Below, piece after piece: positions 1 through 58,299 of a DNA stretch of 58,299 bases. Origin of the DNA: a virus; IMG/VR virus record IMGVR_UViG_3300020060_000002, positions 1-58,299 of that record. One strand, 5' to 3'. The notes beneath the pieces are model-generated. The model was given only the letters and a program-made list of their open reading frames with translations. It was not told where the DNA came from and did no database searches. The position numbers and the translations under genes were made by a program. The stretch's first letter is position 1. Each line of letters opens with the position of its first letter.

Positions 1-127
1 ATCATCGACTTGGACGCGCGGCTCGGCGCCGTGGTGTCCGGGAGTCCGGTTAACACCAGGCTGACCACGCTCGAGACCCGCACGACCGACACGGTCACCA
101 CCGGCGGCATCGGCAACCAGCGTCTCG
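1..127. repeat. Terminal direct repeat (circular assembly overlap), left copy
   Basis: The first 127 bases are identical to the last 127 bases of the window. A perfect overlap of exactly 127 bases is typical of a circular contig from a k=127 assembler, and an open reading frame continues uninterrupted across the junction. The molecule is therefore most simply read as a circle of about 58,172 bp, from either a circularly permuted or a circular genome. A true short terminal repeat is less likely because the repeat lies inside a tail gene. Confidence 0.9.
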
Positions 128-660
128 CCGACCGCTTCGGGACCGGCGTGGGCACCGGCGCGAACGTCACCACCGGCTCGGCGACATCCCAACTCACCGA
201 CGTGCGCGCACGGATCGCCGTACTCGAGACCGCTCCCGCGCCCACATCCGGCCCCCTGGGGTGGAAGGGTGAAGTCAAGAGGGTGGCGACCGACGCTCTC
301 ACGGCAGAGACCGTGATGGAGACCCTCTCTCTCGCCCTGACCACGGGGCGCCGATACCGGGTTACCTGGGATTTCGCGTACGGGACGAGCACCAACGCAG
401 CACCGGGGGCGCAGTGTCGAATCCGGATCAGCGCTGCAGGGGGTGCCGTGTCCACCAGCAGCGCGGTGGTGGCATCAAAACCCCTGTCGTGGGCTGCCGC
501 CATCATCCCCGCCACGCTGATTCAGACCTTCACGGTGGCCTCGACGGCGACCTACCAGTTGGGGTGCTTCGGGAGCAGGGGCTCGGGCACGGTCAGTTTC
601 TACTACGACGTGTCGACGGCGCTCCGGGTCCTCGTCGTCGAGGACATGGGTCCGGTGTGA
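1..660 (+). CDS. Minor tail protein, C-terminal part (gene starts at 58095)
   Basis: This is the main part of a gene whose ATG is at 58095 and which crosses the contig ends; joined, it encodes about 245 residues. The N-terminal part (encoded at 58095-58299) starts MAIVSMLDAVFG and contains a helical stretch followed by Thr/Gly-rich repeats. The C-terminal half (roughly residues 110-245) is rich in beta-forming residues, with alternating Thr/Val/Ser, and ends VLVVEDMGPV. This layout of a short helical or trimerising N-terminus and a beta-sandwich is common in actinophage minor tail or tip proteins, often the last gene of the tail operon. The start overlaps the stop of the preceding 842-residue tail protein. 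Exact function is inferred from position only. Confidence 0.8.
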   Translation: MIDLDARLGAVVSGSPVNTRLTTLETRTTDTVTTGGIGNQRLADRFGTGVGTGANVTTGSATSQLTDVRARIAVLETAPAPTSGPLGWKGEVKRVATDALTAETVMETLSLALTTGRRYRVTWDFAYGTSTNAAPGAQCRIRISAAGGAVSTSSAVVASKPLSWAAAIIPATLIQTFTVASTATYQLGCFGSRGSGTVSFYYDVSTALRVLVVEDMGPV

Positions 661-720
661 TGGTCTGAGCTATGCTGGCCGGGTCGACGTTTGCGTCGGT
701 TCGGTCACCTCAAGGGTCAG

Positions 721-758
721 CGGCCCCCGTATCTTCCCCCTCAGGAACGCGGGGGCCG
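721..758. terminator. Hairpin at convergent gene ends
   Basis: A 9-bp perfect inverted repeat (721-729 with 750-758) with a 20-base loop lies between the last plus-strand tail gene (ends 660) and the minus-strand HNH gene (ends 741). It has no clear U-tract but is placed to end transcription from both sides. It overlaps the 3' end of the HNH gene. Confidence 0.5.
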
Positions 759-1118
759 TGCCGCGTCCGGGAACGCCCGAGCGACCGGCGGCAGGGCGCG
801 CGGGTCAGGTACGGGGACCTTCTGCCCGTCGTGAGTCAGGTACACCCACCGCCGGTACACCAGCACCGGCGTGGCCAGTAGGTCGCCGTGGAAGTTCGAG
901 ACGCTCCAGCCGTAGTCCTTGGCCAGGATCGGCTGATCGGTCACCCACCCGTGGCAGCCGGTGGTGCCGCTCCCGCACAGGTCCAGTCCGTTCTCCGGGG
1001 TCCACAGCCGGCCGGCGGCGCGTCGGTGATGCCAGTTGGTCCCGCGCCGCGTCCCGCAGCGCTCGCACACTCGGTTGGACCGGGTGTAGACGAGGTCCCT
1101 GGCCTTCTTGATGTTCAT
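741..1118 (-). CDS. HNH endonuclease
   Basis: A 125-residue protein read on the minus strand. It carries a compact zinc-supported HNH motif: Cys18-x2-Cys21, His30-His31, Asn43, Cys48 and Cys55-His56. The spacing of the two Cys pairs around HH and N is typical of McrA-like phage HNH nucleases. The family nicks or cuts double-stranded DNA with one metal ion and serves in homing or in packaging; this gene is far from the terminase genes, so a homing or free-standing role is more likely. I chose ATG at 1118 because a GGGAG sequence precedes it and the long upstream extension has no coding character. It is one of only a few minus-strand genes and diverges from the promoter at 1131. Confidence 0.85.
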   Translation of the reverse strand: MNIKKARDLVYTRSNRVCERCGTRRGTNWHHRRAAGRLWTPENGLDLCGSGTTGCHGWVTDQPILAKDYGWSVSNFHGDLLATPVLVYRRWVYLTHDGQKVPVPDPRALPPVARAFPDAARPPRS

Positions 1119-1130
1119 GGTCACTCCCGG

Positions 1131-1159
1131 TTGTGTCCCCCTGCAATGGGGGGTAACAT
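1131..1159 (+). promoter_or_regulatory. Dyad-spacer promoter, class I (P1)
   Basis: TTGTGT at 1131-1136, a 17-base spacer made of a C-run and a G-run (1137-1153), and TAACAT at 1154-1159. ATG at 1167 follows after 7 bases, so the transcript should be leaderless. It lies in the divergent gap with the minus-strand HNH gene. Confidence 0.75.
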
Positions 1160-1166
1160 GCACATC

Positions 1167-1580
1167 ATGACACAACCAACGCCAGGGAACGACCCCGAGT
1201 CGTACCCCAACCCCGAGGAGGTGGACACACCCATGAGTGCTCAGCCGGTCGAGGTGGCCATCGCCACCGAGATCTACGTGTCGGCCAAGCAGCGTGCGCA
1301 CAGCCAGGGGCAGGCGCTCGCCGCGGTCGCGCGCACCATCCTGTTCCAGGAGGCCGCCAAGACGCCCGAGGCGCTCCCGGTCACGACCGAGGACCCGAAC
1401 GCCGGCTCCCGCGCCCGTCCGCCCCTGCGGCAGTACGGGCAGCAGCGGACCAAGCTCAAGTTCAACGCCCCCGCCGAGGCGTACCAGCAGGCCCAGCGGC
1501 GCATCCTCGCTGGCGGCCGGTCCGTCGCCGCCGCGATCGAGGACGGGCTCAAGGCGTTCGCCGCAAGCGGCAACCTGTAA
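1167..1580 (+). CDS. Tandem ribbon-helix-helix-like DNA-binding protein
   Basis: 137 residues if started at the leaderless ATG (1167), or 115 from an in-frame ATG at 1233 that has its own GAGGAGG ribosome site. Two segments look alike: residues about 28-65 (VEVAIATEIYVSAKQRA onward) and about 96-135 (KLKFNAPAEAYQQAQRR onward, then SVAAAIEDGLKAF). Each has the pattern of a short beta strand followed by two helices seen in MetJ/Arc ribbon-helix-helix proteins. A tandem RHH protein could bind a palindrome as one chain. It is the first gene of the recombination operon and sits beside one of the palindromic promoters, so a regulatory role is attractive but unproven. The RHH assignment is by eye. 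Confidence 0.55.
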   Translation: MTQPTPGNDPESYPNPEEVDTPMSAQPVEVAIATEIYVSAKQRAHSQGQALAAVARTILFQEAAKTPEALPVTTEDPNAGSRARPPLRQYGQQRTKLKFNAPAEAYQQAQRRILAGGRSVAAAIEDGLKAFAASGNL

Positions 1581-1594
1581 CCGGAGAGGACCCC

Positions 1595-2494
1595 ATGACC
1601 GACGTGACCCAGACCGAGAACCCGACCGAGGCGACACCACGCCAGCACGTGCTCGAGGCCATCCGCGCCGTGATGCACGACGTGCGGGGTGTCGCCAAGA
1701 CGGGTGAGATGCGGGCGTCCACCGCCGTGAACGCCAAGATCACGTATCGCTTTCAGAAGTACGACGACATGGCCGAGGCCATCGGCGCCGCGTTCCGTGA
1801 GCACGGCGTGATGACCCAGGGCCGCATCACCGAAGTCAGCTACCACAACTGGGACAAGCAGAACAGCAACGGCGGCACCACGATGTGGACCTCATGTCGC
1901 CTGCGCAAGGTTTTCAATTTCACCTCCCTGGTGGACGGCTCGCACCTGTCGATCGAGGCTGCCGGCGAGGGGTCGGACTCGAGCGACAAGGCCACCAACA
2001 AGGCCGAGACGGCCGCCTACAAGACCGCCATCAAGCAGGCATTCACGTTGTCCACCGGCGACGAGGACCCCGACGACACCCGGCCGCAGATCCAAGGCCA
2101 GAACGTCCAGGTCCGCAACGCCGAGGTGCGCCAGCAGGACCCGTGGCAGACGGTTGAGCAGGCGGCCGCGAGCGCACCGACCGCAGGTGACGCGCAGCGC
2201 GCGGGGCTGGCCACCAAGGCCGTCGAGGCGCTCACCCGGTGCCGCACTACGGGCGACGCGCTCAAGCTCACCGAGTGGGCGATGCAGGCGGGCGTGCTGA
2301 CGGTCAAGGTCGGCGACTCGTCGGTCGCCGCGCTCATCATTGCCGCACGCGGCACGCTCCCGCAGGGGCCACCCACGCCCACCGCCCACCAGACCGCGCC
2401 GCCGCAGGAGTACCGGCCGAGCGAGCGCGAGCTGGCTAGTACTGTGCGGGATCTCCCGAGCGGCATCAATCCGCCGGATGACGGGGGCTACTGA
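1595..2494 (+). CDS. erf: ERF-family single-strand annealing recombinase
   Basis: 299 residues. The core at about residues 18-165 matches the ERF superfamily: an N-terminal helical stretch, a central beta region containing the YHNWDKQ and TMWTSCRLRKVF segments, and the strongly typical Gly-rich motif GEGSDSSDKATNKAETAAYK followed by STGDEDPDD. ERF proteins form rings on ssDNA and anneal complementary strands during phage recombination and genome circularisation. The C-terminal 130 residues are Ala/Pro/Gln-rich and probably a flexible helical tail that contacts SSB. A GGAGAGGA ribosome site precedes the ATG. It lies in an operon with SSB, as is usual. Confidence 0.93.
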   Translation: MTDVTQTENPTEATPRQHVLEAIRAVMHDVRGVAKTGEMRASTAVNAKITYRFQKYDDMAEAIGAAFREHGVMTQGRITEVSYHNWDKQNSNGGTTMWTSCRLRKVFNFTSLVDGSHLSIEAAGEGSDSSDKATNKAETAAYKTAIKQAFTLSTGDEDPDDTRPQIQGQNVQVRNAEVRQQDPWQTVEQAAASAPTAGDAQRAGLATKAVEALTRCRTTGDALKLTEWAMQAGVLTVKVGDSSVAALIIAARGTLPQGPPTPTAHQTAPPQEYRPSERELASTVRDLPSGINPPDDGGY

Positions 2495-3525
2495 TGATCG
2501 AGGGAACCGCGCGCCAGCACATCACCCTGCTGTGGCCCGAGCACCTCGCCCACCTCGCGCCCGAACCCAGTCGCCTGGGCATCGGCGAGATCGACGAAGA
2601 GGATGGGGTGGTTTGCAACTGTGGGGAGATCCTGGGCTTCCCGAAGGTCCAGGACGAGTCCGAGTATCTCCAGCAGTCCAGTGAGCCGGGCGACGAGCTG
2701 ACCGCCGTGGAGGCCGGATGGAACGACATGGTGAGCGAGCCTGAGCACCAGTACGACCCGGACGGCACGGAGACCCTGGCGGACATGCAGAACCTGGCCG
2801 CCTCGGTGGCCGGGGTGGACTCGATGAACACGGGTGAGCGGGCCATCGTCCGCGCCGAGGACTCCATGCAGCAGGATTACGAGCAGGACATTGCGGCCAA
2901 GGCGCGCGAGTACGGCAACGCCGAGACGCATCCCGACGGCTCATGGCGCTGCCGGTTCGACGGGCAAATGGCCACCGAACACCCGATCGACTACCCCGGC
3001 CAGTTCCACTGCATTACGCCGATGCCCTACCCGATCCAGCCGGCCGACGAGGCGCAGACATTCGCATCGCCCGGTCCGCCGCCGGCTGCGCGCGCTCAGC
3101 TGCCCGAGCGCGACTCGGGTGTGGTGATGGCTGAGGACCCGATCGCCGCGCGCGTGGTGGTGATCGACCCGACGTTGCCGTACGGACCGCAGGATGTGGA
3201 GCACCAGCTGCTCGACATCAGCGGCCGCATCGAGCGCGGCGTGCACTACCAGCGGTACTGGGAGGAGCGCCAGTTCGAGGCCAAGGCGGCCTACACCCTG
3301 AGCATGGCCCGCGCTCGTACGGAGTCCGACGGCCGGTCGGTGCAGGCCCGTGAGGACGAGGCCGTGCTCCAGTGCGAGGAGCAGTACCGCGAGCTACTGC
3401 TGTGTGACGCGATGGTCCGCGCGGTGCGCGAGACCATGCACTCGTTGCGGTCCCTGCAATCGGGGTACCAGACGGTGTCCCGGAGCGTGAGCGAGTCGAT
3501 GAGAATGCCGAACACCCGACCCTGA
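2494..3525 (+). CDS. Unknown protein of the recombination operon
   Basis: 343 residues, overlapping the ERF stop by one base (TGATG). I do not recognise a family. The first third is acidic and contains a CNCG motif near residue 41. Residues about 150-165 carry a second Cys (WRCRFDGQ). The C-terminal half (about 215-343) is strongly helical and charged, with heptad-like spacing in the YWEERQFEAKAAYTLSMAR stretch and several Cys near EAVLQCEEQYRELLLCD. Its place between an annealing protein and SSB suggests a role in recombination or DNA processing, for example as an annealase partner; that is inference from position. Confidence 0.75.
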   Translation: MIEGTARQHITLLWPEHLAHLAPEPSRLGIGEIDEEDGVVCNCGEILGFPKVQDESEYLQQSSEPGDELTAVEAGWNDMVSEPEHQYDPDGTETLADMQNLAASVAGVDSMNTGERAIVRAEDSMQQDYEQDIAAKAREYGNAETHPDGSWRCRFDGQMATEHPIDYPGQFHCITPMPYPIQPADEAQTFASPGPPPAARAQLPERDSGVVMAEDPIAARVVVIDPTLPYGPQDVEHQLLDISGRIERGVHYQRYWEERQFEAKAAYTLSMARARTESDGRSVQAREDEAVLQCEEQYRELLLCDAMVRAVRETMHSLRSLQSGYQTVSRSVSESMRMPNTRP

Positions 3526-3561
3526 TCTGTCCGAAGTAGACGCAACAGAAGGAGATCCCTC

Positions 3562-4134
3562 ATGCAGGGAGATGTGACCGTGACCGTGATCGGCAACGCG
3601 ACAGGCGATGCCGAACTGCGCTTCACCCCGTCGGGGGCGGCCGTGGCGAACTTCACCGTGGCCACCAACCCGCGCAGGCTCAACAAGCAGACGCAGCAGT
3701 GGGAGGACGGCGAGGCGACGTTCTACCGGATCAACGTCTGGCGCCAGCACGCCGAGAACGTGGCCGAGTCGGTGTTCAAGGGCAACCGCGTGGTCGTGGT
3801 GGGCACACTCCAGAACCGGCAGTACGAGGCGCAGGACGGCGGCAAGCGCTACTCGCTGGAGGTCACCGCGGACGCCGTGGCGCTGGACACCAAGTTTGCC
3901 CAGGTGGCCGCCCGTCGCGCCGAGCGCCAGCAGGGTGGCTTCGCGGGTGCCCCGCCGGCCGATGACCCGTGGGGTTCGCCCCCGCCGGCACAGCAGCGCC
4001 CGCCGCAGGGTCAGCAGGGCGGCCAGGCGCAACAGGGTCAGCGCCAGCAGGCACCGCCGCAGGACGACCTCTGGGGCAGCCCCCCGCGCCAGGGCAACCA
4101 GGGCGGCGGATTCAGCGAGGAGCCGCCTTTTTAA
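3562..4134 (+). CDS. ssb: Single-stranded DNA-binding protein
   Basis: 190 residues. Residues 1-110 form an OB fold with typical SSB segments: VTVIGNATGDAELRFTPSG, the FYRINVWRQHAENVAES strand-helix region and GNRVVVVGTLQNRQYE. Residues about 118-180 are a Gly/Pro/Gln-rich linker, and the protein ends in an acidic hydrophobic tip (EEPPF) like the partner-binding tip of bacterial SSBs. It would coat replication and recombination intermediates, working with the ERF protein two genes upstream. An AAGGAG ribosome site precedes ATG 3562. The operon ends in a strong terminator at 4159. Confidence 0.96.
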   Translation: MQGDVTVTVIGNATGDAELRFTPSGAAVANFTVATNPRRLNKQTQQWEDGEATFYRINVWRQHAENVAESVFKGNRVVVVGTLQNRQYEAQDGGKRYSLEVTADAVALDTKFAQVAARRAERQQGGFAGAPPADDPWGSPPPAQQRPPQGQQGGQAQQGQRQQAPPQDDLWGSPPRQGNQGGGFSEEPPF

Positions 4135-4158
4135 CGGACAGTAACTAGATAGGCACAA

Positions 4159-4190
4159 GGAGCCCCGACCGGATGATTGGTCGGGGCTCC
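4159..4190 (+). terminator. Intrinsic-type terminator after ssb
   Basis: A 12-bp perfect stem (4159-4170 with 4179-4190), loop of 8, followed by TACTTGT. It ends the recombination operon, and its last base is only three bases before the -35 box of the next promoter. Confidence 0.85.
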
Positions 4191-4193
4191 TAC

Positions 4194-4222
4194 TTGTATC
4201 CCCCCGTCCTGGGGGGTAACAT
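4194..4222 (+). promoter_or_regulatory. Dyad-spacer promoter, class I (P2)
   Basis: TTGTAT (4194-4199), a 17-base spacer of six C, five bases and six G (4200-4216), and TAACAT (4217-4222). ATG at 4230 follows after 7 bases with no ribosome site, so a leaderless mRNA is expected. This is the most symmetric member of the family. Confidence 0.8.
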
Positions 4223-4229
4223 CCCAGAC

Positions 4230-4478
4230 ATGGCCACCACATACACGCTCAACGTCTCCATCGTCAGCACCGTGGACGAGCAGGGCGACCCCTGCACCCA
4301 CTGCCAGATGGAGGGGCACGACGTGGAGGCCCAGCTCTACATCACCGACGAGCGCGGCCGGCGCACCTTCGAGAGCACCTGTCTGGCCTGCATCATCCCC
4401 ATCATCGACGCCACGCCGTTCGTCGCCGACGCCGTGACCGTTGAGGTCGCGCGCGCCGCGACGCTCCGGCCGTTCTGA
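4230..4478 (+). CDS. Small CxxC protein, leaderless
   Basis: 82 residues, family not recognised. It has a CTHC motif at about residues 22-25 and a CLAC motif at about 53-56, which together could bind one zinc ion in a beta-rich fold (TLNVSIVSTVD, AQLYITD, DAVTVEVARAA). ATG 4230 starts 7 bases after a TAACAT box with no ribosome site between, which marks it as the leaderless first gene of the 4.2-7 kb operon. Confidence 0.75.
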   Translation: MATTYTLNVSIVSTVDEQGDPCTHCQMEGHDVEAQLYITDERGRRTFESTCLACIIPIIDATPFVADAVTVEVARAATLRPF

Positions 4479-4501
4479 AACCCACCACCCAGGAGGACTC
4501 C

Positions 4502-4771
4502 ATGACCCGACCCAGAGCGCAGCTCGCCGCGCCCGTCATCGACTGCGCGCGCGTCTACCCCCAGGACTACGCGCAGGGTGTGGACAGCGCGAACCGCACC
4601 ATCGACGCCGGCCCGCCGCTGTTCATCAACCACGCGCTCGAGCTGGGCGCCGAGCAGCTCGAGCACTGGCCGGTAATCCAGGGCAAGCACTCCCTAACCG
4701 AGGGGCAGTACGCCCGCACCCGCGGATTCGTCGAGACCCTGCGTGAGTACCGAGAGAGCCAGGCGTCATGA
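4502..4771 (+). CDS. Hypothetical protein
   Basis: 89 residues with an AGGAGG ribosome site 6 bases before the ATG. No family recognised. It has one Cys and a helical C-terminus (EGQYARTRGFVETLREYRES). It overlaps the next gene by 4 bases (ATGA) and belongs to the early small-gene operon. Confidence 0.7.
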   Translation: MTRPRAQLAAPVIDCARVYPQDYAQGVDSANRTIDAGPPLFINHALELGAEQLEHWPVIQGKHSLTEGQYARTRGFVETLREYRESQAS

Positions 4772-4941
4772 GCCAGGCGCGCACCTACGAGTTGAAAACC
4801 GATGTCGATGTCGTGGTGGGCCGCGGGCTCGTCGTCGAGGTCGAGCCGGCTGGCTGGGCCGGTTGGCGCTGGGTGTACTTCGCGGATGGCACCCAGAGTG
4901 AGTCCGTCACCATCAACCACATCTGGGAGCTGGAGTCATGA
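4768..4941 (+). CDS. Small hypothetical protein
   Basis: 57 residues, from ATG 4768 to TGA 4941, with 4-base overlaps on both sides, which is the main evidence that it is real. The sequence is beta-like (DVDVVVGRGLVVEVEP, GWRWVYFADG) and could be a small SH3-like or swapped-strand fold. Function unknown. Confidence 0.65.
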   Translation: MSQARTYELKTDVDVVVGRGLVVEVEPAGWAGWRWVYFADGTQSESVTINHIWELES

Positions 4942-5591
4942 GCGAGCCACGCGAGGAACAGCCGCTCAGCGGCAAGGAGCTGGAGCCGGCGTTCGGCCCG
5001 CAGATGCCGGCACCGCACACCCTGGTGGGCATCCTGCGCCAGCATCTCGAGGAGCTGGTGATCTTCCTGCGCGAGGAGCGCGGCGAGGTCCACGTGCGCG
5101 AGGACGTGTACGGGTCGGTCCTCCGACTCGGCGCGCTGGTCGAGGGGCTTCAGGACTACGCGGCCGCGTTCAAGAAGATCGCCACCGAGGCCAAGGGCTA
5201 CATCCAGGACGATCTCGAGTTGGCTGTGGGCGAGCAGGACGGCATCCCGCTGTCCGGCATGAAGGTCCCGGACCCCGACGGCACGGACATCAACGTCGCG
5301 CTCGACACGTCCGGCGAGTACACGTTCGACCTCGACGCGATCGTGAACGGTGTCGCTCACGCGGTGCAGGCCGCGCACGGGATCGTGGACGCGGCCATCC
5401 ACCAGCTGTTGGTGGAGTCGATGGAGCGACTCCAGGCCACCGGGCAGTACAAGCCGCAGGTGACCAAGGTCCGTGCGCTCGCTACGGAGATCGCACGCAC
5501 GGACCCGAAGGTCGCGAGCACCATCACCAGCACCATCAAGCGGACCACCGTGTTCAAGGGGATCAAGATCAAGCGGGAGCAGCCGAAATGA
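4938..5591 (+). CDS. Hypothetical protein, helical
   Basis: 217 residues with no recognised family. The N-terminal 40 residues are Pro-rich; the remainder is largely helical, with a conserved-looking stretch HTLVGILRQHLEELVIFLREERGE and a basic C-terminus ending KIKREQPK. The central DPDGTDINVALDTSGEYTFDLD segment looks like a short beta insertion. It is translationally coupled by 4-base overlaps to both neighbours. Confidence 0.75.
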   Translation: MSEPREEQPLSGKELEPAFGPQMPAPHTLVGILRQHLEELVIFLREERGEVHVREDVYGSVLRLGALVEGLQDYAAAFKKIATEAKGYIQDDLELAVGEQDGIPLSGMKVPDPDGTDINVALDTSGEYTFDLDAIVNGVAHAVQAAHGIVDAAIHQLLVESMERLQATGQYKPQVTKVRALATEIARTDPKVASTITSTIKRTTVFKGIKIKREQPK

Positions 5592-5881
5592 GCCAGCCCA
5601 ACGACGGCACGATGTACGAGGTCGCCGGGGACGCCCCCGTGGGCAACGGGACCCGCATGGCCGAGGCGATGAACAAGGCGATGCTGCTCGGCAACCACCT
5701 GTGGATCATGACCGCCGTGTACACGGTCGACCCCGCGAAGATGACCCCGGGCGTCACCACGCTCATGGACCACGAGTCGCTGCTGTCGATCGCCGGCCCC
5801 GGCTGCCTGGTGTGCGAGCAGGAGTACAGCAAGCGGACCTCGTTGCGGCGCTGCCCCGGCCTGCCGAGGCGGCCTCGATGA
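5588..5881 (+). CDS. Small hypothetical protein with CxxC and Cys-Pro-Gly end
   Basis: 97 residues. The C-terminal motif CLVCEQEYSKRTSLRRCPG is a pattern I associate with small actinophage proteins of unknown function; it resembles half of a zinc knuckle. The N-terminal half has helices (RMAEAMNKAMLLGNHLW). It overlaps both neighbours by 4 bases. Confidence 0.75.
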   Translation: MSQPNDGTMYEVAGDAPVGNGTRMAEAMNKAMLLGNHLWIMTAVYTVDPAKMTPGVTTLMDHESLLSIAGPGCLVCEQEYSKRTSLRRCPGLPRRPR

Positions 5882-6081
5882 TCATCCACTTCACTTACGC
5901 CCTGCATGACACGGACGACCAGGAGGGCCGCTGCGAGCAGATCCAGCGGACCGCAACGGAGCCACTCATCATCGACGACAAGCTGGCCGACAAGATCGGT
6001 CGGCCGTTCTACGAGGTGGTGCTCCACTGCGCGCTCGACACCATGACCGGCGCGGTGACGATCGAGAGGGCCACGACGTGA
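5878..6081 (+). CDS. Small hypothetical protein
   Basis: 67 residues, beta-alpha-beta like (MIIHFTYALHD, then FYEVVLHCALDTMTGAVTIE). It carries two Cys that are unlikely to form a metal site alone. It is coupled by 4-base overlaps to its neighbours in the early operon. No family recognised. Confidence 0.7.
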   Translation: MIIHFTYALHDTDDQEGRCEQIQRTATEPLIIDDKLADKIGRPFYEVVLHCALDTMTGAVTIERATT

Positions 6082-6440
6082 CTGTCTACCGAGGCTCGGA
6101 CATCCCCGGGCTCATCTACCTGATCCACTTCGACACGCCGCTGGCGCACGCCAAGCACTACACCGGTTGGACCACCGACCTGACCGTGCGCATCGCCGAG
6201 CACGTCGCCGGCCGGGGCGCGCGGCTCATGCAGGTGATCGAAGAGCGCGGCATCACCTGGCAGCTGGCCAAGGTGGTGGAGGGCACGCGGCGCAACGAGC
6301 GGTCCCGCAAGGGCACGGGCGCCTCCCGGTGGTGCCCGCTGTGTCGCGGCGGTGCGCCCGAGTTCGCCGAGGGGGCCATGGTGCCGGACCTCGCGGAAAT
6401 CCTGGGCGTCACGAACGGAGCTGGTCATGTCCCTGCGTAG
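6078..6440 (+). CDS. GIY-YIG-like nuclease domain protein
   Basis: 120 residues with GTG start in a GTGA overlap. The segment LIYLIHFDTPLAHAKHYTGW matches the GIY...YIG strand-turn-strand of the nuclease family (here IYL and YTG), followed by RIAEHVAGRGARLMQV, which supplies the usual Arg and His. The C-terminal CPLC pair resembles the phage branch annotated as GIY-YIG-like, where basic residues and a CxxC follow. The family cleaves DNA with a tyrosine-activated water; a role in recombination or homing is possible. The catalytic Glu cannot be assigned with confidence. Confidence 0.7.
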   Translation: MTVYRGSDIPGLIYLIHFDTPLAHAKHYTGWTTDLTVRIAEHVAGRGARLMQVIEERGITWQLAKVVEGTRRNERSRKGTGASRWCPLCRGGAPEFAEGAMVPDLAEILGVTNGAGHVPA

Positions 6441-6972
6441 CGCACTGGCGGCGGCCGCGCGGGCACGCACGCTGATCGCCGACCTCGAGCGGTCCGACCG
6501 GCTCGAGGACCGCCGGCAGGTGGCGGCCGGTGTGCGGCACGAACTGGACGCCATACTGCGCCTGCTCCACGTCGAGCTGACGGCGCTCGAGTCCGCGGCG
6601 ACGGTCGATCACCCCGGCAAGGTGCGCAACGATGCGCCAGCGACCAGCAGGGCCGCGGCGCAGGCCATCACGCTCAAGACAGGTTCGGTCCGCTGGAGCA
6701 TCCTCGAGATGCTGTGGATGACCGCGAACACCAGCGGCGGCTGCACCGACTACGAGATCCAGAAGCACCTGGCGCTCAACCCGTCGACAGAGCGGCCGAG
6801 GCGCGGCGAGTTGGCGGACGCCGGCCTGATCCAACCGCTTGAGACGCGAGAGCACATGGGCAGTGCGTGGACCATATGGGGGCTCACGCAGGCGGGTGCG
6901 GACGCCTACCGGCAGAGGGTTCCCGGGCCGCCGAGGACTATCACCCGCAAGGGTGAGCCGACGCTGTTCTGA
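6427..6972 (+). CDS. Winged-helix protein
   Basis: 181 residues from ATG 6427, which overlaps the previous gene by 14 bases. Residues about 5-55 form charged helices (RARTLIADLERSDRLEDRRQ). Residues about 80-165 look like a winged helix: helix SVRWSILEMLWM, then TDYEIQKHLALNPST, a recognition helix region RPRRGELADAGLIQPLETRE and a wing WTIWGLTQAGADAYRQ. The pattern LTxxGxxxY is usual in PadR- or MarR-like wHTH domains. It could regulate phage genes, and it lies just before a candidate structured RNA. Target unknown. Confidence 0.7.
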   Translation: MSLRSALAAAARARTLIADLERSDRLEDRRQVAAGVRHELDAILRLLHVELTALESAATVDHPGKVRNDAPATSRAAAQAITLKTGSVRWSILEMLWMTANTSGGCTDYEIQKHLALNPSTERPRRGELADAGLIQPLETREHMGSAWTIWGLTQAGADAYRQRVPGPPRTITRKGEPTLF

Positions 6973-6994
6973 TCATGGACGGCGTGGCTACGAT
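6966..6994 (+). promoter_or_regulatory. Possible promoter of the 7.0-kb RNA
   Basis: TACGAT at 6989-6994 fits the actinobacterial TANNNT -10 box; GTTCTG at 6966-6971, 17 bases upstream, is a weak -35 box. It overlaps the stop of the winged-helix gene. CTGATC and GATCAG flank it as an inverted repeat. Confidence 0.4.
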
Positions 6995-7151
6995 CAGAGG
7001 TTCACGGAGTCTGCGGACTCCCCGGCAACTTGTCACGAGTCACCGGGGAGCAAAGCAGCCGCGACTCTCCCTGATCCGGGTTCGGGAGGCGCGGCCAGTG
7101 TCCAAGGCTACAGACGGCAAGACCCCCGGCGGGGAGTCCATCCGCCGGGGG
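6995..7151 (+). ncRNA. Candidate structured RNA ending in a terminator
   Basis: A non-coding stretch of about 155 bases with dense pairing potential. A perfect 6-bp hairpin with a TGCG loop (7006-7021) overlaps an alternative 8-bp stem (7018-7025 with 7043-7050), so the two cannot form together. A CTCCC/GGGAG stem follows near 7067-7088. It closes with a 10-bp terminator-like stem (7123-7132 with 7142-7151). This could be a small RNA or a regulatory leader of the 7.2-kb replication operon. It does not fit a tRNA cloverleaf. Confidence 0.45.
7123..7151 (+). terminator. GC-rich hairpin ending the 7.0-kb RNA
   Basis: A perfect 10-bp stem (7123-7132 with 7142-7151) with a 9-base loop, extended by AGACC/GGTCT pairing outside. 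It is followed by a T-rich but not pure U sequence. Confidence 0.65.
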
Positions 7152-7231
7152 CCTGCTGGTCTCTGTCGCTCGTACGACTGACCGCCGTCAGCTTGCCCCA
7201 TCCACCCACCACGGAAGAAAGGACTCAAGCC

Positions 7232-7270
7232 GTGACCATTCCCCCCATCACCAGGAGGACCGATCGATGA
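7232..7270 (+). CDS. 12-residue leader peptide
   Basis: GTG 7232 with a GAAAGGA ribosome site 8 bases upstream encodes VTIPPITRRTDR and stops in the ATGA overlap with the next ATG (7267). An AGGAGG inside the peptide reading frame would serve the next gene. This is either a real leader peptide coupling translation to gene 7267 or a chance ORF; the precise overlap favours the former. Confidence 0.4.
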   Translation: MTIPPITRRTDR

Positions 7271-7533
7271 CAACGATAGCAGGGGTGGGCGAGAACGCCC
7301 CTCCGACGGGTCATGACACCCCCGTAAACAGGGCTGTGGATGCGCTCAAGCACGCTGGCCCGCCGCCGCTCCTCCTGCATGTTCCCGACGAGCTGGACCG
7401 GGACATGGCCGCTGGCGCCGTCGCGATGGCCATCCAGCGCGGGCTGCACTACCTGACGGTTCGCGAGCGCATGGTGCTGGCCGCCGCACTACTGCCCGAG
7501 TTCCAGCACTCCAGGGTCGGCGACTTGCCGTGA
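7267..7533 (+). CDS. Small hypothetical protein
   Basis: 88 residues with an AGGAGG ribosome site 9 bases before the ATG. The C-terminal helix pair (MAAGAVAMAIQRGLHYLTVRERMVLAAALL) is the only clear structure. It is the first full gene of the replication operon. No family recognised. Confidence 0.7.
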   Translation: MTTIAGVGENAPPTGHDTPVNRAVDALKHAGPPPLLLHVPDELDRDMAAGAVAMAIQRGLHYLTVRERMVLAAALLPEFQHSRVGDLP

Positions 7534-7536
7534 TCG

Positions 7537-7587
7537 GCAGGGTAGGGTCTGGACAGAGAAGTGCCCCGGCGGTCGCCACCCCGGGGC
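7537..7587 (+). promoter_or_regulatory. TAGGGT box and hairpin ahead of gene 7622
   Basis: TAGGGT at 7543-7548 lies in a 13-base context (GCAGGGTAGGGTC) that recurs with one change at 40876. A 7-bp stem (7563-7569 with 7581-7587) follows 14 bases later. The pair looks like a promoter with an attenuating hairpin ahead of GTG 7622. No good -35 box is visible. Confidence 0.35.
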
Positions 7588-7621
7588 TTGAAGAATCCAC
7601 CTAGAACGGAGGTGGGCTCTT

Positions 7622-7915
7622 GTGAATGAGCCTATCGCATCATCTGCTCCCACGAACATCATGGGGCAACCCGCCACGCTCGGTTTCAGCCAGTTGGCCA
7701 ACTGGCTCGAGCACGTGGCCAACTCCTGGGAACTCTCCCCGTATGAGCGCGGCATCGCGTTGATGCTCGCCCTCCAGCTGGTCGGATACGGCACCCCCGC
7801 ACAGGGAGTGTTCTCAGGTGCTCCCGACGAGGCGGACCGGATTGCCGCCGTCGATCGCCTGTGCCAGCTCGGACTGGTTGACCCGCACGGATTCCCGCAG
7901 GCGATCGAATCATGA
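7622..7915 (+). CDS. Hypothetical protein before replication initiator
   Basis: 97 residues from GTG 7622 with GGAGGTG upstream. The helical sequence (FSQLANWLEHVANSWELSPYERGIALMLALQLVGYG) is followed by a second helix-turn-helix-like stretch (DRIAAVDRLCQLGLVDPHGF). It may be a small winged-helix or loader accessory. It overlaps the next gene by 4 bases, so it is likely part of the replication unit. Family not recognised. Confidence 0.7.
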   Translation: MNEPIASSAPTNIMGQPATLGFSQLANWLEHVANSWELSPYERGIALMLALQLVGYGTPAQGVFSGAPDEADRIAAVDRLCQLGLVDPHGFPQAIES

Positions 7916-8730
7916 GCGAGATCACGGTTCACCGCGCGCCCGCGCCCGCCAACCAGTTCATGATCGTGTCGAACGAATTCATGCGCGGGGAGTTGCCCGT
8001 GCCGCTCAAGGCGCTCCCGCGCGTGCTCTTGGGCTACTTCCTGTCCCTGCCGTCCGGCTGGCGCATCACCCGCGAGCGCATCGAGGCCAGTGTGGTGGAG
8101 GGGCGTGACGCCGTGGACGCTGCACTCCTCGCCCTCGAGAAGGCTGGCTATCTCAAGCGCAGTCGCCGCCGCGGCTCCGGCGGCCTGTGGGTGTGGACGT
8201 ACGCCATCACCGACGACCCGGAGACTCGACCACTCACTGAGTCACCATCCCCGGAAAAGCCGGTGATGGACGCGACCAGCGGAAACGCCACAAACCCGCA
8301 GGTCGGACCATCCCCTGAGAATCCGGGCACGGAGAACCAGGGCATAAGAACAGAAGTAAGAACTAAGAAGACTGAGGAGAAGTACATAGGCGCTGACGCG
8401 CCCGCTCTACCCCTCGATCTTCCAGAGCAAAAGACGCCTCGACCGACGCACCGGTCCAAGCCTCGTCATCTGCTCCCGGACAACTGGCGACCGAACGCGG
8501 CGCACATCGCCACGGCCAAGGAGCGTCGCTGGACCCCCGAGCAGTTCGCGCACGAAGTTGAGCAGTTTCGCAACCATTGGCAGGCGAAAGGCCAACCGAT
8601 GGCCGACTGGGATGCCTGCTTTCGCACCTGGACCACGAACGCTGAGAAGTGGGCCAAGGAACGCTCGGGACGATCAACCACCACAGGCCGTCCGGAAGTC
8701 CGGACCGGCCGCATGATCCTGGAGACCTGA
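7912..8730 (+). CDS. Replication initiation / helicase-loader-like protein
   Basis: 272 residues in two parts. Residues about 15-100 look like a winged helix (VPLKALPRVLLGYFLSLPSGWRI, then RIEASVVEGRDAVDAALLALEKAGYLKR and a short wing), as in phage replisome organisers. A Pro/Thr-rich linker follows (about 105-175). Residues about 180-250 carry the pattern LLPDNWRPNAAHIATAK, EVEQFRNHWQAKGQPMADWDACFRTW, matching the C-terminal domain of DnaT/phage initiator proteins that bind ssDNA. With the helicase directly downstream it probably loads that helicase at the phage origin. A 1-base overlap couples the two genes. Confidence 0.8.
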   Translation: MSEITVHRAPAPANQFMIVSNEFMRGELPVPLKALPRVLLGYFLSLPSGWRITRERIEASVVEGRDAVDAALLALEKAGYLKRSRRRGSGGLWVWTYAITDDPETRPLTESPSPEKPVMDATSGNATNPQVGPSPENPGTENQGIRTEVRTKKTEEKYIGADAPALPLDLPEQKTPRPTHRSKPRHLLPDNWRPNAAHIATAKERRWTPEQFAHEVEQFRNHWQAKGQPMADWDACFRTWTTNAEKWAKERSGRSTTTGRPEVRTGRMILET

Positions 8731-10022
8731 TGGCCCAGCACGCGCACGACATCACCGCCGAGCAAGCCCTCCTGGGAAGCGCCATCCTCGCGCTGGACAC
8801 CTGCCTCGCGCCCTTCCTGGCCGTCCCTGAGGTGGCCTACTACCTGCCGAAGCATCAGGTGCTCGCCGGCGTGATCCGGGACATGGTGGCGCGTCGCCAG
8901 CATGTCGACGCGGTGACGGTCCTGGCGGCCGTCGAGGAGGCGGGCCTGTCGATGCGGGTCGGTGGCGGCCCGTACCTGCACACGATCATTAGCCGACTGT
9001 GGGTCGCGCACCACGCCGAGGCTTACGCGTCACGGATCCGGGAGCTGTACGGCCGGCGACGCCTGTGGGAGGTTGCCACACGCGAGGTGCAGCGGCTGGA
9101 CGCCGACTGGAACAGTGGCGAGGAGGGCCGACCGATCGACGCCAGCATCGGCACACTCCGCGCGGCCTGCGACGAGCTGATGGAGTACGCGACCGGCGCG
9201 GCCATCCAGGAGCCCAAGTCGCTCACCGACCTGCTGGGCGAGCGCGACACGTACGACTGGTTGGTCCCGGGCCTGATCGAGCGCGGCGACCGGATCGTCC
9301 TCACCGGCGAGGAGGGGTTCGGCAAGTCGGAGTTGGTGAGCCAGCTCGCCCTGTCCATCGCTGGGGGCGTGCACCCGTTCATGGGGGAGGTCCTGGAGGG
9401 CGTCGAGCCGCGCGTGCTGATCGTCGACTGCGAGAACTCGGTGGGGCAGTCGAGGCGTAGGTGGCGACGCATCGCCGGCGCGGTGGATTCCGTGCGCGCG
9501 GTGTACCAGGCGCCCGAGATCGACTGGAGCAAAAGGATCAAGGTCGAGTTTCGCACCGCCGGGCTTGACCTCCTCAAGGGCTCCGACGTGGCCTACCTCG
9601 AGGCGCTGGTGTCCGCGACGACCCCGGATCTCCTGGTGCTCGGGCCGCTCTACAAGCTGCACAACACGAACATCAACGACGGCGAGGCCGCCCGGAAGAT
9701 GCTCGACGTGTTGGACCACGTGCGTGAGCGCCACGGTTGCGCGCTGCTGACCGAGGCGCACCCGAACAAGGGCGAGAAGAACGACGGCTCCCGCCGGATG
9801 GCGCCCGAGGGCTCGTCGCTGTTCATGCGCTGGCCCGAGTTCGGGTTCGGCCTGCGCCGCAACAAGGACGACCCGATGAATCAGGCGGACGTGATCTCCT
9901 GGCGCGGGCAGCGCGAGGAGCGCGACTGGCCGTCCGGGTTCGTCCGGGGGTATGACGGCCTGCTCCCGTGGCGACCGACCCCGGACTACTACGACCGGCC
10001 CGATGTCGACTGGAAGGGCTGA
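8730..10022 (+). CDS. DnaB-N / RecA-fold replicative helicase
   Basis: 430 residues. Residues about 8-110 resemble the DnaB N-terminal collar domain (AEQALLGSAILALD, YYLPKHQVLAGVI, VGGGPYLHTI). The rest is a RecA-fold AAA_25/RepA-like ATPase: Walker A GEEGFGKSE at about residues 192-200, a Walker B-like VLIVDCEN at about 230, then LLVLGPLYKL and LLTEAHPNK. RepA-type helicases lack the DnaB-N domain in many phages, so this is a combined form. It would unwind the phage origin with the initiator encoded just upstream. No phage DNA polymerase or primase is seen, so host enzymes are needed. Confidence 0.85.
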   Translation: MAQHAHDITAEQALLGSAILALDTCLAPFLAVPEVAYYLPKHQVLAGVIRDMVARRQHVDAVTVLAAVEEAGLSMRVGGGPYLHTIISRLWVAHHAEAYASRIRELYGRRRLWEVATREVQRLDADWNSGEEGRPIDASIGTLRAACDELMEYATGAAIQEPKSLTDLLGERDTYDWLVPGLIERGDRIVLTGEEGFGKSELVSQLALSIAGGVHPFMGEVLEGVEPRVLIVDCENSVGQSRRRWRRIAGAVDSVRAVYQAPEIDWSKRIKVEFRTAGLDLLKGSDVAYLEALVSATTPDLLVLGPLYKLHNTNINDGEAARKMLDVLDHVRERHGCALLTEAHPNKGEKNDGSRRMAPEGSSLFMRWPEFGFGLRRNKDDPMNQADVISWRGQREERDWPSGFVRGYDGLLPWRPTPDYYDRPDVDWKG

Positions 10023-10057
10023 CACGTGGATGCCGGGCACGGTGCGTGTGCGCCGCG

Positions 10058-10069
10058 TAAGTTGCGCTC
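10058..10069 (+). promoter_or_regulatory. Leaderless -10 box before endolysin
   Basis: TAAGTT at 10058-10063 lies 6 bases before ATG 10070 and there is no ribosome site, as in the dyad-spacer promoters. The -35 region is weak (GGGCAC). This suggests a separate leaderless late promoter for lysis. Confidence 0.45.
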
Positions 10070-10891
10070 ATGGCTGTGAGTCAGAACGGCTGGGAAGTCA
10101 ACCCGCCGAGGTCGCTACGCCTCGTGCCCGGAACAGTGGATGTGCGGATCACGGTCGCGGACGGTCCGGCCGGCGACGTGCTGATGTACGTGGCCACCCA
10201 GTTCGACGCCCGGGTGGAGGATCTCGACCTGGATTCCACCCGTGGCGAATTGGATGACTGGGGTTACGCGCCTCGCCCGATCCGAGGCGGGGCGACCACC
10301 AGTAACCACGCGAGCGCGACGGCCGAGGACTTCAATGCCACCCGCCATCCGCTCGGTGCGCGCGGGACGTTCTCCCGCCAGCAGGTCAACAACATCCACC
10401 AGATCCTCGCCGAGGTGGACAACGTGGTCCGCTGGGGCGGCGACTACTTCGGTCGCGCCGATGAGATGCACTTCGAGATCAACGCCTCGCCGGCCGCGGT
10501 GCAGCGTGTCGCCGACCGGCTTCGAGACCAAGGGAGCGGATTTCTCATGTCACTGTCCCCGCAGGAGCAGCGCACGCTGTTCAACCGAGCGATGGGCTTC
10601 CTCCAGCAGCGATGGTGGAAGGTGATCGACGGCAAGGCGGCCCAGGTCCCCGGCGGCTCGCCGGGCGCCATCCCGTGCGCGGCGCTGGACACGCTCGACG
10701 GGGCGTACATCGTTGGCACGATCGGCAAGCTCACCGAGCGCGTGATCAAGCTCGAGGCCCAGGTGGCGGTGGCGGCCGGCAAGGAGCTGACCGAGGAGGA
10801 TGTCCGTTCGGCGGTGGATGCCGAGCTGGCGGAATTCATGGACGAGTACGAGAAGCTCTCGATTCGTGACGACCAGGAGGTACAGGGATGA
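10070..10891 (+). CDS. Endolysin, M15-type D,D-carboxypeptidase domain
   Basis: 273 residues. The catalytic domain (about residues 25-160) has the M15/VanY zinc signature: SNHASATAEDFN at about 78-89 supplying His and Asp, and DEMHFEI at about 131-138 supplying the third ligand and catalytic Glu. The family cuts the peptide cross-links of peptidoglycan. The C-terminal 110 residues are helical, with no recognised wall-binding repeat (FNRAMGFLQQRWW, then LTERVIKLEAQVAVAAGKE). There is no signal peptide, so it depends on the holin encoded downstream with a 4-base overlap. No second lysin for a mycolate layer is present. Confidence 0.88.
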   Translation: MAVSQNGWEVNPPRSLRLVPGTVDVRITVADGPAGDVLMYVATQFDARVEDLDLDSTRGELDDWGYAPRPIRGGATTSNHASATAEDFNATRHPLGARGTFSRQQVNNIHQILAEVDNVVRWGGDYFGRADEMHFEINASPAAVQRVADRLRDQGSGFLMSLSPQEQRTLFNRAMGFLQQRWWKVIDGKAAQVPGGSPGAIPCAALDTLDGAYIVGTIGKLTERVIKLEAQVAVAAGKELTEEDVRSAVDAELAEFMDEYEKLSIRDDQEVQG

Positions 10892-11163
10892 CCAGTCCGG
10901 TACGGCCACGCCCGCTCAAGGAGGCGGCCAACAAGGTGACCCAGACGCTCGGGATGCTCACCGCGCTGGTGGTCGCGGCCGCCGGCTACGGCATCGTCAC
11001 CGCCGTGCAGGGCGACGCGCTCGAGGGCCTGCTGGGCGCGATCCCCGGCGGGATCACGCTCATCGGGAACGTGATCCTGGCGTTCGGCATCGTGTCCAAG
11101 GCCGAGCCGCTGGTGACTCCGACGAGCGATCCACGTGACAACGATATGAACCCCCTGACATGA
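10888..11163 (+). CDS. Holin
   Basis: 91 residues with two predicted membrane helices: about residues 20-40 (GMLTALVVAAAGYGIVTAV) and about 50-70 (GGITLIGNVILAFGIV). A basic N-terminus and a short polar C-terminus fit a class II holin. It sits directly after the endolysin with an ATGA overlap, the usual lysis cassette order in actinophages. It would open the cytoplasmic membrane and release the lysin. Confidence 0.85.
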   Translation: MTSPVRPRPLKEAANKVTQTLGMLTALVVAAAGYGIVTAVQGDALEGLLGAIPGGITLIGNVILAFGIVSKAEPLVTPTSDPRDNDMNPLT

Positions 11164-11189
11164 ACCGAGGGACTGTGACCCCCTGACAT
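11150..11189 (+). repeat. Direct repeat ACCCCCTGACAT (two copies)
   Basis: The 12-mer occurs at 11150-11161, at the end of the holin gene, and again at 11178-11189 just before ATG 11200. The spacing is 28 bases, nearly three helical turns. It could be a protein-binding site controlling the RusA gene. Confidence 0.5.
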
Positions 11190-11199
11190 ACTGGGTCGC

Positions 11200-11637
11200 A
11201 TGACCAGTCGCAAGCGTGAGACGAGCCCTGCCGGGAATCAGCCGGCAGGGCTCGTCCGCGAGTGGACTATTCCGCTGCCCTACGTCGGCCCGCCGATCAC
11301 CATGAACGAGATCTCCGGGAAGCACTGGAGCCGGTACCTGCTCGACCGACGCGACCTGATCAAGTCGGGGTTCTACCTCGCGCGCCACCACAAGATCCCG
11401 CTCCTGTCCTGCGTGACAGTCGAGCTGATCTACTGGCCAGGAGACAACCGCGTGCACGACGCCGACAACATGTGTCCCACGCTCAAGGCCCTTGTGGACG
11501 GCTTGCGGCGTGGTGGCGTGGTGCCCGATGACCGCGGCCGGCATGTCCGCTCAGCCACCTGCACGGTGATCGAACTCGACGACGACCCAACCGGAAATCG
11601 GACGGCGCGGATGGCGCTCGTCGTGCGCGAGGTGTGA
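11200..11637 (+). CDS. RusA-like Holliday junction resolvase
   Basis: 145 residues. The RusA pattern is clear: an N-terminal strand IPLPYVGPPITMNE, then HDADNMCPTLKALVDGLRRGGVVPDD, which supplies the catalytic Asp residues (DAD, D in VDGL, and DD). RusA dimers cut four-way DNA junctions and help resolve branched DNA before packaging, consistent with terminase genes next door. Start ATG 11200 has no ribosome site. A 15-bp hairpin lies inside codons 7-19, where it could hinder transcription or translation. Confidence 0.85.
   Translation: MTSRKRETSPAGNQPAGLVREWTIPLPYVGPPITMNEISGKHWSRYLLDRRDLIKSGFYLARHHKIPLLSCVTVELIYWPGDNRVHDADNMCPTLKALVDGLRRGGVVPDDRGRHVRSATCTVIELDDDPTGNRTARMALVVREV
11220..11256 (+). 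terminator. Strong hairpin inside the 5' coding end of the RusA gene
   Basis: A perfect 15-bp stem (11220-11234 with 11242-11256) and a 7-base loop. It has the shape of a terminator for the lysis cassette but lies within the next coding region and lacks a U-tract. It may be an attenuator. Confidence 0.55.
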
Positions 11638-11642
11638 TCAAA

Positions 11643-11665
11643 CCTCCGGTTACGGGGGGTAGCAT
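11643..11665 (+). promoter_or_regulatory. Degenerate dyad-spacer promoter (P3)
   Basis: A CCTCCG...GGGGGG spacer (11643-11659) and TAGCAT at 11660-11665, followed after 6 bases by ATG 11672. The -35 position holds ATCAAA, so this is a weak or activator-dependent member of the family. Confidence 0.55.
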
Positions 11666-11671
11666 CCGCTC

Positions 11672-11818
11672 ATGGCGGACGGTCACGATGTCGACGGGCT
11701 GGACGAGGCAACCCTCGTCGAGATCCTGACCGGGCCGAACCAGACGACCGTCGGGTACGCCCCCGAGGAACTCGAGGGCCTGCTCGATGTGCTGGACGGA
11801 AGCGATGCGCCGTGGTGA
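11672..11818 (+). CDS. Small acidic protein, leaderless
   Basis: 48 residues from ATG 11672, which follows a TAGCAT box by 6 bases. Very acidic (DVDGLDEATLVEILTG, LEGLLDVLDGSD). No family recognised. It is the first gene of the packaging operon. Confidence 0.6.
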   Translation: MADGHDVDGLDEATLVEILTGPNQTTVGYAPEELEGLLDVLDGSDAPW

Positions 11819-11841
11819 CGGCATCCCGATGGAGGTTGCCC

Positions 11842-11970
11842 ATGTGCCGGTTCGAGGTCGCACGAGAGTACGACTCCTGTCGCAAGATTCTCGACGAGAT
11901 CCCCGTCGGGGGGCTAGCACGTCGGGATGGACGATCCGTGGATCGCCGATGGACCGGGTGGTCGCGATGA
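11842..11970 (+). CDS. Small hypothetical protein
   Basis: 42 residues from ATG 11842 with GGAGG 7 bases upstream, ending in an ATGA overlap with the terminase small subunit. The sequence MCRFEVAREYDSCRKILDEI is followed by an Arg-rich tail. The ribosome site and overlap support it; codon use is less convincing near the end. Confidence 0.5.
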   Translation: MCRFEVAREYDSCRKILDEIPVGGLARRDGRSVDRRWTGWSR

Positions 11971-12449
11971 CCCGACAGGTCGCCAACAACGGCAAGAGTC
12001 CAGCCACCGCCAGGGCTCGCGCGAGCGTCAACGGCCAGAAGATGCTCGAGCGCGTGGCGGCCGGCATGACCATCACCGAGGCCGCGAAGTCCGTCGGGGT
12101 CAGTCGCAGGCACGGTCAGGACCTGTATCAGCGCCAACTCCAGTTGGCCATGGAACAGAACAATGACCTGCGACAACACTTGATCGCACAGGATCTCGAG
12201 ACGTTGAGACTCCTCGCCCGTGCGCACATGGGCTTGGCGCTCAGCGGTGACACGCAGAGCGCCAAGGTTGTGCTTGCGTGCCTCGACCGCCGGGCGAAGC
12301 TGCTCGGGCTCGACGCCGCGGTCAAGGTCGAGATCAGCCAAGGGAAGATCAACGACACGGTCGATGAGATCGTCGGCCTACTCGATGACGCCAGCGACGA
12401 CGAACTGGCCACCGTGCTCATGATCGAGAGTGCGAGGAAAATCGGGTGA
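11967..12449 (+). CDS. terS: Terminase small subunit
   Basis: 160 residues. The N-terminal part has a helix-turn-helix (QKMLERVAAGMTITEAAKSVGVSRRHGQDLYQR, about residues 23-56) like other DNA-recognising small terminases. A long helical middle (LRQHLIAQDLETLRLLARAHMGLAL) probably forms the oligomer core. The C-terminus (IVGLLDDASDDELATVLMIE) may bind the large subunit. It overlaps the large terminase gene by 4 bases. It would recognise the pac or cos site, which I could not locate. Confidence 0.85.
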   Translation: MTRQVANNGKSPATARARASVNGQKMLERVAAGMTITEAAKSVGVSRRHGQDLYQRQLQLAMEQNNDLRQHLIAQDLETLRLLARAHMGLALSGDTQSAKVVLACLDRRAKLLGLDAAVKVEISQGKINDTVDEIVGLLDDASDDELATVLMIESARKIG

Positions 12450-14224
12450 GCTTGGACGCCGACATCCGGGCTCGGCTGGACAAGCTGTCACCAGCCGAGA
12501 GGCGTCTCGCAGAGATCAGGCTCCGTCGCATCGCCCGTCGCAAGCGCGCGCTGCGCAGGTTCCCCACGCCGGGACACCTCGCGAAGTTCCTGCATCCCGA
12601 CACTGTGCAGACGGCGCTCATGGCCCGGCTTGACCAGGTGGCTCTCGAGTGCGACGCGGGCCTTCAGCGACGGTGGCTCATCTCCACACCACCGCAGGAG
12701 GGCAAGACCCAGCGGATGGCGCTGGCGACCCCGCTGTGGTTTCTGCTCAGGGATCCCTCGCGGCGCATCGCGCTCGCCAGCTACGAGCAGGGCCTGGCGG
12801 CGCGCTCCGGCCTGGCGGCGCGGCAGGCCATCGAGTCCTATGGCGGTGGCTACAAGGGCGACCGCCATGCTCGCGACGACAACGATGACGAGCTGGGCCT
12901 ACTGCTGGACCCGGACAACGCCAAGCAGTCCAGCTGGTCACTGGCCGACGTGCCCGGCCGGCGCAACGGCGGCATCATCTCGGTCGGGGTGGGCTCGGCG
13001 TTCACCGGCCGGTCGGTGGACGTGTTGATCGTCGACGACCCGGTGAAGAACGCGAAGGACGCCGACTCCGAGGAGCAGCGCAAGGCCAGTCACGACTGGT
13101 TCCAGGCGGTCGCCGAGACGCGCCTGTCGGGCAACGCCATCGTGATCGTTATCCAAACTCGCTGGCATGAAGACGACCTGATGGGGTGGTTGCTCACCAA
13201 GGACGACGCCGAGTCCACGAAGCGCTGGGCGCGGCTGTTCGTGCCGGCCATCGCCAGCAAGACCGACGACCCGGTCGGCCGCGAGGTGGGCGAGTACCTC
13301 GACAGCGCCCGCGCACGCACGCAGGAGGACTGGGACCAGATCCGCAAGAACGTGGGCGAGCGCTGGTGGGCCGCCCTCTACATGTGCGAGCCGGCGCCCC
13401 CTAAGGGCGGGGTGTTCCAACTCGAGTGGATTCAGAACAACCGAGTCAAGGAGGTACCCGAGCTTCTGCGGACCGAGGTCTACGTGGACCCCGCGGACAA
13501 CGAGGGCACCGGCGACGAGGCGGGGATCGTCGTGGCTGCCGAGGGTGTGGATCATCGGTACTACGTCTTGGCCGACCTGAGCGACCACATGACGGTGGGT
13601 CGCTGGTTCCGGGTGGCGTTCCTCGCGGCCCTGCGGTACGGCGCCACGGCGATCCGCTACGAGAAGTCCCTGTCGGGGCTGGCTCGACAGGCGCCGCAGT
13701 CGTGGCGGGATCTGCGGCGGGAGGCGGCCAAGCTCGACGAGCTACGGAAAGCGTGGGCGTTGCCGGGGCAGGGGCAGGCATGGCCGGTTCATCCGGACGG
13801 AACGGTGATCGAAAAGACGCGCGATGTGCTGGCGCGCGACGACGCCACGCCAGCCGAGAAGGTGACCCTCGAGGCCAACCTGATTGAGCTGTGGCCGCTC
13901 GTCCCCAAGGTGATGGCGTTGCCGGTTTCCGGAATCTCGGTGCGCTCGTTCCCCGCCGAGGGCACGAAGACGTTCCGCGCCAAGATGGTCGGCCCGGTGT
14001 ACGAGGGCGGCCACGTGTCGCACGTCGGCCACTTCCCGACGCTCGAGCACCAGCAGGTGTCATGGCAGGAGGGGCAGGACTCACCTGACCGCATGGACGC
14101 GCTGGTGCACGCGATCACCACCTTGGCGCGGAATTCGGGTGGCGTGGAGATGTCGGGCGCACGCGGGCAGATGAACACCCGGACGACCGCCATCGCGCGG
14201 GCCGGCGCCACCGGGCGACGCTGA
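12446..14224 (+). CDS. terL: Terminase large subunit
   Basis: 592 residues from GTG 12446. ATPase: a Walker A-like PPQEGKT at about residues 82-88, Walker B VDVLIVDDP at about 191-199 followed by the SEEQRKASHDWF segment, and motif III VIQTRWHEDD. Nuclease: YVDPADNEGTGDEAG at about 345-360 with the first Asp, and SPDRMDALVHA near residue 547 with the last acidic residues. This is the packaging motor that cuts concatemers and drives DNA through the portal. Complete length; no intein here, unlike the portal gene. Confidence 0.95.
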   Translation: MSLDADIRARLDKLSPAERRLAEIRLRRIARRKRALRRFPTPGHLAKFLHPDTVQTALMARLDQVALECDAGLQRRWLISTPPQEGKTQRMALATPLWFLLRDPSRRIALASYEQGLAARSGLAARQAIESYGGGYKGDRHARDDNDDELGLLLDPDNAKQSSWSLADVPGRRNGGIISVGVGSAFTGRSVDVLIVDDPVKNAKDADSEEQRKASHDWFQAVAETRLSGNAIVIVIQTRWHEDDLMGWLLTKDDAESTKRWARLFVPAIASKTDDPVGREVGEYLDSARARTQEDWDQIRKNVGERWWAALYMCEPAPPKGGVFQLEWIQNNRVKEVPELLRTEVYVDPADNEGTGDEAGIVVAAEGVDHRYYVLADLSDHMTVGRWFRVAFLAALRYGATAIRYEKSLSGLARQAPQSWRDLRREAAKLDELRKAWALPGQGQAWPVHPDGTVIEKTRDVLARDDATPAEKVTLEANLIELWPLVPKVMALPVSGISVRSFPAEGTKTFRAKMVGPVYEGGHVSHVGHFPTLEHQQVSWQEGQDSPDRMDALVHAITTLARNSGGVEMSGARGQMNTRTTAIARAGATGRR

Positions 14225-14709
14225 TGGAGATCCGCCGGCAGGGCGAGACCCATGACCCTCAGCGAGTGCACCAGGTGCGCGGGCCGGCGACAACCCGGAA
14301 TCAGGTGCGCTCGATCGGCGTTCGGATCGACGCGCTGGCGAACGGAAAGTTGCGGATCTCGACGCCGTACGCCCGCGGGTGGGCGCGCACTGTTCGTACC
14401 CGTGACGAGTTGGCCAAGGCCATCGCCGAGGCGTTCGTCGAGGCGCAGGTGGCGAGCTACGCGCAGTGGCGCGGCGAGGCGTACGACCTGGACGCCCTCA
14501 CGCCGGTGGACAACGCGGACCCGATGACGGCCGCGGCGCCACGCGTGCACCAGAACCTGCGCCAGGACCGCAACGACGTGCACGACCCGCGCGACTGGAC
14601 GCCGCTTCCGGACGGACGCTGGCGGGCGCCGAGCGGCAAGGTGTACGGCGCGGGGACCGACGCGGTACAGCGGGTTCGCGCGAAGCGTCAACGGGCCGGA
14701 TTAGATTGA
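14224..14709 (+). CDS. Hypothetical protein after terminase
   Basis: 161 residues. It starts in a TGATG overlap with terL. The middle is a beta-alpha unit (SIGVRIDALANGKLRISTPYARGW followed by a helix TRDELAKAIAEAFVEAQVASYAQW). The C-terminus carries WTPLPDGRWRAPSGKVYGAGT, a short Trp/Gly beta segment. Proteins of similar size follow terL in other actinophages but I know of no function. No family recognised. Confidence 0.75.
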   Translation: MEIRRQGETHDPQRVHQVRGPATTRNQVRSIGVRIDALANGKLRISTPYARGWARTVRTRDELAKAIAEAFVEAQVASYAQWRGEAYDLDALTPVDNADPMTAAAPRVHQNLRQDRNDVHDPRDWTPLPDGRWRAPSGKVYGAGTDAVQRVRAKRQRAGLD

Positions 14710-14712
14710 CAC

Positions 14713-14741
14713 TTGTATCCCCCCTTCTTAGGGGGTAACAT
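14713..14741 (+). promoter_or_regulatory. Dyad-spacer promoter, class I (P4)
   Basis: TTGTAT (14713-14718), a 17-base C-run/G-run spacer (14719-14735), and TAACAT (14736-14741); ATG 14749 follows after 7 bases. It drives the 14.7-18.6 kb small-gene operon. Confidence 0.78.
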
Positions 14742-14748
14742 CCCAGGT

Positions 14749-15045
14749 ATGGAAGACAGCACCGTGTGCCACGACTGCGGGAACCGCATCCACGCCGTGA
14801 CCCCCACGAGTCACGCTCACGACGACATCCAGCTGGACGCCCACCACACGGCGCGGCCGGAGGTTCCCGAGGAGCAGTGCCACCGCACCCGCGAGCACGT
14901 GCCCCACGGGAACTACGCCCCCGGCACCTCCACCCGCGTCTCCATGTGCCCCGGGGTCGGCGACCTCTACTCGCTCACGTCGTCCATCCATCACCCCATG
15001 GATGACGACCCGTTCGCTGGCCTCGACGAGGAGGTGGACTGGTGA
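14749..15045 (+). CDS. Cys/His-rich small protein, leaderless
   Basis: 98 residues. The N-terminus has CHDCG (residues 7-11), and His and Cys residues recur (HAHDD, HHTARP, QCHRTREHVPHG, MCPG), so zinc binding is likely. The C-terminus is acidic (DDDPFAGLDEEVDW). It is the first, leaderless gene of the operon driven by P4. Confidence 0.72.
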   Translation: MEDSTVCHDCGNRIHAVTPTSHAHDDIQLDAHHTARPEVPEEQCHRTREHVPHGNYAPGTSTRVSMCPGVGDLYSLTSSIHHPMDDDPFAGLDEEVDW

Positions 15046-15263
15046 TGTACGAGTTCGTCGAGAAGCACATGCCGGCAGGCACGATGTCCTTCCCGGCCAA
15101 GGAGAACTACCCGGACCCCGCTGACTGGTCGGCCGAACCGCACGCCAGCGTGTACGTCTGCATGGACCCCGAATGCCAGGAGGCCGCGGCCGAGTACATC
15201 GCCGAGCAGGTCGGCCAGCGCGGCACGTTCTCGCTGTTCGCGCACTACGAGGAAGGCGAGTGA
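15045..15263 (+). CDS. Small hypothetical protein
   Basis: 72 residues from ATG 15045, in a TGATG overlap with the previous gene; a GTG three bases earlier (15042) is the alternative start. GAGGAGGTGG lies just upstream. It has a VYVCMDPECQEAAAEYIAEQ segment (a Cys pair next to a helix) and an acidic end. No family recognised. Confidence 0.72.
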   Translation: MYEFVEKHMPAGTMSFPAKENYPDPADWSAEPHASVYVCMDPECQEAAAEYIAEQVGQRGTFSLFAHYEEGE

Positions 15264-15266
15264 GTC

Positions 15267-15428
15267 GTGATCACCGGAGTGTGGCTGTCCCCCGACGGGG
15301 AGAAGCTGGCCGTACAGCTGGATTACGACGAGGTCTACCTGACCGACTTCGAGCGCACGGTGACCCCAGAGTCGATCAGCGGCGCCGAAGTCACCAACGC
15401 GTGGTCAACGCTGCACGAGAGGGACTGA
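15267..15428 (+). CDS. Small hypothetical protein
   Basis: 53 residues from GTG 15267 to TGA 15428. Good codon use and a packed position between neighbours support it. It starts VITGVWLSPDGEKLAVQLDYD, a beta hairpin, and ends in a short helix (NAWSTLHERD). Function unknown. Confidence 0.6.
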   Translation: MITGVWLSPDGEKLAVQLDYDEVYLTDFERTVTPESISGAEVTNAWSTLHERD

Positions 15429-15429
15429 C

Positions 15430-15837
15430 ATGGAGACCGTGACCCTCTGGAACGTGGCCGCCTACGGCTGGACCTGCGTGGGTGAGCAGGACTTCGGGGT
15501 GACCTCCGTGTCGACCTGGACCCGCGACGAGCAGGTGCTCGTGCTCGTCTGGCAGGGCAACGCCGAAGTCTCGGCCGCCGTGCTCGACGGCGAGTCGATC
15601 GTGCTGGACGAGCTGTCCGCGCTGGTGACCTCAAGCGAGTACCTGGACGATTCCCTCAACCTGCTGGTGCGCGCCGAACACCGCGCCACCCAGATGACCG
15701 GTCGACTGGGGACGGAACTCGCCGCCGTGCTGGAGGCCACCGCGCAGGCGGTCAGGCGGGACCTGCCCTCCCCGATCAACCTGCGCAACTCCGTTCGCAA
15801 CCTCGCGCTGGCCGTCTTGTCCAGCCCCACCAAGTAG
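15430..15837 (+). CDS. Hypothetical protein
   Basis: 135 residues. The N-terminal half is beta-rich (TLWNVAAYGWTCVGE, VLVLVWQGNAEVSAAVLDGE) and the C-terminal half helical (TGRLGTELAAVLEATAQAVRRD). No family recognised. It begins two bases after the previous stop. Confidence 0.72.
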   Translation: METVTLWNVAAYGWTCVGEQDFGVTSVSTWTRDEQVLVLVWQGNAEVSAAVLDGESIVLDELSALVTSSEYLDDSLNLLVRAEHRATQMTGRLGTELAAVLEATAQAVRRDLPSPINLRNSVRNLALAVLSSPTK

Positions 15838-15845
15838 GAGTCACC

Positions 15846-16055
15846 ATGTCGATCGAGTTCCTCGAGGCCAACCAGTGCGCGGTCTCGGTCGCGCCCTCCG
15901 GCCGCGCCCTTCGAGTCGGCCAGGACGACCTGTTCGCCCTCGAGATCGCCTACGGCTCCTCGACCAACATCGAGATCGAGGGCACGCTCGAGGAGCTGGA
16001 GGAGCTGAGCCGGGAGTTCGCCCAGCGCGTCGAGAAGATGCGGACGGGCGGGTGA
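15846..16055 (+). CDS. Small hypothetical protein
   Basis: 69 residues with a TAGGAG ribosome site. A beta-rich start (CAVSVAPSGRALRVGQDDLFALEIAYG) is followed by an acidic helix (GTLEELEELSREFAQRVEKM). It resembles small actinophage proteins whose second half is an amphipathic helix. Function unknown. Confidence 0.7.
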   Translation: MSIEFLEANQCAVSVAPSGRALRVGQDDLFALEIAYGSSTNIEIEGTLEELEELSREFAQRVEKMRTGG

Positions 16056-16279
16056 CCATCCGGCTCAAGATCACGCGGTCCCGGGATTCCCTGGGTAGGC
16101 GTGGCTGGCGCTGGGAGTGCGCCGCCCATCCGCGGCCCCGAAGTGGATTCCACCGAGACCACACCTGGATCGACTTCATGGCGGAACACCACGGCTTGAA
16201 GCCCCGCCAGTCGGCGCAGGCGCGCTGCATGGACGCGGCCCGCGCGCACCTGTCCCTGCGACACCCCGAGGAGGAGTAG
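16052..16279 (+). CDS. Small hypothetical protein
   Basis: 75 residues from GTG 16052 in a GTGA overlap. Basic, with a beta N-terminus (VTIRLKITRSRD) and a His-rich middle (HRDHTWIDFMAEHHG), then a helix (ARCMDAARAHLSL). No family recognised. Confidence 0.65.
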   Translation: MTIRLKITRSRDSLGRRGWRWECAAHPRPRSGFHRDHTWIDFMAEHHGLKPRQSAQARCMDAARAHLSLRHPEEE

Positions 16280-16693
16280 ATGCGACGACTCGACGCGTTT
16301 CTGATCTCCAAACGTCCGTACGCGGTAGACCTCGCGAGCCTGCGCACGCGAATCCAGCCTCACGCCGACGGCACGCATTTCTGGACGTGCAACGTCGATG
16401 CCGTGTGGTTCCGCAAGAAGAACCATCTACTCGCGGCCTGCATGGGTGTTCTCTGGGATCTCCAAGAGCCTGAGCCCTCGACCGTTGAGAAGTTCATGGA
16501 GCGACACACCGACGGTCGCTACGGCGGCACCACGATGGGTCGCTGGGACGGCAAGCGCTACTGGGGCAATGGCGTGACGCTCGAAACCCAGCGGGAGCAC
16601 CTCGAGATCCTGCGCCCCATGCTCGAGCACTACCCCGACGTGCCGGCCGGCTACGACGGCTGGTGGACCTTCGCACCCAGGAGTGACCGATGA
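16280..16693 (+). CDS. Hypothetical protein
   Basis: 137 residues directly following the previous stop. It contains HFWTCNVDAVWFRKKNHLLAAC and a C-terminal GYDGWWTF. It is rich in Trp and charged residues. No family recognised. It is joined to the MazG-like gene by a 4-base overlap. Confidence 0.72.
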   Translation: MRRLDAFLISKRPYAVDLASLRTRIQPHADGTHFWTCNVDAVWFRKKNHLLAACMGVLWDLQEPEPSTVEKFMERHTDGRYGGTTMGRWDGKRYWGNGVTLETQREHLEILRPMLEHYPDVPAGYDGWWTFAPRSDR

Positions 16694-17148
16694 GCTACGA
16701 CAACCGACACAACGACCCCCAGTACGTTCCGCCGCAACAGCTCACCCCCGGCGGCCCAATGCATGGCGGGTTCACGTTCACCGAGCACATCGACCCCACC
16801 ATGATCACCACCGCCGTGCTCCAGGAAGTCCTGAACGAGCGCCGCAACCAGGACGAGAAGTGGGGCGAGCAGAACCACCCCATCCACTGGCCGCTGGATG
16901 GCGACGAGGGCCGCGCGGCATACCAGGCCCACGCGGACACCTGGAAGCTCATCAACGCGGCGCGGGTGAAGTGGGCCAACGAGCGCGGCGCGGCCCCGGA
17001 TCGCAACTGTTCGTGGGACGGCATCGCGTTCGAGGAGCTGTATGAGGCGTTCGCCGAGAGCGACCCGGCCAAGATTCGCGCCGAGGCGATTCAGGCGGCG
17101 GCCGTGCTCGTCAACATGATCGAGTGCATCGATCGGGGCGCGCGATGA
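16690..17148 (+). CDS. MazG-like nucleotide pyrophosphohydrolase family protein
   Basis: 152 residues. Residues about 45-60 (VLNERRNQDEKWGEQNH) and the C-terminal pair of helices (IAFEELYEAFAESDPAKIRAEAIQAAAVLVNMIECIDR) fit the phage branch of MazG-like all-alpha NTP pyrophosphohydrolases. In that family the EELxE and ExxQ/D motifs bind magnesium; here EELYEAF and EAIQAA are in the right places. Phage MazG-like proteins are thought to lower alarmone or non-canonical nucleotide levels. Catalysis is not certain because only part of the canonical ExxE12-28ExxD set is visible. Confidence 0.75.
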   Translation: MSYDNRHNDPQYVPPQQLTPGGPMHGGFTFTEHIDPTMITTAVLQEVLNERRNQDEKWGEQNHPIHWPLDGDEGRAAYQAHADTWKLINAARVKWANERGAAPDRNCSWDGIAFEELYEAFAESDPAKIRAEAIQAAAVLVNMIECIDRGAR

Positions 17149-17333
17149 GCAGCAAGTACGGAACGGCGTTCGTCGAGAGCGAGGCCATGTTGGCGGCCAC
17201 CGCCGGCGACGCCGCCGAGATCCAGCGCATCTGCGCGGGCATGGAGCACGGCGAGTTGCTGGCCCTGGCCGATGCCGCGCGACTGGTCGCCACGACTGCC
17301 GAGTACGAGACGATGAGGAGTCGGAAGCCATGA
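17145..17333 (+). CDS. Small helical protein, paralog of next gene
   Basis: 62 residues, ATGA-coupled on both sides. The pattern AAEIQRICAGMEHGELLALADAARLVATTAEY resembles IRTMIEGRSDAELEALEDALLLVIE in the next gene, which suggests a tandem duplication. Function unknown. Confidence 0.65.
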   Translation: MSSKYGTAFVESEAMLAATAGDAAEIQRICAGMEHGELLALADAARLVATTAEYETMRSRKP

Positions 17334-17503
17334 GCAATGACTACACCGACTACCAAGAAGCCGTGGCGGCCGCGATGGTGGCTGACGAGCCCTCGATCCG
17401 CACGATGATCGAGGGCCGGAGCGACGCCGAGCTGGAGGCGCTCGAGGATGCCCTGCTGCTGGTCATCGAGGTGTCTCGCTCACTGCGGGGGGCAGTGCTG
17501 TGA
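17330..17503 (+). CDS. Small helical protein, paralog of previous gene
   Basis: 57 residues from ATG 17330 to TGA 17503. An acidic N-terminus (MSNDYTDYQEAVAAAMVADE) is followed by the helix-turn-helix-shaped segment shared with the previous gene. It is coupled by overlaps on both sides. Function unknown. Confidence 0.65.
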   Translation: MSNDYTDYQEAVAAAMVADEPSIRTMIEGRSDAELEALEDALLLVIEVSRSLRGAVL

Positions 17504-18174
17504 TGGCCACGGGCCACGCGGCCACCGGGGCGTTGTTTTGTGGGCTCGCCGGCCCGCTGCTTCCCTCGCCGCTGGACCCGGTCACCGCGGTGTTCCTGTC
17601 GGCCGCGCTCGGTGCCCCGCTGGCGCTGGTGATGGATCTGGACACCAGGGGCAAGGCGTACTACGCGCTCCAGCCGTTGAGCTGGGTTCTCAAGCCGGTA
17701 CTGATCGGGATCGCCAAGATGATCTATCACTTGACCCGCGGCGAGGACGACGAGGAGCAGACCAACGGGCACAGGATGTTCACCCACCAGCCGGCGTTCG
17801 CCTTCCTCCTGGCCCTGGCTGCCCTGCTGCTGGTCTGGGGAACCGGGTGGGAGTGGTACGCGGCCGGCGTGACGCTGGTGGGCGTGTGGGCACACCGGGC
17901 CGGCGACGCGTGCACCAAGCGCGGCGTGCCCATCGGTCTGTGCCACGTCCTCGTCCGGAGCTTCCGCGACGAGGACAAGGTGTGGCTGTTCGTCGGCATC
18001 CCCCGCAAGCTCCGGTTCGTCACCGGCGGGAAGCGGATCAAGAAGTTCTGGAAGGCGGGCAAGCGCCGCCGATGCTGGGACGAGATCGGCGAGGGCTTCA
18101 CCACCGCCATGCTCACCGGCCTGACGGGGCTCCTCGCACTGGCCACCCTCGCCGGCTTCTACCCAGGGTGGTGA
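17503..18174 (+). CDS. YdjM-like membrane-bound metal-dependent hydrolase
   Basis: 223 residues with three or four membrane helices (about residues 8-50, 98-135 and 200-220). The family's metal-binding pattern is visible: GHAATG near the start, MDLD near residue 47, NGHRMFTHQ near residues 88-96 and AHRAGDACTKRGV near 130-142. YdjM/DUF457 proteins are inner-membrane proteins with a conserved His/Asp site; substrates are poorly known. The C-terminal cytoplasmic part is very basic (GGKRIKKFWKAGKRRRCW). The start is ATG 17503, with GTG 17500 as alternative. Confidence 0.8.
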   Translation: MATGHAATGALFCGLAGPLLPSPLDPVTAVFLSAALGAPLALVMDLDTRGKAYYALQPLSWVLKPVLIGIAKMIYHLTRGEDDEEQTNGHRMFTHQPAFAFLLALAALLLVWGTGWEWYAAGVTLVGVWAHRAGDACTKRGVPIGLCHVLVRSFRDEDKVWLFVGIPRKLRFVTGGKRIKKFWKAGKRRRCWDEIGEGFTTAMLTGLTGLLALATLAGFYPGW

Positions 18175-18177
18175 CCA

Positions 18178-18372
18178 ATGACCATCCGACATGAGCCAGA
18201 CCTCTGGTGCGACCACCAATCGAAAGGTTGTATCGGCTGGTTCGAGCGGAGCCAGCCGTGGGTGAGCGCGCGGGTAACTAGGCGTGACGCGCGAAAGAGG
18301 GGCTGGTTGCGCACGCCACTCGGTGACTGTTGCCCCTCGTGTTGCCTTGCCGAGAGGAGGCGTCATGCCTGA
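18178..18372 (+). CDS. Cys-rich small protein
   Basis: 64 residues. Cysteines occur as WCDHQSKGC near the N-terminus and CCPSCC near the C-terminus, a likely zinc site, with a basic middle (VTRRDARKRGW). It overlaps the next gene by 8 bases. No family recognised. Confidence 0.65.
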   Translation: MTIRHEPDLWCDHQSKGCIGWFERSQPWVSARVTRRDARKRGWLRTPLGDCCPSCCLAERRRHA

Positions 18373-18613
18373 GCGCTGCGAGCTGACTGACCTCTACCCG
18401 GCCGAGTGCGCCTGTCGTCACCACCGTGGCGGCCGGACACCCCAGGAGGAGGTCGAGCTGATCCAGCGGAATGGTCAGGTGGTCGGACGCCGGCCGACGG
18501 GTCCCGACTGGCTCCCAGCCATGTACGCCGGCTTGTGCCCGGTGTGCAGCGAAGACATCCGCCCTGGACAGTTCATTCGCCCGACGCCCGATGGCTGGGC
18601 GTGCTGCGAGTAA
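18365..18613 (+). CDS. Zinc-ribbon-like small protein
   Basis: 82 residues from ATG 18365 with GAGAGGAGG just upstream. It has CACRHH near residue 15, CPVC near 58 and a terminal CC, consistent with a zinc ribbon. The segment GPDWLPAMYAGLCPVCSEDIRPGQFI is a common actinophage small-protein pattern. It is the last plus-strand gene before the terminator and the minus-strand module. Confidence 0.72.
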   Translation: MPERCELTDLYPAECACRHHRGGRTPQEEVELIQRNGQVVGRRPTGPDWLPAMYAGLCPVCSEDIRPGQFIRPTPDGWACCE

Positions 18614-18654
18614 AAAACCTCGCCGGCCTGAGATCAGGGTGCGATCGGGCGAGA

Positions 18655-18704
18655 TTGATAAGCGGGGCCGAGGGTCACATGAGACCTAAGGCCCCGCTTA
18701 TCAA
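18655..18704. terminator. Bidirectional terminator between convergent operons
   Basis: A perfect 15-bp stem (18655-18669 with 18690-18704) and a 20-base loop, placed between the plus-strand small-gene operon and the minus-strand module. Flanking TTGATAA and TTATCAA give weak U-tracts in both directions. Confidence 0.75.
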
Positions 18705-18877
18705 TGCAGGTCAGGGCATGTGACCCCCAGTTGATCTCAAGTCTCAGCCGTCCTCACATCTGCGCGCGTTACGCGCGGACACGCGACTATGCGACTGGGC
18801 GGGCACGAGTGCGCACAGGTACGCATGTGACATGCGAGCGCCCGTGCGTCACGTGATGCGCGTGTGACGCACGGGCG
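18673..18877. repeat. TGTGAC/GTCACA repeat cluster in non-coding region
   Basis: The 280 bases from 18614 to 18893 hold no gene. Besides two terminators they contain five TGTGAC-like motifs in both orientations: GTCACATG at 18674, CATGTGAC at 18718, the 13-base palindrome GCATGTGACATGC near 18823, and CGTCACGTGA and GTGTGACG within the second hairpin. A CGCGCG-TTA-CGCGCG dyad is also present. The cluster could be an operator, a replication or partition site, or a transfer locus for the adjacent translocase. Confidence 0.5.
18839..18877 (-). terminator. Terminator of the minus-strand module
   Basis: A perfect 14-bp stem (18839-18852 with 18864-18877) and an 11-base loop, 16 bases beyond the stop of the FtsK/TraB-like gene on the minus strand. 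Confidence 0.7.
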
Positions 18878-18893
18878 TGTGTGCCGGCGCGAG

Positions 18894-20759
18894 CTACGAG
18901 GTGCGGACCGGCTCGATGCTGGCGCCATCGCCGTAGTGCCAGACACCATTGCGGCTGTGCGCCCGACGCACCTCCTTGTGGGTGCTGAGCTTGCGATAGA
19001 CGGTCGCCCGGCTCGGCATCCCTGGCAGCTTGGCCAGTTCGTCCGCGGTGTGCGGCCCCTCGTCCTTGAGCACCTGGAGGATGGCGTCGAGCGGCTCCTC
19101 CCGCTCGACCGGCATGTCGATGACCATCGCACCGCTGGTCTCAGTGAGCGCGGCCCATGCGACCGGCTCGAGTGCGGGACGGCCGAGTTCCACCGCGGTG
19201 GTGATGATCTGGCGGCGGTCCTTGGGCGCGACGAAGAAGCCCTTCGCGATGGCCGGCGTGGTGTGTTCGTTGTCGCGCAGCAGGAACTGGCCGTTGCGGA
19301 GTCCAGCTGAGTTCCACCCCTGGCGGACCAGCTCGCCCCACAGGACCTTGCTGGCGTGCGGGTCCAGGCCCAGGCCCACCACCGCGCGCAGCTGGGCCTG
19401 GAACTCCTTGGACCCCACATCCTCCTTGGACCCGTTCTGCGCGAGCGGGAGGATGCGGACTCCACACTTGCGAGCCCGCTTGCCGATCCGGCCGATGAGG
19501 CGGACCACCTCCTTGTCGCCGGCTGCCACGAGGTCCGGGTACTCGTCGATGACCAGGACCACCCAGGGGCGGTCCGGACTCGGCTGGAACTCGTCGCCGG
19601 CATCGTCGGACTCCTCCTTGTCCAGGCCCAGCTGGCGCTCGCGGACCTCGATGACTGCGAGGATCCGCTCGAGAGTCCACTTCGCGGAGTCCAGGTCCGC
19701 CGCGAGCGGGAGTGCCAGGACCCGGCGCCACATGCCGAGGGTGGCGCCGCCGGCCATGTCGATCCCGACGATGACCACGTCCCGGCAGGCGAGCAGCCAG
19801 ATCAGCAGCGACTCGAGCCAGACCGACTTGCCTGAGCCGGTCTGGCCCACGATCAGCGTGTGCTGGAGCGTGTATTTCAGCTCGGTGGCGTCGGCGAGCA
19901 TCCCCATGACGAACTTGAAATTGAGGGCGCGCAGGGTCGTTGATGCAGGTCGGGGCATCGGGTGGGCGATCTTGCCCTTCCACGGGTCCTTGGGCAGGAA
20001 CGAGAACCACACGTGCCGGCCGGACTCCTCGTCCGCGCTGGCGAACACCGCGCCAGGTCGCAGGCCGTAGTAGCTGGCCAGGGCGTCAGTCGCACGCGTG
20101 ACCGCCGCCGGTGTCACGCCCTCAGCGAGTTTGATGCGCATCTTGGCGATGGCGCCTGCCGAGACGAGCTTGACCGGGTCGGACCCGGCGAGGGGTCGTA
20201 GCTCGATGGCTGGGGTCTCGCCCCGCTTGATCTTGCCCCAGCGACGTGCGTACCGGTCCGCCCGGCCGGCGATGCGGACTCGTCGATGCCACCACCAGAT
20301 GCCGCCGAGGACCAGCACGCCGAGCTGCCACAGGGCACCGGACAGGACCGAGGGTCCGGACCCGATGCGGACCGCGAGGTAGGTCCCGGTCCAGGCGAGT
20401 AGGACCGCGAGGTAGGTCCGCTCGGTCGGCCGGTCGAGGACTCCATTGGTCCCGCGGTCCAGTCCCTCGGGGACCACCAGCATCACCAGAGTCCGGACCC
20501 GGTCCCCGAGTCGCGGACCCAGGACCGCCAGGACCGCACCGAGGACCGGGAGCAGAAGTGCGGTCCACCACCAGCCGGACCAGTGCCAGCGGACCAGGAC
20601 CGCGGTGAGCCAGACCCCGCCACCAACCCACAGTGGGGTGAGGACCCGGCGCCAGCGCCAGGCGAGTCGGCGGGATCCACGCATACCCGCCCGGATGGCC
20701 GCGAAGATCAGCACCCCGAGCGCGACCTTGAATGCCGAGGTGGACTTCTGCTTGCTCAT
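18894..20759 (-). CDS. FtsK/TraB-like DNA translocase
   Basis: 621 residues. The N-terminus has about four membrane helices (residues about 45-80 and 118-160). The motor domain has Walker A GQTGSGKS at about 303-310 and Walker B VVLVIDEYPDL at about 400-410, with LPLAQNG and QAQLRAVVGLGLDP typical of FtsK-HerA ATPases. The C-terminal 60 residues are a winged helix (TADELAKLPGMPSRATVYRKLSTH), as in FtsK gamma and TraB, which read DNA motifs. Such proteins move dsDNA through a membrane pore; stand-alone versions with DUF2637 partners belong to actinomycete plasmids and integrative elements. The first third is packed with GGWCC motifs. Confidence 0.9.
   Translation of the reverse strand: MSKQKSTSAFKVALGVLIFAAIRAGMRGSRRLAWRWRRVLTPLWVGGGVWLTAVLVRWHWSGWWWTALLLPVLGAVLAVLGPRLGDRVRTLVMLVVPEGLDRGTNGVLDRPTERTYLAVLLAWTGTYLAVRIGSGPSVLSGALWQLGVLVLGGIWWWHRRVRIAGRADRYARRWGKIKRGETPAIELRPLAGSDPVKLVSAGAIAKMRIKLAEGVTPAAVTRATDALASYYGLRPGAVFASADEESGRHVWFSFLPKDPWKGKIAHPMPRPASTTLRALNFKFVMGMLADATELKYTLQHTLIVGQTGSGKSVWLESLLIWLLACRDVVIVGIDMAGGATLGMWRRVLALPLAADLDSAKWTLERILAVIEVRERQLGLDKEESDDAGDEFQPSPDRPWVVLVIDEYPDLVAAGDKEVVRLIGRIGKRARKCGVRILPLAQNGSKEDVGSKEFQAQLRAVVGLGLDPHASKVLWGELVRQGWNSAGLRNGQFLLRDNEHTTPAIAKGFFVAPKDRRQIITTAVELGRPALEPVAWAALTETSGAMVIDMPVEREEPLDAILQVLKDEGPHTADELAKLPGMPSRATVYRKLSTHKEVRRAHSRNGVWHYGDGASIEPVRTS
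20170..20660. repeat. Dense GGWCC motif array inside the translocase gene
   Basis: By eye about 24 GGACC or GGTCC words occur in these 490 bases, and about 40 in the whole gene, against roughly 2 and 7 expected from base composition. Recurrent 8-mers include AGGACCGC. The words fall in all three codon phases, so codon bias alone does not explain them. The terminase gene of similar length has only about five. Confidence 0.6.
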
Positions 20760-21499
20760 GCCGACTCCTCCGTCTCGTCCGCGGTCTCACCCTTGACGAC
20801 TCGCAGGATCTTGAGCGCCCGGTTGGACCCGATCCCCAGCTCCCGCATGACCAGCCGCTTGCCGATCTCGGCACCGGTCGTTTCGAGCAGTGCGCGAACG
20901 TCCTCGATCAGCTCGTCATCGGTGCGTCCGCCACGCGGCGCCCGGGTTGTAGGCGTCGCCGTGACGCTTCTCGGCGCGGCCGGCTCGGCTACCTCTCGCG
21001 GTACCGGCGTCAGCTTGGTAACGGTCGACACCGGCGTGTCGGTCCGGGTCGCCTGAACCTTCTTCGGAGCCCTGCGCGCGGCCCGCTTGTTCTCTCGCTC
21101 CAGCTGGGCGGCCGCACGCTCCTCGTTCCCGCGGGCGTTGCTGTGCGTCACGCCGAGGACCGCCGCGAGGGCGATCGGCGGGATGGCGCCGAGGCCCATC
21201 GCGAGCGGGTCGGCGGACCGGACCGCCCAGTCCAGGATGTTGCCGGCCAGGGACACGGTGATGGCCGCGAGGGCGAGAACCCGGCCCAGCTTCCACGCTG
21301 GCGCCCGGGTCATCCAGATGTCCATACCGAGCGCGGCGACCGCGTCGATGCAGAGCGGGAACATCCAGCTGAGCGGGCCGAACCCGACGTGCTCGGCGAG
21401 GTTGCTCAGGGCATCGAAGGACCACACCGCGGCCACGGCGATGACCAGGGTGGCGAGGAGCCGCCGGAACAGGAGCCGACTGTTGCCGCGGATCTTCAC
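20756..21499 (-). CDS. DUF2637 (Spd-like) membrane protein with C-terminal HTH
   Basis: 247 residues from GTG 21499 with GGGAGGAG upstream on the minus strand. Four membrane helices fill residues about 10-120 and carry the DUF2637 signature (AVWSFDALSNLAEHVGFGPLSW, MFPLCIDAVAALGMDIWMT). A linker rich in Ala/Pro/Thr follows, then a C-terminal helix-turn-helix (DDELIEDVRALLETTGAEIGKR, then ELGIGSNRALKILRVV). DUF2637 proteins accompany FtsK/TraB translocases on actinomycete plasmids, where Spd proteins aid intramycelial spread. It overlaps the translocase start by 4 bases, so both are made together. Confidence 0.85.
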   Translation of the reverse strand: MKIRGNSRLLFRRLLATLVIAVAAVWSFDALSNLAEHVGFGPLSWMFPLCIDAVAALGMDIWMTRAPAWKLGRVLALAAITVSLAGNILDWAVRSADPLAMGLGAIPPIALAAVLGVTHSNARGNEERAAAQLERENKRAARRAPKKVQATRTDTPVSTVTKLTPVPREVAEPAAPRSVTATPTTRAPRGGRTDDELIEDVRALLETTGAEIGKRLVMRELGIGSNRALKILRVVKGETADETEESA

Positions 21500-21675
21500 G
21501 GCCGCTCCTCCCTGCTCCAGGCGCGGTGGCCGTCGCGACGCTCTCGTGCGTCCCGGAAGGGCAGCCACACCACGTAGCCGATGAACAGGAATGCGGCCGG
21601 CACGGCGTTCCCGGTGGCCAGGAGCGCCAGCAGGGCGACGGCCGCCGCAAGCGCGACGATCGATCGAAGGGTCAT
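21496..21675 (-). CDS. Small membrane protein, first gene of the transfer-type module
   Basis: 59 residues on the minus strand, with two hydrophobic helices (SIVALAAAVALLALLATG and AAFLFIGYVVWLPF) and a charged tail. It overlaps the DUF2637 gene by 4 bases. ATG 21675 lies 7 bases after a TAGACT box, so it is probably leaderless. It resembles the small Spd-type membrane proteins of plasmid transfer operons in size and place only. Confidence 0.75.
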   Translation of the reverse strand: MTLRSIVALAAAVALLALLATGNAVPAAFLFIGYVVWLPFRDARERRDGHRAWSREERP

Positions 21676-21682
21676 GGGGGAT

Positions 21683-21711
21683 AGTCTAGGTCGGGCGTGC
21701 CCGAGATGGAA
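21683..21711 (-). promoter_or_regulatory. Minus-strand dyad-spacer promoter of the transfer-type module
   Basis: On the minus strand: TTCCAT as -35 (21706-21711), a 17-base spacer containing TCGGGC-AC-GCCCGA, and TAGACT as -10 (21683-21688). ATG 21675 follows after 7 bases. The layout matches the main promoter family but the dyad sequence differs, which points to a different regulator. Confidence 0.6.
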
Positions 21712-21723
21712 TGAGACTCCCCC

Positions 21724-21752
21724 TTGTCTCCCCCCGACTTGGTGGGTAACAT
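21724..21752 (+). promoter_or_regulatory. Dyad-spacer promoter, class I (P5)
   Basis: TTGTCT (21724-21729), a 17-base spacer (21730-21746) and TAACAT (21747-21752). It is divergent from the minus-strand promoter at 21683. A GTG (21763) encoding V-T-N follows 10 bases later, and a GTG with a good ribosome site is at 21793. Confidence 0.72.
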
Positions 21753-21792
21753 GCTTCTGGAAGTGACAAATAGACCCGAGGAGGGGAACCGC

Positions 21793-22008
21793 GTGGCTGG
21801 CAGCGAGGGTGACGGCGAGGGCACGGTGTTCCTGGCCCATGCGTGGGTGCCCGACGAGCACCGCCGGGCCACCGTCGGTCCCTGGCACTGGTGGAACGTC
21901 TACACGGCTTACGACGTGGCCGAGATGCAGGCCGTCCGGCGGGCGCGTGGATGGTCCGGCGGTCGCGGCAAGTACGAGGTGCGCACGATCGCGGGAGGCG
22001 CGGACTAG
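21793..22008 (+). CDS. Small hypothetical protein
   Basis: 71 residues from GTG 21793, preceded by GAGGAGGGG. An in-frame GTG at 21763 would add ten residues. The core GTVFLAHAWVPDEHRRATVG then PWHWWNVYTAYDVAEMQAV suggests a small alpha/beta fold. It overlaps the next start by one base. No family recognised. Confidence 0.7.
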   Translation: MAGSEGDGEGTVFLAHAWVPDEHRRATVGPWHWWNVYTAYDVAEMQAVRRARGWSGGRGKYEVRTIAGGAD

Positions 22009-22448
22009 TGGCCACGAGGCGCAAGGGCAAGAAGGGCAAGAAGGGCAAGGGGCGCATCCGGAAGTGGGTCGGTCGCTGGGCGTGGCGCAAGGTGCACACC
22101 TGGGCGACACGAACGCGAGCCCGCGCGCGCAGGGCGTTCCAGCCGCGGACCATCCACGCCAGCGCCAAGCAGCGCGTGTGGGAGCGCCAGTTCCCCAACC
22201 CACGCAGGCAGCCGTCGCTCGCCGAGACCATGGAGAAGCTCGACGAGTGGATGGAGGGGTACGAGGCCGTGTTCGCCAACGGCTGGCACGTCCCGTTCGA
22301 GATCGACACCTACCGGGCGGCGACGCTCCGGGAGGCCGCCTACGACGCCGCCGAGCTGGCGCACGGCACCGTGGCGCGGTCATTGCAGATCATCGAAATC
22401 CGACCTGTGAACGAACTCGCCGAGCAGGCGCTACGGAGGTTCCAGTGA
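22008..22448 (+). CDS. Basic N-terminal-tail protein
   Basis: 146 residues from GTG 22008 (TAGTG overlap). The first 50 residues are extremely basic (RRKGKKGKKGKGRIRK and later ARRAFQPRT), with several Trp, and should bind nucleic acid or acidic surfaces. The remainder is an acidic helical domain (ETMEKLDEWMEGYEAVFANGWH). Function unknown. Confidence 0.7.
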   Translation: MATRRKGKKGKKGKGRIRKWVGRWAWRKVHTWATRTRARARRAFQPRTIHASAKQRVWERQFPNPRRQPSLAETMEKLDEWMEGYEAVFANGWHVPFEIDTYRAATLREAAYDAAELAHGTVARSLQIIEIRPVNELAEQALRRFQ

Positions 22449-22633
22449 GCAAGATCGAGACTGTCGAGTTCGACACGCCTCCCACCGTCGATGAGCTGGC
22501 GATGGCGCTCGAGCTGCTGCGCAAGCGTGCCGGCGGGGACGCGGTGGTCCGGGTGTCAGGGGTCATCGAGTTCAACACCAGGTACGGCCCACGCATCAGG
22601 ACCATTCGAGCCGAACGCAACGAGGGGAACTGA
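22445..22633 (+). CDS. Small hypothetical protein
   Basis: 62 residues from GTG 22445 (GTGA overlap). It has a helix (TVDELAMALELLRKRAGG) followed by beta strands (AVVRVSGVIEFNTRYG) and a basic end. No family recognised. A GAGGGGA ribosome site for the next gene lies at its end. Confidence 0.68.
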   Translation: MSKIETVEFDTPPTVDELAMALELLRKRAGGDAVVRVSGVIEFNTRYGPRIRTIRAERNEGN

Positions 22634-22635
22634 CC

Positions 22636-22735
22636 ATGAGCACCATCCCACGGTGGTACGTCCGCGAGGACACCATCGCCGGCCCGCTGTACTTCTACCC
22701 CGTTCCCGCGGTGACCGAGACCGACGGATTCAGTG
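22636..22735 (+). CDS. Small protein without its own stop (formal ORF runs to 23220)
   Basis: From ATG 22636 the reading frame has good codon use for about 33 codons (MSTIPRWYVREDTIAGPLYF and on to VTETDGF). It then meets the GTG of the next gene without a stop. The formal ORF continues to 23220 in a frame with poor coding character from 22735 to 23010. A one-base indel near 22725-22733 would restore the usual GTGA overlap (TGA at 22734). I treat it as a small gene with a lost stop. Confidence 0.45.
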
Positions 22736-23014
22736 AGCGTCTCCTGCAAGATTCCGTGGGATGTGCCGCGCGAGTGGGTAGAGGCCAAGGGGCGTGGCCG
22801 CCAGACGCGCCAGACGAACCGGGAGCGCCGGGACAAGGCGCTGTTCGGGATGTCCTGGCGTGCCTCGGTCACGGTCGACGACCGGATGGCCGGCGCAACC
22901 AAGGCCGAGGCGGTGCTCAACATGCTCGCCCAGGTGGAGCAACACGTGGACACGCTGGTCCCGCCGCACACCCAGGTCTGTGGCAACTGCTCGGGCCACG
23001 GCTACATCGCATGA
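22733..23014 (+). CDS. Hypothetical protein with C-terminal CxxC
   Basis: 93 residues from GTG 22733. It is basic in the middle (KGRGRQTRQTNRERRDK), then helical (TKAEAVLNMLAQVEQHVDTL), ending CGNCSGHGYIA, which resembles one half of a DnaJ-type zinc repeat. It ends in an ATGA overlap with gene 23011. Function unknown. Confidence 0.65.
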   Translation: MSVSCKIPWDVPREWVEAKGRGRQTRQTNRERRDKALFGMSWRASVTVDDRMAGATKAEAVLNMLAQVEQHVDTLVPPHTQVCGNCSGHGYIA

Positions 23015-23220
23015 CTCCCGTCCCGGGTCGTCCTGTCGAAATCGTGCGTAACCTGCACGCTTGCGCGAAGTGTCAGCACTTCGCTTGCGTGTGCGAGATT
23101 GTGCGCCAGCGCCAGTCCGAGTGCTCGTTCCGGGTGGCGGCGGCTGGGTCAGTCGGGATCGAGTGCGAGCACGGCCGGTCGGTGTGTCCACGGTGCGATC
23201 CCTGCACCTGCTCGCGTTGA
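23011..23220 (+). CDS. Cys-rich small protein
   Basis: 69 residues from ATG 23011 (ATGA overlap). It contains CAKCQHFACVC in the middle and CPRCDPCTC at the C-terminus, so two zinc sites are likely. It shares a frame with the ORF opened at 22636, but codon use and the overlap support an independent start here. Confidence 0.65.
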   Translation: MTPVPGRPVEIVRNLHACAKCQHFACVCEIVRQRQSECSFRVAAAGSVGIECEHGRSVCPRCDPCTCSR

Positions 23221-23245
23221 TCGGAAGATCGGTACCCCACTGGAC

Positions 23246-23275
23246 TTGTGCCCCCCCTGTCCGGTGGGGTACATT
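23246..23275 (+). promoter_or_regulatory. Dyad-spacer promoter, class II (P6)
   Basis: TTGTGC (23246-23251), an 18-base spacer and TACATT (23270-23275); ATG 23282 follows after 6 bases. GTACCCCAC at 23232 and GTGGGGTAC at 23264 form a 9-bp inverted repeat that takes in the promoter, so a hairpin and the promoter overlap. Confidence 0.75.
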
Positions 23276-23281
23276 CTGTTC

Positions 23282-23365
23282 ATGACGAACAGCGTAGTCA
23301 CCGGTCCCCTCGCCTGCACCGACGACGAGGCGTGCAGCGACCCGTATTGCGCTGGCCGTCCCTGA
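23282..23365 (+). CDS. 27-residue leaderless peptide
   Basis: ATG 23282 starts 6 bases after TACATT and encodes MTNSVVTGPLAC followed by an acidic, Cys-containing tail (three Cys in all). Too short for family assignment. The start MTNS recurs in another leaderless gene (39861), so the start region may have been copied with the promoter. It could be a real micropeptide or a leader for the DUF932 gene downstream. Confidence 0.5.
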   Translation: MTNSVVTGPLACTDDEACSDPYCAGRP

Positions 23366-23402
23366 CTTCCCGCCACCACTGTCCTGAAAGGACACCGCCA
23401 CT

Positions 23403-24413
23403 ATGGCTGACTACTTCGATACCGGGTTCGCCGTCCGCCAGCCGAGCTGGCACCAGAAGGAGACCCTTCTGGACACGGCCCCGCGCACCTGGAAGGACGC
23501 CCGGCCGCTCGCCGGTCTCGACTGGGAGTACGTCACCGAGCCCATGTTCGCTCGGGGCATCGCCGGCATGAACGACGACGGCACGCCGAGCTACACCTAC
23601 CGCGAGGTCGAGCACTTCCAGGTGGTCAAGCGCGACGACACGAACGAGGTGCTGGCTGCCGGTCGCGACACCTACGAGGTGATCACGAACACCGAGCTAG
23701 GCGAGATCCTGCACGCGCTCACCGACAAGACCGAGCTGGAGTTCGAGACTGCCGGCAGTGTTCGCGGCGGGCGGTCGGTGTGGGCGCTGATCCGGCTCGG
23801 CGAGGACGTGCAGATTGGCAAGGACCCGAGTCCCACCCGCCCGTACATGGGCGTTGTCAACCACTGCGACAAGATCGGCGCGTGCCGGGCGTACGCCACC
23901 GACATCCGGATCGTGTGCTGGAACACGCTGTCCGCGGCCGACGCAGAGGCCGACCGCGACAACACGGTGGCCACCTTCCGCCACACGTCGAACTGGCGGG
24001 ACCACATCCAGACCGCGCGCGACGCGATCGTGGGCGCCAAGAGCGAGTTCCAGGCATGGGTGGACATCGCCGAGCACCTCCAAGGGCTGTCGGTCACCGA
24101 GGTGCAGGCCGAGGAGTTCGTCCGCGAGTTCATGCCCTTCCCCGGCCGGGTGGAAGGTCCGGACGCGCTGGTGACCAAGCGGGTGCGCGAGAACATCGAG
24201 GCCGCGCGCACGGACCTGCGTTACGTACTGCACGAGTCCAAGACCAGCGAGGGCATCCGCGGCTCGGGCTACTGGCTGGTTCAGGGCGCGGCCGAGTTCT
24301 TGGACCACCTGCGTCCGAAGAAGTCGCAGCAGTCATACGTCCAGCGCACGGTGATCGACACGAACAAGGGCAAGGCCCTTGCGGTCAGCAAGGTGCTGGA
24401 GCTGACCAAGTAG
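23403..24413 (+). CDS. DUF932 (phage/plasmid TIGR03299-like) protein
   Basis: 336 residues with GAAAGGA upstream. It matches the DUF932 family along its length: PSWHQKETLLD near the start, FQVVKRDDTNEVLAAGRDTYEVITN, the central VVNHCDKIGACRAYATDIRIVCWNT motif, and FRHTSNWRDHIQTARDAI. The family is widespread in phages and plasmids and its biochemical role is not established. It is transcribed from P6 and ends at a strong terminator (24429). Confidence 0.92.
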   Translation: MADYFDTGFAVRQPSWHQKETLLDTAPRTWKDARPLAGLDWEYVTEPMFARGIAGMNDDGTPSYTYREVEHFQVVKRDDTNEVLAAGRDTYEVITNTELGEILHALTDKTELEFETAGSVRGGRSVWALIRLGEDVQIGKDPSPTRPYMGVVNHCDKIGACRAYATDIRIVCWNTLSAADAEADRDNTVATFRHTSNWRDHIQTARDAIVGAKSEFQAWVDIAEHLQGLSVTEVQAEEFVREFMPFPGRVEGPDALVTKRVRENIEAARTDLRYVLHESKTSEGIRGSGYWLVQGAAEFLDHLRPKKSQQSYVQRTVIDTNKGKALAVSKVLELTK

Positions 24414-24428
24414 CTCGCCTCCCGCGAG

Positions 24429-24464
24429 GTCGACCCCGCCACCAAACCGAGTGGTGGGGTCGAC
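24429..24464 (+). terminator. Terminator fused to the next promoter
   Basis: A 14-bp stem (24429-24442 with 24451-24464, one G-T pair) and an 8-base loop. Its last base touches the TTGTGC box of the next promoter with no gap. Confidence 0.8.
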
Positions 24465-24494
24465 TTGTGCCCCCCTATATCAGGGTGGTACATT
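24465..24494 (+). promoter_or_regulatory. Dyad-spacer promoter, class II (P7)
   Basis: TTGTGC (24465-24470), an 18-base spacer and TACATT (24489-24494). No start codon is at the leaderless position (ACA instead); the gene is reached through a 111-base leader. Confidence 0.73.
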
Positions 24495-24605
24495 GACGGA
24501 ACAACAACACAGCGCGACCCCCAAAGGGCCGGTCCAGGGTTTCGAACCCCTGGCAGTCGAGAGACTGGCGGCGGTGCTCACATCCACCACGTCAAGGAGG
24601 CCACC
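24495..24605 (+). promoter_or_regulatory. Structured 5' leader of gene 24606
   Basis: Two adjacent hairpins: a 6-bp stem with an 8-base loop (24534-24553), then CAGTC-GAGA-GACTG with a GNRA tetraloop (24554-24567). The leader ends in AGGAGG. The first hairpin looks like a tRNA T-arm but no cloverleaf can be drawn. It may be a cis-acting control element. Confidence 0.4.
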
Positions 24606-24995
24606 ATGGCCGGCACCTACATCTCCGTGCACGACGAGCAGGGTTGCCACTACGTCCAGACCCCGACGGGCGCGCTGCTCACCGACGACATCGGCGTTGT
24701 GCCCTACTACACGCAGGCCGATGCCGCCGAGGTCGCTGCCGCTCTCACCGAGGGTCGCCCCGTCCGGCCGCTCTCCTGGAAGCCGGCACCCGTGGCGGAC
24801 CCGCTGACCGTGCCCGTCCCGGCCGGTACGCGGGTGCTGTACTCCGGCTCGCTGGAGCAATACCGCGGCGTGACGTTCACGGCCGTCGACTGCTGGTGCA
24901 GCGACGACTGTGGCGGCTACGAGTTGGACGAGCCGAGCGACGGTAGTCACGCGCTGCTCGAGCACGTGCGGCGCCAGTCCATCGCTCTCGCGTAG
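24606..24995 (+). CDS. Hypothetical protein
   Basis: 129 residues with AGGAGG before ATG 24606. The first half reads like a small beta-alpha unit (TYISVHDEQGCHYVQTPTGALL). The second half has a barrel-like stretch GTRVLYSGSLEQYRGVTFTAV, followed by a Cys cluster (DCWCSDDCGGYELDE) and a helix (ALLEHVRRQSI). It stands alone between promoter P7 and the terminator at 25023. No family recognised. Confidence 0.72.
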   Translation: MAGTYISVHDEQGCHYVQTPTGALLTDDIGVVPYYTQADAAEVAAALTEGRPVRPLSWKPAPVADPLTVPVPAGTRVLYSGSLEQYRGVTFTAVDCWCSDDCGGYELDEPSDGSHALLEHVRRQSIALA

Positions 24996-25022
24996 CCCAC
25001 GGACCCTCCCCGGGGTGGCGTG

Positions 25023-25049
25023 GCCCGGTCGTCCCGATGGCGACCGGGC
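25023..25049 (+). terminator. Terminator after gene 24606
   Basis: A perfect 9-bp stem (25023-25031 with 25041-25049) and a 9-base loop, followed by TTCTGT. Confidence 0.75.
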
Positions 25050-25109
25050 TTCTGTCATCTGCCCGGTACTCTCCGTGGGTGACAACTCCCTGCGATGAGA
25101 GGATTACCC

Positions 25110-25298
25110 GTGTCTGACCGAGAGTGGACGAGGCGCACCGTCCGTGTGGCAACCCTGGTGGCCACACTGGCGCTCGCCATGCCGGCTGTCGCCGTGGCCG
25201 ACAACCACTGGAGCCCGGGCGACGGCAACGAGTGGCGCGGATGCCGCGACAGCGTCACCATCGAGTCCAGCTGCATCCAGGACAACAAGGACTGGTGA
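25110..25298 (+). CDS. Small secreted protein with Sec-type signal peptide
   Basis: 62 residues from GTG 25110 with AGAGGA upstream (in-frame ATG 25095 adds five). The N-terminus is basic (REWTRRTVR), followed by a hydrophobic core (VATLVATLALAMPAVAVA) and an Ala-x-Ala type cleavage site before DNHWSPG. The mature part of about 32 residues has two Cys (WRGCRD and SSCIQD) that could form one disulfide. It is monocistronic between two strong terminators. A cell-surface or extracellular role, such as superinfection exclusion or host modification, is a guess. Confidence 0.65.
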   Translation: MSDREWTRRTVRVATLVATLALAMPAVAVADNHWSPGDGNEWRGCRDSVTIESSCIQDNKDW

Positions 25299-25304
25299 CG
25301 TAAC

Positions 25305-25346
25305 GAGGGAGCCCTGCCACTACCCGTATGGTGGCAGGGCTCCCTC
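25305..25346 (+). terminator. Terminator fused to the next promoter
   Basis: A perfect 16-bp stem (25305-25320 with 25331-25346) and a 10-base loop. It ends on the base before the TTGTCA box at 25347. Confidence 0.85.
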
Positions 25347-25376
25347 TTGTCACCCCCCATTCCGGTAGGGTACATT
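25347..25376 (+). promoter_or_regulatory. Dyad-spacer promoter, class II (P8)
   Basis: TTGTCA (25347-25352), an 18-base spacer and TACATT (25371-25376). The leaderless position holds GTC ACA AAC, a decayed form of the ATG ACG AAC seen at 23282 and 39861. Translation starts instead at ATG 25416 with a GGAG site. Confidence 0.72.
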
Positions 25377-25415
25377 CTCCTTGTCACAAACAAACCCGCC
25401 ACGCAGGAGAACACC

Positions 25416-25628
25416 ATGACCGCCACGTTCCGAGACATCCGTCGGCACGCGGAGCTACTGCGCTCCGACAGTCCGCTCGTCGTCCGGCTCGCTGGACTGC
25501 ACGCGCCGGACGTGAAGTCGGGACGACAGCCGGTCTGCACCGGGTGCTGGCGCCAGGGCGACCGGCGGGACGCGGAATCGTGGCCGTGCCGCACCTGGAC
25601 CCTGCTCGACGAGGAGGTCGACCAGTGA
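25416..25628 (+). CDS. Small hypothetical protein
   Basis: 70 residues from ATG 25416. It has a helix (FRDIRRHAELLRSDSPLVVRLAGL) and a Cys/Trp-rich end (VCTGCWRQGD, WPCRTW). It overlaps the next gene by 4 bases. A zinc-binding role is possible. No family recognised. Confidence 0.68.
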   Translation: MTATFRDIRRHAELLRSDSPLVVRLAGLHAPDVKSGRQPVCTGCWRQGDRRDAESWPCRTWTLLDEEVDQ

Positions 25629-25957
25629 CCGCCGGCAACGAGTACCTCATGCACGAGGCCGGGCTCAGCTGGCGGTTCGTCGATGGCGACCGGGATCTCA
25701 CCGGCACGCCCGACGCCGAGCGCGACGCCAGCCAGGCACTACTGCTCACCGAGGACGCCGCGGTCCTGCTCGAGTTGTACCGCCCGGCCGTCGAGCAGCT
25801 GTGGCAGCCGACCAGCTCCGAATGCCTCTCGCCCGAGGCGATGCACAACCTCCAGGCGGTGCTCCAGCTCGACGACTTGGACATCGGCGCGCTGCTGGAC
25901 ATGGAGGCCGAGTACACCGACTTGCCGGACGCGACCCGCTGGACGGCACCCGAGTAA
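25625..25957 (+). CDS. Acidic hypothetical protein
   Basis: 110 residues from GTG 25625 (GTGA overlap). Strongly acidic and helical (DAERDASQALLLTEDAAVLLELYRPAVEQLW, then MHNLQAVLQLDDLDIGALLDME). No family recognised. Its charge would suit a DNA-mimic or a binding inhibitor, but nothing else supports that. Confidence 0.7.
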   Translation: MTAGNEYLMHEAGLSWRFVDGDRDLTGTPDAERDASQALLLTEDAAVLLELYRPAVEQLWQPTSSECLSPEAMHNLQAVLQLDDLDIGALLDMEAEYTDLPDATRWTAPE

Positions 25958-25982
25958 TCGCGAACAAGAAGGGGCAGTACCC

Positions 25983-26216
25983 ATGACCGACCTGACCAAG
26001 TTGACCGAGGCCATCGAGCTTGTTGTGGCCGACACCCGCACGGAGAACGGGGACCCGAACTTGTCCGAGCGGGAGGCCGTCATCTCGGCGCGCACGCTCG
26101 AGCGTGACGACGTGTCGGGCGCGGGGGCGGTCCTGATCGACGCCTACATGACGGTGCTCGACGCCAACTTCGCAGACATCGACGCCGCGCTGCTCCAGCG
26201 CGAGGCCGTGCAGTAG
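25983..26216 (+). CDS. Small acidic hypothetical protein
   Basis: 77 residues from ATG 25983 with AAGGGG upstream. All-helical and acidic (LTKLTEAIELVVADTRTEN, then GAVLIDAYMTVLDANFADIDAALLQ). No family recognised. It is the last gene before the combined terminator and promoter at 26230. Confidence 0.68.
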   Translation: MTDLTKLTEAIELVVADTRTENGDPNLSEREAVISARTLERDDVSGAGAVLIDAYMTVLDANFADIDAALLQREAVQ

Positions 26217-26229
26217 GGCACATTTCCGG

Positions 26230-26263
26230 GACGGGGGGCGACAGCTACTTGTCGCCCCCCGTC
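26230..26263 (+). terminator. Terminator overlapping promoter P9
   Basis: A perfect 14-bp stem (26230-26243 with 26250-26263) and a 6-base loop. Its 3' arm includes most of the -35 box and the C-run of the promoter at 26249. Confidence 0.8.
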
Positions 26264-26278
26264 CTCATGGGGTACATT
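26249..26278 (+). promoter_or_regulatory. Dyad-spacer promoter, class II (P9)
   Basis: TTGTCG (26249-26254), an 18-base spacer and TACATT (26273-26278). The leaderless position (26285) reads ATC ACG AAC AAG, a one-base loss of ATG. The first gene starts at GTG 26316 with AGGAG upstream. Confidence 0.73.
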
Positions 26279-26315
26279 CCATCCATCACGAACAAGACCA
26301 CCACCAGGAGCGCAA

Positions 26316-26435
26316 GTGATCGAGTGGATGTACTACACCGGGCTTGACGCGATCCAGCCAGTCCTCTTCATGTACCTGGCGCTCATCGTCTGCGCGCTCG
26401 TCGGCGACGAGCGCTACCGGAGGTCGCTGCGATGA
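26316..26435 (+). CDS. Small membrane protein
   Basis: 39 residues from GTG 26316 with AGGAG. One hydrophobic helix (IQPVLFMYLALIVCALVG) and a basic tail. It overlaps the next gene by 4 bases. Function unknown. Confidence 0.6.
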   Translation: MIEWMYYTGLDAIQPVLFMYLALIVCALVGDERYRRSLR

Positions 26436-26593
26436 GGCTGTTCTGGACGCCGCTGATGCTCGCGGGCGGGACGGTGCTGTCGTTCCTGTACCAGCCGGGG
26501 GTGACCATGCTGGCGATCGTGGGTGGTGTGGTCACCTACGTGGCGACCCGCACGGTCATCACGTTGCGGCACGCGAAGGCGGGAACTCGATGA
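26432..26593 (+). CDS. Small membrane protein
   Basis: 53 residues from ATG 26432 (ATGA overlap). Two short hydrophobic segments (LMLAGGTVLSFLY and MLAIVGGVVTYVATRTV) and a basic tail (LRHAKAGTR). It is probably in the cytoplasmic membrane. It resembles small actinophage membrane proteins in size only. Confidence 0.6.
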   Translation: MRLFWTPLMLAGGTVLSFLYQPGVTMLAIVGGVVTYVATRTVITLRHAKAGTR

Positions 26594-26856
26594 GCGTCAC
26601 TGTCCAAGTTGGTCGCGTGGATCTCATGCGACCCCTTGCGCGAGTGGGCCACTCTCGTGATAGCGTGTGCATGTTCCACTTCGCAGTGGCAGCAACGGTT
26701 TCGGCGGCTACCGCGCCTCGCGTAGGAACTGCTGGCGCCGAATGCTACACAGCAGGTGGAACACCGAACGCCCCGCTTGGTGTAGCGCACACCGAGGCGG
26801 GGCGTTCGTGTGTAACCCCCTCGCGCGGTGGGTCGGAGAGTAGGTTCGGGCGATGA
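26590..26856 (+). CDS. Doubtful ORF overlapping the structured RNA
   Basis: 88 codons open in an ATGA overlap with the previous gene and close in an ATGA overlap with the next. This would normally support it. However, its codon use is poor, and 26661-26807 looks like a promoter, a folded RNA and a terminator. I list it as a low-confidence alternative to the RNA reading. Confidence 0.25.
   Translation: MSVTVQVGRVDLMRPLARVGHSRDSVCMFHFAVAATVSAATAPRVGTAGAECYTAGGTPNAPLGVAHTEAGRSCVTPSRGGSESRFGR
26636..26666 (+). promoter_or_regulatory. Promoter with palindromic spacer for the 26.7-kb RNA
   Basis: TTGCGC at 26636-26641, a spacer containing the perfect dyad GAGTGG-G-CCACTC (26642-26654), and TAGCGT at 26661-26666. 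The spacer is 19 bases, slightly long. The predicted start falls near G26673. Confidence 0.5.
26673..26807 (+). ncRNA. Candidate structured small RNA
   Basis: The predicted transcript begins at about 26673 with GTTCCAC, which pairs with GTGGAAC at 26756-26762 to close a 90-base domain. Inside are CTGCTG...CAGCAG (immediately before the closing strand) and smaller hairpins. A terminator stem (26766-26776 with 26797-26807) follows. The 90-base closed domain recalls a class II tRNA, but the D- and T-arms and anticodon loop rules fail, so I do not call it a tRNA. Confidence 0.5.
26766..26807 (+). terminator. Terminator of the 26.7-kb RNA
   Basis: An 11-bp perfect stem (26766-26776 with 26797-26807), continued inward by a second short stem (GGTGT with ACACC). 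It is followed by GTGTGTAACC. Confidence 0.7.
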
Positions 26857-27185
26857 TCCAGGTACTCAAATCTTGGTGGCCCGCAAGCGTCTTTCTGCCC
26901 GGTGGGCACTCTTGGCACCGCACGCTGGTGTTCGCCACCAACGACGACTTGCGCGTCTATGCGCGCCGCGGCGAGCCCTACGACTGGGCATCGCCGATCG
27001 ACTTCGAGACCACGGTGGAGCCGCGGCAGTTCCGCACCCATGTGGGCATCGACATCACCACTCTCGCCGGCCTGGTGGTGGTGACTCCGACGGGTGGCTG
27101 TGGTTGCGGCAACCCGCTGAAGACGTGGCGGCCCGACTGGGCGAGCAACGTCGCCGCATGGCCGGCGCCATCATCCAAGATGTGA
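26853..27185 (+). CDS. Hypothetical protein
   Basis: 110 residues from ATG 26853; TAGGTT lies 6 bases upstream, so it may be leaderless. The sequence is Trp-rich and beta-like (HRTLVFATNDDLRVYARRGEP, THVGIDITTLAGLVVVTPTG) with a CGCG motif near residue 84. No family recognised. Confidence 0.7.
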   Translation: MIQVLKSWWPASVFLPGGHSWHRTLVFATNDDLRVYARRGEPYDWASPIDFETTVEPRQFRTHVGIDITTLAGLVVVTPTGGCGCGNPLKTWRPDWASNVAAWPAPSSKM

Positions 27186-27207
27186 CCGATAGGAAGTTGA
27201 GGGGATC

Positions 27208-28254
27208 ATGAGCAACACCGAGCTGTTCGCGCAGATGCTGACCTGGGCACCGGCCGCGCTGTCCGTCGCCTGCACGGCCGTCACCGTCATCTCGGCGAGC
27301 CGAGCGGAGACCTGGGCCATCAACTCCCGACTGGCCGCCGTCCGCGCCAAGAAGGCCGCCAACCGCGCGCAGGCCGCCGCGCCCGCTCTCACGCCCGCCG
27401 CGCCTGGTGTCGAGTGGCACGCCGAGCCCGTGGGCGAGGCGACCGGCCGGCACGCGCTCACCGAGGAGGTCATGCGCACGGTCCCGCCGAGGCCGCACAT
27501 GTCGTGCCCGCTGGACGGCGAGCCGCTGCGCGAGATGCAGCTCGCGGAAATGCAGCCGGCCCTGTTCACCCACGTGGACGGCACCAGCCACCCTGACCTG
27601 TTGACCGAACTCACGGTTCGTGAGGAGCACCTCGAGCAGTCGGCCTTACAGGCGATGGACGCGCTCATTACCGAGGGCAGGGGCTCGACGTGGCAGCCGC
27701 CGATCAGCGCGCTTGAGCCCCTGCGTGGGGACTCCGCGGAGGTGGAGTTGCACGTGCAGCGGGGCGGCATCCAGTACCGCAGCCTCGTCGAGGCGTTCGA
27801 GTCCAGGGAGCGTGTCGAGCAGGACGGCGGCGCGACCATCCTCGACGAGCCCACCGAGGCGATTCCTCGGGTACCGCTGCTGTACGGGTCGGGCAAGGCG
27901 ACCTATCAGATCGTCGAGCAGTCGGATCTGGTTCCCGAGGACCTAGCCGGCCAGGTGGTCGAGCCGCTGCGCGCGGTGGACCTGCCGGGGCTCGGTTGTT
28001 GCGAGGTTGTCGCCGAGGCGACCGAGGACAGGCCCGCGCTGGTGCGTCAGGTCCAAGGACGAGTCGTGAGCGCGGTGGAGCGCCATGTACGCGGCGTGGG
28101 TGACGTGATCTACGAACCCGAGGTGTACGGCGAGTTCGTGCTGATCACCGATCACGACGAGCAGTCCGTCCGGATTCCGCCCGCCTGCCTGCTGCAGCTG
28201 ATCGACGCACTGAACGAGATGGCCAACGAGCTGCACCCGGGGCGTACACGATGA
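27208..28254 (+). CDS. Hypothetical protein with N-terminal hydrophobic segment
   Basis: 348 residues with a weak GAGGGGAT ribosome site. The N-terminal segment (LTWAPAALSVACTAVTVIS) could be a membrane anchor, followed by an Ala/Arg-rich helix. The middle is acidic. The last 130 residues contain several beta stretches (YQIVEQSDLVPED, LGCCEVVAEATEDRPALV, EFVLITDHDEQSVRIP). No family recognised. It starts an operon of eight tightly coupled genes reaching the portal gene. Confidence 0.72.
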   Translation: MSNTELFAQMLTWAPAALSVACTAVTVISASRAETWAINSRLAAVRAKKAANRAQAAAPALTPAAPGVEWHAEPVGEATGRHALTEEVMRTVPPRPHMSCPLDGEPLREMQLAEMQPALFTHVDGTSHPDLLTELTVREEHLEQSALQAMDALITEGRGSTWQPPISALEPLRGDSAEVELHVQRGGIQYRSLVEAFESRERVEQDGGATILDEPTEAIPRVPLLYGSGKATYQIVEQSDLVPEDLAGQVVEPLRAVDLPGLGCCEVVAEATEDRPALVRQVQGRVVSAVERHVRGVGDVIYEPEVYGEFVLITDHDEQSVRIPPACLLQLIDALNEMANELHPGRTR

Positions 28255-28655
28255 GCCGCTGCTGGGGCTTCCACGTGAGCGTGATCCCCGAGACCTCACA
28301 GAACATTATCGACGTGCAGGGGCGGGCGTGGAGCCGGGTCGGCCGTCGAGCGTGGCAGCTCGACGGCGAGGGGCCGCCGTTCCACGAGTCATGGTTGCTG
28401 CGCGAGCACGGCCCGGCCCGCTGCTCGACGATCGAGGACATGCTTGCCGAGCGGGACGAGAAGCTCCTCGCTCAGCTCGAGCGCGTGGAGCCTGGCTGGT
28501 TCGTGCGGATGCCGGAGACCGGCGATGAACTGATGATCGAGGACGCCGTGATGCTCATGCGGGCCGGCTGGTTGGCGTGGCCGCCCAAGCAGCGCAAGGA
28601 CGCGCTTGCCTCGCTGCGAGAGGCCGAGGAGCGCGAGCTGGCGGTGACCTCGTGA
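28251..28655 (+). CDS. Hypothetical protein
   Basis: 134 residues, ATGA-coupled. It has an N-terminal beta/Trp-rich part (CWGFHVSVIPETSQNIIDVQ) and a helical C-terminal part (IEDMLAERDEKLLAQLERVEP, then KQRKDALASLREAEEREL). No family recognised. Confidence 0.7.
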   Translation: MSRCWGFHVSVIPETSQNIIDVQGRAWSRVGRRAWQLDGEGPPFHESWLLREHGPARCSTIEDMLAERDEKLLAQLERVEPGWFVRMPETGDELMIEDAVMLMRAGWLAWPPKQRKDALASLREAEERELAVTS

Positions 28656-29089
28656 TGGACGAGTGGACCCAGGCGTTCCGCGACGAGGAGCCGCCAACGC
28701 CGACCGTGTCGCCCACCGAGCTGGCGATCCTGGAGAACGTGGAGCAGGGGCTCGTCGAGATCGTCGGGCAGAACGACGCTGGCGAGCGCATCTACCGACT
28801 CACCGACGCGGGGCGAGCCCGCGCCCGACAGCTCCTCGACCACCCTGAGGCCGAACCGAAAGGCACGACAGTGAGCAACGAGACCAGCATCCGCGAGGCG
28901 GCCGACCTACTGGACGACGCGCTCGGGCCGCTCAATCAGGCGTTGTCGGCGCTCACGATGATCGCCGACAACTACCGACGGGCATCCGAGCAGCCGCCCG
29001 CGGAGCTAGCCAAGGCGGTGGGGGACGCGCAGGCGATTCAGCTGGCAGTGGCCGCCCTGCGTGACGACATGGAAGGTGTCGACCTGTGA
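28655..29089 (+). CDS. Hypothetical protein, winged-helix-like N-terminus
   Basis: 144 residues. Residues about 20-65 (SPTELAILENVEQGLVEIVG, then IYRLTDAGRARARQLL) resemble a small winged helix. After a short linker, the second half (SIREAADLLDDALGPLNQAL onward) is an all-helical bundle that has its own possible GTG start at 28871 with GAAAGG upstream. Two products from one frame are therefore possible. Function unknown. Confidence 0.68.
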   Translation: MDEWTQAFRDEEPPTPTVSPTELAILENVEQGLVEIVGQNDAGERIYRLTDAGRARARQLLDHPEAEPKGTTVSNETSIREAADLLDDALGPLNQALSALTMIADNYRRASEQPPAELAKAVGDAQAIQLAVAALRDDMEGVDL

Positions 29090-29727
29090 TCATCGGACTC
29101 GACACGCTGAGCTGGTTGATCGTCCTGGGGAATGCCAGCAGTGCCCTGCTCACCGGGCCACTGCTGATCGTGCTTCTTGGCCAGGATCGGGCGCCGCGCT
29201 ACCAGCAGTTCGGGTGGGTCCTTCTCCTGGCGGCACAGGGGCTCCTGATCCTGCTTGGCGTCAAGGCCGCACTGGCAGGGTTCGCGTGGGGGCCGCCGGT
29301 CATGATCGCCGTGGCCGTGCTCAACTGGACCCTGTGGGTGCGCTACCGACGCCAGCGAAGGGCACCAGTCGATCCAGCTAGCGAACACGCCCTGTCGGAG
29401 ATCGAGCAGGAGTTCCAGGATGCTCTCGACCGCCAACTCGGTCAGCGCGCCGAGTCCCCGAGTCGATCCGACGCGCCGAGCTGGAAGGAGGCTCCGGCGA
29501 TCACCAACCTGCTGCGTCGGATCGCCCCGGACGTGATGAGGGATGGCCGGGTGGCCATGGTCCCGGCTGTGCCGGGCCTTCACTCGGTTGGCTCGGCGCA
29601 GATTGGCCGACTCGCCAACATGTCGGCCGCCGTGGAACTGGCCGAGGACGCCATCGCCGCACTGAACCACCACGACCGGCCGGCGGCCCAGGAGCTACGC
29701 GAGCGACTCGAGGCGGCCAAACGATGA
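29086..29727 (+). CDS. Membrane protein, three helices
   Basis: 213 residues from GTG 29086 (GTGA overlap). Three membrane helices lie at about residues 8-30, 43-63 and 66-86. A charged cytoplasmic domain follows, with helices (EIEQEFQDALDRQLGQRAE, ELAEDAIAALNHHDRPAAQELRERL). The C-terminal helix-rich part may bind a partner. No family recognised. Confidence 0.72.
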   Translation: MIIGLDTLSWLIVLGNASSALLTGPLLIVLLGQDRAPRYQQFGWVLLLAAQGLLILLGVKAALAGFAWGPPVMIAVAVLNWTLWVRYRRQRRAPVDPASEHALSEIEQEFQDALDRQLGQRAESPSRSDAPSWKEAPAITNLLRRIAPDVMRDGRVAMVPAVPGLHSVGSAQIGRLANMSAAVELAEDAIAALNHHDRPAAQELRERLEAAKR

Positions 29728-30110
29728 GCACGATCGAGACATCCGACTCGCTTAAGTCGCTGCGCGAAGCACTCTGCCTTGCGCAGTCCGCGCTCAGTCT
29801 CTGGCGGCTGGATGGTGACCGACCTGTCGACCGGTCCGCCACGCTGGGCCGGCTCATCGCCGACATCGACAGGCAGCGTCCGCTCGGGCCAGACGGCAAG
29901 CACGGTGACCGACACACCGAGACGTGCGGCTGCGCGGTGCAGGTGTGTACCGCCTGCGCTGGATGCGGCCAGGTGGCCAACAGCGAGGACCGCGAGCCGT
30001 GGACGTTCTGGTTGGACCTGCCGCTGAAGTCGGCCGCCGCGGTGGCCCTGGGCCTGGTGCGTCCGGTCCCCTGTGACGGCTGTGGCGGGTCTGGCCAGGT
30101 GACGCGATGA
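29724..30110 (+). CDS. DnaJ-type zinc-cysteine small protein
   Basis: 128 residues. The N-terminal half is helical (SLKSLREALCLAQSALSLW). The C-terminal half has HTETCGCAVQVCTACAGCG and CDGCGGSGQV, which match the CxxCxGxG repeats of DnaJ-like zinc domains. Such domains occur alone in many actinophages; function unknown. It is coupled by overlaps to its neighbours. Confidence 0.75.
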   Translation: MSTIETSDSLKSLREALCLAQSALSLWRLDGDRPVDRSATLGRLIADIDRQRPLGPDGKHGDRHTETCGCAVQVCTACAGCGQVANSEDREPWTFWLDLPLKSAAAVALGLVRPVPCDGCGGSGQVTR

Positions 30111-30535
30111 GGCGTCAGGCCATTCCGCACGCCACTTGGGCGCTGGTCAACGGCGGTCGGATTCGGGTGCGGCACAACGCCGGCCATGTGCTCGAGATCG
30201 AGGTGGACGGCAACGGCGGGTTCCTCACCGACGGGAGCCACGATGCCGACTGGCAGGTGCAGCCGTCCGTGCGGCGACCGGAGTGGATCGACCACTATCC
30301 GGACCCGAGGGTGCCCGTGGACGCGAGCCGGTGGCTGGACCATCTGGCGGCGTCGGCGGCCATGATGATGTTGACGGCCGCACTGGTGCTCGGCGCCGTG
30401 CTGCTGGTCGCCGGAGGGGATGTGGCGGGCGGCGCGTGGATGTTGGGCTCCGGTGGGGTCGCGGCCCTGTCGCTCAGCTACACCCTGCGCCGCAAGACCG
30501 AACCCAGTCGTGACGAACAGAAGGAGTCAACGTGA
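30107..30535 (+). CDS. Membrane protein, two helices
   Basis: 142 residues. The first 80 residues are soluble and beta-rich (GGRIRVRHNAGHVLEIEVDG). Then come two membrane helices (AAMMMLTAALVLGAVLLVAGG and AWMLGSGGVAALSLSY) and a charged tail. Function unknown. Confidence 0.7.
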   Translation: MRRQAIPHATWALVNGGRIRVRHNAGHVLEIEVDGNGGFLTDGSHDADWQVQPSVRRPEWIDHYPDPRVPVDASRWLDHLAASAAMMMLTAALVLGAVLLVAGGDVAGGAWMLGSGGVAALSLSYTLRRKTEPSRDEQKEST

Positions 30536-31062
30536 ACGAGAAGGTCAACCCGGAGAGGGCACTCGGCGACGCGGGGGTAGCGCTGGGCCACGCGGTCAAG
30601 GCGGGACGCAAGCTGCCACAGTGGACAGAGGCCGACCTCGATCGTTGCTCACACGGCCGGCATTCGATCGACGACTGCGCCAGCTGTCCCCGCGGCTCGA
30701 GCGAGGGCAACCTGTTCCCCGAGCGGGGGATCGAGCGCACTCGGGAGGATGGCACCCGGGAGTGTTGCATCGGCACCACGGTCGCCGGCCGCACCATCTG
30801 GGTGGTCGTCCGTCGGCCGAATATCCAGCGGGACCTGCTCGACGACCTCCAGCGCGAGCCGGCGCTCAAGACGATCGCCGAGGCGCTGGACAAGGTGGCC
30901 GGCGTGCTGGCCCAGGCCGACGAGGCCCTGATGGCCATCCACCAGGACGCGACGATTCCCCAGCCGGCTGAGCTGTCCGGGTGGGCGCACGGCGTGCAGC
31001 AGGCGCGCTCGGCGATGCTGGTGGCCGTGTCCGAGATGACCGATGAGCTGAGGCGGCCGTGA
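30532..31062 (+). CDS. Hypothetical protein
   Basis: 176 residues from GTG 30532. It has a CSHGRHSIDDCASCPRG segment near residue 40 that could bind zinc, a beta strand (RTIWVVVRRP) and a long helical C-terminus (LKTIAEALDKVAGVLAQADEAL). No family recognised. The next gene starts after a 16-base gap. Confidence 0.7.
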   Translation: MNEKVNPERALGDAGVALGHAVKAGRKLPQWTEADLDRCSHGRHSIDDCASCPRGSSEGNLFPERGIERTREDGTRECCIGTTVAGRTIWVVVRRPNIQRDLLDDLQREPALKTIAEALDKVAGVLAQADEALMAIHQDATIPQPAELSGWAHGVQQARSAMLVAVSEMTDELRRP

Positions 31063-31078
31063 CGGGCGAAGGGCGATC

Positions 31079-31348
31079 ATGAGCGACTACGACACGAGGG
31101 ACCTGATCCGCGCTCGCTACCCGGCCACTTTCAGCGAGGCCGAGACCCGAATCAAGGACCGGCGATGCCGCTGTGGGAAGCACGCCGCCGAGCGACACAA
31201 GGACTGCCAGTGGCACGCGGCCACCAGCGCCGACTACGCCCGAGACCTCCAGGACATCCTCAAGACCGGACGCATGAGCTGGCGATCGTGGTGGCACGAC
31301 GGGGTCAGGCTGCTGCGACGGGAACTCGGCCGTCGGAGTGAGCGGTGA
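31079..31348 (+). CDS. Small Cys/His protein
   Basis: 89 residues from ATG 31079. It has CRCGKHAAERHKDCQWH in the middle, a likely zinc-binding cluster, and a basic helical C-terminus (WHDGVRLLRRELGRRSER). No family recognised. ATGA-type overlap with the next gene. Confidence 0.68.
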   Translation: MSDYDTRDLIRARYPATFSEAETRIKDRRCRCGKHAAERHKDCQWHAATSADYARDLQDILKTGRMSWRSWWHDGVRLLRRELGRRSER

Positions 31349-31746
31349 GCAAGACGCCGGTACCACTGGGCGAGCTGGTGCTTGACGCGGTCGCCGTGTA
31401 CCGCGCCACCAAGCTGCTCCAGCAGGATGACATCCCGCCGCTGCCCCACATCCGCGAGGAACTGATGCAGCGCTACGGGGCGAGTCCGTGGTCCGCACTG
31501 CTCGACTGCCCCTACTGCCTCAGTGTGTGGCTCGCCGGCGGGGCGGTGATCTTCCGGCGAGTCGCGCCGCGAGTCTGGCGCGTGCTCGCGCGGGTCCTGG
31601 CATCATCCGCCGTAGCAGGGGTGATCTCCGAGGTGCTCGATAGCTACCAGCCGGACGAGATCATCAAGGTGTTGGACGACGCCACTGAGAGTGTCGAGTC
31701 GGTCACCGCCACGCTGCACGACCTCACCGAGAAGATCGGCGAGTAG
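31345..31746 (+). CDS. DUF1360-like membrane protein
   Basis: 133 residues from GTG 31345. The DUF1360 pattern is visible: AVYRATKLLQQDDIPPLPHIREEL followed by CPYCLSVWLAGGAVI, where the CPYC pair precedes a membrane helix. A second hydrophobic stretch follows (VLARVLASSAVAGVISEVL). DUF1360 proteins are common in actinophages just before the portal gene; their role is unknown. Confidence 0.82.
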   Translation: MSKTPVPLGELVLDAVAVYRATKLLQQDDIPPLPHIREELMQRYGASPWSALLDCPYCLSVWLAGGAVIFRRVAPRVWRVLARVLASSAVAGVISEVLDSYQPDEIIKVLDDATESVESVTATLHDLTEKIGE

Positions 31747-31776
31747 GCAGGTCACACGGGAGGTAGCTCGTTAATC

Positions 31777-34700
31777 ATGGCAGCCACCACCCGCAAGTCA
31801 CCCCCCAAGAAGGCGGTCAAGCCGGCGCCCCCGATGCCCAGCTTGACCGCCTCCGGCGAACAGGTCGACCTCTCCGACAAGCAGCTCACCCAGAAGATCC
31901 ACCGCCAGCGCGCCCCCTGGCAGCAGCTCGCGTGGAACTACCGGGAGCTGATCGGCGAGCTGGGCTCCGGCATCGAGTACGAGGCGAACATCGTCTCCAA
32001 GGTGCACTACGTGGTGGGACAGGTGTCCGACGAGGACGAGCCCACCCTGCCGACGAGCGATGAGTACAAGCTTCCCGATCACGTACAGCGCGCCGCCCAG
32101 GAAGCCCTCGACGCCCTGCCGTTCCGCAACGGCTACGCCTTCACCGGGGTGCTGTCCACCTGCCTGCGCGTCACCGGCGAGGCGTGGCTGCACGGCCGCA
32201 CCGAGAAGCGCCGCGAGATCTGGAGCGTGCTGTCCTCCGACGAGGTGACCCCGGTCAACAACACGCTGGGGATCGTCGACATGCCCGGCACGCCGCCGCG
32301 GCCGGTCGACAAATCCAAGGAGGTGTTGCTACGCCTGTGGAAGCCGCATCCCCGGTGGAAGCGGCTCGCCGATTCCCCGCTGCGCAGGATGCTCGACACG
32401 TGCGAGGACATCGTCCTGATCGGCCGGGAGCTGCGTGCGGCCGCACGGTCCCGGGTGGCCGCCAACGGGATCTTGCTGGTGCCCAACGAGCTGTCGGTGG
32501 TGCGCAAGCCGGACGGCAGTAGCGACGACTTCCAGACCGAACTGGAAATGACCTTGCTCGCGCCGATCGCCAACGAGGGCGACGCGGGCGCGGTGGTGCC
32601 GGTGGTGCTCAAGGGACCGGCCGACCTGCTGGAGAAGGTCCGGCACATCACCCTCCAGCGCGAGGACGCACCCCAGCTGATCGAGAAGCTGGAGTCGGCC
32701 CTACGCCGCCTGCGCGAGGGCATGGACATGCCGCCCGACGCCGGGCAGTCGGTGGCCGACATGAACCACTGGTGCGTCGACACCGACACCGAGATTCTTA
32801 CCCGGCGTGGCTGGCTCACCGAGGGCCAGCTAGAGGTGGGGGACGTGGCGCTCACGCTCAACCACGACACCGGCCTGTCCGAGTGGGCACCCGTACTTGA
32901 CATCTACCGGGCCGACGTGCGCGCCGAGCCGATGACCGCGCTGCGCACCCGAAACCACGACAGCCTCACCACCGCAGGGCATCGGTGGCCCGTACTGCAC
33001 GGTGGCCGGCGGGACTGGACCACCACAGACCAGCTGACCAGCGGGCATGGCATCACGATGGCCGCACCATCTGCTGACCTGCCCGAGGTCGCGAAGTGGT
33101 CCGATGACCTGGTCGAGCTGGTCGCCTGGTTCTGGACCGAAGGCAGCTACCAGCCCACGCCGTGTATCGCCCAGTCGCATAGTCGCAACCCTGAGCGGGT
33201 GGCTCGCATCCGCGTGCTGCTGACCCGCATGTTCGGGCCGGCAAGTACGACGCTGCGCGGCACCGGATGGCCAGCCTGGCGCGAGAAGGTGCAGGCCAAT
33301 GCCGGTTCGTACGGCGGCCCGGTCACCGTGTTCTACCTCAACCAGTATGCGGCTGCCGAGCTGCGCGGGATTGCGCCGGACAAGCGCGTGGACCCGCACT
33401 GGGTGACTGAGCTGACCATGGCCCAGTTGGCGCTGTTCATCGACGTGTCCGGTCAGGGCGACGGCCAGCACTACCGGTCCGGCTCGGCCGACATGTGGCA
33501 GGCCCGTCCGGACGCGCTGGACGCCTACGAGCTGGCACTGATCCTCTCCGGCCGGACGGTTCGCCGGAGTGATGCCGGCCGCCGGGTTGGCGTGTGGCGC
33601 CAGTCCACCGCGCGTCCGGTTAAGGCCGCACTCCAGGCGGCCGGCGCTGGCGGGCGAGCCGAGATGCGTACTCGCTGGTACACGGGCACGGTGTGGTGCC
33701 CGGTGACCCGCAACGGGACGTGGTTTGCACGTCGTGGCGGCACCAGCTACTACACGGGCAACAGCGCCTGGTCGGTGAGCCAGGAGAACTGGAAGAACTA
33801 CCTCGAGCCGCACACCCGGCTGATCGTCGACTCCCTCACCGAGGCGTACCTGCGGCCCTCGCTGATGATGCCGGCCGGAAAGGGCGGGTGGGGCCTGAGC
33901 GAGGACGAGGCCGACCTCGTCCAGGTGTGGTACGACGCCGGCAACGTCACCGAGAACGCCAACCGCGCCATGGACGCCCGGGAGCTGTACGACCGCGGCG
34001 AGGTGGGGGGCGAGTACCTGCGGACCTCACACGGCGCCAGCAAGGGGGATGCGCCCACCGATGAGGAGATGCGGCGCATGATCACCTGGAAGGCGTCCCA
34101 GTCCATGTCGCCCGAGGTGGTGCAGGCCCTCATCGCCCAGGCCATCGGCGGGGATGGGGTGAGCGTCAACGGCCAGTCGACGCCGACACCGCGAGCGATC
34201 GAGGTCTCGCGACCCGAGTCGTCCGGCGAGACCACCAGCGGGGCGCCCACGTCCGGCACGTCGGGCACCCAGCCCACCCAGCCGGTCCCGAGCGGCGTGG
34301 TGGCTGCGGTAAATCCGCAGAGGGTACTCGATTCAGTGACGCTCCTGAGCGGTGATCGACTGGCCGAGATCGAGCGCGCCCTGCGCGACCGCCTGGTGGT
34401 GGCCGCCGACGACGCCCTGGTACGCGCCCTCGAGAAAGCCGGCTCTCGCGTCCGAGCATCGTTGCAACAGAAGGACAAGACCCTCGCCGCCGACGTGAAG
34501 GGCCTGGCCGCCGAGGACGTGTGCCCACTGGTGGGCCAGGCCCGGATCGCCGAACTCGGCATCCGGGAAGACACCCTGCTCGGGCGGGCGTTCGACTACC
34601 TGGCCAAGAAGTTCACCGCGTGGACCACGCAGGCGGTCCGGGATGTGGCGCGCACGGTCGCCGACCTCGCCGGCCTGACCCTGCCGCAGGTCGCCGCGCT

Positions 34701-35340
34701 GGTGAGCAAGCTCAGCGCGCGCATCCCAACGGCGTGGAAAACGCTGGAGGCCCGACTTCAAGCCCGTGCGCTGGATCGGCTGTACGGCCGCGGCGGGGAC
34801 GAGGAGCGCGGTGAGATCCCCGACACCATCGTCTCGCCCGGCGACATCCGGGCCGCCCTGTCGGAGATCGGTGGTGCGGCCGGCACCGATGGCGCGCAGG
34901 CCGGTGGGCTGGCGCTCGGCACGGACGTGACCGGGGTGATCGACGAGCAGGCCGATCGGGTCGGGTTCTCCTGGAAGTACGGGATCACCCCCCGCGAGCG
35001 CCAGTTCGAACCGCACCGCCAGCTCAACGGCCACCGGTTCGAGAGCTGGAGCGACGCGGGCCTGGCAACCAACGCGCAGACGGCCTGGGTGGGCACGCAC
35101 TACGCCCCCGGCGATCACGACGGTTGCCTCTGTGACTACGTGCCGACGTGGGCGATCCTGGAGACGTTCGGCACCATCGACCAGGAGATCGAGCCGGAGA
35201 ACGTTGGCTCGATCTCCGACCGGGTACTGGCCCAGCTGGACGACGCCGCCGGACGGCGTGGCACGCACGCCCAGCGCAACCGTGACGAGCGGGACCGGAT
35301 TTTGGCAGTCCAGCGCGAATGGATGGAGCTGACGACATGA
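31777..35340 (+). CDS. Portal protein fused to MuF-like domain, interrupted by an intein
   Basis: 1187 residues as translated; about 857 after splicing. Extein residues 1-332 and 663 to about 800 are an actinophage portal (MNHW then SAWSVSQENWKNYLEPHTRL and DSLTEAYLRP). After a Thr/Ser/Pro linker, residues about 845-1187 form a MuF-like head morphogenesis domain ending in WVGTHYAPGDHDGCLCDYVP. The portal forms the 12-subunit packaging and connector ring; MuF enters the capsid with it. The two are usually separate genes. Residues 333-662 are an intein (separate entry). GGGAGG lies upstream of the start. Confidence 0.93.
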   Translation: MAATTRKSPPKKAVKPAPPMPSLTASGEQVDLSDKQLTQKIHRQRAPWQQLAWNYRELIGELGSGIEYEANIVSKVHYVVGQVSDEDEPTLPTSDEYKLPDHVQRAAQEALDALPFRNGYAFTGVLSTCLRVTGEAWLHGRTEKRREIWSVLSSDEVTPVNNTLGIVDMPGTPPRPVDKSKEVLLRLWKPHPRWKRLADSPLRRMLDTCEDIVLIGRELRAAARSRVAANGILLVPNELSVVRKPDGSSDDFQTELEMTLLAPIANEGDAGAVVPVVLKGPADLLEKVRHITLQREDAPQLIEKLESALRRLREGMDMPPDAGQSVADMNHWCVDTDTEILTRRGWLTEGQLEVGDVALTLNHDTGLSEWAPVLDIYRADVRAEPMTALRTRNHDSLTTAGHRWPVLHGGRRDWTTTDQLTSGHGITMAAPSADLPEVAKWSDDLVELVAWFWTEGSYQPTPCIAQSHSRNPERVARIRVLLTRMFGPASTTLRGTGWPAWREKVQANAGSYGGPVTVFYLNQYAAAELRGIAPDKRVDPHWVTELTMAQLALFIDVSGQGDGQHYRSGSADMWQARPDALDAYELALILSGRTVRRSDAGRRVGVWRQSTARPVKAALQAAGAGGRAEMRTRWYTGTVWCPVTRNGTWFARRGGTSYYTGNSAWSVSQENWKNYLEPHTRLIVDSLTEAYLRPSLMMPAGKGGWGLSEDEADLVQVWYDAGNVTENANRAMDARELYDRGEVGGEYLRTSHGASKGDAPTDEEMRRMITWKASQSMSPEVVQALIAQAIGGDGVSVNGQSTPTPRAIEVSRPESSGETTSGAPTSGTSGTQPTQPVPSGVVAAVNPQRVLDSVTLLSGDRLAEIERALRDRLVVAADDALVRALEKAGSRVRASLQQKDKTLAADVKGLAAEDVCPLVGQARIAELGIREDTLLGRAFDYLAKKFTAWTTQAVRDVARTVADLAGLTLPQVAALVSKLSARIPTAWKTLEARLQARALDRLYGRGGDEERGEIPDTIVSPGDIRAALSEIGGAAGTDGAQAGGLALGTDVTGVIDEQADRVGFSWKYGITPRERQFEPHRQLNGHRFESWSDAGLATNAQTAWVGTHYAPGDHDGCLCDYVPTWAILETFGTIDQEIEPENVGSISDRVLAQLDDAAGRRGTHAQRNRDERDRILAVQREWMELTT
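32773..33762 (+). mobile_element. Intein with degenerate LAGLIDADG-type endonuclease in the portal
   Basis: 330 residues. It begins with Cys1 in CVDTDTEILTRRGW (Hint block A) and VGDVALTLNHDTG, has an NHDSLTTAGHRWPV block B with T..H, and ends VWCPVTRNGTWFARRGGTSY followed by YTGN; the next extein residue is Ser. The penultimate residue is Gly rather than His, as in several phage inteins. The middle carries LVELVAWFWTEGSYQ and LALFIDVSGQGDG, which look like the two LAGLIDADG helices, each with one acidic residue. The inserted point is the conserved NHW/SAW portal motif, a typical choice for homing elements. Confidence 0.9.
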
Positions 35341-37784
35341 CCGACGATGTTGAGAACTCCGGCATGATCGCGCTAATCCCCGCGGACCCCGGCAGGCTGG
35401 GGATTCCCGGCGGCGAGCCGGTCGACGCGCTGCACTGCACGCTCGTGTTTCTCGGCGACAGGGTGACCGAGTGGTCCGATGATCGTGTCCAAGCCTTGCG
35501 CTCGATGACGCAGCAGGCTGCACAGGCGCGCGGTCCGATCGATGCCCGCGTGTTCAGTCACAGCGTGTGGAATGCCGACCGGGCACCCAATCCGCAAGGC
35601 GAGCCAACCAAGCCGTGCTTGGTGTACCAACTTCGCGACCTCGATGGTCAGCTCCAAAGCCTGCGTGAGGTGATCGTCGATGGCGCCAGGACCGTCATGG
35701 GCGCGGACCTGCCGAAGCAGTGGGATCCGCACTTGCCGCATGTGGCGGCCGCCTACGACGAGACCGACGCAGGGAAGCTGCGTACCTCACCGGGTCCGGT
35801 CGTGCTGGCCACGTTGCGCCTGGCGATCGGCACCGAGGTGCACGACTTCCCGCTGACCGAAAACGTCGAGCTAGCTCACGATGAAGGGAAGATGATGGCC
35901 AAGCCCGCACAGGCGGCGGCGCCCGAGGCGGGCGCGCCGGAAGTCACCGTTGACGAGGACACCGGCAAGCTCGAGCTGCACTGGCCCGTGCTGGTCATCG
36001 AGGGGATGCGCACTGGCGACGGCCGGTTCATCCCGCTGGGCTCGCTCGGGCACCGCGGCCTACCCCTGCCGGTGTCCGGCCAGATCAAGACCGACGAGGG
36101 CCACAAGGGCGCCGAGGTGTTCGGGTCCATCACCAAGCTGGAGCGCCACGAGGGGCCGACCGTCACGTCCAAGGAGACGGGCAAGCCGTTCCTCGAGGGC
36201 ACTGCGGTATGGGAGGCGTGGGGCGAGGGCAACGCCGAGAGCGAGCCGGGAAAGCTGGCGATGGACGGCTACCTGCGCGGTAACTCCGCGGACCTCGCCG
36301 ACACCACATCGGTGGAGGAGCTCGCCGACGAGGACGGCAAGACCACGGTGGAGTTGCGCGGCGGGAAGATAGCCGGTACCACCCTGGTTCCGGTCCCCGC
36401 GTTCGCCGACGGCTACGTGGAGGTCAACGGCGAGCGGGTCGAGTCCACCCCGGCCACCGAGGCGCTGGTCGCCGCTGTCTCGCCGGCCGACGCGTGGACG
36501 ATCGTCGATCTCCCGCCCGAGGAGGCCGTCACCGCATCCGGCGAGGAGCCGTTCAGGCCGTCGCTGTCGTTGTTCCAGCCGCGCCAGCTTCGGGGTATCA
36601 CTCCTCTGACGGTTGAGCAGCAGGCCGACGGCACCTATGCGGTGTACGGCCACGCCGCAGACTTCGCGCGCCCGCACATCTCGTTCACCGGCCGGCGAGT
36701 GCTGGCCCGGCCAAGCCCGTCGCGCTACGTCAAGGGGTTCAACACGGGCGCGCTGCGCGTGCTCGACGACGACGGCACGGAAAGGGTCGCGGCGGTGGGC
36801 CGGCTCACCTACGGGGATGGGCACGCCGACCTGTCGCTGGATCACGTGTCGGCCAAGAAGGTCTACGACGATCCCGATCGGGCGTGGGCGTGGGTGCAGG
36901 CGAGCGACGACGCGTACGGCATCCAGGTCAACGGCGTGATCATCCCCGGCACGCCGGACGAGCGGGTGACCAAGGCCCTCGCGCATCCGGTGTCTGGCGA
37001 CTGGCGGCCCATCGACGGGCAGCTGGAGCTGGTGGCCGCGTGCTGCGTCAACACCGCCGGCATCCCCGTCCCCCGTCAGCTGGTGGCCTCAGGTCAGGTC
37101 ATGGCGCTGGTCGCGGCCGGCGCGGTGGCGCCCGCGCAGGACAACCCTCTAGTGCTGGCGCAGTCCATCGCCGCGCGGGTGGTCGAGCAGATCAACGAGC
37201 AGATGAGTGGCGTACTCAACGCGTTGGGCGAGAAGCTCGGCACCAAGCTGGGGATCGTGCTCAACGAGGACGCGTTCAAGGAGCCCGACCCGCTCGAGGT
37301 CAAGCACGCCGCGCTGGCCACCCAGTTCACGCAGGCGTCGCTGATCGACGAGTTGATGGCTGAGCACCTTGTCCATGGCATGACCGGCTGGCAGCTCAAC
37401 CTCGTCGAGACCAGGGGTGCGCTTGGACTTGCCGACCGTGGCCTACTCAACGAGCTGACCGCGTGGCACCGAACCGACGTGGCAGCCGAGCAGGAGTTCT
37501 CCCACGATGTGACCTGGCTCGTCGATCTCGAAGAGCGCGGCGAGCTGGCCAACTGGGTGTCCAAGGCCGGTGGCCTCCCGTCCTACATCAAGCGCATCGA
37601 GAAGCACCTGATCGGCAAGGGCATGACCGAGTCCCAGGCCATCGCCACCGCGGTCAACGCGGCCAAGAAGATGTGCACATCCGGGGACCTGAACTTCCCG
37701 GGGTCCCAGCAGGTCAACCCGGGCAGCAAGGCTGAGGCGTGCGCCGCGGTCGCCCAGTGGAACGCCAAGAAGGCGCAGGCGTAA
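35337..37784 (+). CDS. 2H phosphodiesterase-like domain fused to prohead protease
   Basis: 815 residues. Residues about 8-170 resemble the 2H phosphoesterase/RNA ligase fold: HCTLVFLGD supplies the first HxT, but the second motif is HVA (PHLPHVAAAYD), so the second Ser/Thr is missing. Residues about 205-360 look like the capsid maturation protease (LHWPVLVIEGMRTGDGRFIP, LPLPVSGQIKTDEGHKGAEVFG). The C-terminus (SYIKRIEKHLIGKGMTESQAI, MCTSGDLNFPGSQQVN) is a domain often appended to actinophage proteases. The protease cleaves scaffold and capsid during head maturation. The start is ATG 35337, overlapping the portal stop by 4 bases. Confidence 0.85.
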   Translation: MTDDVENSGMIALIPADPGRLGIPGGEPVDALHCTLVFLGDRVTEWSDDRVQALRSMTQQAAQARGPIDARVFSHSVWNADRAPNPQGEPTKPCLVYQLRDLDGQLQSLREVIVDGARTVMGADLPKQWDPHLPHVAAAYDETDAGKLRTSPGPVVLATLRLAIGTEVHDFPLTENVELAHDEGKMMAKPAQAAAPEAGAPEVTVDEDTGKLELHWPVLVIEGMRTGDGRFIPLGSLGHRGLPLPVSGQIKTDEGHKGAEVFGSITKLERHEGPTVTSKETGKPFLEGTAVWEAWGEGNAESEPGKLAMDGYLRGNSADLADTTSVEELADEDGKTTVELRGGKIAGTTLVPVPAFADGYVEVNGERVESTPATEALVAAVSPADAWTIVDLPPEEAVTASGEEPFRPSLSLFQPRQLRGITPLTVEQQADGTYAVYGHAADFARPHISFTGRRVLARPSPSRYVKGFNTGALRVLDDDGTERVAAVGRLTYGDGHADLSLDHVSAKKVYDDPDRAWAWVQASDDAYGIQVNGVIIPGTPDERVTKALAHPVSGDWRPIDGQLELVAACCVNTAGIPVPRQLVASGQVMALVAAGAVAPAQDNPLVLAQSIAARVVEQINEQMSGVLNALGEKLGTKLGIVLNEDAFKEPDPLEVKHAALATQFTQASLIDELMAEHLVHGMTGWQLNLVETRGALGLADRGLLNELTAWHRTDVAAEQEFSHDVTWLVDLEERGELANWVSKAGGLPSYIKRIEKHLIGKGMTESQAIATAVNAAKKMCTSGDLNFPGSQQVNPGSKAEACAAVAQWNAKKAQA

Positions 37785-37787
37785 CCA

Positions 37788-44345: not shown

Positions 44346-46091
44346 ATGGACCCGAAGCGAATCGCAGAGATCATCGCCGCTCTGGCAGGCGACGACGCGG
44401 CAAGCGTGTCCAGCGAGGACATCGCCGCCGCTCTCGCAGCCATCAAGGAGCAGGCGACTGAGTTCGCGACCTCCACCCCCAGCGCCGATACGGTGGCGTC
44501 CCTGACGACGCTGCTCGACCAGCGCAACGTCCTGCTGGCAGCCCAGACCGAGCGCACGGCCGCCGGTGACACCGCCCAGGCGCACGCCGCGGCCCTCGCC
44601 GAGCTGGACGGCACGCACGACCCGAAGCGAGACGACAACCAGCCGGATGACAAGGCCGCGCCCGTGCCGCCGACCGGTGATGAGCCAGAGGGCGGCAAGG
44701 CCAAGGAGGGCGAGGACGAGAAGCCCAAGCCCAAGCGTGCCGCGCGCACCCGCCAGCTCGGTGACCTCGACCGTGATGATGTACCGGCCGAGCCGTCCAC
44801 CGCCGGCACCGTCACCACCAGGACGCTCGTTCAGGGCGGCGTGCCGGGGCACAACCCGGGCGACGCGCTCCCGAGTGCGGCGGCGCTGGCCAAGGCGTTC
44901 GTGGACAAGGCCAAGGCGCTCTCGTCCCCATCCGCCGCTGGCCGCCACGATGTGGCGCGTATCGAGTACCAGTACCCGCCAGAGCGGATCCTGGGACACA
45001 AGGCGTCGGCCGAGGCCAACACCGAGAAGATCAACGCGGCCACCTCGCCGCAGGCCATCACCGCGGCCGGCGGGTTGTGTCTACCGCTGGAGGTCCGCTA
45101 CGACATCGAGACGATCGGTGTCACCGACCGTCCAGTCAAGGGCGCGCTGTCCGCATTCCAGGTGGAGCGCGGTGGCCTCCAGTTCCGCGCCCCATTCGAC
45201 GCGCTGGCCATGGCCACGGGCCTGGGTGTGTGGACCCAGGCCGACGACATCGCCGCGGACCCGGAGGACCCGGAGACGCTCAAGTCCTGCCTGGAGGTGA
45301 CCTGTCCCGGCGTGCTGGAGGCGTCGATCTACTCGACGTACATGTGCCTCGAGTTCGCCAACATGACCGCCCGGTTTGACACCGAGTGGGTGTCGGCCAC
45401 CAACGACTCGGCGCAGGTGGCGTGGGCACGGTTCGCCGAGAACCAGCTCCTGTCCCGTCTGGCGGCCGGCTCCAAGGCGATCAACGGCATCCACCAGCTG
45501 GGCGCGGTGCGCGACATCCTGCTGAACTTCGATCGGATCATCGCCTACTACCGCAACCGTCACCGCCTGAACGATGCGGTGCCGCTGCGGACCGTCATGC
45601 CGCGGTTCGTCATCGAGATGCTTCGAAGCGACCTGGCCATGCAGATGACCAACGCCTCGCCGGGAGAGCTGTTCGCCATCGCCCAGGCCACGCTCGAGGC
45701 GTGGTTCGGTACCCGCGGCGTCAACGTCACCTGGCACCTGGACGGCCTGGCCGGCGGCACGCAGAACGGTGTGGTGTTCCCGGCGCAGACCTATGCCGAC
45801 CTGGCGGCGGGCGCGACCGTGCCGGCCTACCCGACGGCGATCGACGCACTGCTCTTCCGCGAGGGCGACTGGCTGTTCCTGGACGGCGGCACGCTCGACC
45901 TGGGCCTGGTGCGCGACTCGAATCTCAACATGCGCAACCGGTACCAGACGTTCATCGAGACCTTCGAGGGCGTGGCATTCGTCGGCAAGGAGTCCTTGCG
46001 GATCAAGCTGCCGATCGTCCCGTCCGGGGCGTCCAGCGGCACGATCGACCCGCACGCGATCGACGCCACGCTCCCCGTCGTCACCCCGTGA
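44346..46091 (+). CDS. Major capsid protein with N-terminal scaffold-like region
   Basis: 581 residues with GAGAGG upstream. Residues 1 to about 200 are helical then very charged and Pro-rich (KAKEGEDEKPKPKRAARTRQ), as in a fused scaffold or delta domain to be removed by the protease. Residues about 200-581 fit an HK97-fold capsid: AAGGLCLPLEVRYDIETIGV, the RGGLQFRAPFDALA region, WARFAENQLLSRLAAGSKAI, and IETFEGVAFVGKESLRIKLP near the end. It is the first gene of the late structural operon. Confidence 0.88.
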   Translation: MDPKRIAEIIAALAGDDAASVSSEDIAAALAAIKEQATEFATSTPSADTVASLTTLLDQRNVLLAAQTERTAAGDTAQAHAAALAELDGTHDPKRDDNQPDDKAAPVPPTGDEPEGGKAKEGEDEKPKPKRAARTRQLGDLDRDDVPAEPSTAGTVTTRTLVQGGVPGHNPGDALPSAAALAKAFVDKAKALSSPSAAGRHDVARIEYQYPPERILGHKASAEANTEKINAATSPQAITAAGGLCLPLEVRYDIETIGVTDRPVKGALSAFQVERGGLQFRAPFDALAMATGLGVWTQADDIAADPEDPETLKSCLEVTCPGVLEASIYSTYMCLEFANMTARFDTEWVSATNDSAQVAWARFAENQLLSRLAAGSKAINGIHQLGAVRDILLNFDRIIAYYRNRHRLNDAVPLRTVMPRFVIEMLRSDLAMQMTNASPGELFAIAQATLEAWFGTRGVNVTWHLDGLAGGTQNGVVFPAQTYADLAAGATVPAYPTAIDALLFREGDWLFLDGGTLDLGLVRDSNLNMRNRYQTFIETFEGVAFVGKESLRIKLPIVPSGASSGTIDPHAIDATLPVVTP

Positions 46092-46154
46092 TCGACTGGC
46101 CCGCGCCCGCCACCCGACCCGGGCGCGGGCCAACTCGGCAGGAGGTGAGTCCGG

Positions 46155-47297
46155 GTGCTGTTCACTGAGGTGTCGCCGCCGGCCAATCCGGTACAGACGA
46201 TGGCGAACCTGCTGGCGTCCGCCGTGCGCGCAGGGGACGAGGCGAGCAACCAGTGGATGGACGGCATCGCCTGGCGCTCCGAGTCGTGCCCGACCTACCA
46301 GGGGTTCAACCCGTGCACCGAGCTGGAGGCGCCGCCCGAGGTGGGCGGTGGCGAGCTGCACTACTACGTGCCGGTCGCCTATCGAGTGCTCGACGAGTGC
46401 TCGGTCATGTCCGGCACGTTCGACACCGAGCGGGTTCGGCGGCTGACCGAGGCGGTCGCGTCGTTCGCGGTCGCCCGCGAGCTGTGGACCGGCGAACTGT
46501 CCAAGCTGGACCCGTACGGCACTCCCGCTGGCGCGGGTCAGGTCAACGGCTACCTGGCGTCGGAGAGTGCGACGGTGCTCGACGATGCCGCCGACGTGTG
46601 GTCGGCCATCGCCGCGCTGGAGGCCGCCGCCGGGGATGCGGTGCGCGGGCAGCGCGTGTTCATCCACGGGTCGGTCGCCCTGATCGGCCTGGTGTCGGAC
46701 AAGCTGGAGCGGGTGGGCAACGAGCTGCGTACCCGCACCGGCGCGGTGGTGGTGGCCGACGCCGGCTATCCGGGCACTGGCCCGGCGGTGCTCGGCACGC
46801 CCGAGGTGCAGACCGTCACCATCACCGGCGCGCCCACGGGCGGCGACTGGACGCTCACCTACGACGGCGAGACCACCGCCGTGATCGCCTGGAATGCCGT
46901 GGGCGCCACGGTGGCCGCCGCGCTGAACGCCTTGCCGAACCTGGCCGGGGTCACCGCGTCGGGTCCGGCCGGTGGACCGTACGTCGTGACCTTCCCGGCC
47001 GTGGACGGCGCCGTCGTGGAGATGACCGCCGACGGGTCGGGCCTCACCGGCGGTGTCGCCCCGGACGTGGGCGTCGCCACCACCACCCCCGGTGTCGACC
47101 CCGTTCCCGCGCAGGCTGGCGAGTGGCTGTACGCCACCGGGCCGATCGCAGTCTGGCTGGGTCCGGTGGCGACCGAAACCGAGCCCGCTTCCACAGTGGA
47201 CCGGCGCACCAACACGCGGTCAGTGTGGGGCTCGCGCATGTTCGCCGCCACGTTCGACCGCTGCGCCCACTTCGCCATTCAGGTGACCGGAGAGTAA
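46155..47297 (+). CDS. Head-associated protein with inserted beta domain
   Basis: 380 residues from GTG 46155 with GGAGG. The outer parts look like a head protein similar in layout to actinophage capsid-associated proteins (SCPTYQGFNPCTELEAPPEV, VFIHGSVALIGLVSDKLER, WGSRMFAATFDRCAHFAIQ). Residues about 215-305 are an inserted domain of known phage type (VQTVTITGAPTGGDWTLTYD, AWNAVGATVAAALNALPNLAG), often found as Ig-like decoration repeats. It may be a second capsid or vertex/decoration protein. Confidence 0.72.
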   Translation: MLFTEVSPPANPVQTMANLLASAVRAGDEASNQWMDGIAWRSESCPTYQGFNPCTELEAPPEVGGGELHYYVPVAYRVLDECSVMSGTFDTERVRRLTEAVASFAVARELWTGELSKLDPYGTPAGAGQVNGYLASESATVLDDAADVWSAIAALEAAAGDAVRGQRVFIHGSVALIGLVSDKLERVGNELRTRTGAVVVADAGYPGTGPAVLGTPEVQTVTITGAPTGGDWTLTYDGETTAVIAWNAVGATVAAALNALPNLAGVTASGPAGGPYVVTFPAVDGAVVEMTADGSGLTGGVAPDVGVATTTPGVDPVPAQAGEWLYATGPIAVWLGPVATETEPASTVDRRTNTRSVWGSRMFAATFDRCAHFAIQVTGE

Positions 47298-47307
47298 GGA
47301 CTCGATC

Positions 47308-47982
47308 ATGACTGCACCTGCGCCCTACGACGGTGCCGGCTCCCTGTTCGCCCTCGCCGTGCGCGCCACCAAGCTGGCGGCCGACGGCAGTCCGCTCGTC
47401 GGTACCTCCTCGGGCTACATCACCGACGCGCTGGTCAAGACCGACATTGGCCTGACCTACAACGAGACCGAGGCGGTGACCCAGCTCAACGGGACTGGCG
47501 TGGCGTGCGTGATGTTCCAGGCGCCCGCGTCGGTGAGTCGCGGCTCGGTCGGCGGGCTACAGATCTGCCAGCCGGACCCGGTCCTCAAGCAGTTCTTCCT
47601 GGGCGGCGACATCATCCTGTCGGAGGGCGTCACCCCGGCGCCGATCGGCTACCGGGCGCCGCTGGCGAACGTCCAGCAAAACCCGAACGGGATCTCGATC
47701 GAGTTCTGGTCGCGCGCGGTCATCGGTTCGAGCTACGCCACGGTGCTTCCCTACATCCACTGGGTGCTCCCCAAGGTCTCGTTGATCCCGGCCGGCACCT
47801 GGAGCTTGGCGGCCGACGCCGCGATGGTGCCCGAGTTCGAGGGGTACAGCGAGCAGAACACCGGGTGGGGATCCGGTCCGGAGGACGACTGGGAGTACCC
47901 GAGCGACCGTGTCTGGCAGTACGCCCGCGTTCCCACCCTGCCCGACCTCACCCGTCGGTTCATCGAGATCGAGGCGCCATGA
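47308..47982 (+). CDS. Probable major tail (tube) protein
   Basis: 224 residues. A beta-rich protein (SLFALAVRATKLAADG, YITDALVKTDIGLTYNETEAV) with FEGYSEQNTGWG near the end. Its size, composition and place after capsid genes fit a tail tube protein. In most siphoviruses the tube gene lies after the neck genes, so a head or neck role is also possible. Confidence 0.6.
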   Translation: MTAPAPYDGAGSLFALAVRATKLAADGSPLVGTSSGYITDALVKTDIGLTYNETEAVTQLNGTGVACVMFQAPASVSRGSVGGLQICQPDPVLKQFFLGGDIILSEGVTPAPIGYRAPLANVQQNPNGISIEFWSRAVIGSSYATVLPYIHWVLPKVSLIPAGTWSLAADAAMVPEFEGYSEQNTGWGSGPEDDWEYPSDRVWQYARVPTLPDLTRRFIEIEAP

Positions 47983-48230
47983 GCGAGACGCACGGACCGA
48001 CCCCCACCAGTCAGGGTGTGCGCGGGTATCGCGACCTCACCGCGAGCGAGGTGGCGCTCATCAATCAGATCAAGGCCACCGAGGAGATCGTCGCCGAGTT
48101 GTGGCACGGGGTGGCGAACCTTGACGACTCGGACCCGCGCTGGCGGGCCGTGGCGCGTACCCACTTTCAGGAGGGGTTTTCCGCGCTGGTGCGCAGCATC
48201 GCGCAGCCGCACGACCCGTTCGCCAGCTGA
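47979..48230 (+). CDS. acb2: Acb2/Tad1-type hairpin protein (likely anti-CBASS cyclic nucleotide sponge)
   Basis: 83 residues, ATGA-coupled to the tail-type gene. It matches the Acb2/Tad1 hairpin pattern: GYRDLTASEVALINQIKATE, then DPRWRAVARTHFQEGFSALV and RSIAQP. In Acb2 the residues corresponding to Y in GYR, the RW pair and the THxQxGF helix build the dimer and hexamer and bind cyclic di- and trinucleotides, blocking CBASS and sometimes Thoeris signalling. Complete length for the family. It lies inside the structural operon, as small Acb2-like genes often do. Anti-defence activity is inferred from the family. Confidence 0.8.
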   Translation: MSETHGPTPTSQGVRGYRDLTASEVALINQIKATEEIVAELWHGVANLDDSDPRWRAVARTHFQEGFSALVRSIAQPHDPFAS

Positions 48231-48246
48231 TCGAGGAGGTGGACCG

Positions 48247-48990
48247 TTGAGCACTCCCGGCGTGCCGGCGTCGAGCCAGGTGTGTTCGGCGTGGGCCACG
48301 GTCGACGACCTACCCGACAACAAGCCCGACCTGCCCCCGGAGCGCTGGGCCGAGCTGCTGCTCGTCGCGACCGAGATCCTGTGGGCGCTGTCGGGCCGGC
48401 GCTGGAGCGGTGACGGGAGCTGCGAGGCGACCGCCACCCTGTACGTCGAGAATCAGCGCTGCTGTGGATGGTGGCCCGGGGGGAGCCCGGTGGCCGGTTA
48501 CTACGTCCCCGCGCTGATTCCGCGCGGGGCGAGCGTGAGCCAGCAGGCGGTCAAACTTCCGCACGACGAGGTCACCGAGATCCTGACCGTGACAATCGGG
48601 GGGTTGGCGTTCGCAGCTTGGCGCCACACCGGCTCCTGGCTGCGTCGCACCGACGGGCTCGGCTGGCAGGACTGCGGCGGGCGCGACGTGGTCGTCGAGT
48701 ACCTGTGGGGGCACGCTCCCCCGGCCGGCGGGAAGCGGGCGGTGGTGCTCCTGGCGATCGAGCTGGGCAAGGACGAGGTCGGCGATTCGTCGTGCAAGCT
48801 GCCCAAGCGGGTGGTCAGCGTGACCCGCCAGGGTGTGTCCATGATGCTGATCGACCCGCAGACGTTCCTCCAGCGCGGCAAGCTCGGTATGCCGGACATC
48901 GACCAGTGGCTGGCATCGGTCAACCCCCGAGGTCTGGCTGAGCGCGGCACCGTCTGGTCGCCGGACGTTCCGCGCGCGACTCTCGGCTAG
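48247..48990 (+). CDS. Head-to-tail adaptor
   Basis: 247 residues from TTG 48247 with GAGGAGG upstream. It has helices at LPPERWAELLLVATEILWALSG and a middle beta region (ILTVTIGGLAFAAWRHTGSW), ending in MLIDPQTFLQRGKLGMPDID. The order capsid, adaptor, stopper, neck, tail supports the call, and the start resembles actinophage adaptor proteins that have an N-terminal four-helix part. Cys residues are more frequent than usual. Confidence 0.75.
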   Translation: MSTPGVPASSQVCSAWATVDDLPDNKPDLPPERWAELLLVATEILWALSGRRWSGDGSCEATATLYVENQRCCGWWPGGSPVAGYYVPALIPRGASVSQQAVKLPHDEVTEILTVTIGGLAFAAWRHTGSWLRRTDGLGWQDCGGRDVVVEYLWGHAPPAGGKRAVVLLAIELGKDEVGDSSCKLPKRVVSVTRQGVSMMLIDPQTFLQRGKLGMPDIDQWLASVNPRGLAERGTVWSPDVPRATLG

Positions 48991-49013
48991 CGACCCCGCG
49001 ATTCAGGGGGTCG
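48991..49013 (+). terminator. Hairpin at the end of the adaptor gene
   Basis: A 7-bp stem (48991-48997 with 49007-49013) and a 9-base loop directly after the stop. It lacks a U-tract and may only slow transcription. Confidence 0.4.
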
Positions 49014-49021
49014 CAGGCGAT

Positions 49022-49033
49022 ACGCTCCGAGCC
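49022..49033 (+). promoter_or_regulatory. Leaderless -10 box inside the structural operon
   Basis: TACGCT lies 7 bases before ATG 49034, which has no ribosome site. The -35 region is poor. It may give an extra late transcript. Confidence 0.35.
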
Positions 49034-49219
49034 ATGCTCTCCAGGCCATATGACCCATACAGCCCCCACGTGCCGGCTGTGACGCCCGCCCCCACGCCGG
49101 AGGTCGTCCCGGTCCCCGATCCGTCGCCACAGCCGCAGGCGGCCAGGCAGGCACCCAGAACCCGCCGTCGTGCACCGGCTCGCAAGCGCAAGGTCACGCC
49201 ACCCAAGGCCATCAAGTGA
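49034..49219 (+). CDS. Pro/Ala/Arg-rich small protein
   Basis: 61 residues. Pro-rich start (PYDPYSPHVPAVTPAPTPEV) and very basic end (RTRRRAPARKRKVTPPKAIK). Probably disordered; it could bind DNA or the capsid interior. ATGA-type overlap with the next gene supports it. Confidence 0.6.
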   Translation: MLSRPYDPYSPHVPAVTPAPTPEVVPVPDPSPQPQAARQAPRTRRRAPARKRKVTPPKAIK

Positions 49220-49758
49220 GCGCGCCCACCGGCCCGGTACTGCTGCTCCCCCAAGCCGAGGGGCTCCTCGCCGAGCTGGAGGCGTTCTACGCGGCCAACG
49301 GCGTGGCCCTGCCGGACCGTCGAGTCGTCGCCCCGGGCGCCCCCGGCACGATCGCGTGGGACTGCGAGCAGGTGGTGGTGGCGCTCTCGCAACTCACCAC
49401 CGGCTCGGGCTCCGGTCAGGTCAACGTGCTGCCACAGTGGGGCAGCCCGGCCGGCGTGGGCCTCATTCGCTACGCCACCTGGAGCGTGCAGGTGATTCGC
49501 TGCACGCCGCAGATGGACGACGACGGCAACGCACCGACGGCCGAGGCCCTGCTGGCAGCCGGCGTGTCCGGGCTCGCCGACGCGGGCCTGATGAGTCAGT
49601 GTTTCGTGTCGATGGCCGCCACCGCCAACGCCATCCCGCGGGACTGGATGCCCATCGGTGGGGCGATCAACGCGGGACAGGTCACCTCGCTCGGACCCGA
49701 GGGTCCGTTCCACGGATACGAGGCCGCGGTGACCTTGACGGCGATGGAGGCATCATGA
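49216..49758 (+). CDS. Head-tail connector or tail terminator-like protein
   Basis: 180 residues from GTG 49216. It has a helix (EGLLAELEAFYAANGVAL) and beta strands (IAWDCEQVVVALSQLTTGSG, YATWSVQVIRCTP) and ends in EAAVTLTAMEAS. Size and position between adaptor and neck genes fit a stopper or tail terminator. No named family recognised. Confidence 0.6.
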   Translation: MSAPTGPVLLLPQAEGLLAELEAFYAANGVALPDRRVVAPGAPGTIAWDCEQVVVALSQLTTGSGSGQVNVLPQWGSPAGVGLIRYATWSVQVIRCTPQMDDDGNAPTAEALLAAGVSGLADAGLMSQCFVSMAATANAIPRDWMPIGGAINAGQVTSLGPEGPFHGYEAAVTLTAMEAS

Positions 49759-50168
49759 TCACCGTGCGGGCCGGCAACGTCAACGTCAGGGCCGGCGACA
49801 TCAGAGCGCTGGAGGAGCACGAGATCGAGCCGGACCTGGATCGCCGGGCGACCGCGCTCCAGGGGGCACTGATCCGCGAGGTACCCAAGCGCACCGCTCG
49901 GCTCGCCGGCACCATCCGTAAGAATCGTGGGCGCACCGTGCTCGGGCCGCACGTGGACGTGATCGTCGGTCGAGACGGGCTCACGGACTACCTGGGGTAC
50001 ATCCTGCATGGCACGCCGCCGCACCTCATCGCGGCCATTCAGAACCGGCCGAACGCCTCGCTGCGGTACATGGCCGGCGGCACGGTGGTGTTCCGCAAGG
50101 TCGTGCGCCACCCGGGGACGACGCCTCGAAACTTCATGATCAACGCTCTCCCGGTCGCGCTAAGATAA
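49755..50168 (+). CDS. HK97 gp10-like neck/tail-completion protein
   Basis: 137 residues, ATGA-coupled. The HK97 gp10-type pattern is present: LDRRATALQGALIREVPKRTARLAGTI near the start, VIVGRDGLTDYLGYILHGTPPH in the middle and RHPGTTPRNFMINAL at the end. These proteins join the head connector to the tail. The structural operon is then interrupted by an HNH gene. Confidence 0.8.
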   Translation: MITVRAGNVNVRAGDIRALEEHEIEPDLDRRATALQGALIREVPKRTARLAGTIRKNRGRTVLGPHVDVIVGRDGLTDYLGYILHGTPPHLIAAIQNRPNASLRYMAGGTVVFRKVVRHPGTTPRNFMINALPVALR

Positions 50169-50172
50169 GTTC
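50161..50172 (+). promoter_or_regulatory. Leaderless -10 box before the HNH gene
   Basis: TAAGAT at 50161-50166 lies 6 bases before ATG 50173 with no ribosome site. It overlaps the end of the neck gene. The HNH insertion therefore seems to carry its own promoter. Confidence 0.5.
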
Positions 50173-50649
50173 ATGGAGTGGAGAACCGTGCCCGGATTCC
50201 CGAACTACAGGATCAGCAGCGCTGGCGAAGTCTGGTCGGCGGGCTATCGCGACCGCCGCGGATGGTGGCGTAAGCCCAAGCGCATCGGTGGCGGCCGTGA
50301 TGGCTCCGGCTATCGGCAAGTAGCGCTCGTGGGGCCGGATGGCCAACGGATGCGCAAGGTGCACCTGCTGCTGTGTGAGGCATGGCACGGGTCACGGCCG
50401 GCCGGTATGCAGGCCCGCCATCAGGACGGGGATCAGCTGAACAACACGCCTGGCAATGTGACCTGGGGGACGCCGAGCGAGAACATGCGCGACCAGGTGC
50501 GGCACGGCACGCATGTCAACACCCGGAAGACGCGTTGTCCACGCGGCCATCAGCTGGCACTGCCCGCCATGGGCAAGCGGCGGCGGTGCCGCCTCTGTGA
50601 GAACGATGGCGATCGTCGTCGTTACGCCGAGCGCAAGGCCCTGCGATGA
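50173..50649 (+). CDS. NUMOD4/HNH homing endonuclease
   Basis: 158 residues. The N-terminus has the NUMOD4 motif (EWRTVPGFPNYRISSAGEVW). HNH residues follow: KVHLLLCEAWHG, ARHQDGDQLNNTPGNVTWG with H, D and N, then SENMRDQVRHG. A C-terminal zinc pair (RCPRGHQL, CRLCEND) completes it. Such free-standing enzymes spread by cutting intronless or insertionless alleles. It separates neck from tail chaperone genes, a likely homing insertion. Confidence 0.92.
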   Translation: MEWRTVPGFPNYRISSAGEVWSAGYRDRRGWWRKPKRIGGGRDGSGYRQVALVGPDGQRMRKVHLLLCEAWHGSRPAGMQARHQDGDQLNNTPGNVTWGTPSENMRDQVRHGTHVNTRKTRCPRGHQLALPAMGKRRRCRLCENDGDRRRYAERKALR

Positions 50650-50837
50650 TGCGCCTCCCGTTCGGCCGCCGGCTCGACTGGAAGCCCTACCGCGGCACCC
50701 GCTACGCGCGCGGTTGGATCGAGTTTCGCTCCGGCGGACAGGCGGGTTCGTGGCCGTGGCGTGAGGTCTATATCCGCGGTCGGGGCTCTCTGATCCTGTC
50801 CCGCACCCGCGCACGCAGGCGGGTGACACTGCGATGA
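50646..50837 (+). CDS. Small basic protein of the HNH island
   Basis: 63 residues from ATG 50646. Very basic with Trp and Tyr (RRLDWKPYRGTRYARGWIEF, RTRARRRVTLR). It is coupled by 4-base overlaps to both neighbours and was probably acquired with the HNH gene. Function unknown. Confidence 0.62.
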   Translation: MMRLPFGRRLDWKPYRGTRYARGWIEFRSGGQAGSWPWREVYIRGRGSLILSRTRARRRVTLR

Positions 50838-51055
50838 ACGAGTGGATCGGCGAGACGGGCGATACGCGACGGCCGACATGGCGGGAGCGCAGGCGTCGGC
50901 GCAAGCAGTGCTTCCACCACGAGCACGGTGGCAACCCGGCGAACACCCGGCCGGCGGTGTCCTGGATCAGGCAGCAGATCATCGAGACCGGTAAGGCCAA
51001 GATCTTTTGGTGCGACGAGAGCATGGGTGGCTGCGGCAAGTCGTGGTTCACGTGA
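50834..51055 (+). CDS. Small zinc-type protein of the HNH island
   Basis: 73 residues. A basic N-terminal half (RRPTWRERRRRRKQC) with CFHHEH, and a C-terminal WCDESMGGCGKSW; Cys and His are placed for a zinc site. A GTGA overlap links it to the 51052 start. Function unknown. Confidence 0.62.
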   Translation: MNEWIGETGDTRRPTWRERRRRRKQCFHHEHGGNPANTRPAVSWIRQQIIETGKAKIFWCDESMGGCGKSWFT

Positions 51056-51177
51056 GCCCGAGAGAGATCGCATTCCTCACGGATTGGCGCGGGTGGTTCG
51101 AGGCGGCCAAGCTCACGCTCTACCTGGTAGCGATCTACATGGGACTGACATACCTGTTGCGACGTAAGGAGAGCACG

Positions 51178-51681
51178 ATGGCAGGCAAGCGGTACGGCGG
51201 CGGCGCCAAAGCGGCCCAGCGGCTCGACCAAGCGCACCAGTGGGAGCTGGAGGTGCTGCGGTTCGACGAGGAGGAGGTGCACGAGTTCACCACCGTGCGC
51301 AAGGTCGACACCCTGCTCGCCGCCCAGTTCATGAACATCGGCGAGGACGACGCCGGCCGGCTGCTGCGCGTCATCGGGAAGCTCATCGGGAAGACGCTCG
51401 ACAACGCCGACGGCGTGCCAGTGCAGTGGGCCGCGGTGGCGCTGCCGAAACCCAAGAACGCCAAGGCCGGCTACGAGCCCAAGTTCCGTGGTCCGGACGG
51501 CAAGCTGTACCCGATGGACCAGGCCGTCAAGTTCGAGGAGATCGGTCAGGGCTCGAGCCGGCGACGCTGGGAGGCGCTACTCGTGGACGAGGACGCCACC
51601 ACCGCGCTGGACTCCCTCGCCGAGATCACCAAGGACCTGATCGAGGTGTCCACCGGCGGCCGCCCTACGGTCGGGTCGTAG
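51178..51681 (+). CDS. Tail assembly chaperone (upstream frame; longer membrane-anchored form from 51052)
   Basis: 167 residues from ATG 51178 with TAAGGAG upstream. Its size, place before the tape measure gene and the overlapping frame behind it identify a tail assembly chaperone. The same frame is open back to GTG 51052, which sits in a GTGA overlap with the previous gene and would add 42 residues including a membrane helix (KLTLYLVAIYMGLTYLL). Either a small membrane-protein gene has lost its stop and is fused here, or two forms are made. Confidence 0.75.
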   Translation: MAGKRYGGGAKAAQRLDQAHQWELEVLRFDEEEVHEFTTVRKVDTLLAAQFMNIGEDDAGRLLRVIGKLIGKTLDNADGVPVQWAAVALPKPKNAKAGYEPKFRGPDGKLYPMDQAVKFEEIGQGSSRRRWEALLVDEDATTALDSLAEITKDLIEVSTGGRPTVGS

Positions 51682-51965
51682 CCATCGTCTCTACGATCCG
51701 ACACCCCCTCTACGGGCCGTGGATTCGCGGCCAGATGGCGCTGCACGGCATCGATACGCGGATGCCGCTCGCCGACTGGGTGGACATCATCCATGCCACG
51801 CTCGCGAGCGCGCCACACGAGGTGTTGACCAAGCTCAACGAGCAGTTCGTCATCAATGCCGTCCTGGCCGACCCGGAGGGTGCGCGCGCGACGTGGGGCG
51901 CACTGCCTGAGCACCAGCTCAAGCAGTCGGCCGAAGCGAGGTTCGCGGACGCCGAGCAGGGGTGA
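51678..51965 (+). CDS. Tail assembly chaperone, -1 frameshift extension
   Basis: About 95 residues (VAIVSTIRHPLYGPWIRGQM and on to QSAEARFADAEQG) in the frame one base back from the upstream chaperone, with no good start codon or ribosome site of its own. Siphoviruses commonly make this part by -1 frameshifting. I did not find a clean slippery heptamer; the repeat GGTCGGGTCG just before the stop is a candidate place. The frame is open from 51240, so the slip could be earlier. Confidence 0.65.
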   Translation, partial: VAIVSTIRHPLYGPWIRGQMALHGIDTRMPLADWVDIIHATLASAPHEVLTKLNEQFVINAVLADPEGARATWGALPEHQLKQSAEARFADAEQG

Positions 51966-51980
51966 CGAGGAGGGCGGCCA

Positions 51981-54719
51981 GTGCAGATCATCGGCAGTGC
52001 CGCCCTCCGCATCGGGGCCATCACCAAGGATCTCCAGAAGACCATCCAGCGCGATGTGAACAAGGCGCTCACCAGCATCAAGGCGCCGAGCGCGAACGCC
52101 CTCGCCGACCTCCAGCGCCAGCTGACCAAGGGCGAGTTGGATCTTGCCAAGGCGCACGACGGAGTCACCGAGGCGCAGAAGCGAGTCAAGGCCGCCGAGG
52201 ACGAGCTGAACAAGGTCCGCAAGGACAAGAAGGCGACCACCGAGCAGGTCACCAAGGCGGAGAAGGCGTTCGCGCGGGCCACGCTCGAGGCCAAGGTCGC
52301 TGTCGACAAGATCGCCGCCGCCGAGGCGAACCAGCTCAAGATCCGCGAGAAGATGAAGCCGGTGACCGTCGAGGTCACCAAGGAGAACGACAATCTCGCC
52401 AAGGGCAACGACAAGCTCGGCAGGTCGTTCAAGGGCCTCCTGGGCGCGATCGGCGGGCTGACCAAGGGATTCGCTTCATCCGTCGCCAGTGGGATGAAGC
52501 TCCTGTTGATCGGCGCCGTCGCGGGCGGTGCCATCGCCGGGGTCACCTCGCTCGCCCTCAGCGTTGGCGCCCTGGTCGGTGCGCTCATTCAGGCATCTGG
52601 TGTCGCCGGACTACTGCCGGCCGCGTTCGCCGGCTACCTCGCGGTGTCGGCCACCGTCAAGCTGGCCACCCAGGGGATCGGCGACGCTTTCTCGGCGATG
52701 GCCTCTGGTGACGCCGCCGCGCTCGCCGCCGCCATGGACAAACTCTCGCCCAGCGCGCGGGCGTTCGTAGGCCAGGTCAACAAGATCAAGCCCGCGTTCG
52801 ACGGTATGCGGCTCAACGTGCAGGAGCGCGCGTTCGCCGGCCTGTCCGAGTCGATCTCCGGACTGGCCGAGCGCTACCTGCCGGTGGCGAACGACCTGTT
52901 CGGCGGCCTGGCCGACAGCCTCAACGGCATGGCCCGCGAGGCGATCAACTTCGCGATGTCGGGCAGGGCGCTCGAGGGCACCAACACGATCGTCGGCAAC
53001 CTCAAGGCGTCGTTCGCCAACATGGTGCCGGCCATCCAGCCGATCATCGGCGCCATCCTCGACGTGACCAGCGTCGGCTCCACGTTCCTCCCCCAGCTCA
53101 CCTCGAGTCTCGGCGGATTCGCCCAGCAGTTCGGCGACAAGATCCGCGCGATGGCCGCCAGCGGCGAGCTGCAGGCGTTCTTCGAGCGCGCCATCGAGGC
53201 GGTGAAGACGCTCGGTCGCATCGCCGGCAACGTCTTCGAGGGGCTCGGCGGGGTCATGCGCGCGGCGAACGCCGCCGGTGGCGGGCTGCTGGCCAACATC
53301 GAATCACTGACGCAGCGGTTCGCCGACTGGACGAACAGCGTCAAGGGCCAGACCGCGCTCACGTCGTTCTTCGAGAGTATGCGGCGCATCATCGAGGCGC
53401 TGTTGCCGGTGGTGCTGTCGCTGGCCGAGGTGTTCGCCAACAGCCTGGCGCCGATCCTGGCCAAGATCGCCGAGGTCATCGCGCCGATCCTGGGACCGCT
53501 GCTCGAGGCCATCGGTCGCGCCCTGGACGCCATGGCCCCGCTGATCGAGGCCCTGTCCGGCGCGTTCGCCATCCTGCTCGAGGCCCTGATCCCGGTGTTC
53601 GACACGCTCGCCGAGGCCCTGACCGAGATCATGCCCGAGCTGACGCCGATCATCGAGCAGATTGCCGAGGCGTTCGCGGCGCTGATCGAGGCCATGGCGC
53701 CCCTCATTCCGGTATTCCTTGATTTGCTGGTGGCCATTCTACCGATCCTGCCACCCCTCATTCAAATGGTCGCGGATCTCATGCCGCAGATCATCGAGCT
53801 GATCGAGATTCTGATTCCGGTAATCGAAGCCTGGGTCCAGATGATGGTGCAGGCGATCCCCGTCTTCTCGGGATTCGTGCAATTCCTGCTCGCCATTCTG
53901 ATTCCCGCGATTCAGCTGGTGGCGTGGATCTTCGAAGGCGTCTACACGGTCATCGGTGCCATCTTCACTGGTATCGGCATCGCGTTCAGTTGGCTGGGCA
54001 CCAGCATCGGTCAGACCTGGGACATGATCACGGGTGTCGTGGGAGCCGCCGCCGATGCCATTTCGAGCATCGTCTCGGGCGCATTCGAGTGGATCAAGAA
54101 CGTTGTCGGCAATGCCATGAATTTCGTCCTAAATGGCGTAGGCGATGCCGTCGGCGGCGTGATCGACTTCTTTGTTAATTTGCCCAGCTCCATCATGGGT
54201 GTCCTGAGCAACGTCGGCTCGTGGCTTGTCGAGGCCGGCAAGAATGCCATCCGCGGATTCATTAACGGGCTCAAGGCTATGGCGGGCAAGGTCATTCAAT
54301 TCTTCAAGAATATGGTCTCCGACGCGATCGATAGCGTACTGGGCTTCCTGGGCATCGGCTCGCCCAGCAAGGTGTTCGCCAAGATCGGGATCGACGTGGG
54401 CCGCGGCCTGATCCTCGGACTGCGCAACGTCACCCCCCTGGTGTCGGCCGCCGCGGAGAAGATGGTCGCCACGGTGACCGCTGCCAGCTCGCCCACGGTG
54501 GGCGTCGGGCTCGACCCCTCCAAGGACAACGGCCTCTCAGCGGCATTCACAGGGGCGCTTCCCGAGCCGGCGGGCGGTGACGGCGCCAGCGCCCCGATGT
54601 CCCCGGAGGAGCTGACCGAGGCGGTCGCGGCCGGCATGGAGCAGGTGGCCGTGGTGATGTCCGATGTCGAGGTAACCAGCAGGGTCAACCGGGTCAACCG
54701 GTCAGACGCGAGGAGGTAG
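51981..54719 (+). CDS. Tape measure protein
   Basis: 912 residues from GTG 51981. The N-terminal 130 residues form a coiled coil (DLQRQLTKGELDLAKAHDGV, TTEQVTKAEKAFARATLEAK). Then come hydrophobic helices (about 150-215) and a long repetitive Ile/Leu/Ala/Pro helical region (about 470-650), a typical tape measure. The C-terminus has GSPSKVFAKIGIDVGRGL, a motif near the end of many tape measures. Length sets tail length (about 0.15 nm per residue by the usual rule, so about 140 nm). The 53690-54330 part is richer in A/T at third positions. Confidence 0.95.
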   Translation: MQIIGSAALRIGAITKDLQKTIQRDVNKALTSIKAPSANALADLQRQLTKGELDLAKAHDGVTEAQKRVKAAEDELNKVRKDKKATTEQVTKAEKAFARATLEAKVAVDKIAAAEANQLKIREKMKPVTVEVTKENDNLAKGNDKLGRSFKGLLGAIGGLTKGFASSVASGMKLLLIGAVAGGAIAGVTSLALSVGALVGALIQASGVAGLLPAAFAGYLAVSATVKLATQGIGDAFSAMASGDAAALAAAMDKLSPSARAFVGQVNKIKPAFDGMRLNVQERAFAGLSESISGLAERYLPVANDLFGGLADSLNGMAREAINFAMSGRALEGTNTIVGNLKASFANMVPAIQPIIGAILDVTSVGSTFLPQLTSSLGGFAQQFGDKIRAMAASGELQAFFERAIEAVKTLGRIAGNVFEGLGGVMRAANAAGGGLLANIESLTQRFADWTNSVKGQTALTSFFESMRRIIEALLPVVLSLAEVFANSLAPILAKIAEVIAPILGPLLEAIGRALDAMAPLIEALSGAFAILLEALIPVFDTLAEALTEIMPELTPIIEQIAEAFAALIEAMAPLIPVFLDLLVAILPILPPLIQMVADLMPQIIELIEILIPVIEAWVQMMVQAIPVFSGFVQFLLAILIPAIQLVAWIFEGVYTVIGAIFTGIGIAFSWLGTSIGQTWDMITGVVGAAADAISSIVSGAFEWIKNVVGNAMNFVLNGVGDAVGGVIDFFVNLPSSIMGVLSNVGSWLVEAGKNAIRGFINGLKAMAGKVIQFFKNMVSDAIDSVLGFLGIGSPSKVFAKIGIDVGRGLILGLRNVTPLVSAAAEKMVATVTAASSPTVGVGLDPSKDNGLSAAFTGALPEPAGGDGASAPMSPEELTEAVAAGMEQVAVVMSDVEVTSRVNRVNRSDARR

Positions 54720-54721
54720 CC

Positions 54722-55570
54722 GTGGGGCGATTTCGGTTCGGGCCGCTCGGCCGGCTCATGGTGGTCGACACCCCGGAGGACGGGTTCTCCAATGACCCTG
54801 TGGAAATCGGGGTGATCCGGCAGGCGATGGACGGCACGCGGACCAAGGACGTGACCGGCCACAAGCAGGAGTTCAAGATCTCCATGGAGGGACTGGACGC
54901 CCGCGCGCTGTCGTGGTTCGAGATGGCGTTCCGCGGTGCGCTCGGACCCGAGCTGTACATGCTGGACGAGGAGCGGGTCAACCGGATGAACGCCGCCGCC
55001 TCCAGTGCGCGCTCGGCGTGGGCCGCGACGGACCCGTTCGTCTCCACCTCCGGCGTCGAGACTCTCCAAGCCAGCACCGAGTTGCTACTCCCCGGCGTGA
55101 TGGATGGGGCGGCCGTCGAAACCCCGGGGCCGGCGGGCGCGTGGAAGTGGGTCACGGCCATCGGCGCCACCTGCCAGGTCGGCGACATCATCCCCGTCCA
55201 GCTGGGCGAGCATCTGGTGTTCTCCGCCTATGTGCTCGACGCCGGCACGCCGGGCCTGGAGTGGACACCGTTCGCAGCCGACCTCACCCAGCTTCCGCAG
55301 GCCGGCGCGACCACCGTCATCGCCGGCACGCCGCCGCGCCGCTACACGACCTACGTCGTTCCCGCCGGGGTCGCCGCCGTACGGCCGCTCCTGCGCCATC
55401 CGGGCGCGCAGACCTCCGTCATCACCGCGCTCCAGGTCGAGCAGGGCGACACGCCGAGTCCATGGGTGCTGGGGATCGGCACCCCGCGGGTCATGATCGA
55501 GAAGCTGCCACTCGAGCGACGCAAGCTCGGGCGGTACATGAACGCCACGATCGACCTGCTGGAGGTGTGA
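54722..55570 (+). CDS. Distal tail / minor tail protein
   Basis: 282 residues from GTG 54722. A beta-rich protein (FGPLGRLMVVDTPEDGFSN, DVTGHKQEFKISMEGLDARA) with YMLDEERVNRMNAAASSARS in the middle and a C-terminal jelly-roll-like half ending RKLGRYMNATIDLLEV. The gene directly after the tape measure usually encodes the distal tail protein. ATGA-type coupling to the next gene (GTGTGA). Confidence 0.75.
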   Translation: MGRFRFGPLGRLMVVDTPEDGFSNDPVEIGVIRQAMDGTRTKDVTGHKQEFKISMEGLDARALSWFEMAFRGALGPELYMLDEERVNRMNAAASSARSAWAATDPFVSTSGVETLQASTELLLPGVMDGAAVETPGPAGAWKWVTAIGATCQVGDIIPVQLGEHLVFSAYVLDAGTPGLEWTPFAADLTQLPQAGATTVIAGTPPRRYTTYVVPAGVAAVRPLLRHPGAQTSVITALQVEQGDTPSPWVLGIGTPRVMIEKLPLERRKLGRYMNATIDLLEV

Positions 55571-58095
55571 CAGTGCAGACCCACGGCGGCGCGCCCGCGG
55601 CGGCCGCGATCGAGCAGCGGGGCGGGAAGCGCTACCCGCTCTGGCAGGTGCTCGTCGACTGGGCTCGCGACGGCGAGTACGACCATCCGCTGTCGGACAT
55701 GAGCGCCTATGTGGATCAAGCGTTTGTCGACCGCTCGCTGGCCGGATCGTCACCCCAGGAGGTCATGCTGATCGAGGGGCACGCGGCCGCCGAGTTCGGC
55801 GCCACCTGCACCGGCCGGTATGACGGGTTGTCGCTGTCGGCCGTGTTCTCCCCGTACAACGGCTTCTCTCCGTTCTACGGGGACGAGCTGGTGGGGTGCG
55901 GGGTGATCTTCCGAATCGGCATCGAGACCGCCATCGGTGCCATCTGGTACGACCAGTTCTTCGGCGAGGTGCGCAACATCTCCCCCGGCCGGAGTAGCAA
56001 CGAGGTCGTGATCAAGGCCCTCGACCGGGTCGAGGCGTTGCGGGTGCCCGTGACGTTCCCGAAGTGGGCGATCAGCAGCTATCACGTGGATCGCGGCTGG
56101 AGCCTGGCGCAGGTCTGCGAGTCCCAGTGGGTGATCGATCACTGTCTCCGGCACGGCGACACCTCGCCGAGCCCGTATCGGTGGATGTATGACCGCGAGA
56201 AGGGGCTTTTCGACTGGGGCGAGAACCCCTCCGACATCGGCGCCCAGTTCTTCCTGACCGGCAACGGTGGCCACACGCCGGCCATCGGGCAGATGGACAA
56301 CTCCAAGTCGCAGGGCTACCCGAAGTCCGAAGGGGCCGGGAAGCCCATGTACTCGCTGAGCGGGGAGATCCACCCCGACGCGCCGCTGCCACACTCCCGG
56401 CCGGTCGCGTTCAACGGCGTGGAGAACGACGCCACCGGTGAGACCTCCGACGGCCCCTACTCGGCGAACGAGAATCGGTACTGGGCACGGAACCGCAAAG
56501 ATTTCATCACCGAGGGCTCCTACTTTTTCGGGCTCACCCTGGACTTTGTGGACGATCCCGACTCCGAGTCGAACCACAACTACGTCTACGGGGCGCCCGA
56601 GTTCGTCCCGCTGGAGATCTACCCGGGCTGGATGCACAGCCTCAAGATCGCCATCAACACGGGCAGCGTGCGCGCCGAGGTCCGACAGCGCCAGTCGGGG
56701 GCGGGAGCCGTCACCCCCTGGTACGCGATCCCCGTCGGGCCGGCGCATGTGCAAATAGACGTGGTGTGCGACTTCTACCCGACGGTCAAGTTCGGCGTGT
56801 TCATCAACGGCGTGCTCCAGTCCGTCGACTACGTCGACACCGGCTGGGACGCATGGGACCACTGGAGCGACCTGTCGCCCTTCCCCGGGGACTACGTCAA
56901 GGGCCTGGTCGTGGTGCGTCGCAAGGCGGCTATCAGCGATGCCTACTGGCACATGCGTTCGACGAGCGCCGCGGTGACGGATCCGTTCATCAAGGACCAG
57001 ATGCGCAAGGAGGCCCGGTACCCCGCGGTACTCGACCGGGGACTCAACCGGCTGACCAACATCCCGCAGGGCAAGTACGAGGACGCGTGGCAGGTCATCA
57101 CCGCGGTGGCCTCAGCCGAGCTGGGCTCCGCGTTCTGGGACGAGTACGGCACCTTCCGGTTCTGGAACCGCGAGACGATCACCGCGAAGCAAGAGGACGT
57201 GGTGCGCACGTTGACCCTGAGCGACATCGCCGGGGGGCTGGACATGACGAGTTCGCTCGACGGTCTGCGCAACATCGTCACCTCCGACGCTCGATGGACC
57301 CAGGCGGCGCTGGCGGTCGTCTACTCGACGCAGGCGATCGACGAGCTGTACGTGCCCGGGGTGAGCACCGTTGAGCTCACCATCTACCGCGACGACATCC
57401 AGCAGGTGACCGCGTTCAAGGTCCCCCGGTTTGCCACCGTGCCGGACGCAAACGTGCCAAACCTGTGGGTGGCGCAGGCCGACACCGACGGTTACGTGGT
57501 GCAGTGGCTGGTGGCCGGCGTGTGGGCCGAGCGCAACCACTTCACCAGCGGCGTCGATCTCACCTGCCGCCTGGACGCCAACGGCAACTTGGTCATCAGT
57601 GCTTTCAACGGCTACGCCGAGCCGGCCCGGTTCGCCACCGGCACCGGCGACAACAGCGCGGCGCTACGGGTGATGGGCACGCTGATCACCTCGAACCCGA
57701 ACGTCATCACGGCGGCGCTCGACCAGCCCAGTATCGAGAAGTACGGCGAGCGGAACATGGCGATCAGTGGTGACTGGGTGCAGTGGCAGCCGGCTGTCAC
57801 CTCCAGTCTGGTCTCCTACCTCCTGCCCCGGACTTTGCGGCCGGTCCCGACCACGGACCAGATCACGATCGCGGGTGATCCACGCCTCCAGATTGGCGAC
57901 ACTCTCGAGGCCCGGGACCCCGAGGGGCTGGGCGAGACGCTACGAATCCAGATCTTCGGGTACCGCCGCACGGTGGGCCGCACCGCGGGTCTCGTCGATC
58001 AGCTGTCCGTCGAACTGGTCCGGCCGACGTATATCGGACTGTGGGATTCCTTGCAGTACGGCCGGTGGGACGAGACCTTTGTTTGGAGTGCGTGA
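55567..58095 (+). CDS. Minor tail protein (tail-tip / tail-associated)
   Basis: 842 residues from GTG 55567. The first 150 residues look like tail-hub strands (LWQVLVDWARDGEYDHPLSD, LIEGHAAAEFGATCTGRYDG). Middle parts include a large beta region with Trp/Tyr (YSANENRYWARNRKDFITEG, YPGWMHSLKIAINTGSVRAE) that resembles a carbohydrate-binding insertion. The last 250 residues return to hub-type sequence (LGETLRIQIFGYRRTVGRTA, VELVRPTYIGLWDS). It is probably the tail hub that contacts the distal tail protein and carries a receptor-binding insertion. Confidence 0.78.
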   Translation: MTVQTHGGAPAAAAIEQRGGKRYPLWQVLVDWARDGEYDHPLSDMSAYVDQAFVDRSLAGSSPQEVMLIEGHAAAEFGATCTGRYDGLSLSAVFSPYNGFSPFYGDELVGCGVIFRIGIETAIGAIWYDQFFGEVRNISPGRSSNEVVIKALDRVEALRVPVTFPKWAISSYHVDRGWSLAQVCESQWVIDHCLRHGDTSPSPYRWMYDREKGLFDWGENPSDIGAQFFLTGNGGHTPAIGQMDNSKSQGYPKSEGAGKPMYSLSGEIHPDAPLPHSRPVAFNGVENDATGETSDGPYSANENRYWARNRKDFITEGSYFFGLTLDFVDDPDSESNHNYVYGAPEFVPLEIYPGWMHSLKIAINTGSVRAEVRQRQSGAGAVTPWYAIPVGPAHVQIDVVCDFYPTVKFGVFINGVLQSVDYVDTGWDAWDHWSDLSPFPGDYVKGLVVVRRKAAISDAYWHMRSTSAAVTDPFIKDQMRKEARYPAVLDRGLNRLTNIPQGKYEDAWQVITAVASAELGSAFWDEYGTFRFWNRETITAKQEDVVRTLTLSDIAGGLDMTSSLDGLRNIVTSDARWTQAALAVVYSTQAIDELYVPGVSTVELTIYRDDIQQVTAFKVPRFATVPDANVPNLWVAQADTDGYVVQWLVAGVWAERNHFTSGVDLTCRLDANGNLVISAFNGYAEPARFATGTGDNSAALRVMGTLITSNPNVITAALDQPSIEKYGERNMAISGDWVQWQPAVTSSLVSYLLPRTLRPVPTTDQITIAGDPRLQIGDTLEARDPEGLGETLRIQIFGYRRTVGRTAGLVDQLSVELVRPTYIGLWDSLQYGRWDETFVWSA

Positions 58096-58299
58096 TGGCG
58101 ATCGTCTCGATGCTGGACGCGGTGTTCGGCGAGCCGGCGTCCAGCGCGGAATACAACAAGCTGATCGACAACATCATCGACTTGGACGCGCGGCTCGGCG
58201 CCGTGGTGTCCGGGAGTCCGGTTAACACCAGGCTGACCACGCTCGAGACCCGCACGACCGACACGGTCACCACCGGCGGCATCGGCAACCAGCGTCTCG
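58095..58299 (+). CDS. Minor tail protein, N-terminal part (continues at base 1)
   Basis: ATG 58095 overlaps the TGA of the 842-residue tail gene. The frame is open to the end of the window and is continued, after removing the 127-base overlap, by bases 1-660. See the first entry for the full protein of about 245 residues. The last 127 bases are the repeated overlap. Confidence 0.85.
   Translation, partial: MAIVSMLDAVFGEPASSAEYNKLIDNIIDLDARLGAVVSGSPVNTRLTTLETRTTDTVTTGGIGNQRL
58173..58299. repeat. Terminal direct repeat, right copy
   Basis: Identical to bases 1-127. See the left copy; it marks a circular assembly. Confidence 0.9.

Follow-up and report, generated by a model that had tools for sequence, protein, structure and literature searches.

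A candidate gene for a rod-shaped small non-coding RNA beside the head genes of a predicted actinobacterial siphovirus

Introduction

The late leader of phage lambda comprises the pR′-tR′ unit, with its '6S' leader RNA and Q antitermination, and adenovirus VA RNA and bacterial 6S RNA, both rod-like, act by occupying a protein. Beyond the model phages, few non-coding RNAs of phages are known. The non-RepA cluster A mycobacteriophages RedRock, Alma and LadyBird have non-coding RNA origins outside any ORF (PMC7157519), and the CBASS-activating phage RNA (cabRNA) is structured and is bound by a defence protein (PMC10686824). In the open literature searched, actinophage non-coding RNAs were found only as replication origins (PMC7157519), a review of phage small RNAs (PMC12197685) makes no mention of mycobacteriophage, actinobacterium or Streptomyces, and no small RNA gene bordering an actinophage head module is described in the literature collections searched.

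Here we describe a locus, positions 26636-26812 of a 58,299-nt stretch of viral DNA (the window), that has the appearance of a free-standing gene for a non-coding RNA, and we compare it with the corresponding loci of related phages.

Results

The record is 58.3 kb of phage DNA with 68% GC. Positions 1-127 and 58173-58299 form a perfect direct repeat of 127 bp at the two record ends, and the record is therefore probably a complete genome. It encodes a portal protein, a major head protein, a tape measure protein, a terminase, an endolysin and a DnaB-like helicase, a gene set that identifies it, as judged from sequence, as an actinobacterial siphovirus with soil actinobacteria as predicted hosts. 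The candidate RNA gene sits in the non-coding gap 26594-26852, flanked by a 53-aa ORF and a 110-aa gene. The 110-aa gene has no Pfam or PHROG match, and none of its homologues was found in named phages. The elements of the locus are listed here, with L-numbers denoting related loci.

26636-26641, + strand: −35-like hexamer TTGCGC, read from the sequence, 17 nt from GATAGC and 19 nt from TAGCGT
26642-26654, + strand: perfect dyad GAGTGG-G-CCACTC in the promoter spacer, read from the sequence
26658-26666, + strand: predicted extended −10 element TGATAGCGT, with TGNTANNNT at the matching place in all 7 phages
26673-26762, + strand: rod-shaped RNA domain of 90 nt, from fold prediction, with counterparts at L006:338-437 and L007:6073-6181
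26708-26729, + strand: central apical hairpin CTACC-GCGC-CUC-GCGU-A-GGAAC, core 26713-26723, from comparison with L006, L007 and L008
26763-26811, + strand: terminator-like hairpin with an 11-bp core (26766-26776/26797-26807), z −5.5
26841-26852, + strand: predicted −10 of the downstream gene's separate promoter (TAGGTT + 6 nt + ATG, leaderless), a pattern present in most relatives
26853-27185, + strand: downstream gene, 110 aa, with homologues in all relatives compared, marking the syntenic slot

The promoter elements, complementary ends and 11-bp terminator reported by a first-pass annotation of the window are all present in the DNA. The −35-like hexamer is weak taken alone and is absent from the promoter-pattern listing. 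The spacer dyad is a possible operator; the window contains 24 perfect dyads of the 6-1-6 form, so that this one alone is not special. A C-run/G-run dyad occupies the matching spot in the RNA promoters of L006, L007, L008, L025, L027 and L029. The extended −10 is more distinctive. The background occurrence of TGNTANNNT is 0.02-0.05 per kb per strand; nevertheless, the element lies 14-16 nt ahead of the rod start in 7/7 phages, the rod starts being assigned by the analyst and those of L008 and the L025 group picked by eye.

The window also contains a phage-wide promoter class with a palindromic spacer, TTG(T/A)-CCCCCC-N5-GGGGGG-TANNNT, at positions 1131, 4194, 14713, 23246, 24464, 25347, 26249, 39347, 39825 and 41343, and the class is found in most relatives as well. 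The start codon often lies 6-7 nt past the −10 of these promoters, a spacing that implies leaderless mRNAs, and the class may perhaps share one DNA-binding regulator.

The predicted transcript opens with GUUCCAC (26673-26679), which pairs with GUGGAAC (26756-26762), 83 nt on. The domain thus closed had been read as multibranched; instead, it is predicted to fold into a single unbranched rod. Its fold energy is low for its own dinucleotide content (z about −3.6 to −3.7), and domain plus terminator together reach z = −6.4. Only 0.3% of shuffles reach the rod energy, and 0/1000 are both rod-shaped and equally stable. The 11-bp hairpin by itself is not special against chance, and it lacks the U-tract that is present in L025, L027 and L029.

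An ORF, 26590-26856, overlaps the locus, and its conservation at the protein level had been named as evidence that would count against an RNA gene. No such conservation was found. The codon-position GC of the ORF is 0.67/0.65/0.58, opposite to genuine genes here, it has no protein family match, and no counterpart was seen in L006 or L007; a coding reading was rejected on the codon composition and the missing family. The proposed resemblance to a class II tRNA, and with it a tRNA-like decoy, does not hold either: ARAGORN, the check suggested at the outset, stays negative, with 0 tRNA or tmRNA genes in the window and six relatives, and the RNA is an unbranched rod. Scans of the window and relatives with the Rfam 15 covariance models gave no match at gathering score, and permissive scans returned chance hits only. 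DNA similarity searches with the window, L006, L008 and L029 as queries gave no real match among named phages and plasmids. On sequence alone, the locus has the predicted parts of a stand-alone small RNA gene, namely its own promoter, a non-coding transcript and its own terminator.

About 40 related loci were gathered from IMG/VR by searches with the portal and gene 26853. In six relatives (L006, L007, L008, L025, L027 and L029, counted as distinct sequences, L028 repeating L027), the region immediately ahead of the 26853 homologue carries a promoter-like stretch, then a structured RNA and finally a strong hairpin, the last of these being present behind the RNA in 7/7 phages. All 7 are predicted to form, near the 5′ end, a rod or a hairpin resembling one, with the terminator hairpin behind it. 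These syntenic cassettes, together with the absence of an Rfam match, support the first-pass proposal that the locus encodes a novel small RNA, complete with promoter, closed fold and terminator. A DNA-pattern search and a gene-26853 profile search returned no further members.

The rods of the window, L006 and L007 share several features. In all three, GUUC opens the predicted transcript 6-7 nt past the −10, and GAAC closes the rod at the terminator. The rods are 90, 100 and 109 nt long, respectively, and the apex is central in each, with arms of 40/39, 44/45 and 49/49 nt. A GYGC-CUC-GCRY apical hairpin is common to the three, with compensatory changes. Among random rods from these records, window-L006 apex agreement this good occurs at a frequency of 0.0002 and the three-way agreement in 0 of 200,000 draws, in a test devised after the motif had been noticed. 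When L008 is included, 95.8% of cells in the apical helix pair and 3/6 pairs are changed on both sides. The number of shuffles that match this result is 2 to 6 out of 500 and varies with the measure; the 22-mers compared were trimmed by hand and aligned at the apex. Judged by sequence similarity alone, just the L006-L007 relationship has support (p 0.002), and window-L007 similarity is not significant. A model of the rod matches its own seeds only. Homologues of the window's rod, or of part of it, are clearly recognizable in only three sequences, with low identity among them.

The remaining three RNA-bearing relatives have a different rod in the same slot.

L025:5847-5950, L027:4774-4877 and L029:5834-5937: L025-type rod

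In this rod, 23/23 pairs are kept and 3 are changed on both sides, a modest result that 38/500 shuffles equal, while the RNAalifold structure has both-side changes in 4/28 pairs. It contains two internal loops, AGUA opposite GAA, which may resemble loop E motifs, and a GAUA apical loop. Neither sequence nor covariance model gives a signal between it and the rods of the window, L006, L007 and L008; a match in L030, antisense within a coding gene, was judged to be chance. The kinship of the L008 and L025 types to the window appears to rest mainly on position and promoter. A separate terminator-like hairpin lies ahead of the RNA promoter in L025, L027 and L029; because this hairpin precedes the promoter and a U-tract terminator follows the RNA, the RNA of these phages appears to be its own transcription unit.

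A chance fold between two operons would be helped by the high GC, at which 7.5% of the window's 90-nt segments fold equally strongly, and by the commonness of dyads in the window. Against it, a rare extended −10, a rod and a terminator co-occur in 7 phages, with compensatory changes in addition. The conservation of TGNTANNNT, the rod ends and the central apex lifts the locus above chance, unlike its single features. We consider it highly probable from these comparisons that the locus is a real RNA gene, and a chance fold highly improbable.

In the portal tree, an 18-row clade (99/98) unites the seven RNA-bearing phages with a 10-row clade in which no RNA is seen, three of these rows lacking the upstream sequence. 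The pattern could reflect a single gain plus a single loss, or else two gains. Where the RNA is absent, relatives mostly retain the terminator hairpin. A 137-aa protein (16280-16693) occurs in 3/3 large RNA-bearing and 0/4 large RNA-less genomes; it was rejected as a co-occurring partner, as the pattern is a single phylogenetic contrast and the protein has no family, a poor model and no fold match.

Adjacency to the head module, and the existence of RNA-based prophage origins in actinophages (PMC7157519), would suit a role in the virion or in DNA maintenance, either as a packaging RNA like phi29 pRNA or as an RNA-based replication origin like those of the non-integrating cluster A mycobacteriophages. 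However, the terminase (12446-14224) lies 12-14 kb from the RNA locus, and in one clade of related phages no RNA is seen in the slot. Furthermore, among the plasmid and integrated-prophage signs sought, neither ParA (AAA_31) nor a tyrosine integrase was found in 21 records, and no resolvase in the window; an origin of the cluster A type was rejected on the missing ParA. Such a role is most improbable.

Elsewhere in the window, the portal gene (31777-35340) is split by an intein-like insert of ~330 residues, without which the relatives' portals align. The product of 35319-37784 has an N-terminal part that resembles the C-termini of PHROG 'RNA ligase' proteins and is possibly 2H phosphoesterase-like, fused to a head maturation protease-like region, an arrangement kept in relatives. 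On the minus strand, 18894-20759 and 20756-21568 encode an FtsK/SpoIIIE-like protein beside a DUF2637 (excisionase-like PHROG) protein, a pairing that recalls actinomycete conjugative elements; FtsK homologues are present in all large related phage genomes compared, despite the lack of a detected integrase or ParA.

Discussion

The best explanation as a whole, to which we assign a probability of about 0.5, is a stand-alone small non-coding RNA gene whose product would act in trans through a bound protein. Host RNA polymerase would start at ~26673 from the extended −10 promoter and produce a 90-nt rod hairpin that is closed at its end and carries a constant CUC loop at its apex. Transcription would stop at the hairpin directly behind the rod, giving about 140 nt in all, and the neighbouring head operon would be transcribed from its own leaderless promoter. 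The rod RNA may then be bound in trans through rod and apical loop, with host RNA polymerase, an RNase, an RNA-sensing defence protein or a phage protein as candidate partners.

The promoter of the downstream gene bears on whether the RNA acts in cis. A cis-acting attenuated leader, at whose hairpin polymerase waits for a phage factor, or for the nascent RNA itself, to permit read-through into the head operon, would fit the order promoter, structured RNA, terminator and head genes, which is that of lambda late control, and the position kept in 7 phages; put RNA and Q antitermination are established precedents (PMC9378689, PMC6606751). However, [TG]ANNNT lies 6-7 nt ahead of the downstream gene's start codon in most relatives, RNA-bearing and RNA-less alike, placing a predicted leaderless promoter of its own just behind the terminator, and many relatives without the RNA retain both terminator and gene. 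Because of this predicted promoter, the RNA would not be an obligatory leader, and read-through from the RNA unit is probably not needed for the downstream gene. We regard an attenuated leader as unlikely, and the separate promoter therefore favours a trans-acting RNA.

How such an RNA would act is a more tentative matter. The CU(C/A) triloop retained in the window, L006, L007 and L008 could argue for antisense action, the C-rich apical loop (CCUC) of the small RNA pairing with Shine-Dalgarno-like GAGG in mRNAs of the host or the phage. This is very unlikely, however, given that a three-base loop within a GC-rich helix offers almost no single-stranded seed and that GAUA takes the place of this loop in the L025 type. 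Protein binding is preferred over long mRNA pairing because the rod leaves little single strand, its apex is conserved and the helices stay paired while the sequence changes; as a mechanism, it is plausible but short of probable. A decoy is distinctly unlikely: here a VA-RNA-like rod of constant shape and fast-changing sequence would, in the infected cell, occupy RNA polymerase or an RNA-sensing defence protein of the host, and the window, L008 and L025 types would have diverged to suit different hosts.

Within the collections searched, the rod RNA very probably represents a new family of a known kind, the phage small RNA, outside the named families. If real, a family with a constant rod shape and changing sequence would offer a defined target for studying what phages do with structured RNAs inside the host. 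The predicted shape is rod-like, as in VA RNA and 6S RNA, from which the window RNA differs in having no Rfam match and no 6S-type central bubble. Like cabRNA, it is a structured phage RNA; cabRNA, however, originates from terminase genes by transcription and sets off defence, whereas the window RNA is a separate predicted gene known from its sequence. Like the cluster A origins, it is a non-coding actinophage RNA outside any ORF, but those span several hundred bp next to parABS, and no ParA was found here. Finally, it shares with the lambda late leader and HK022 put RNA (PMC9378689) a promoter, a short structured RNA and a terminator before phage genes, and it differs from them in that its downstream operon has its own predicted promoter and the RNA forms one closed rod.
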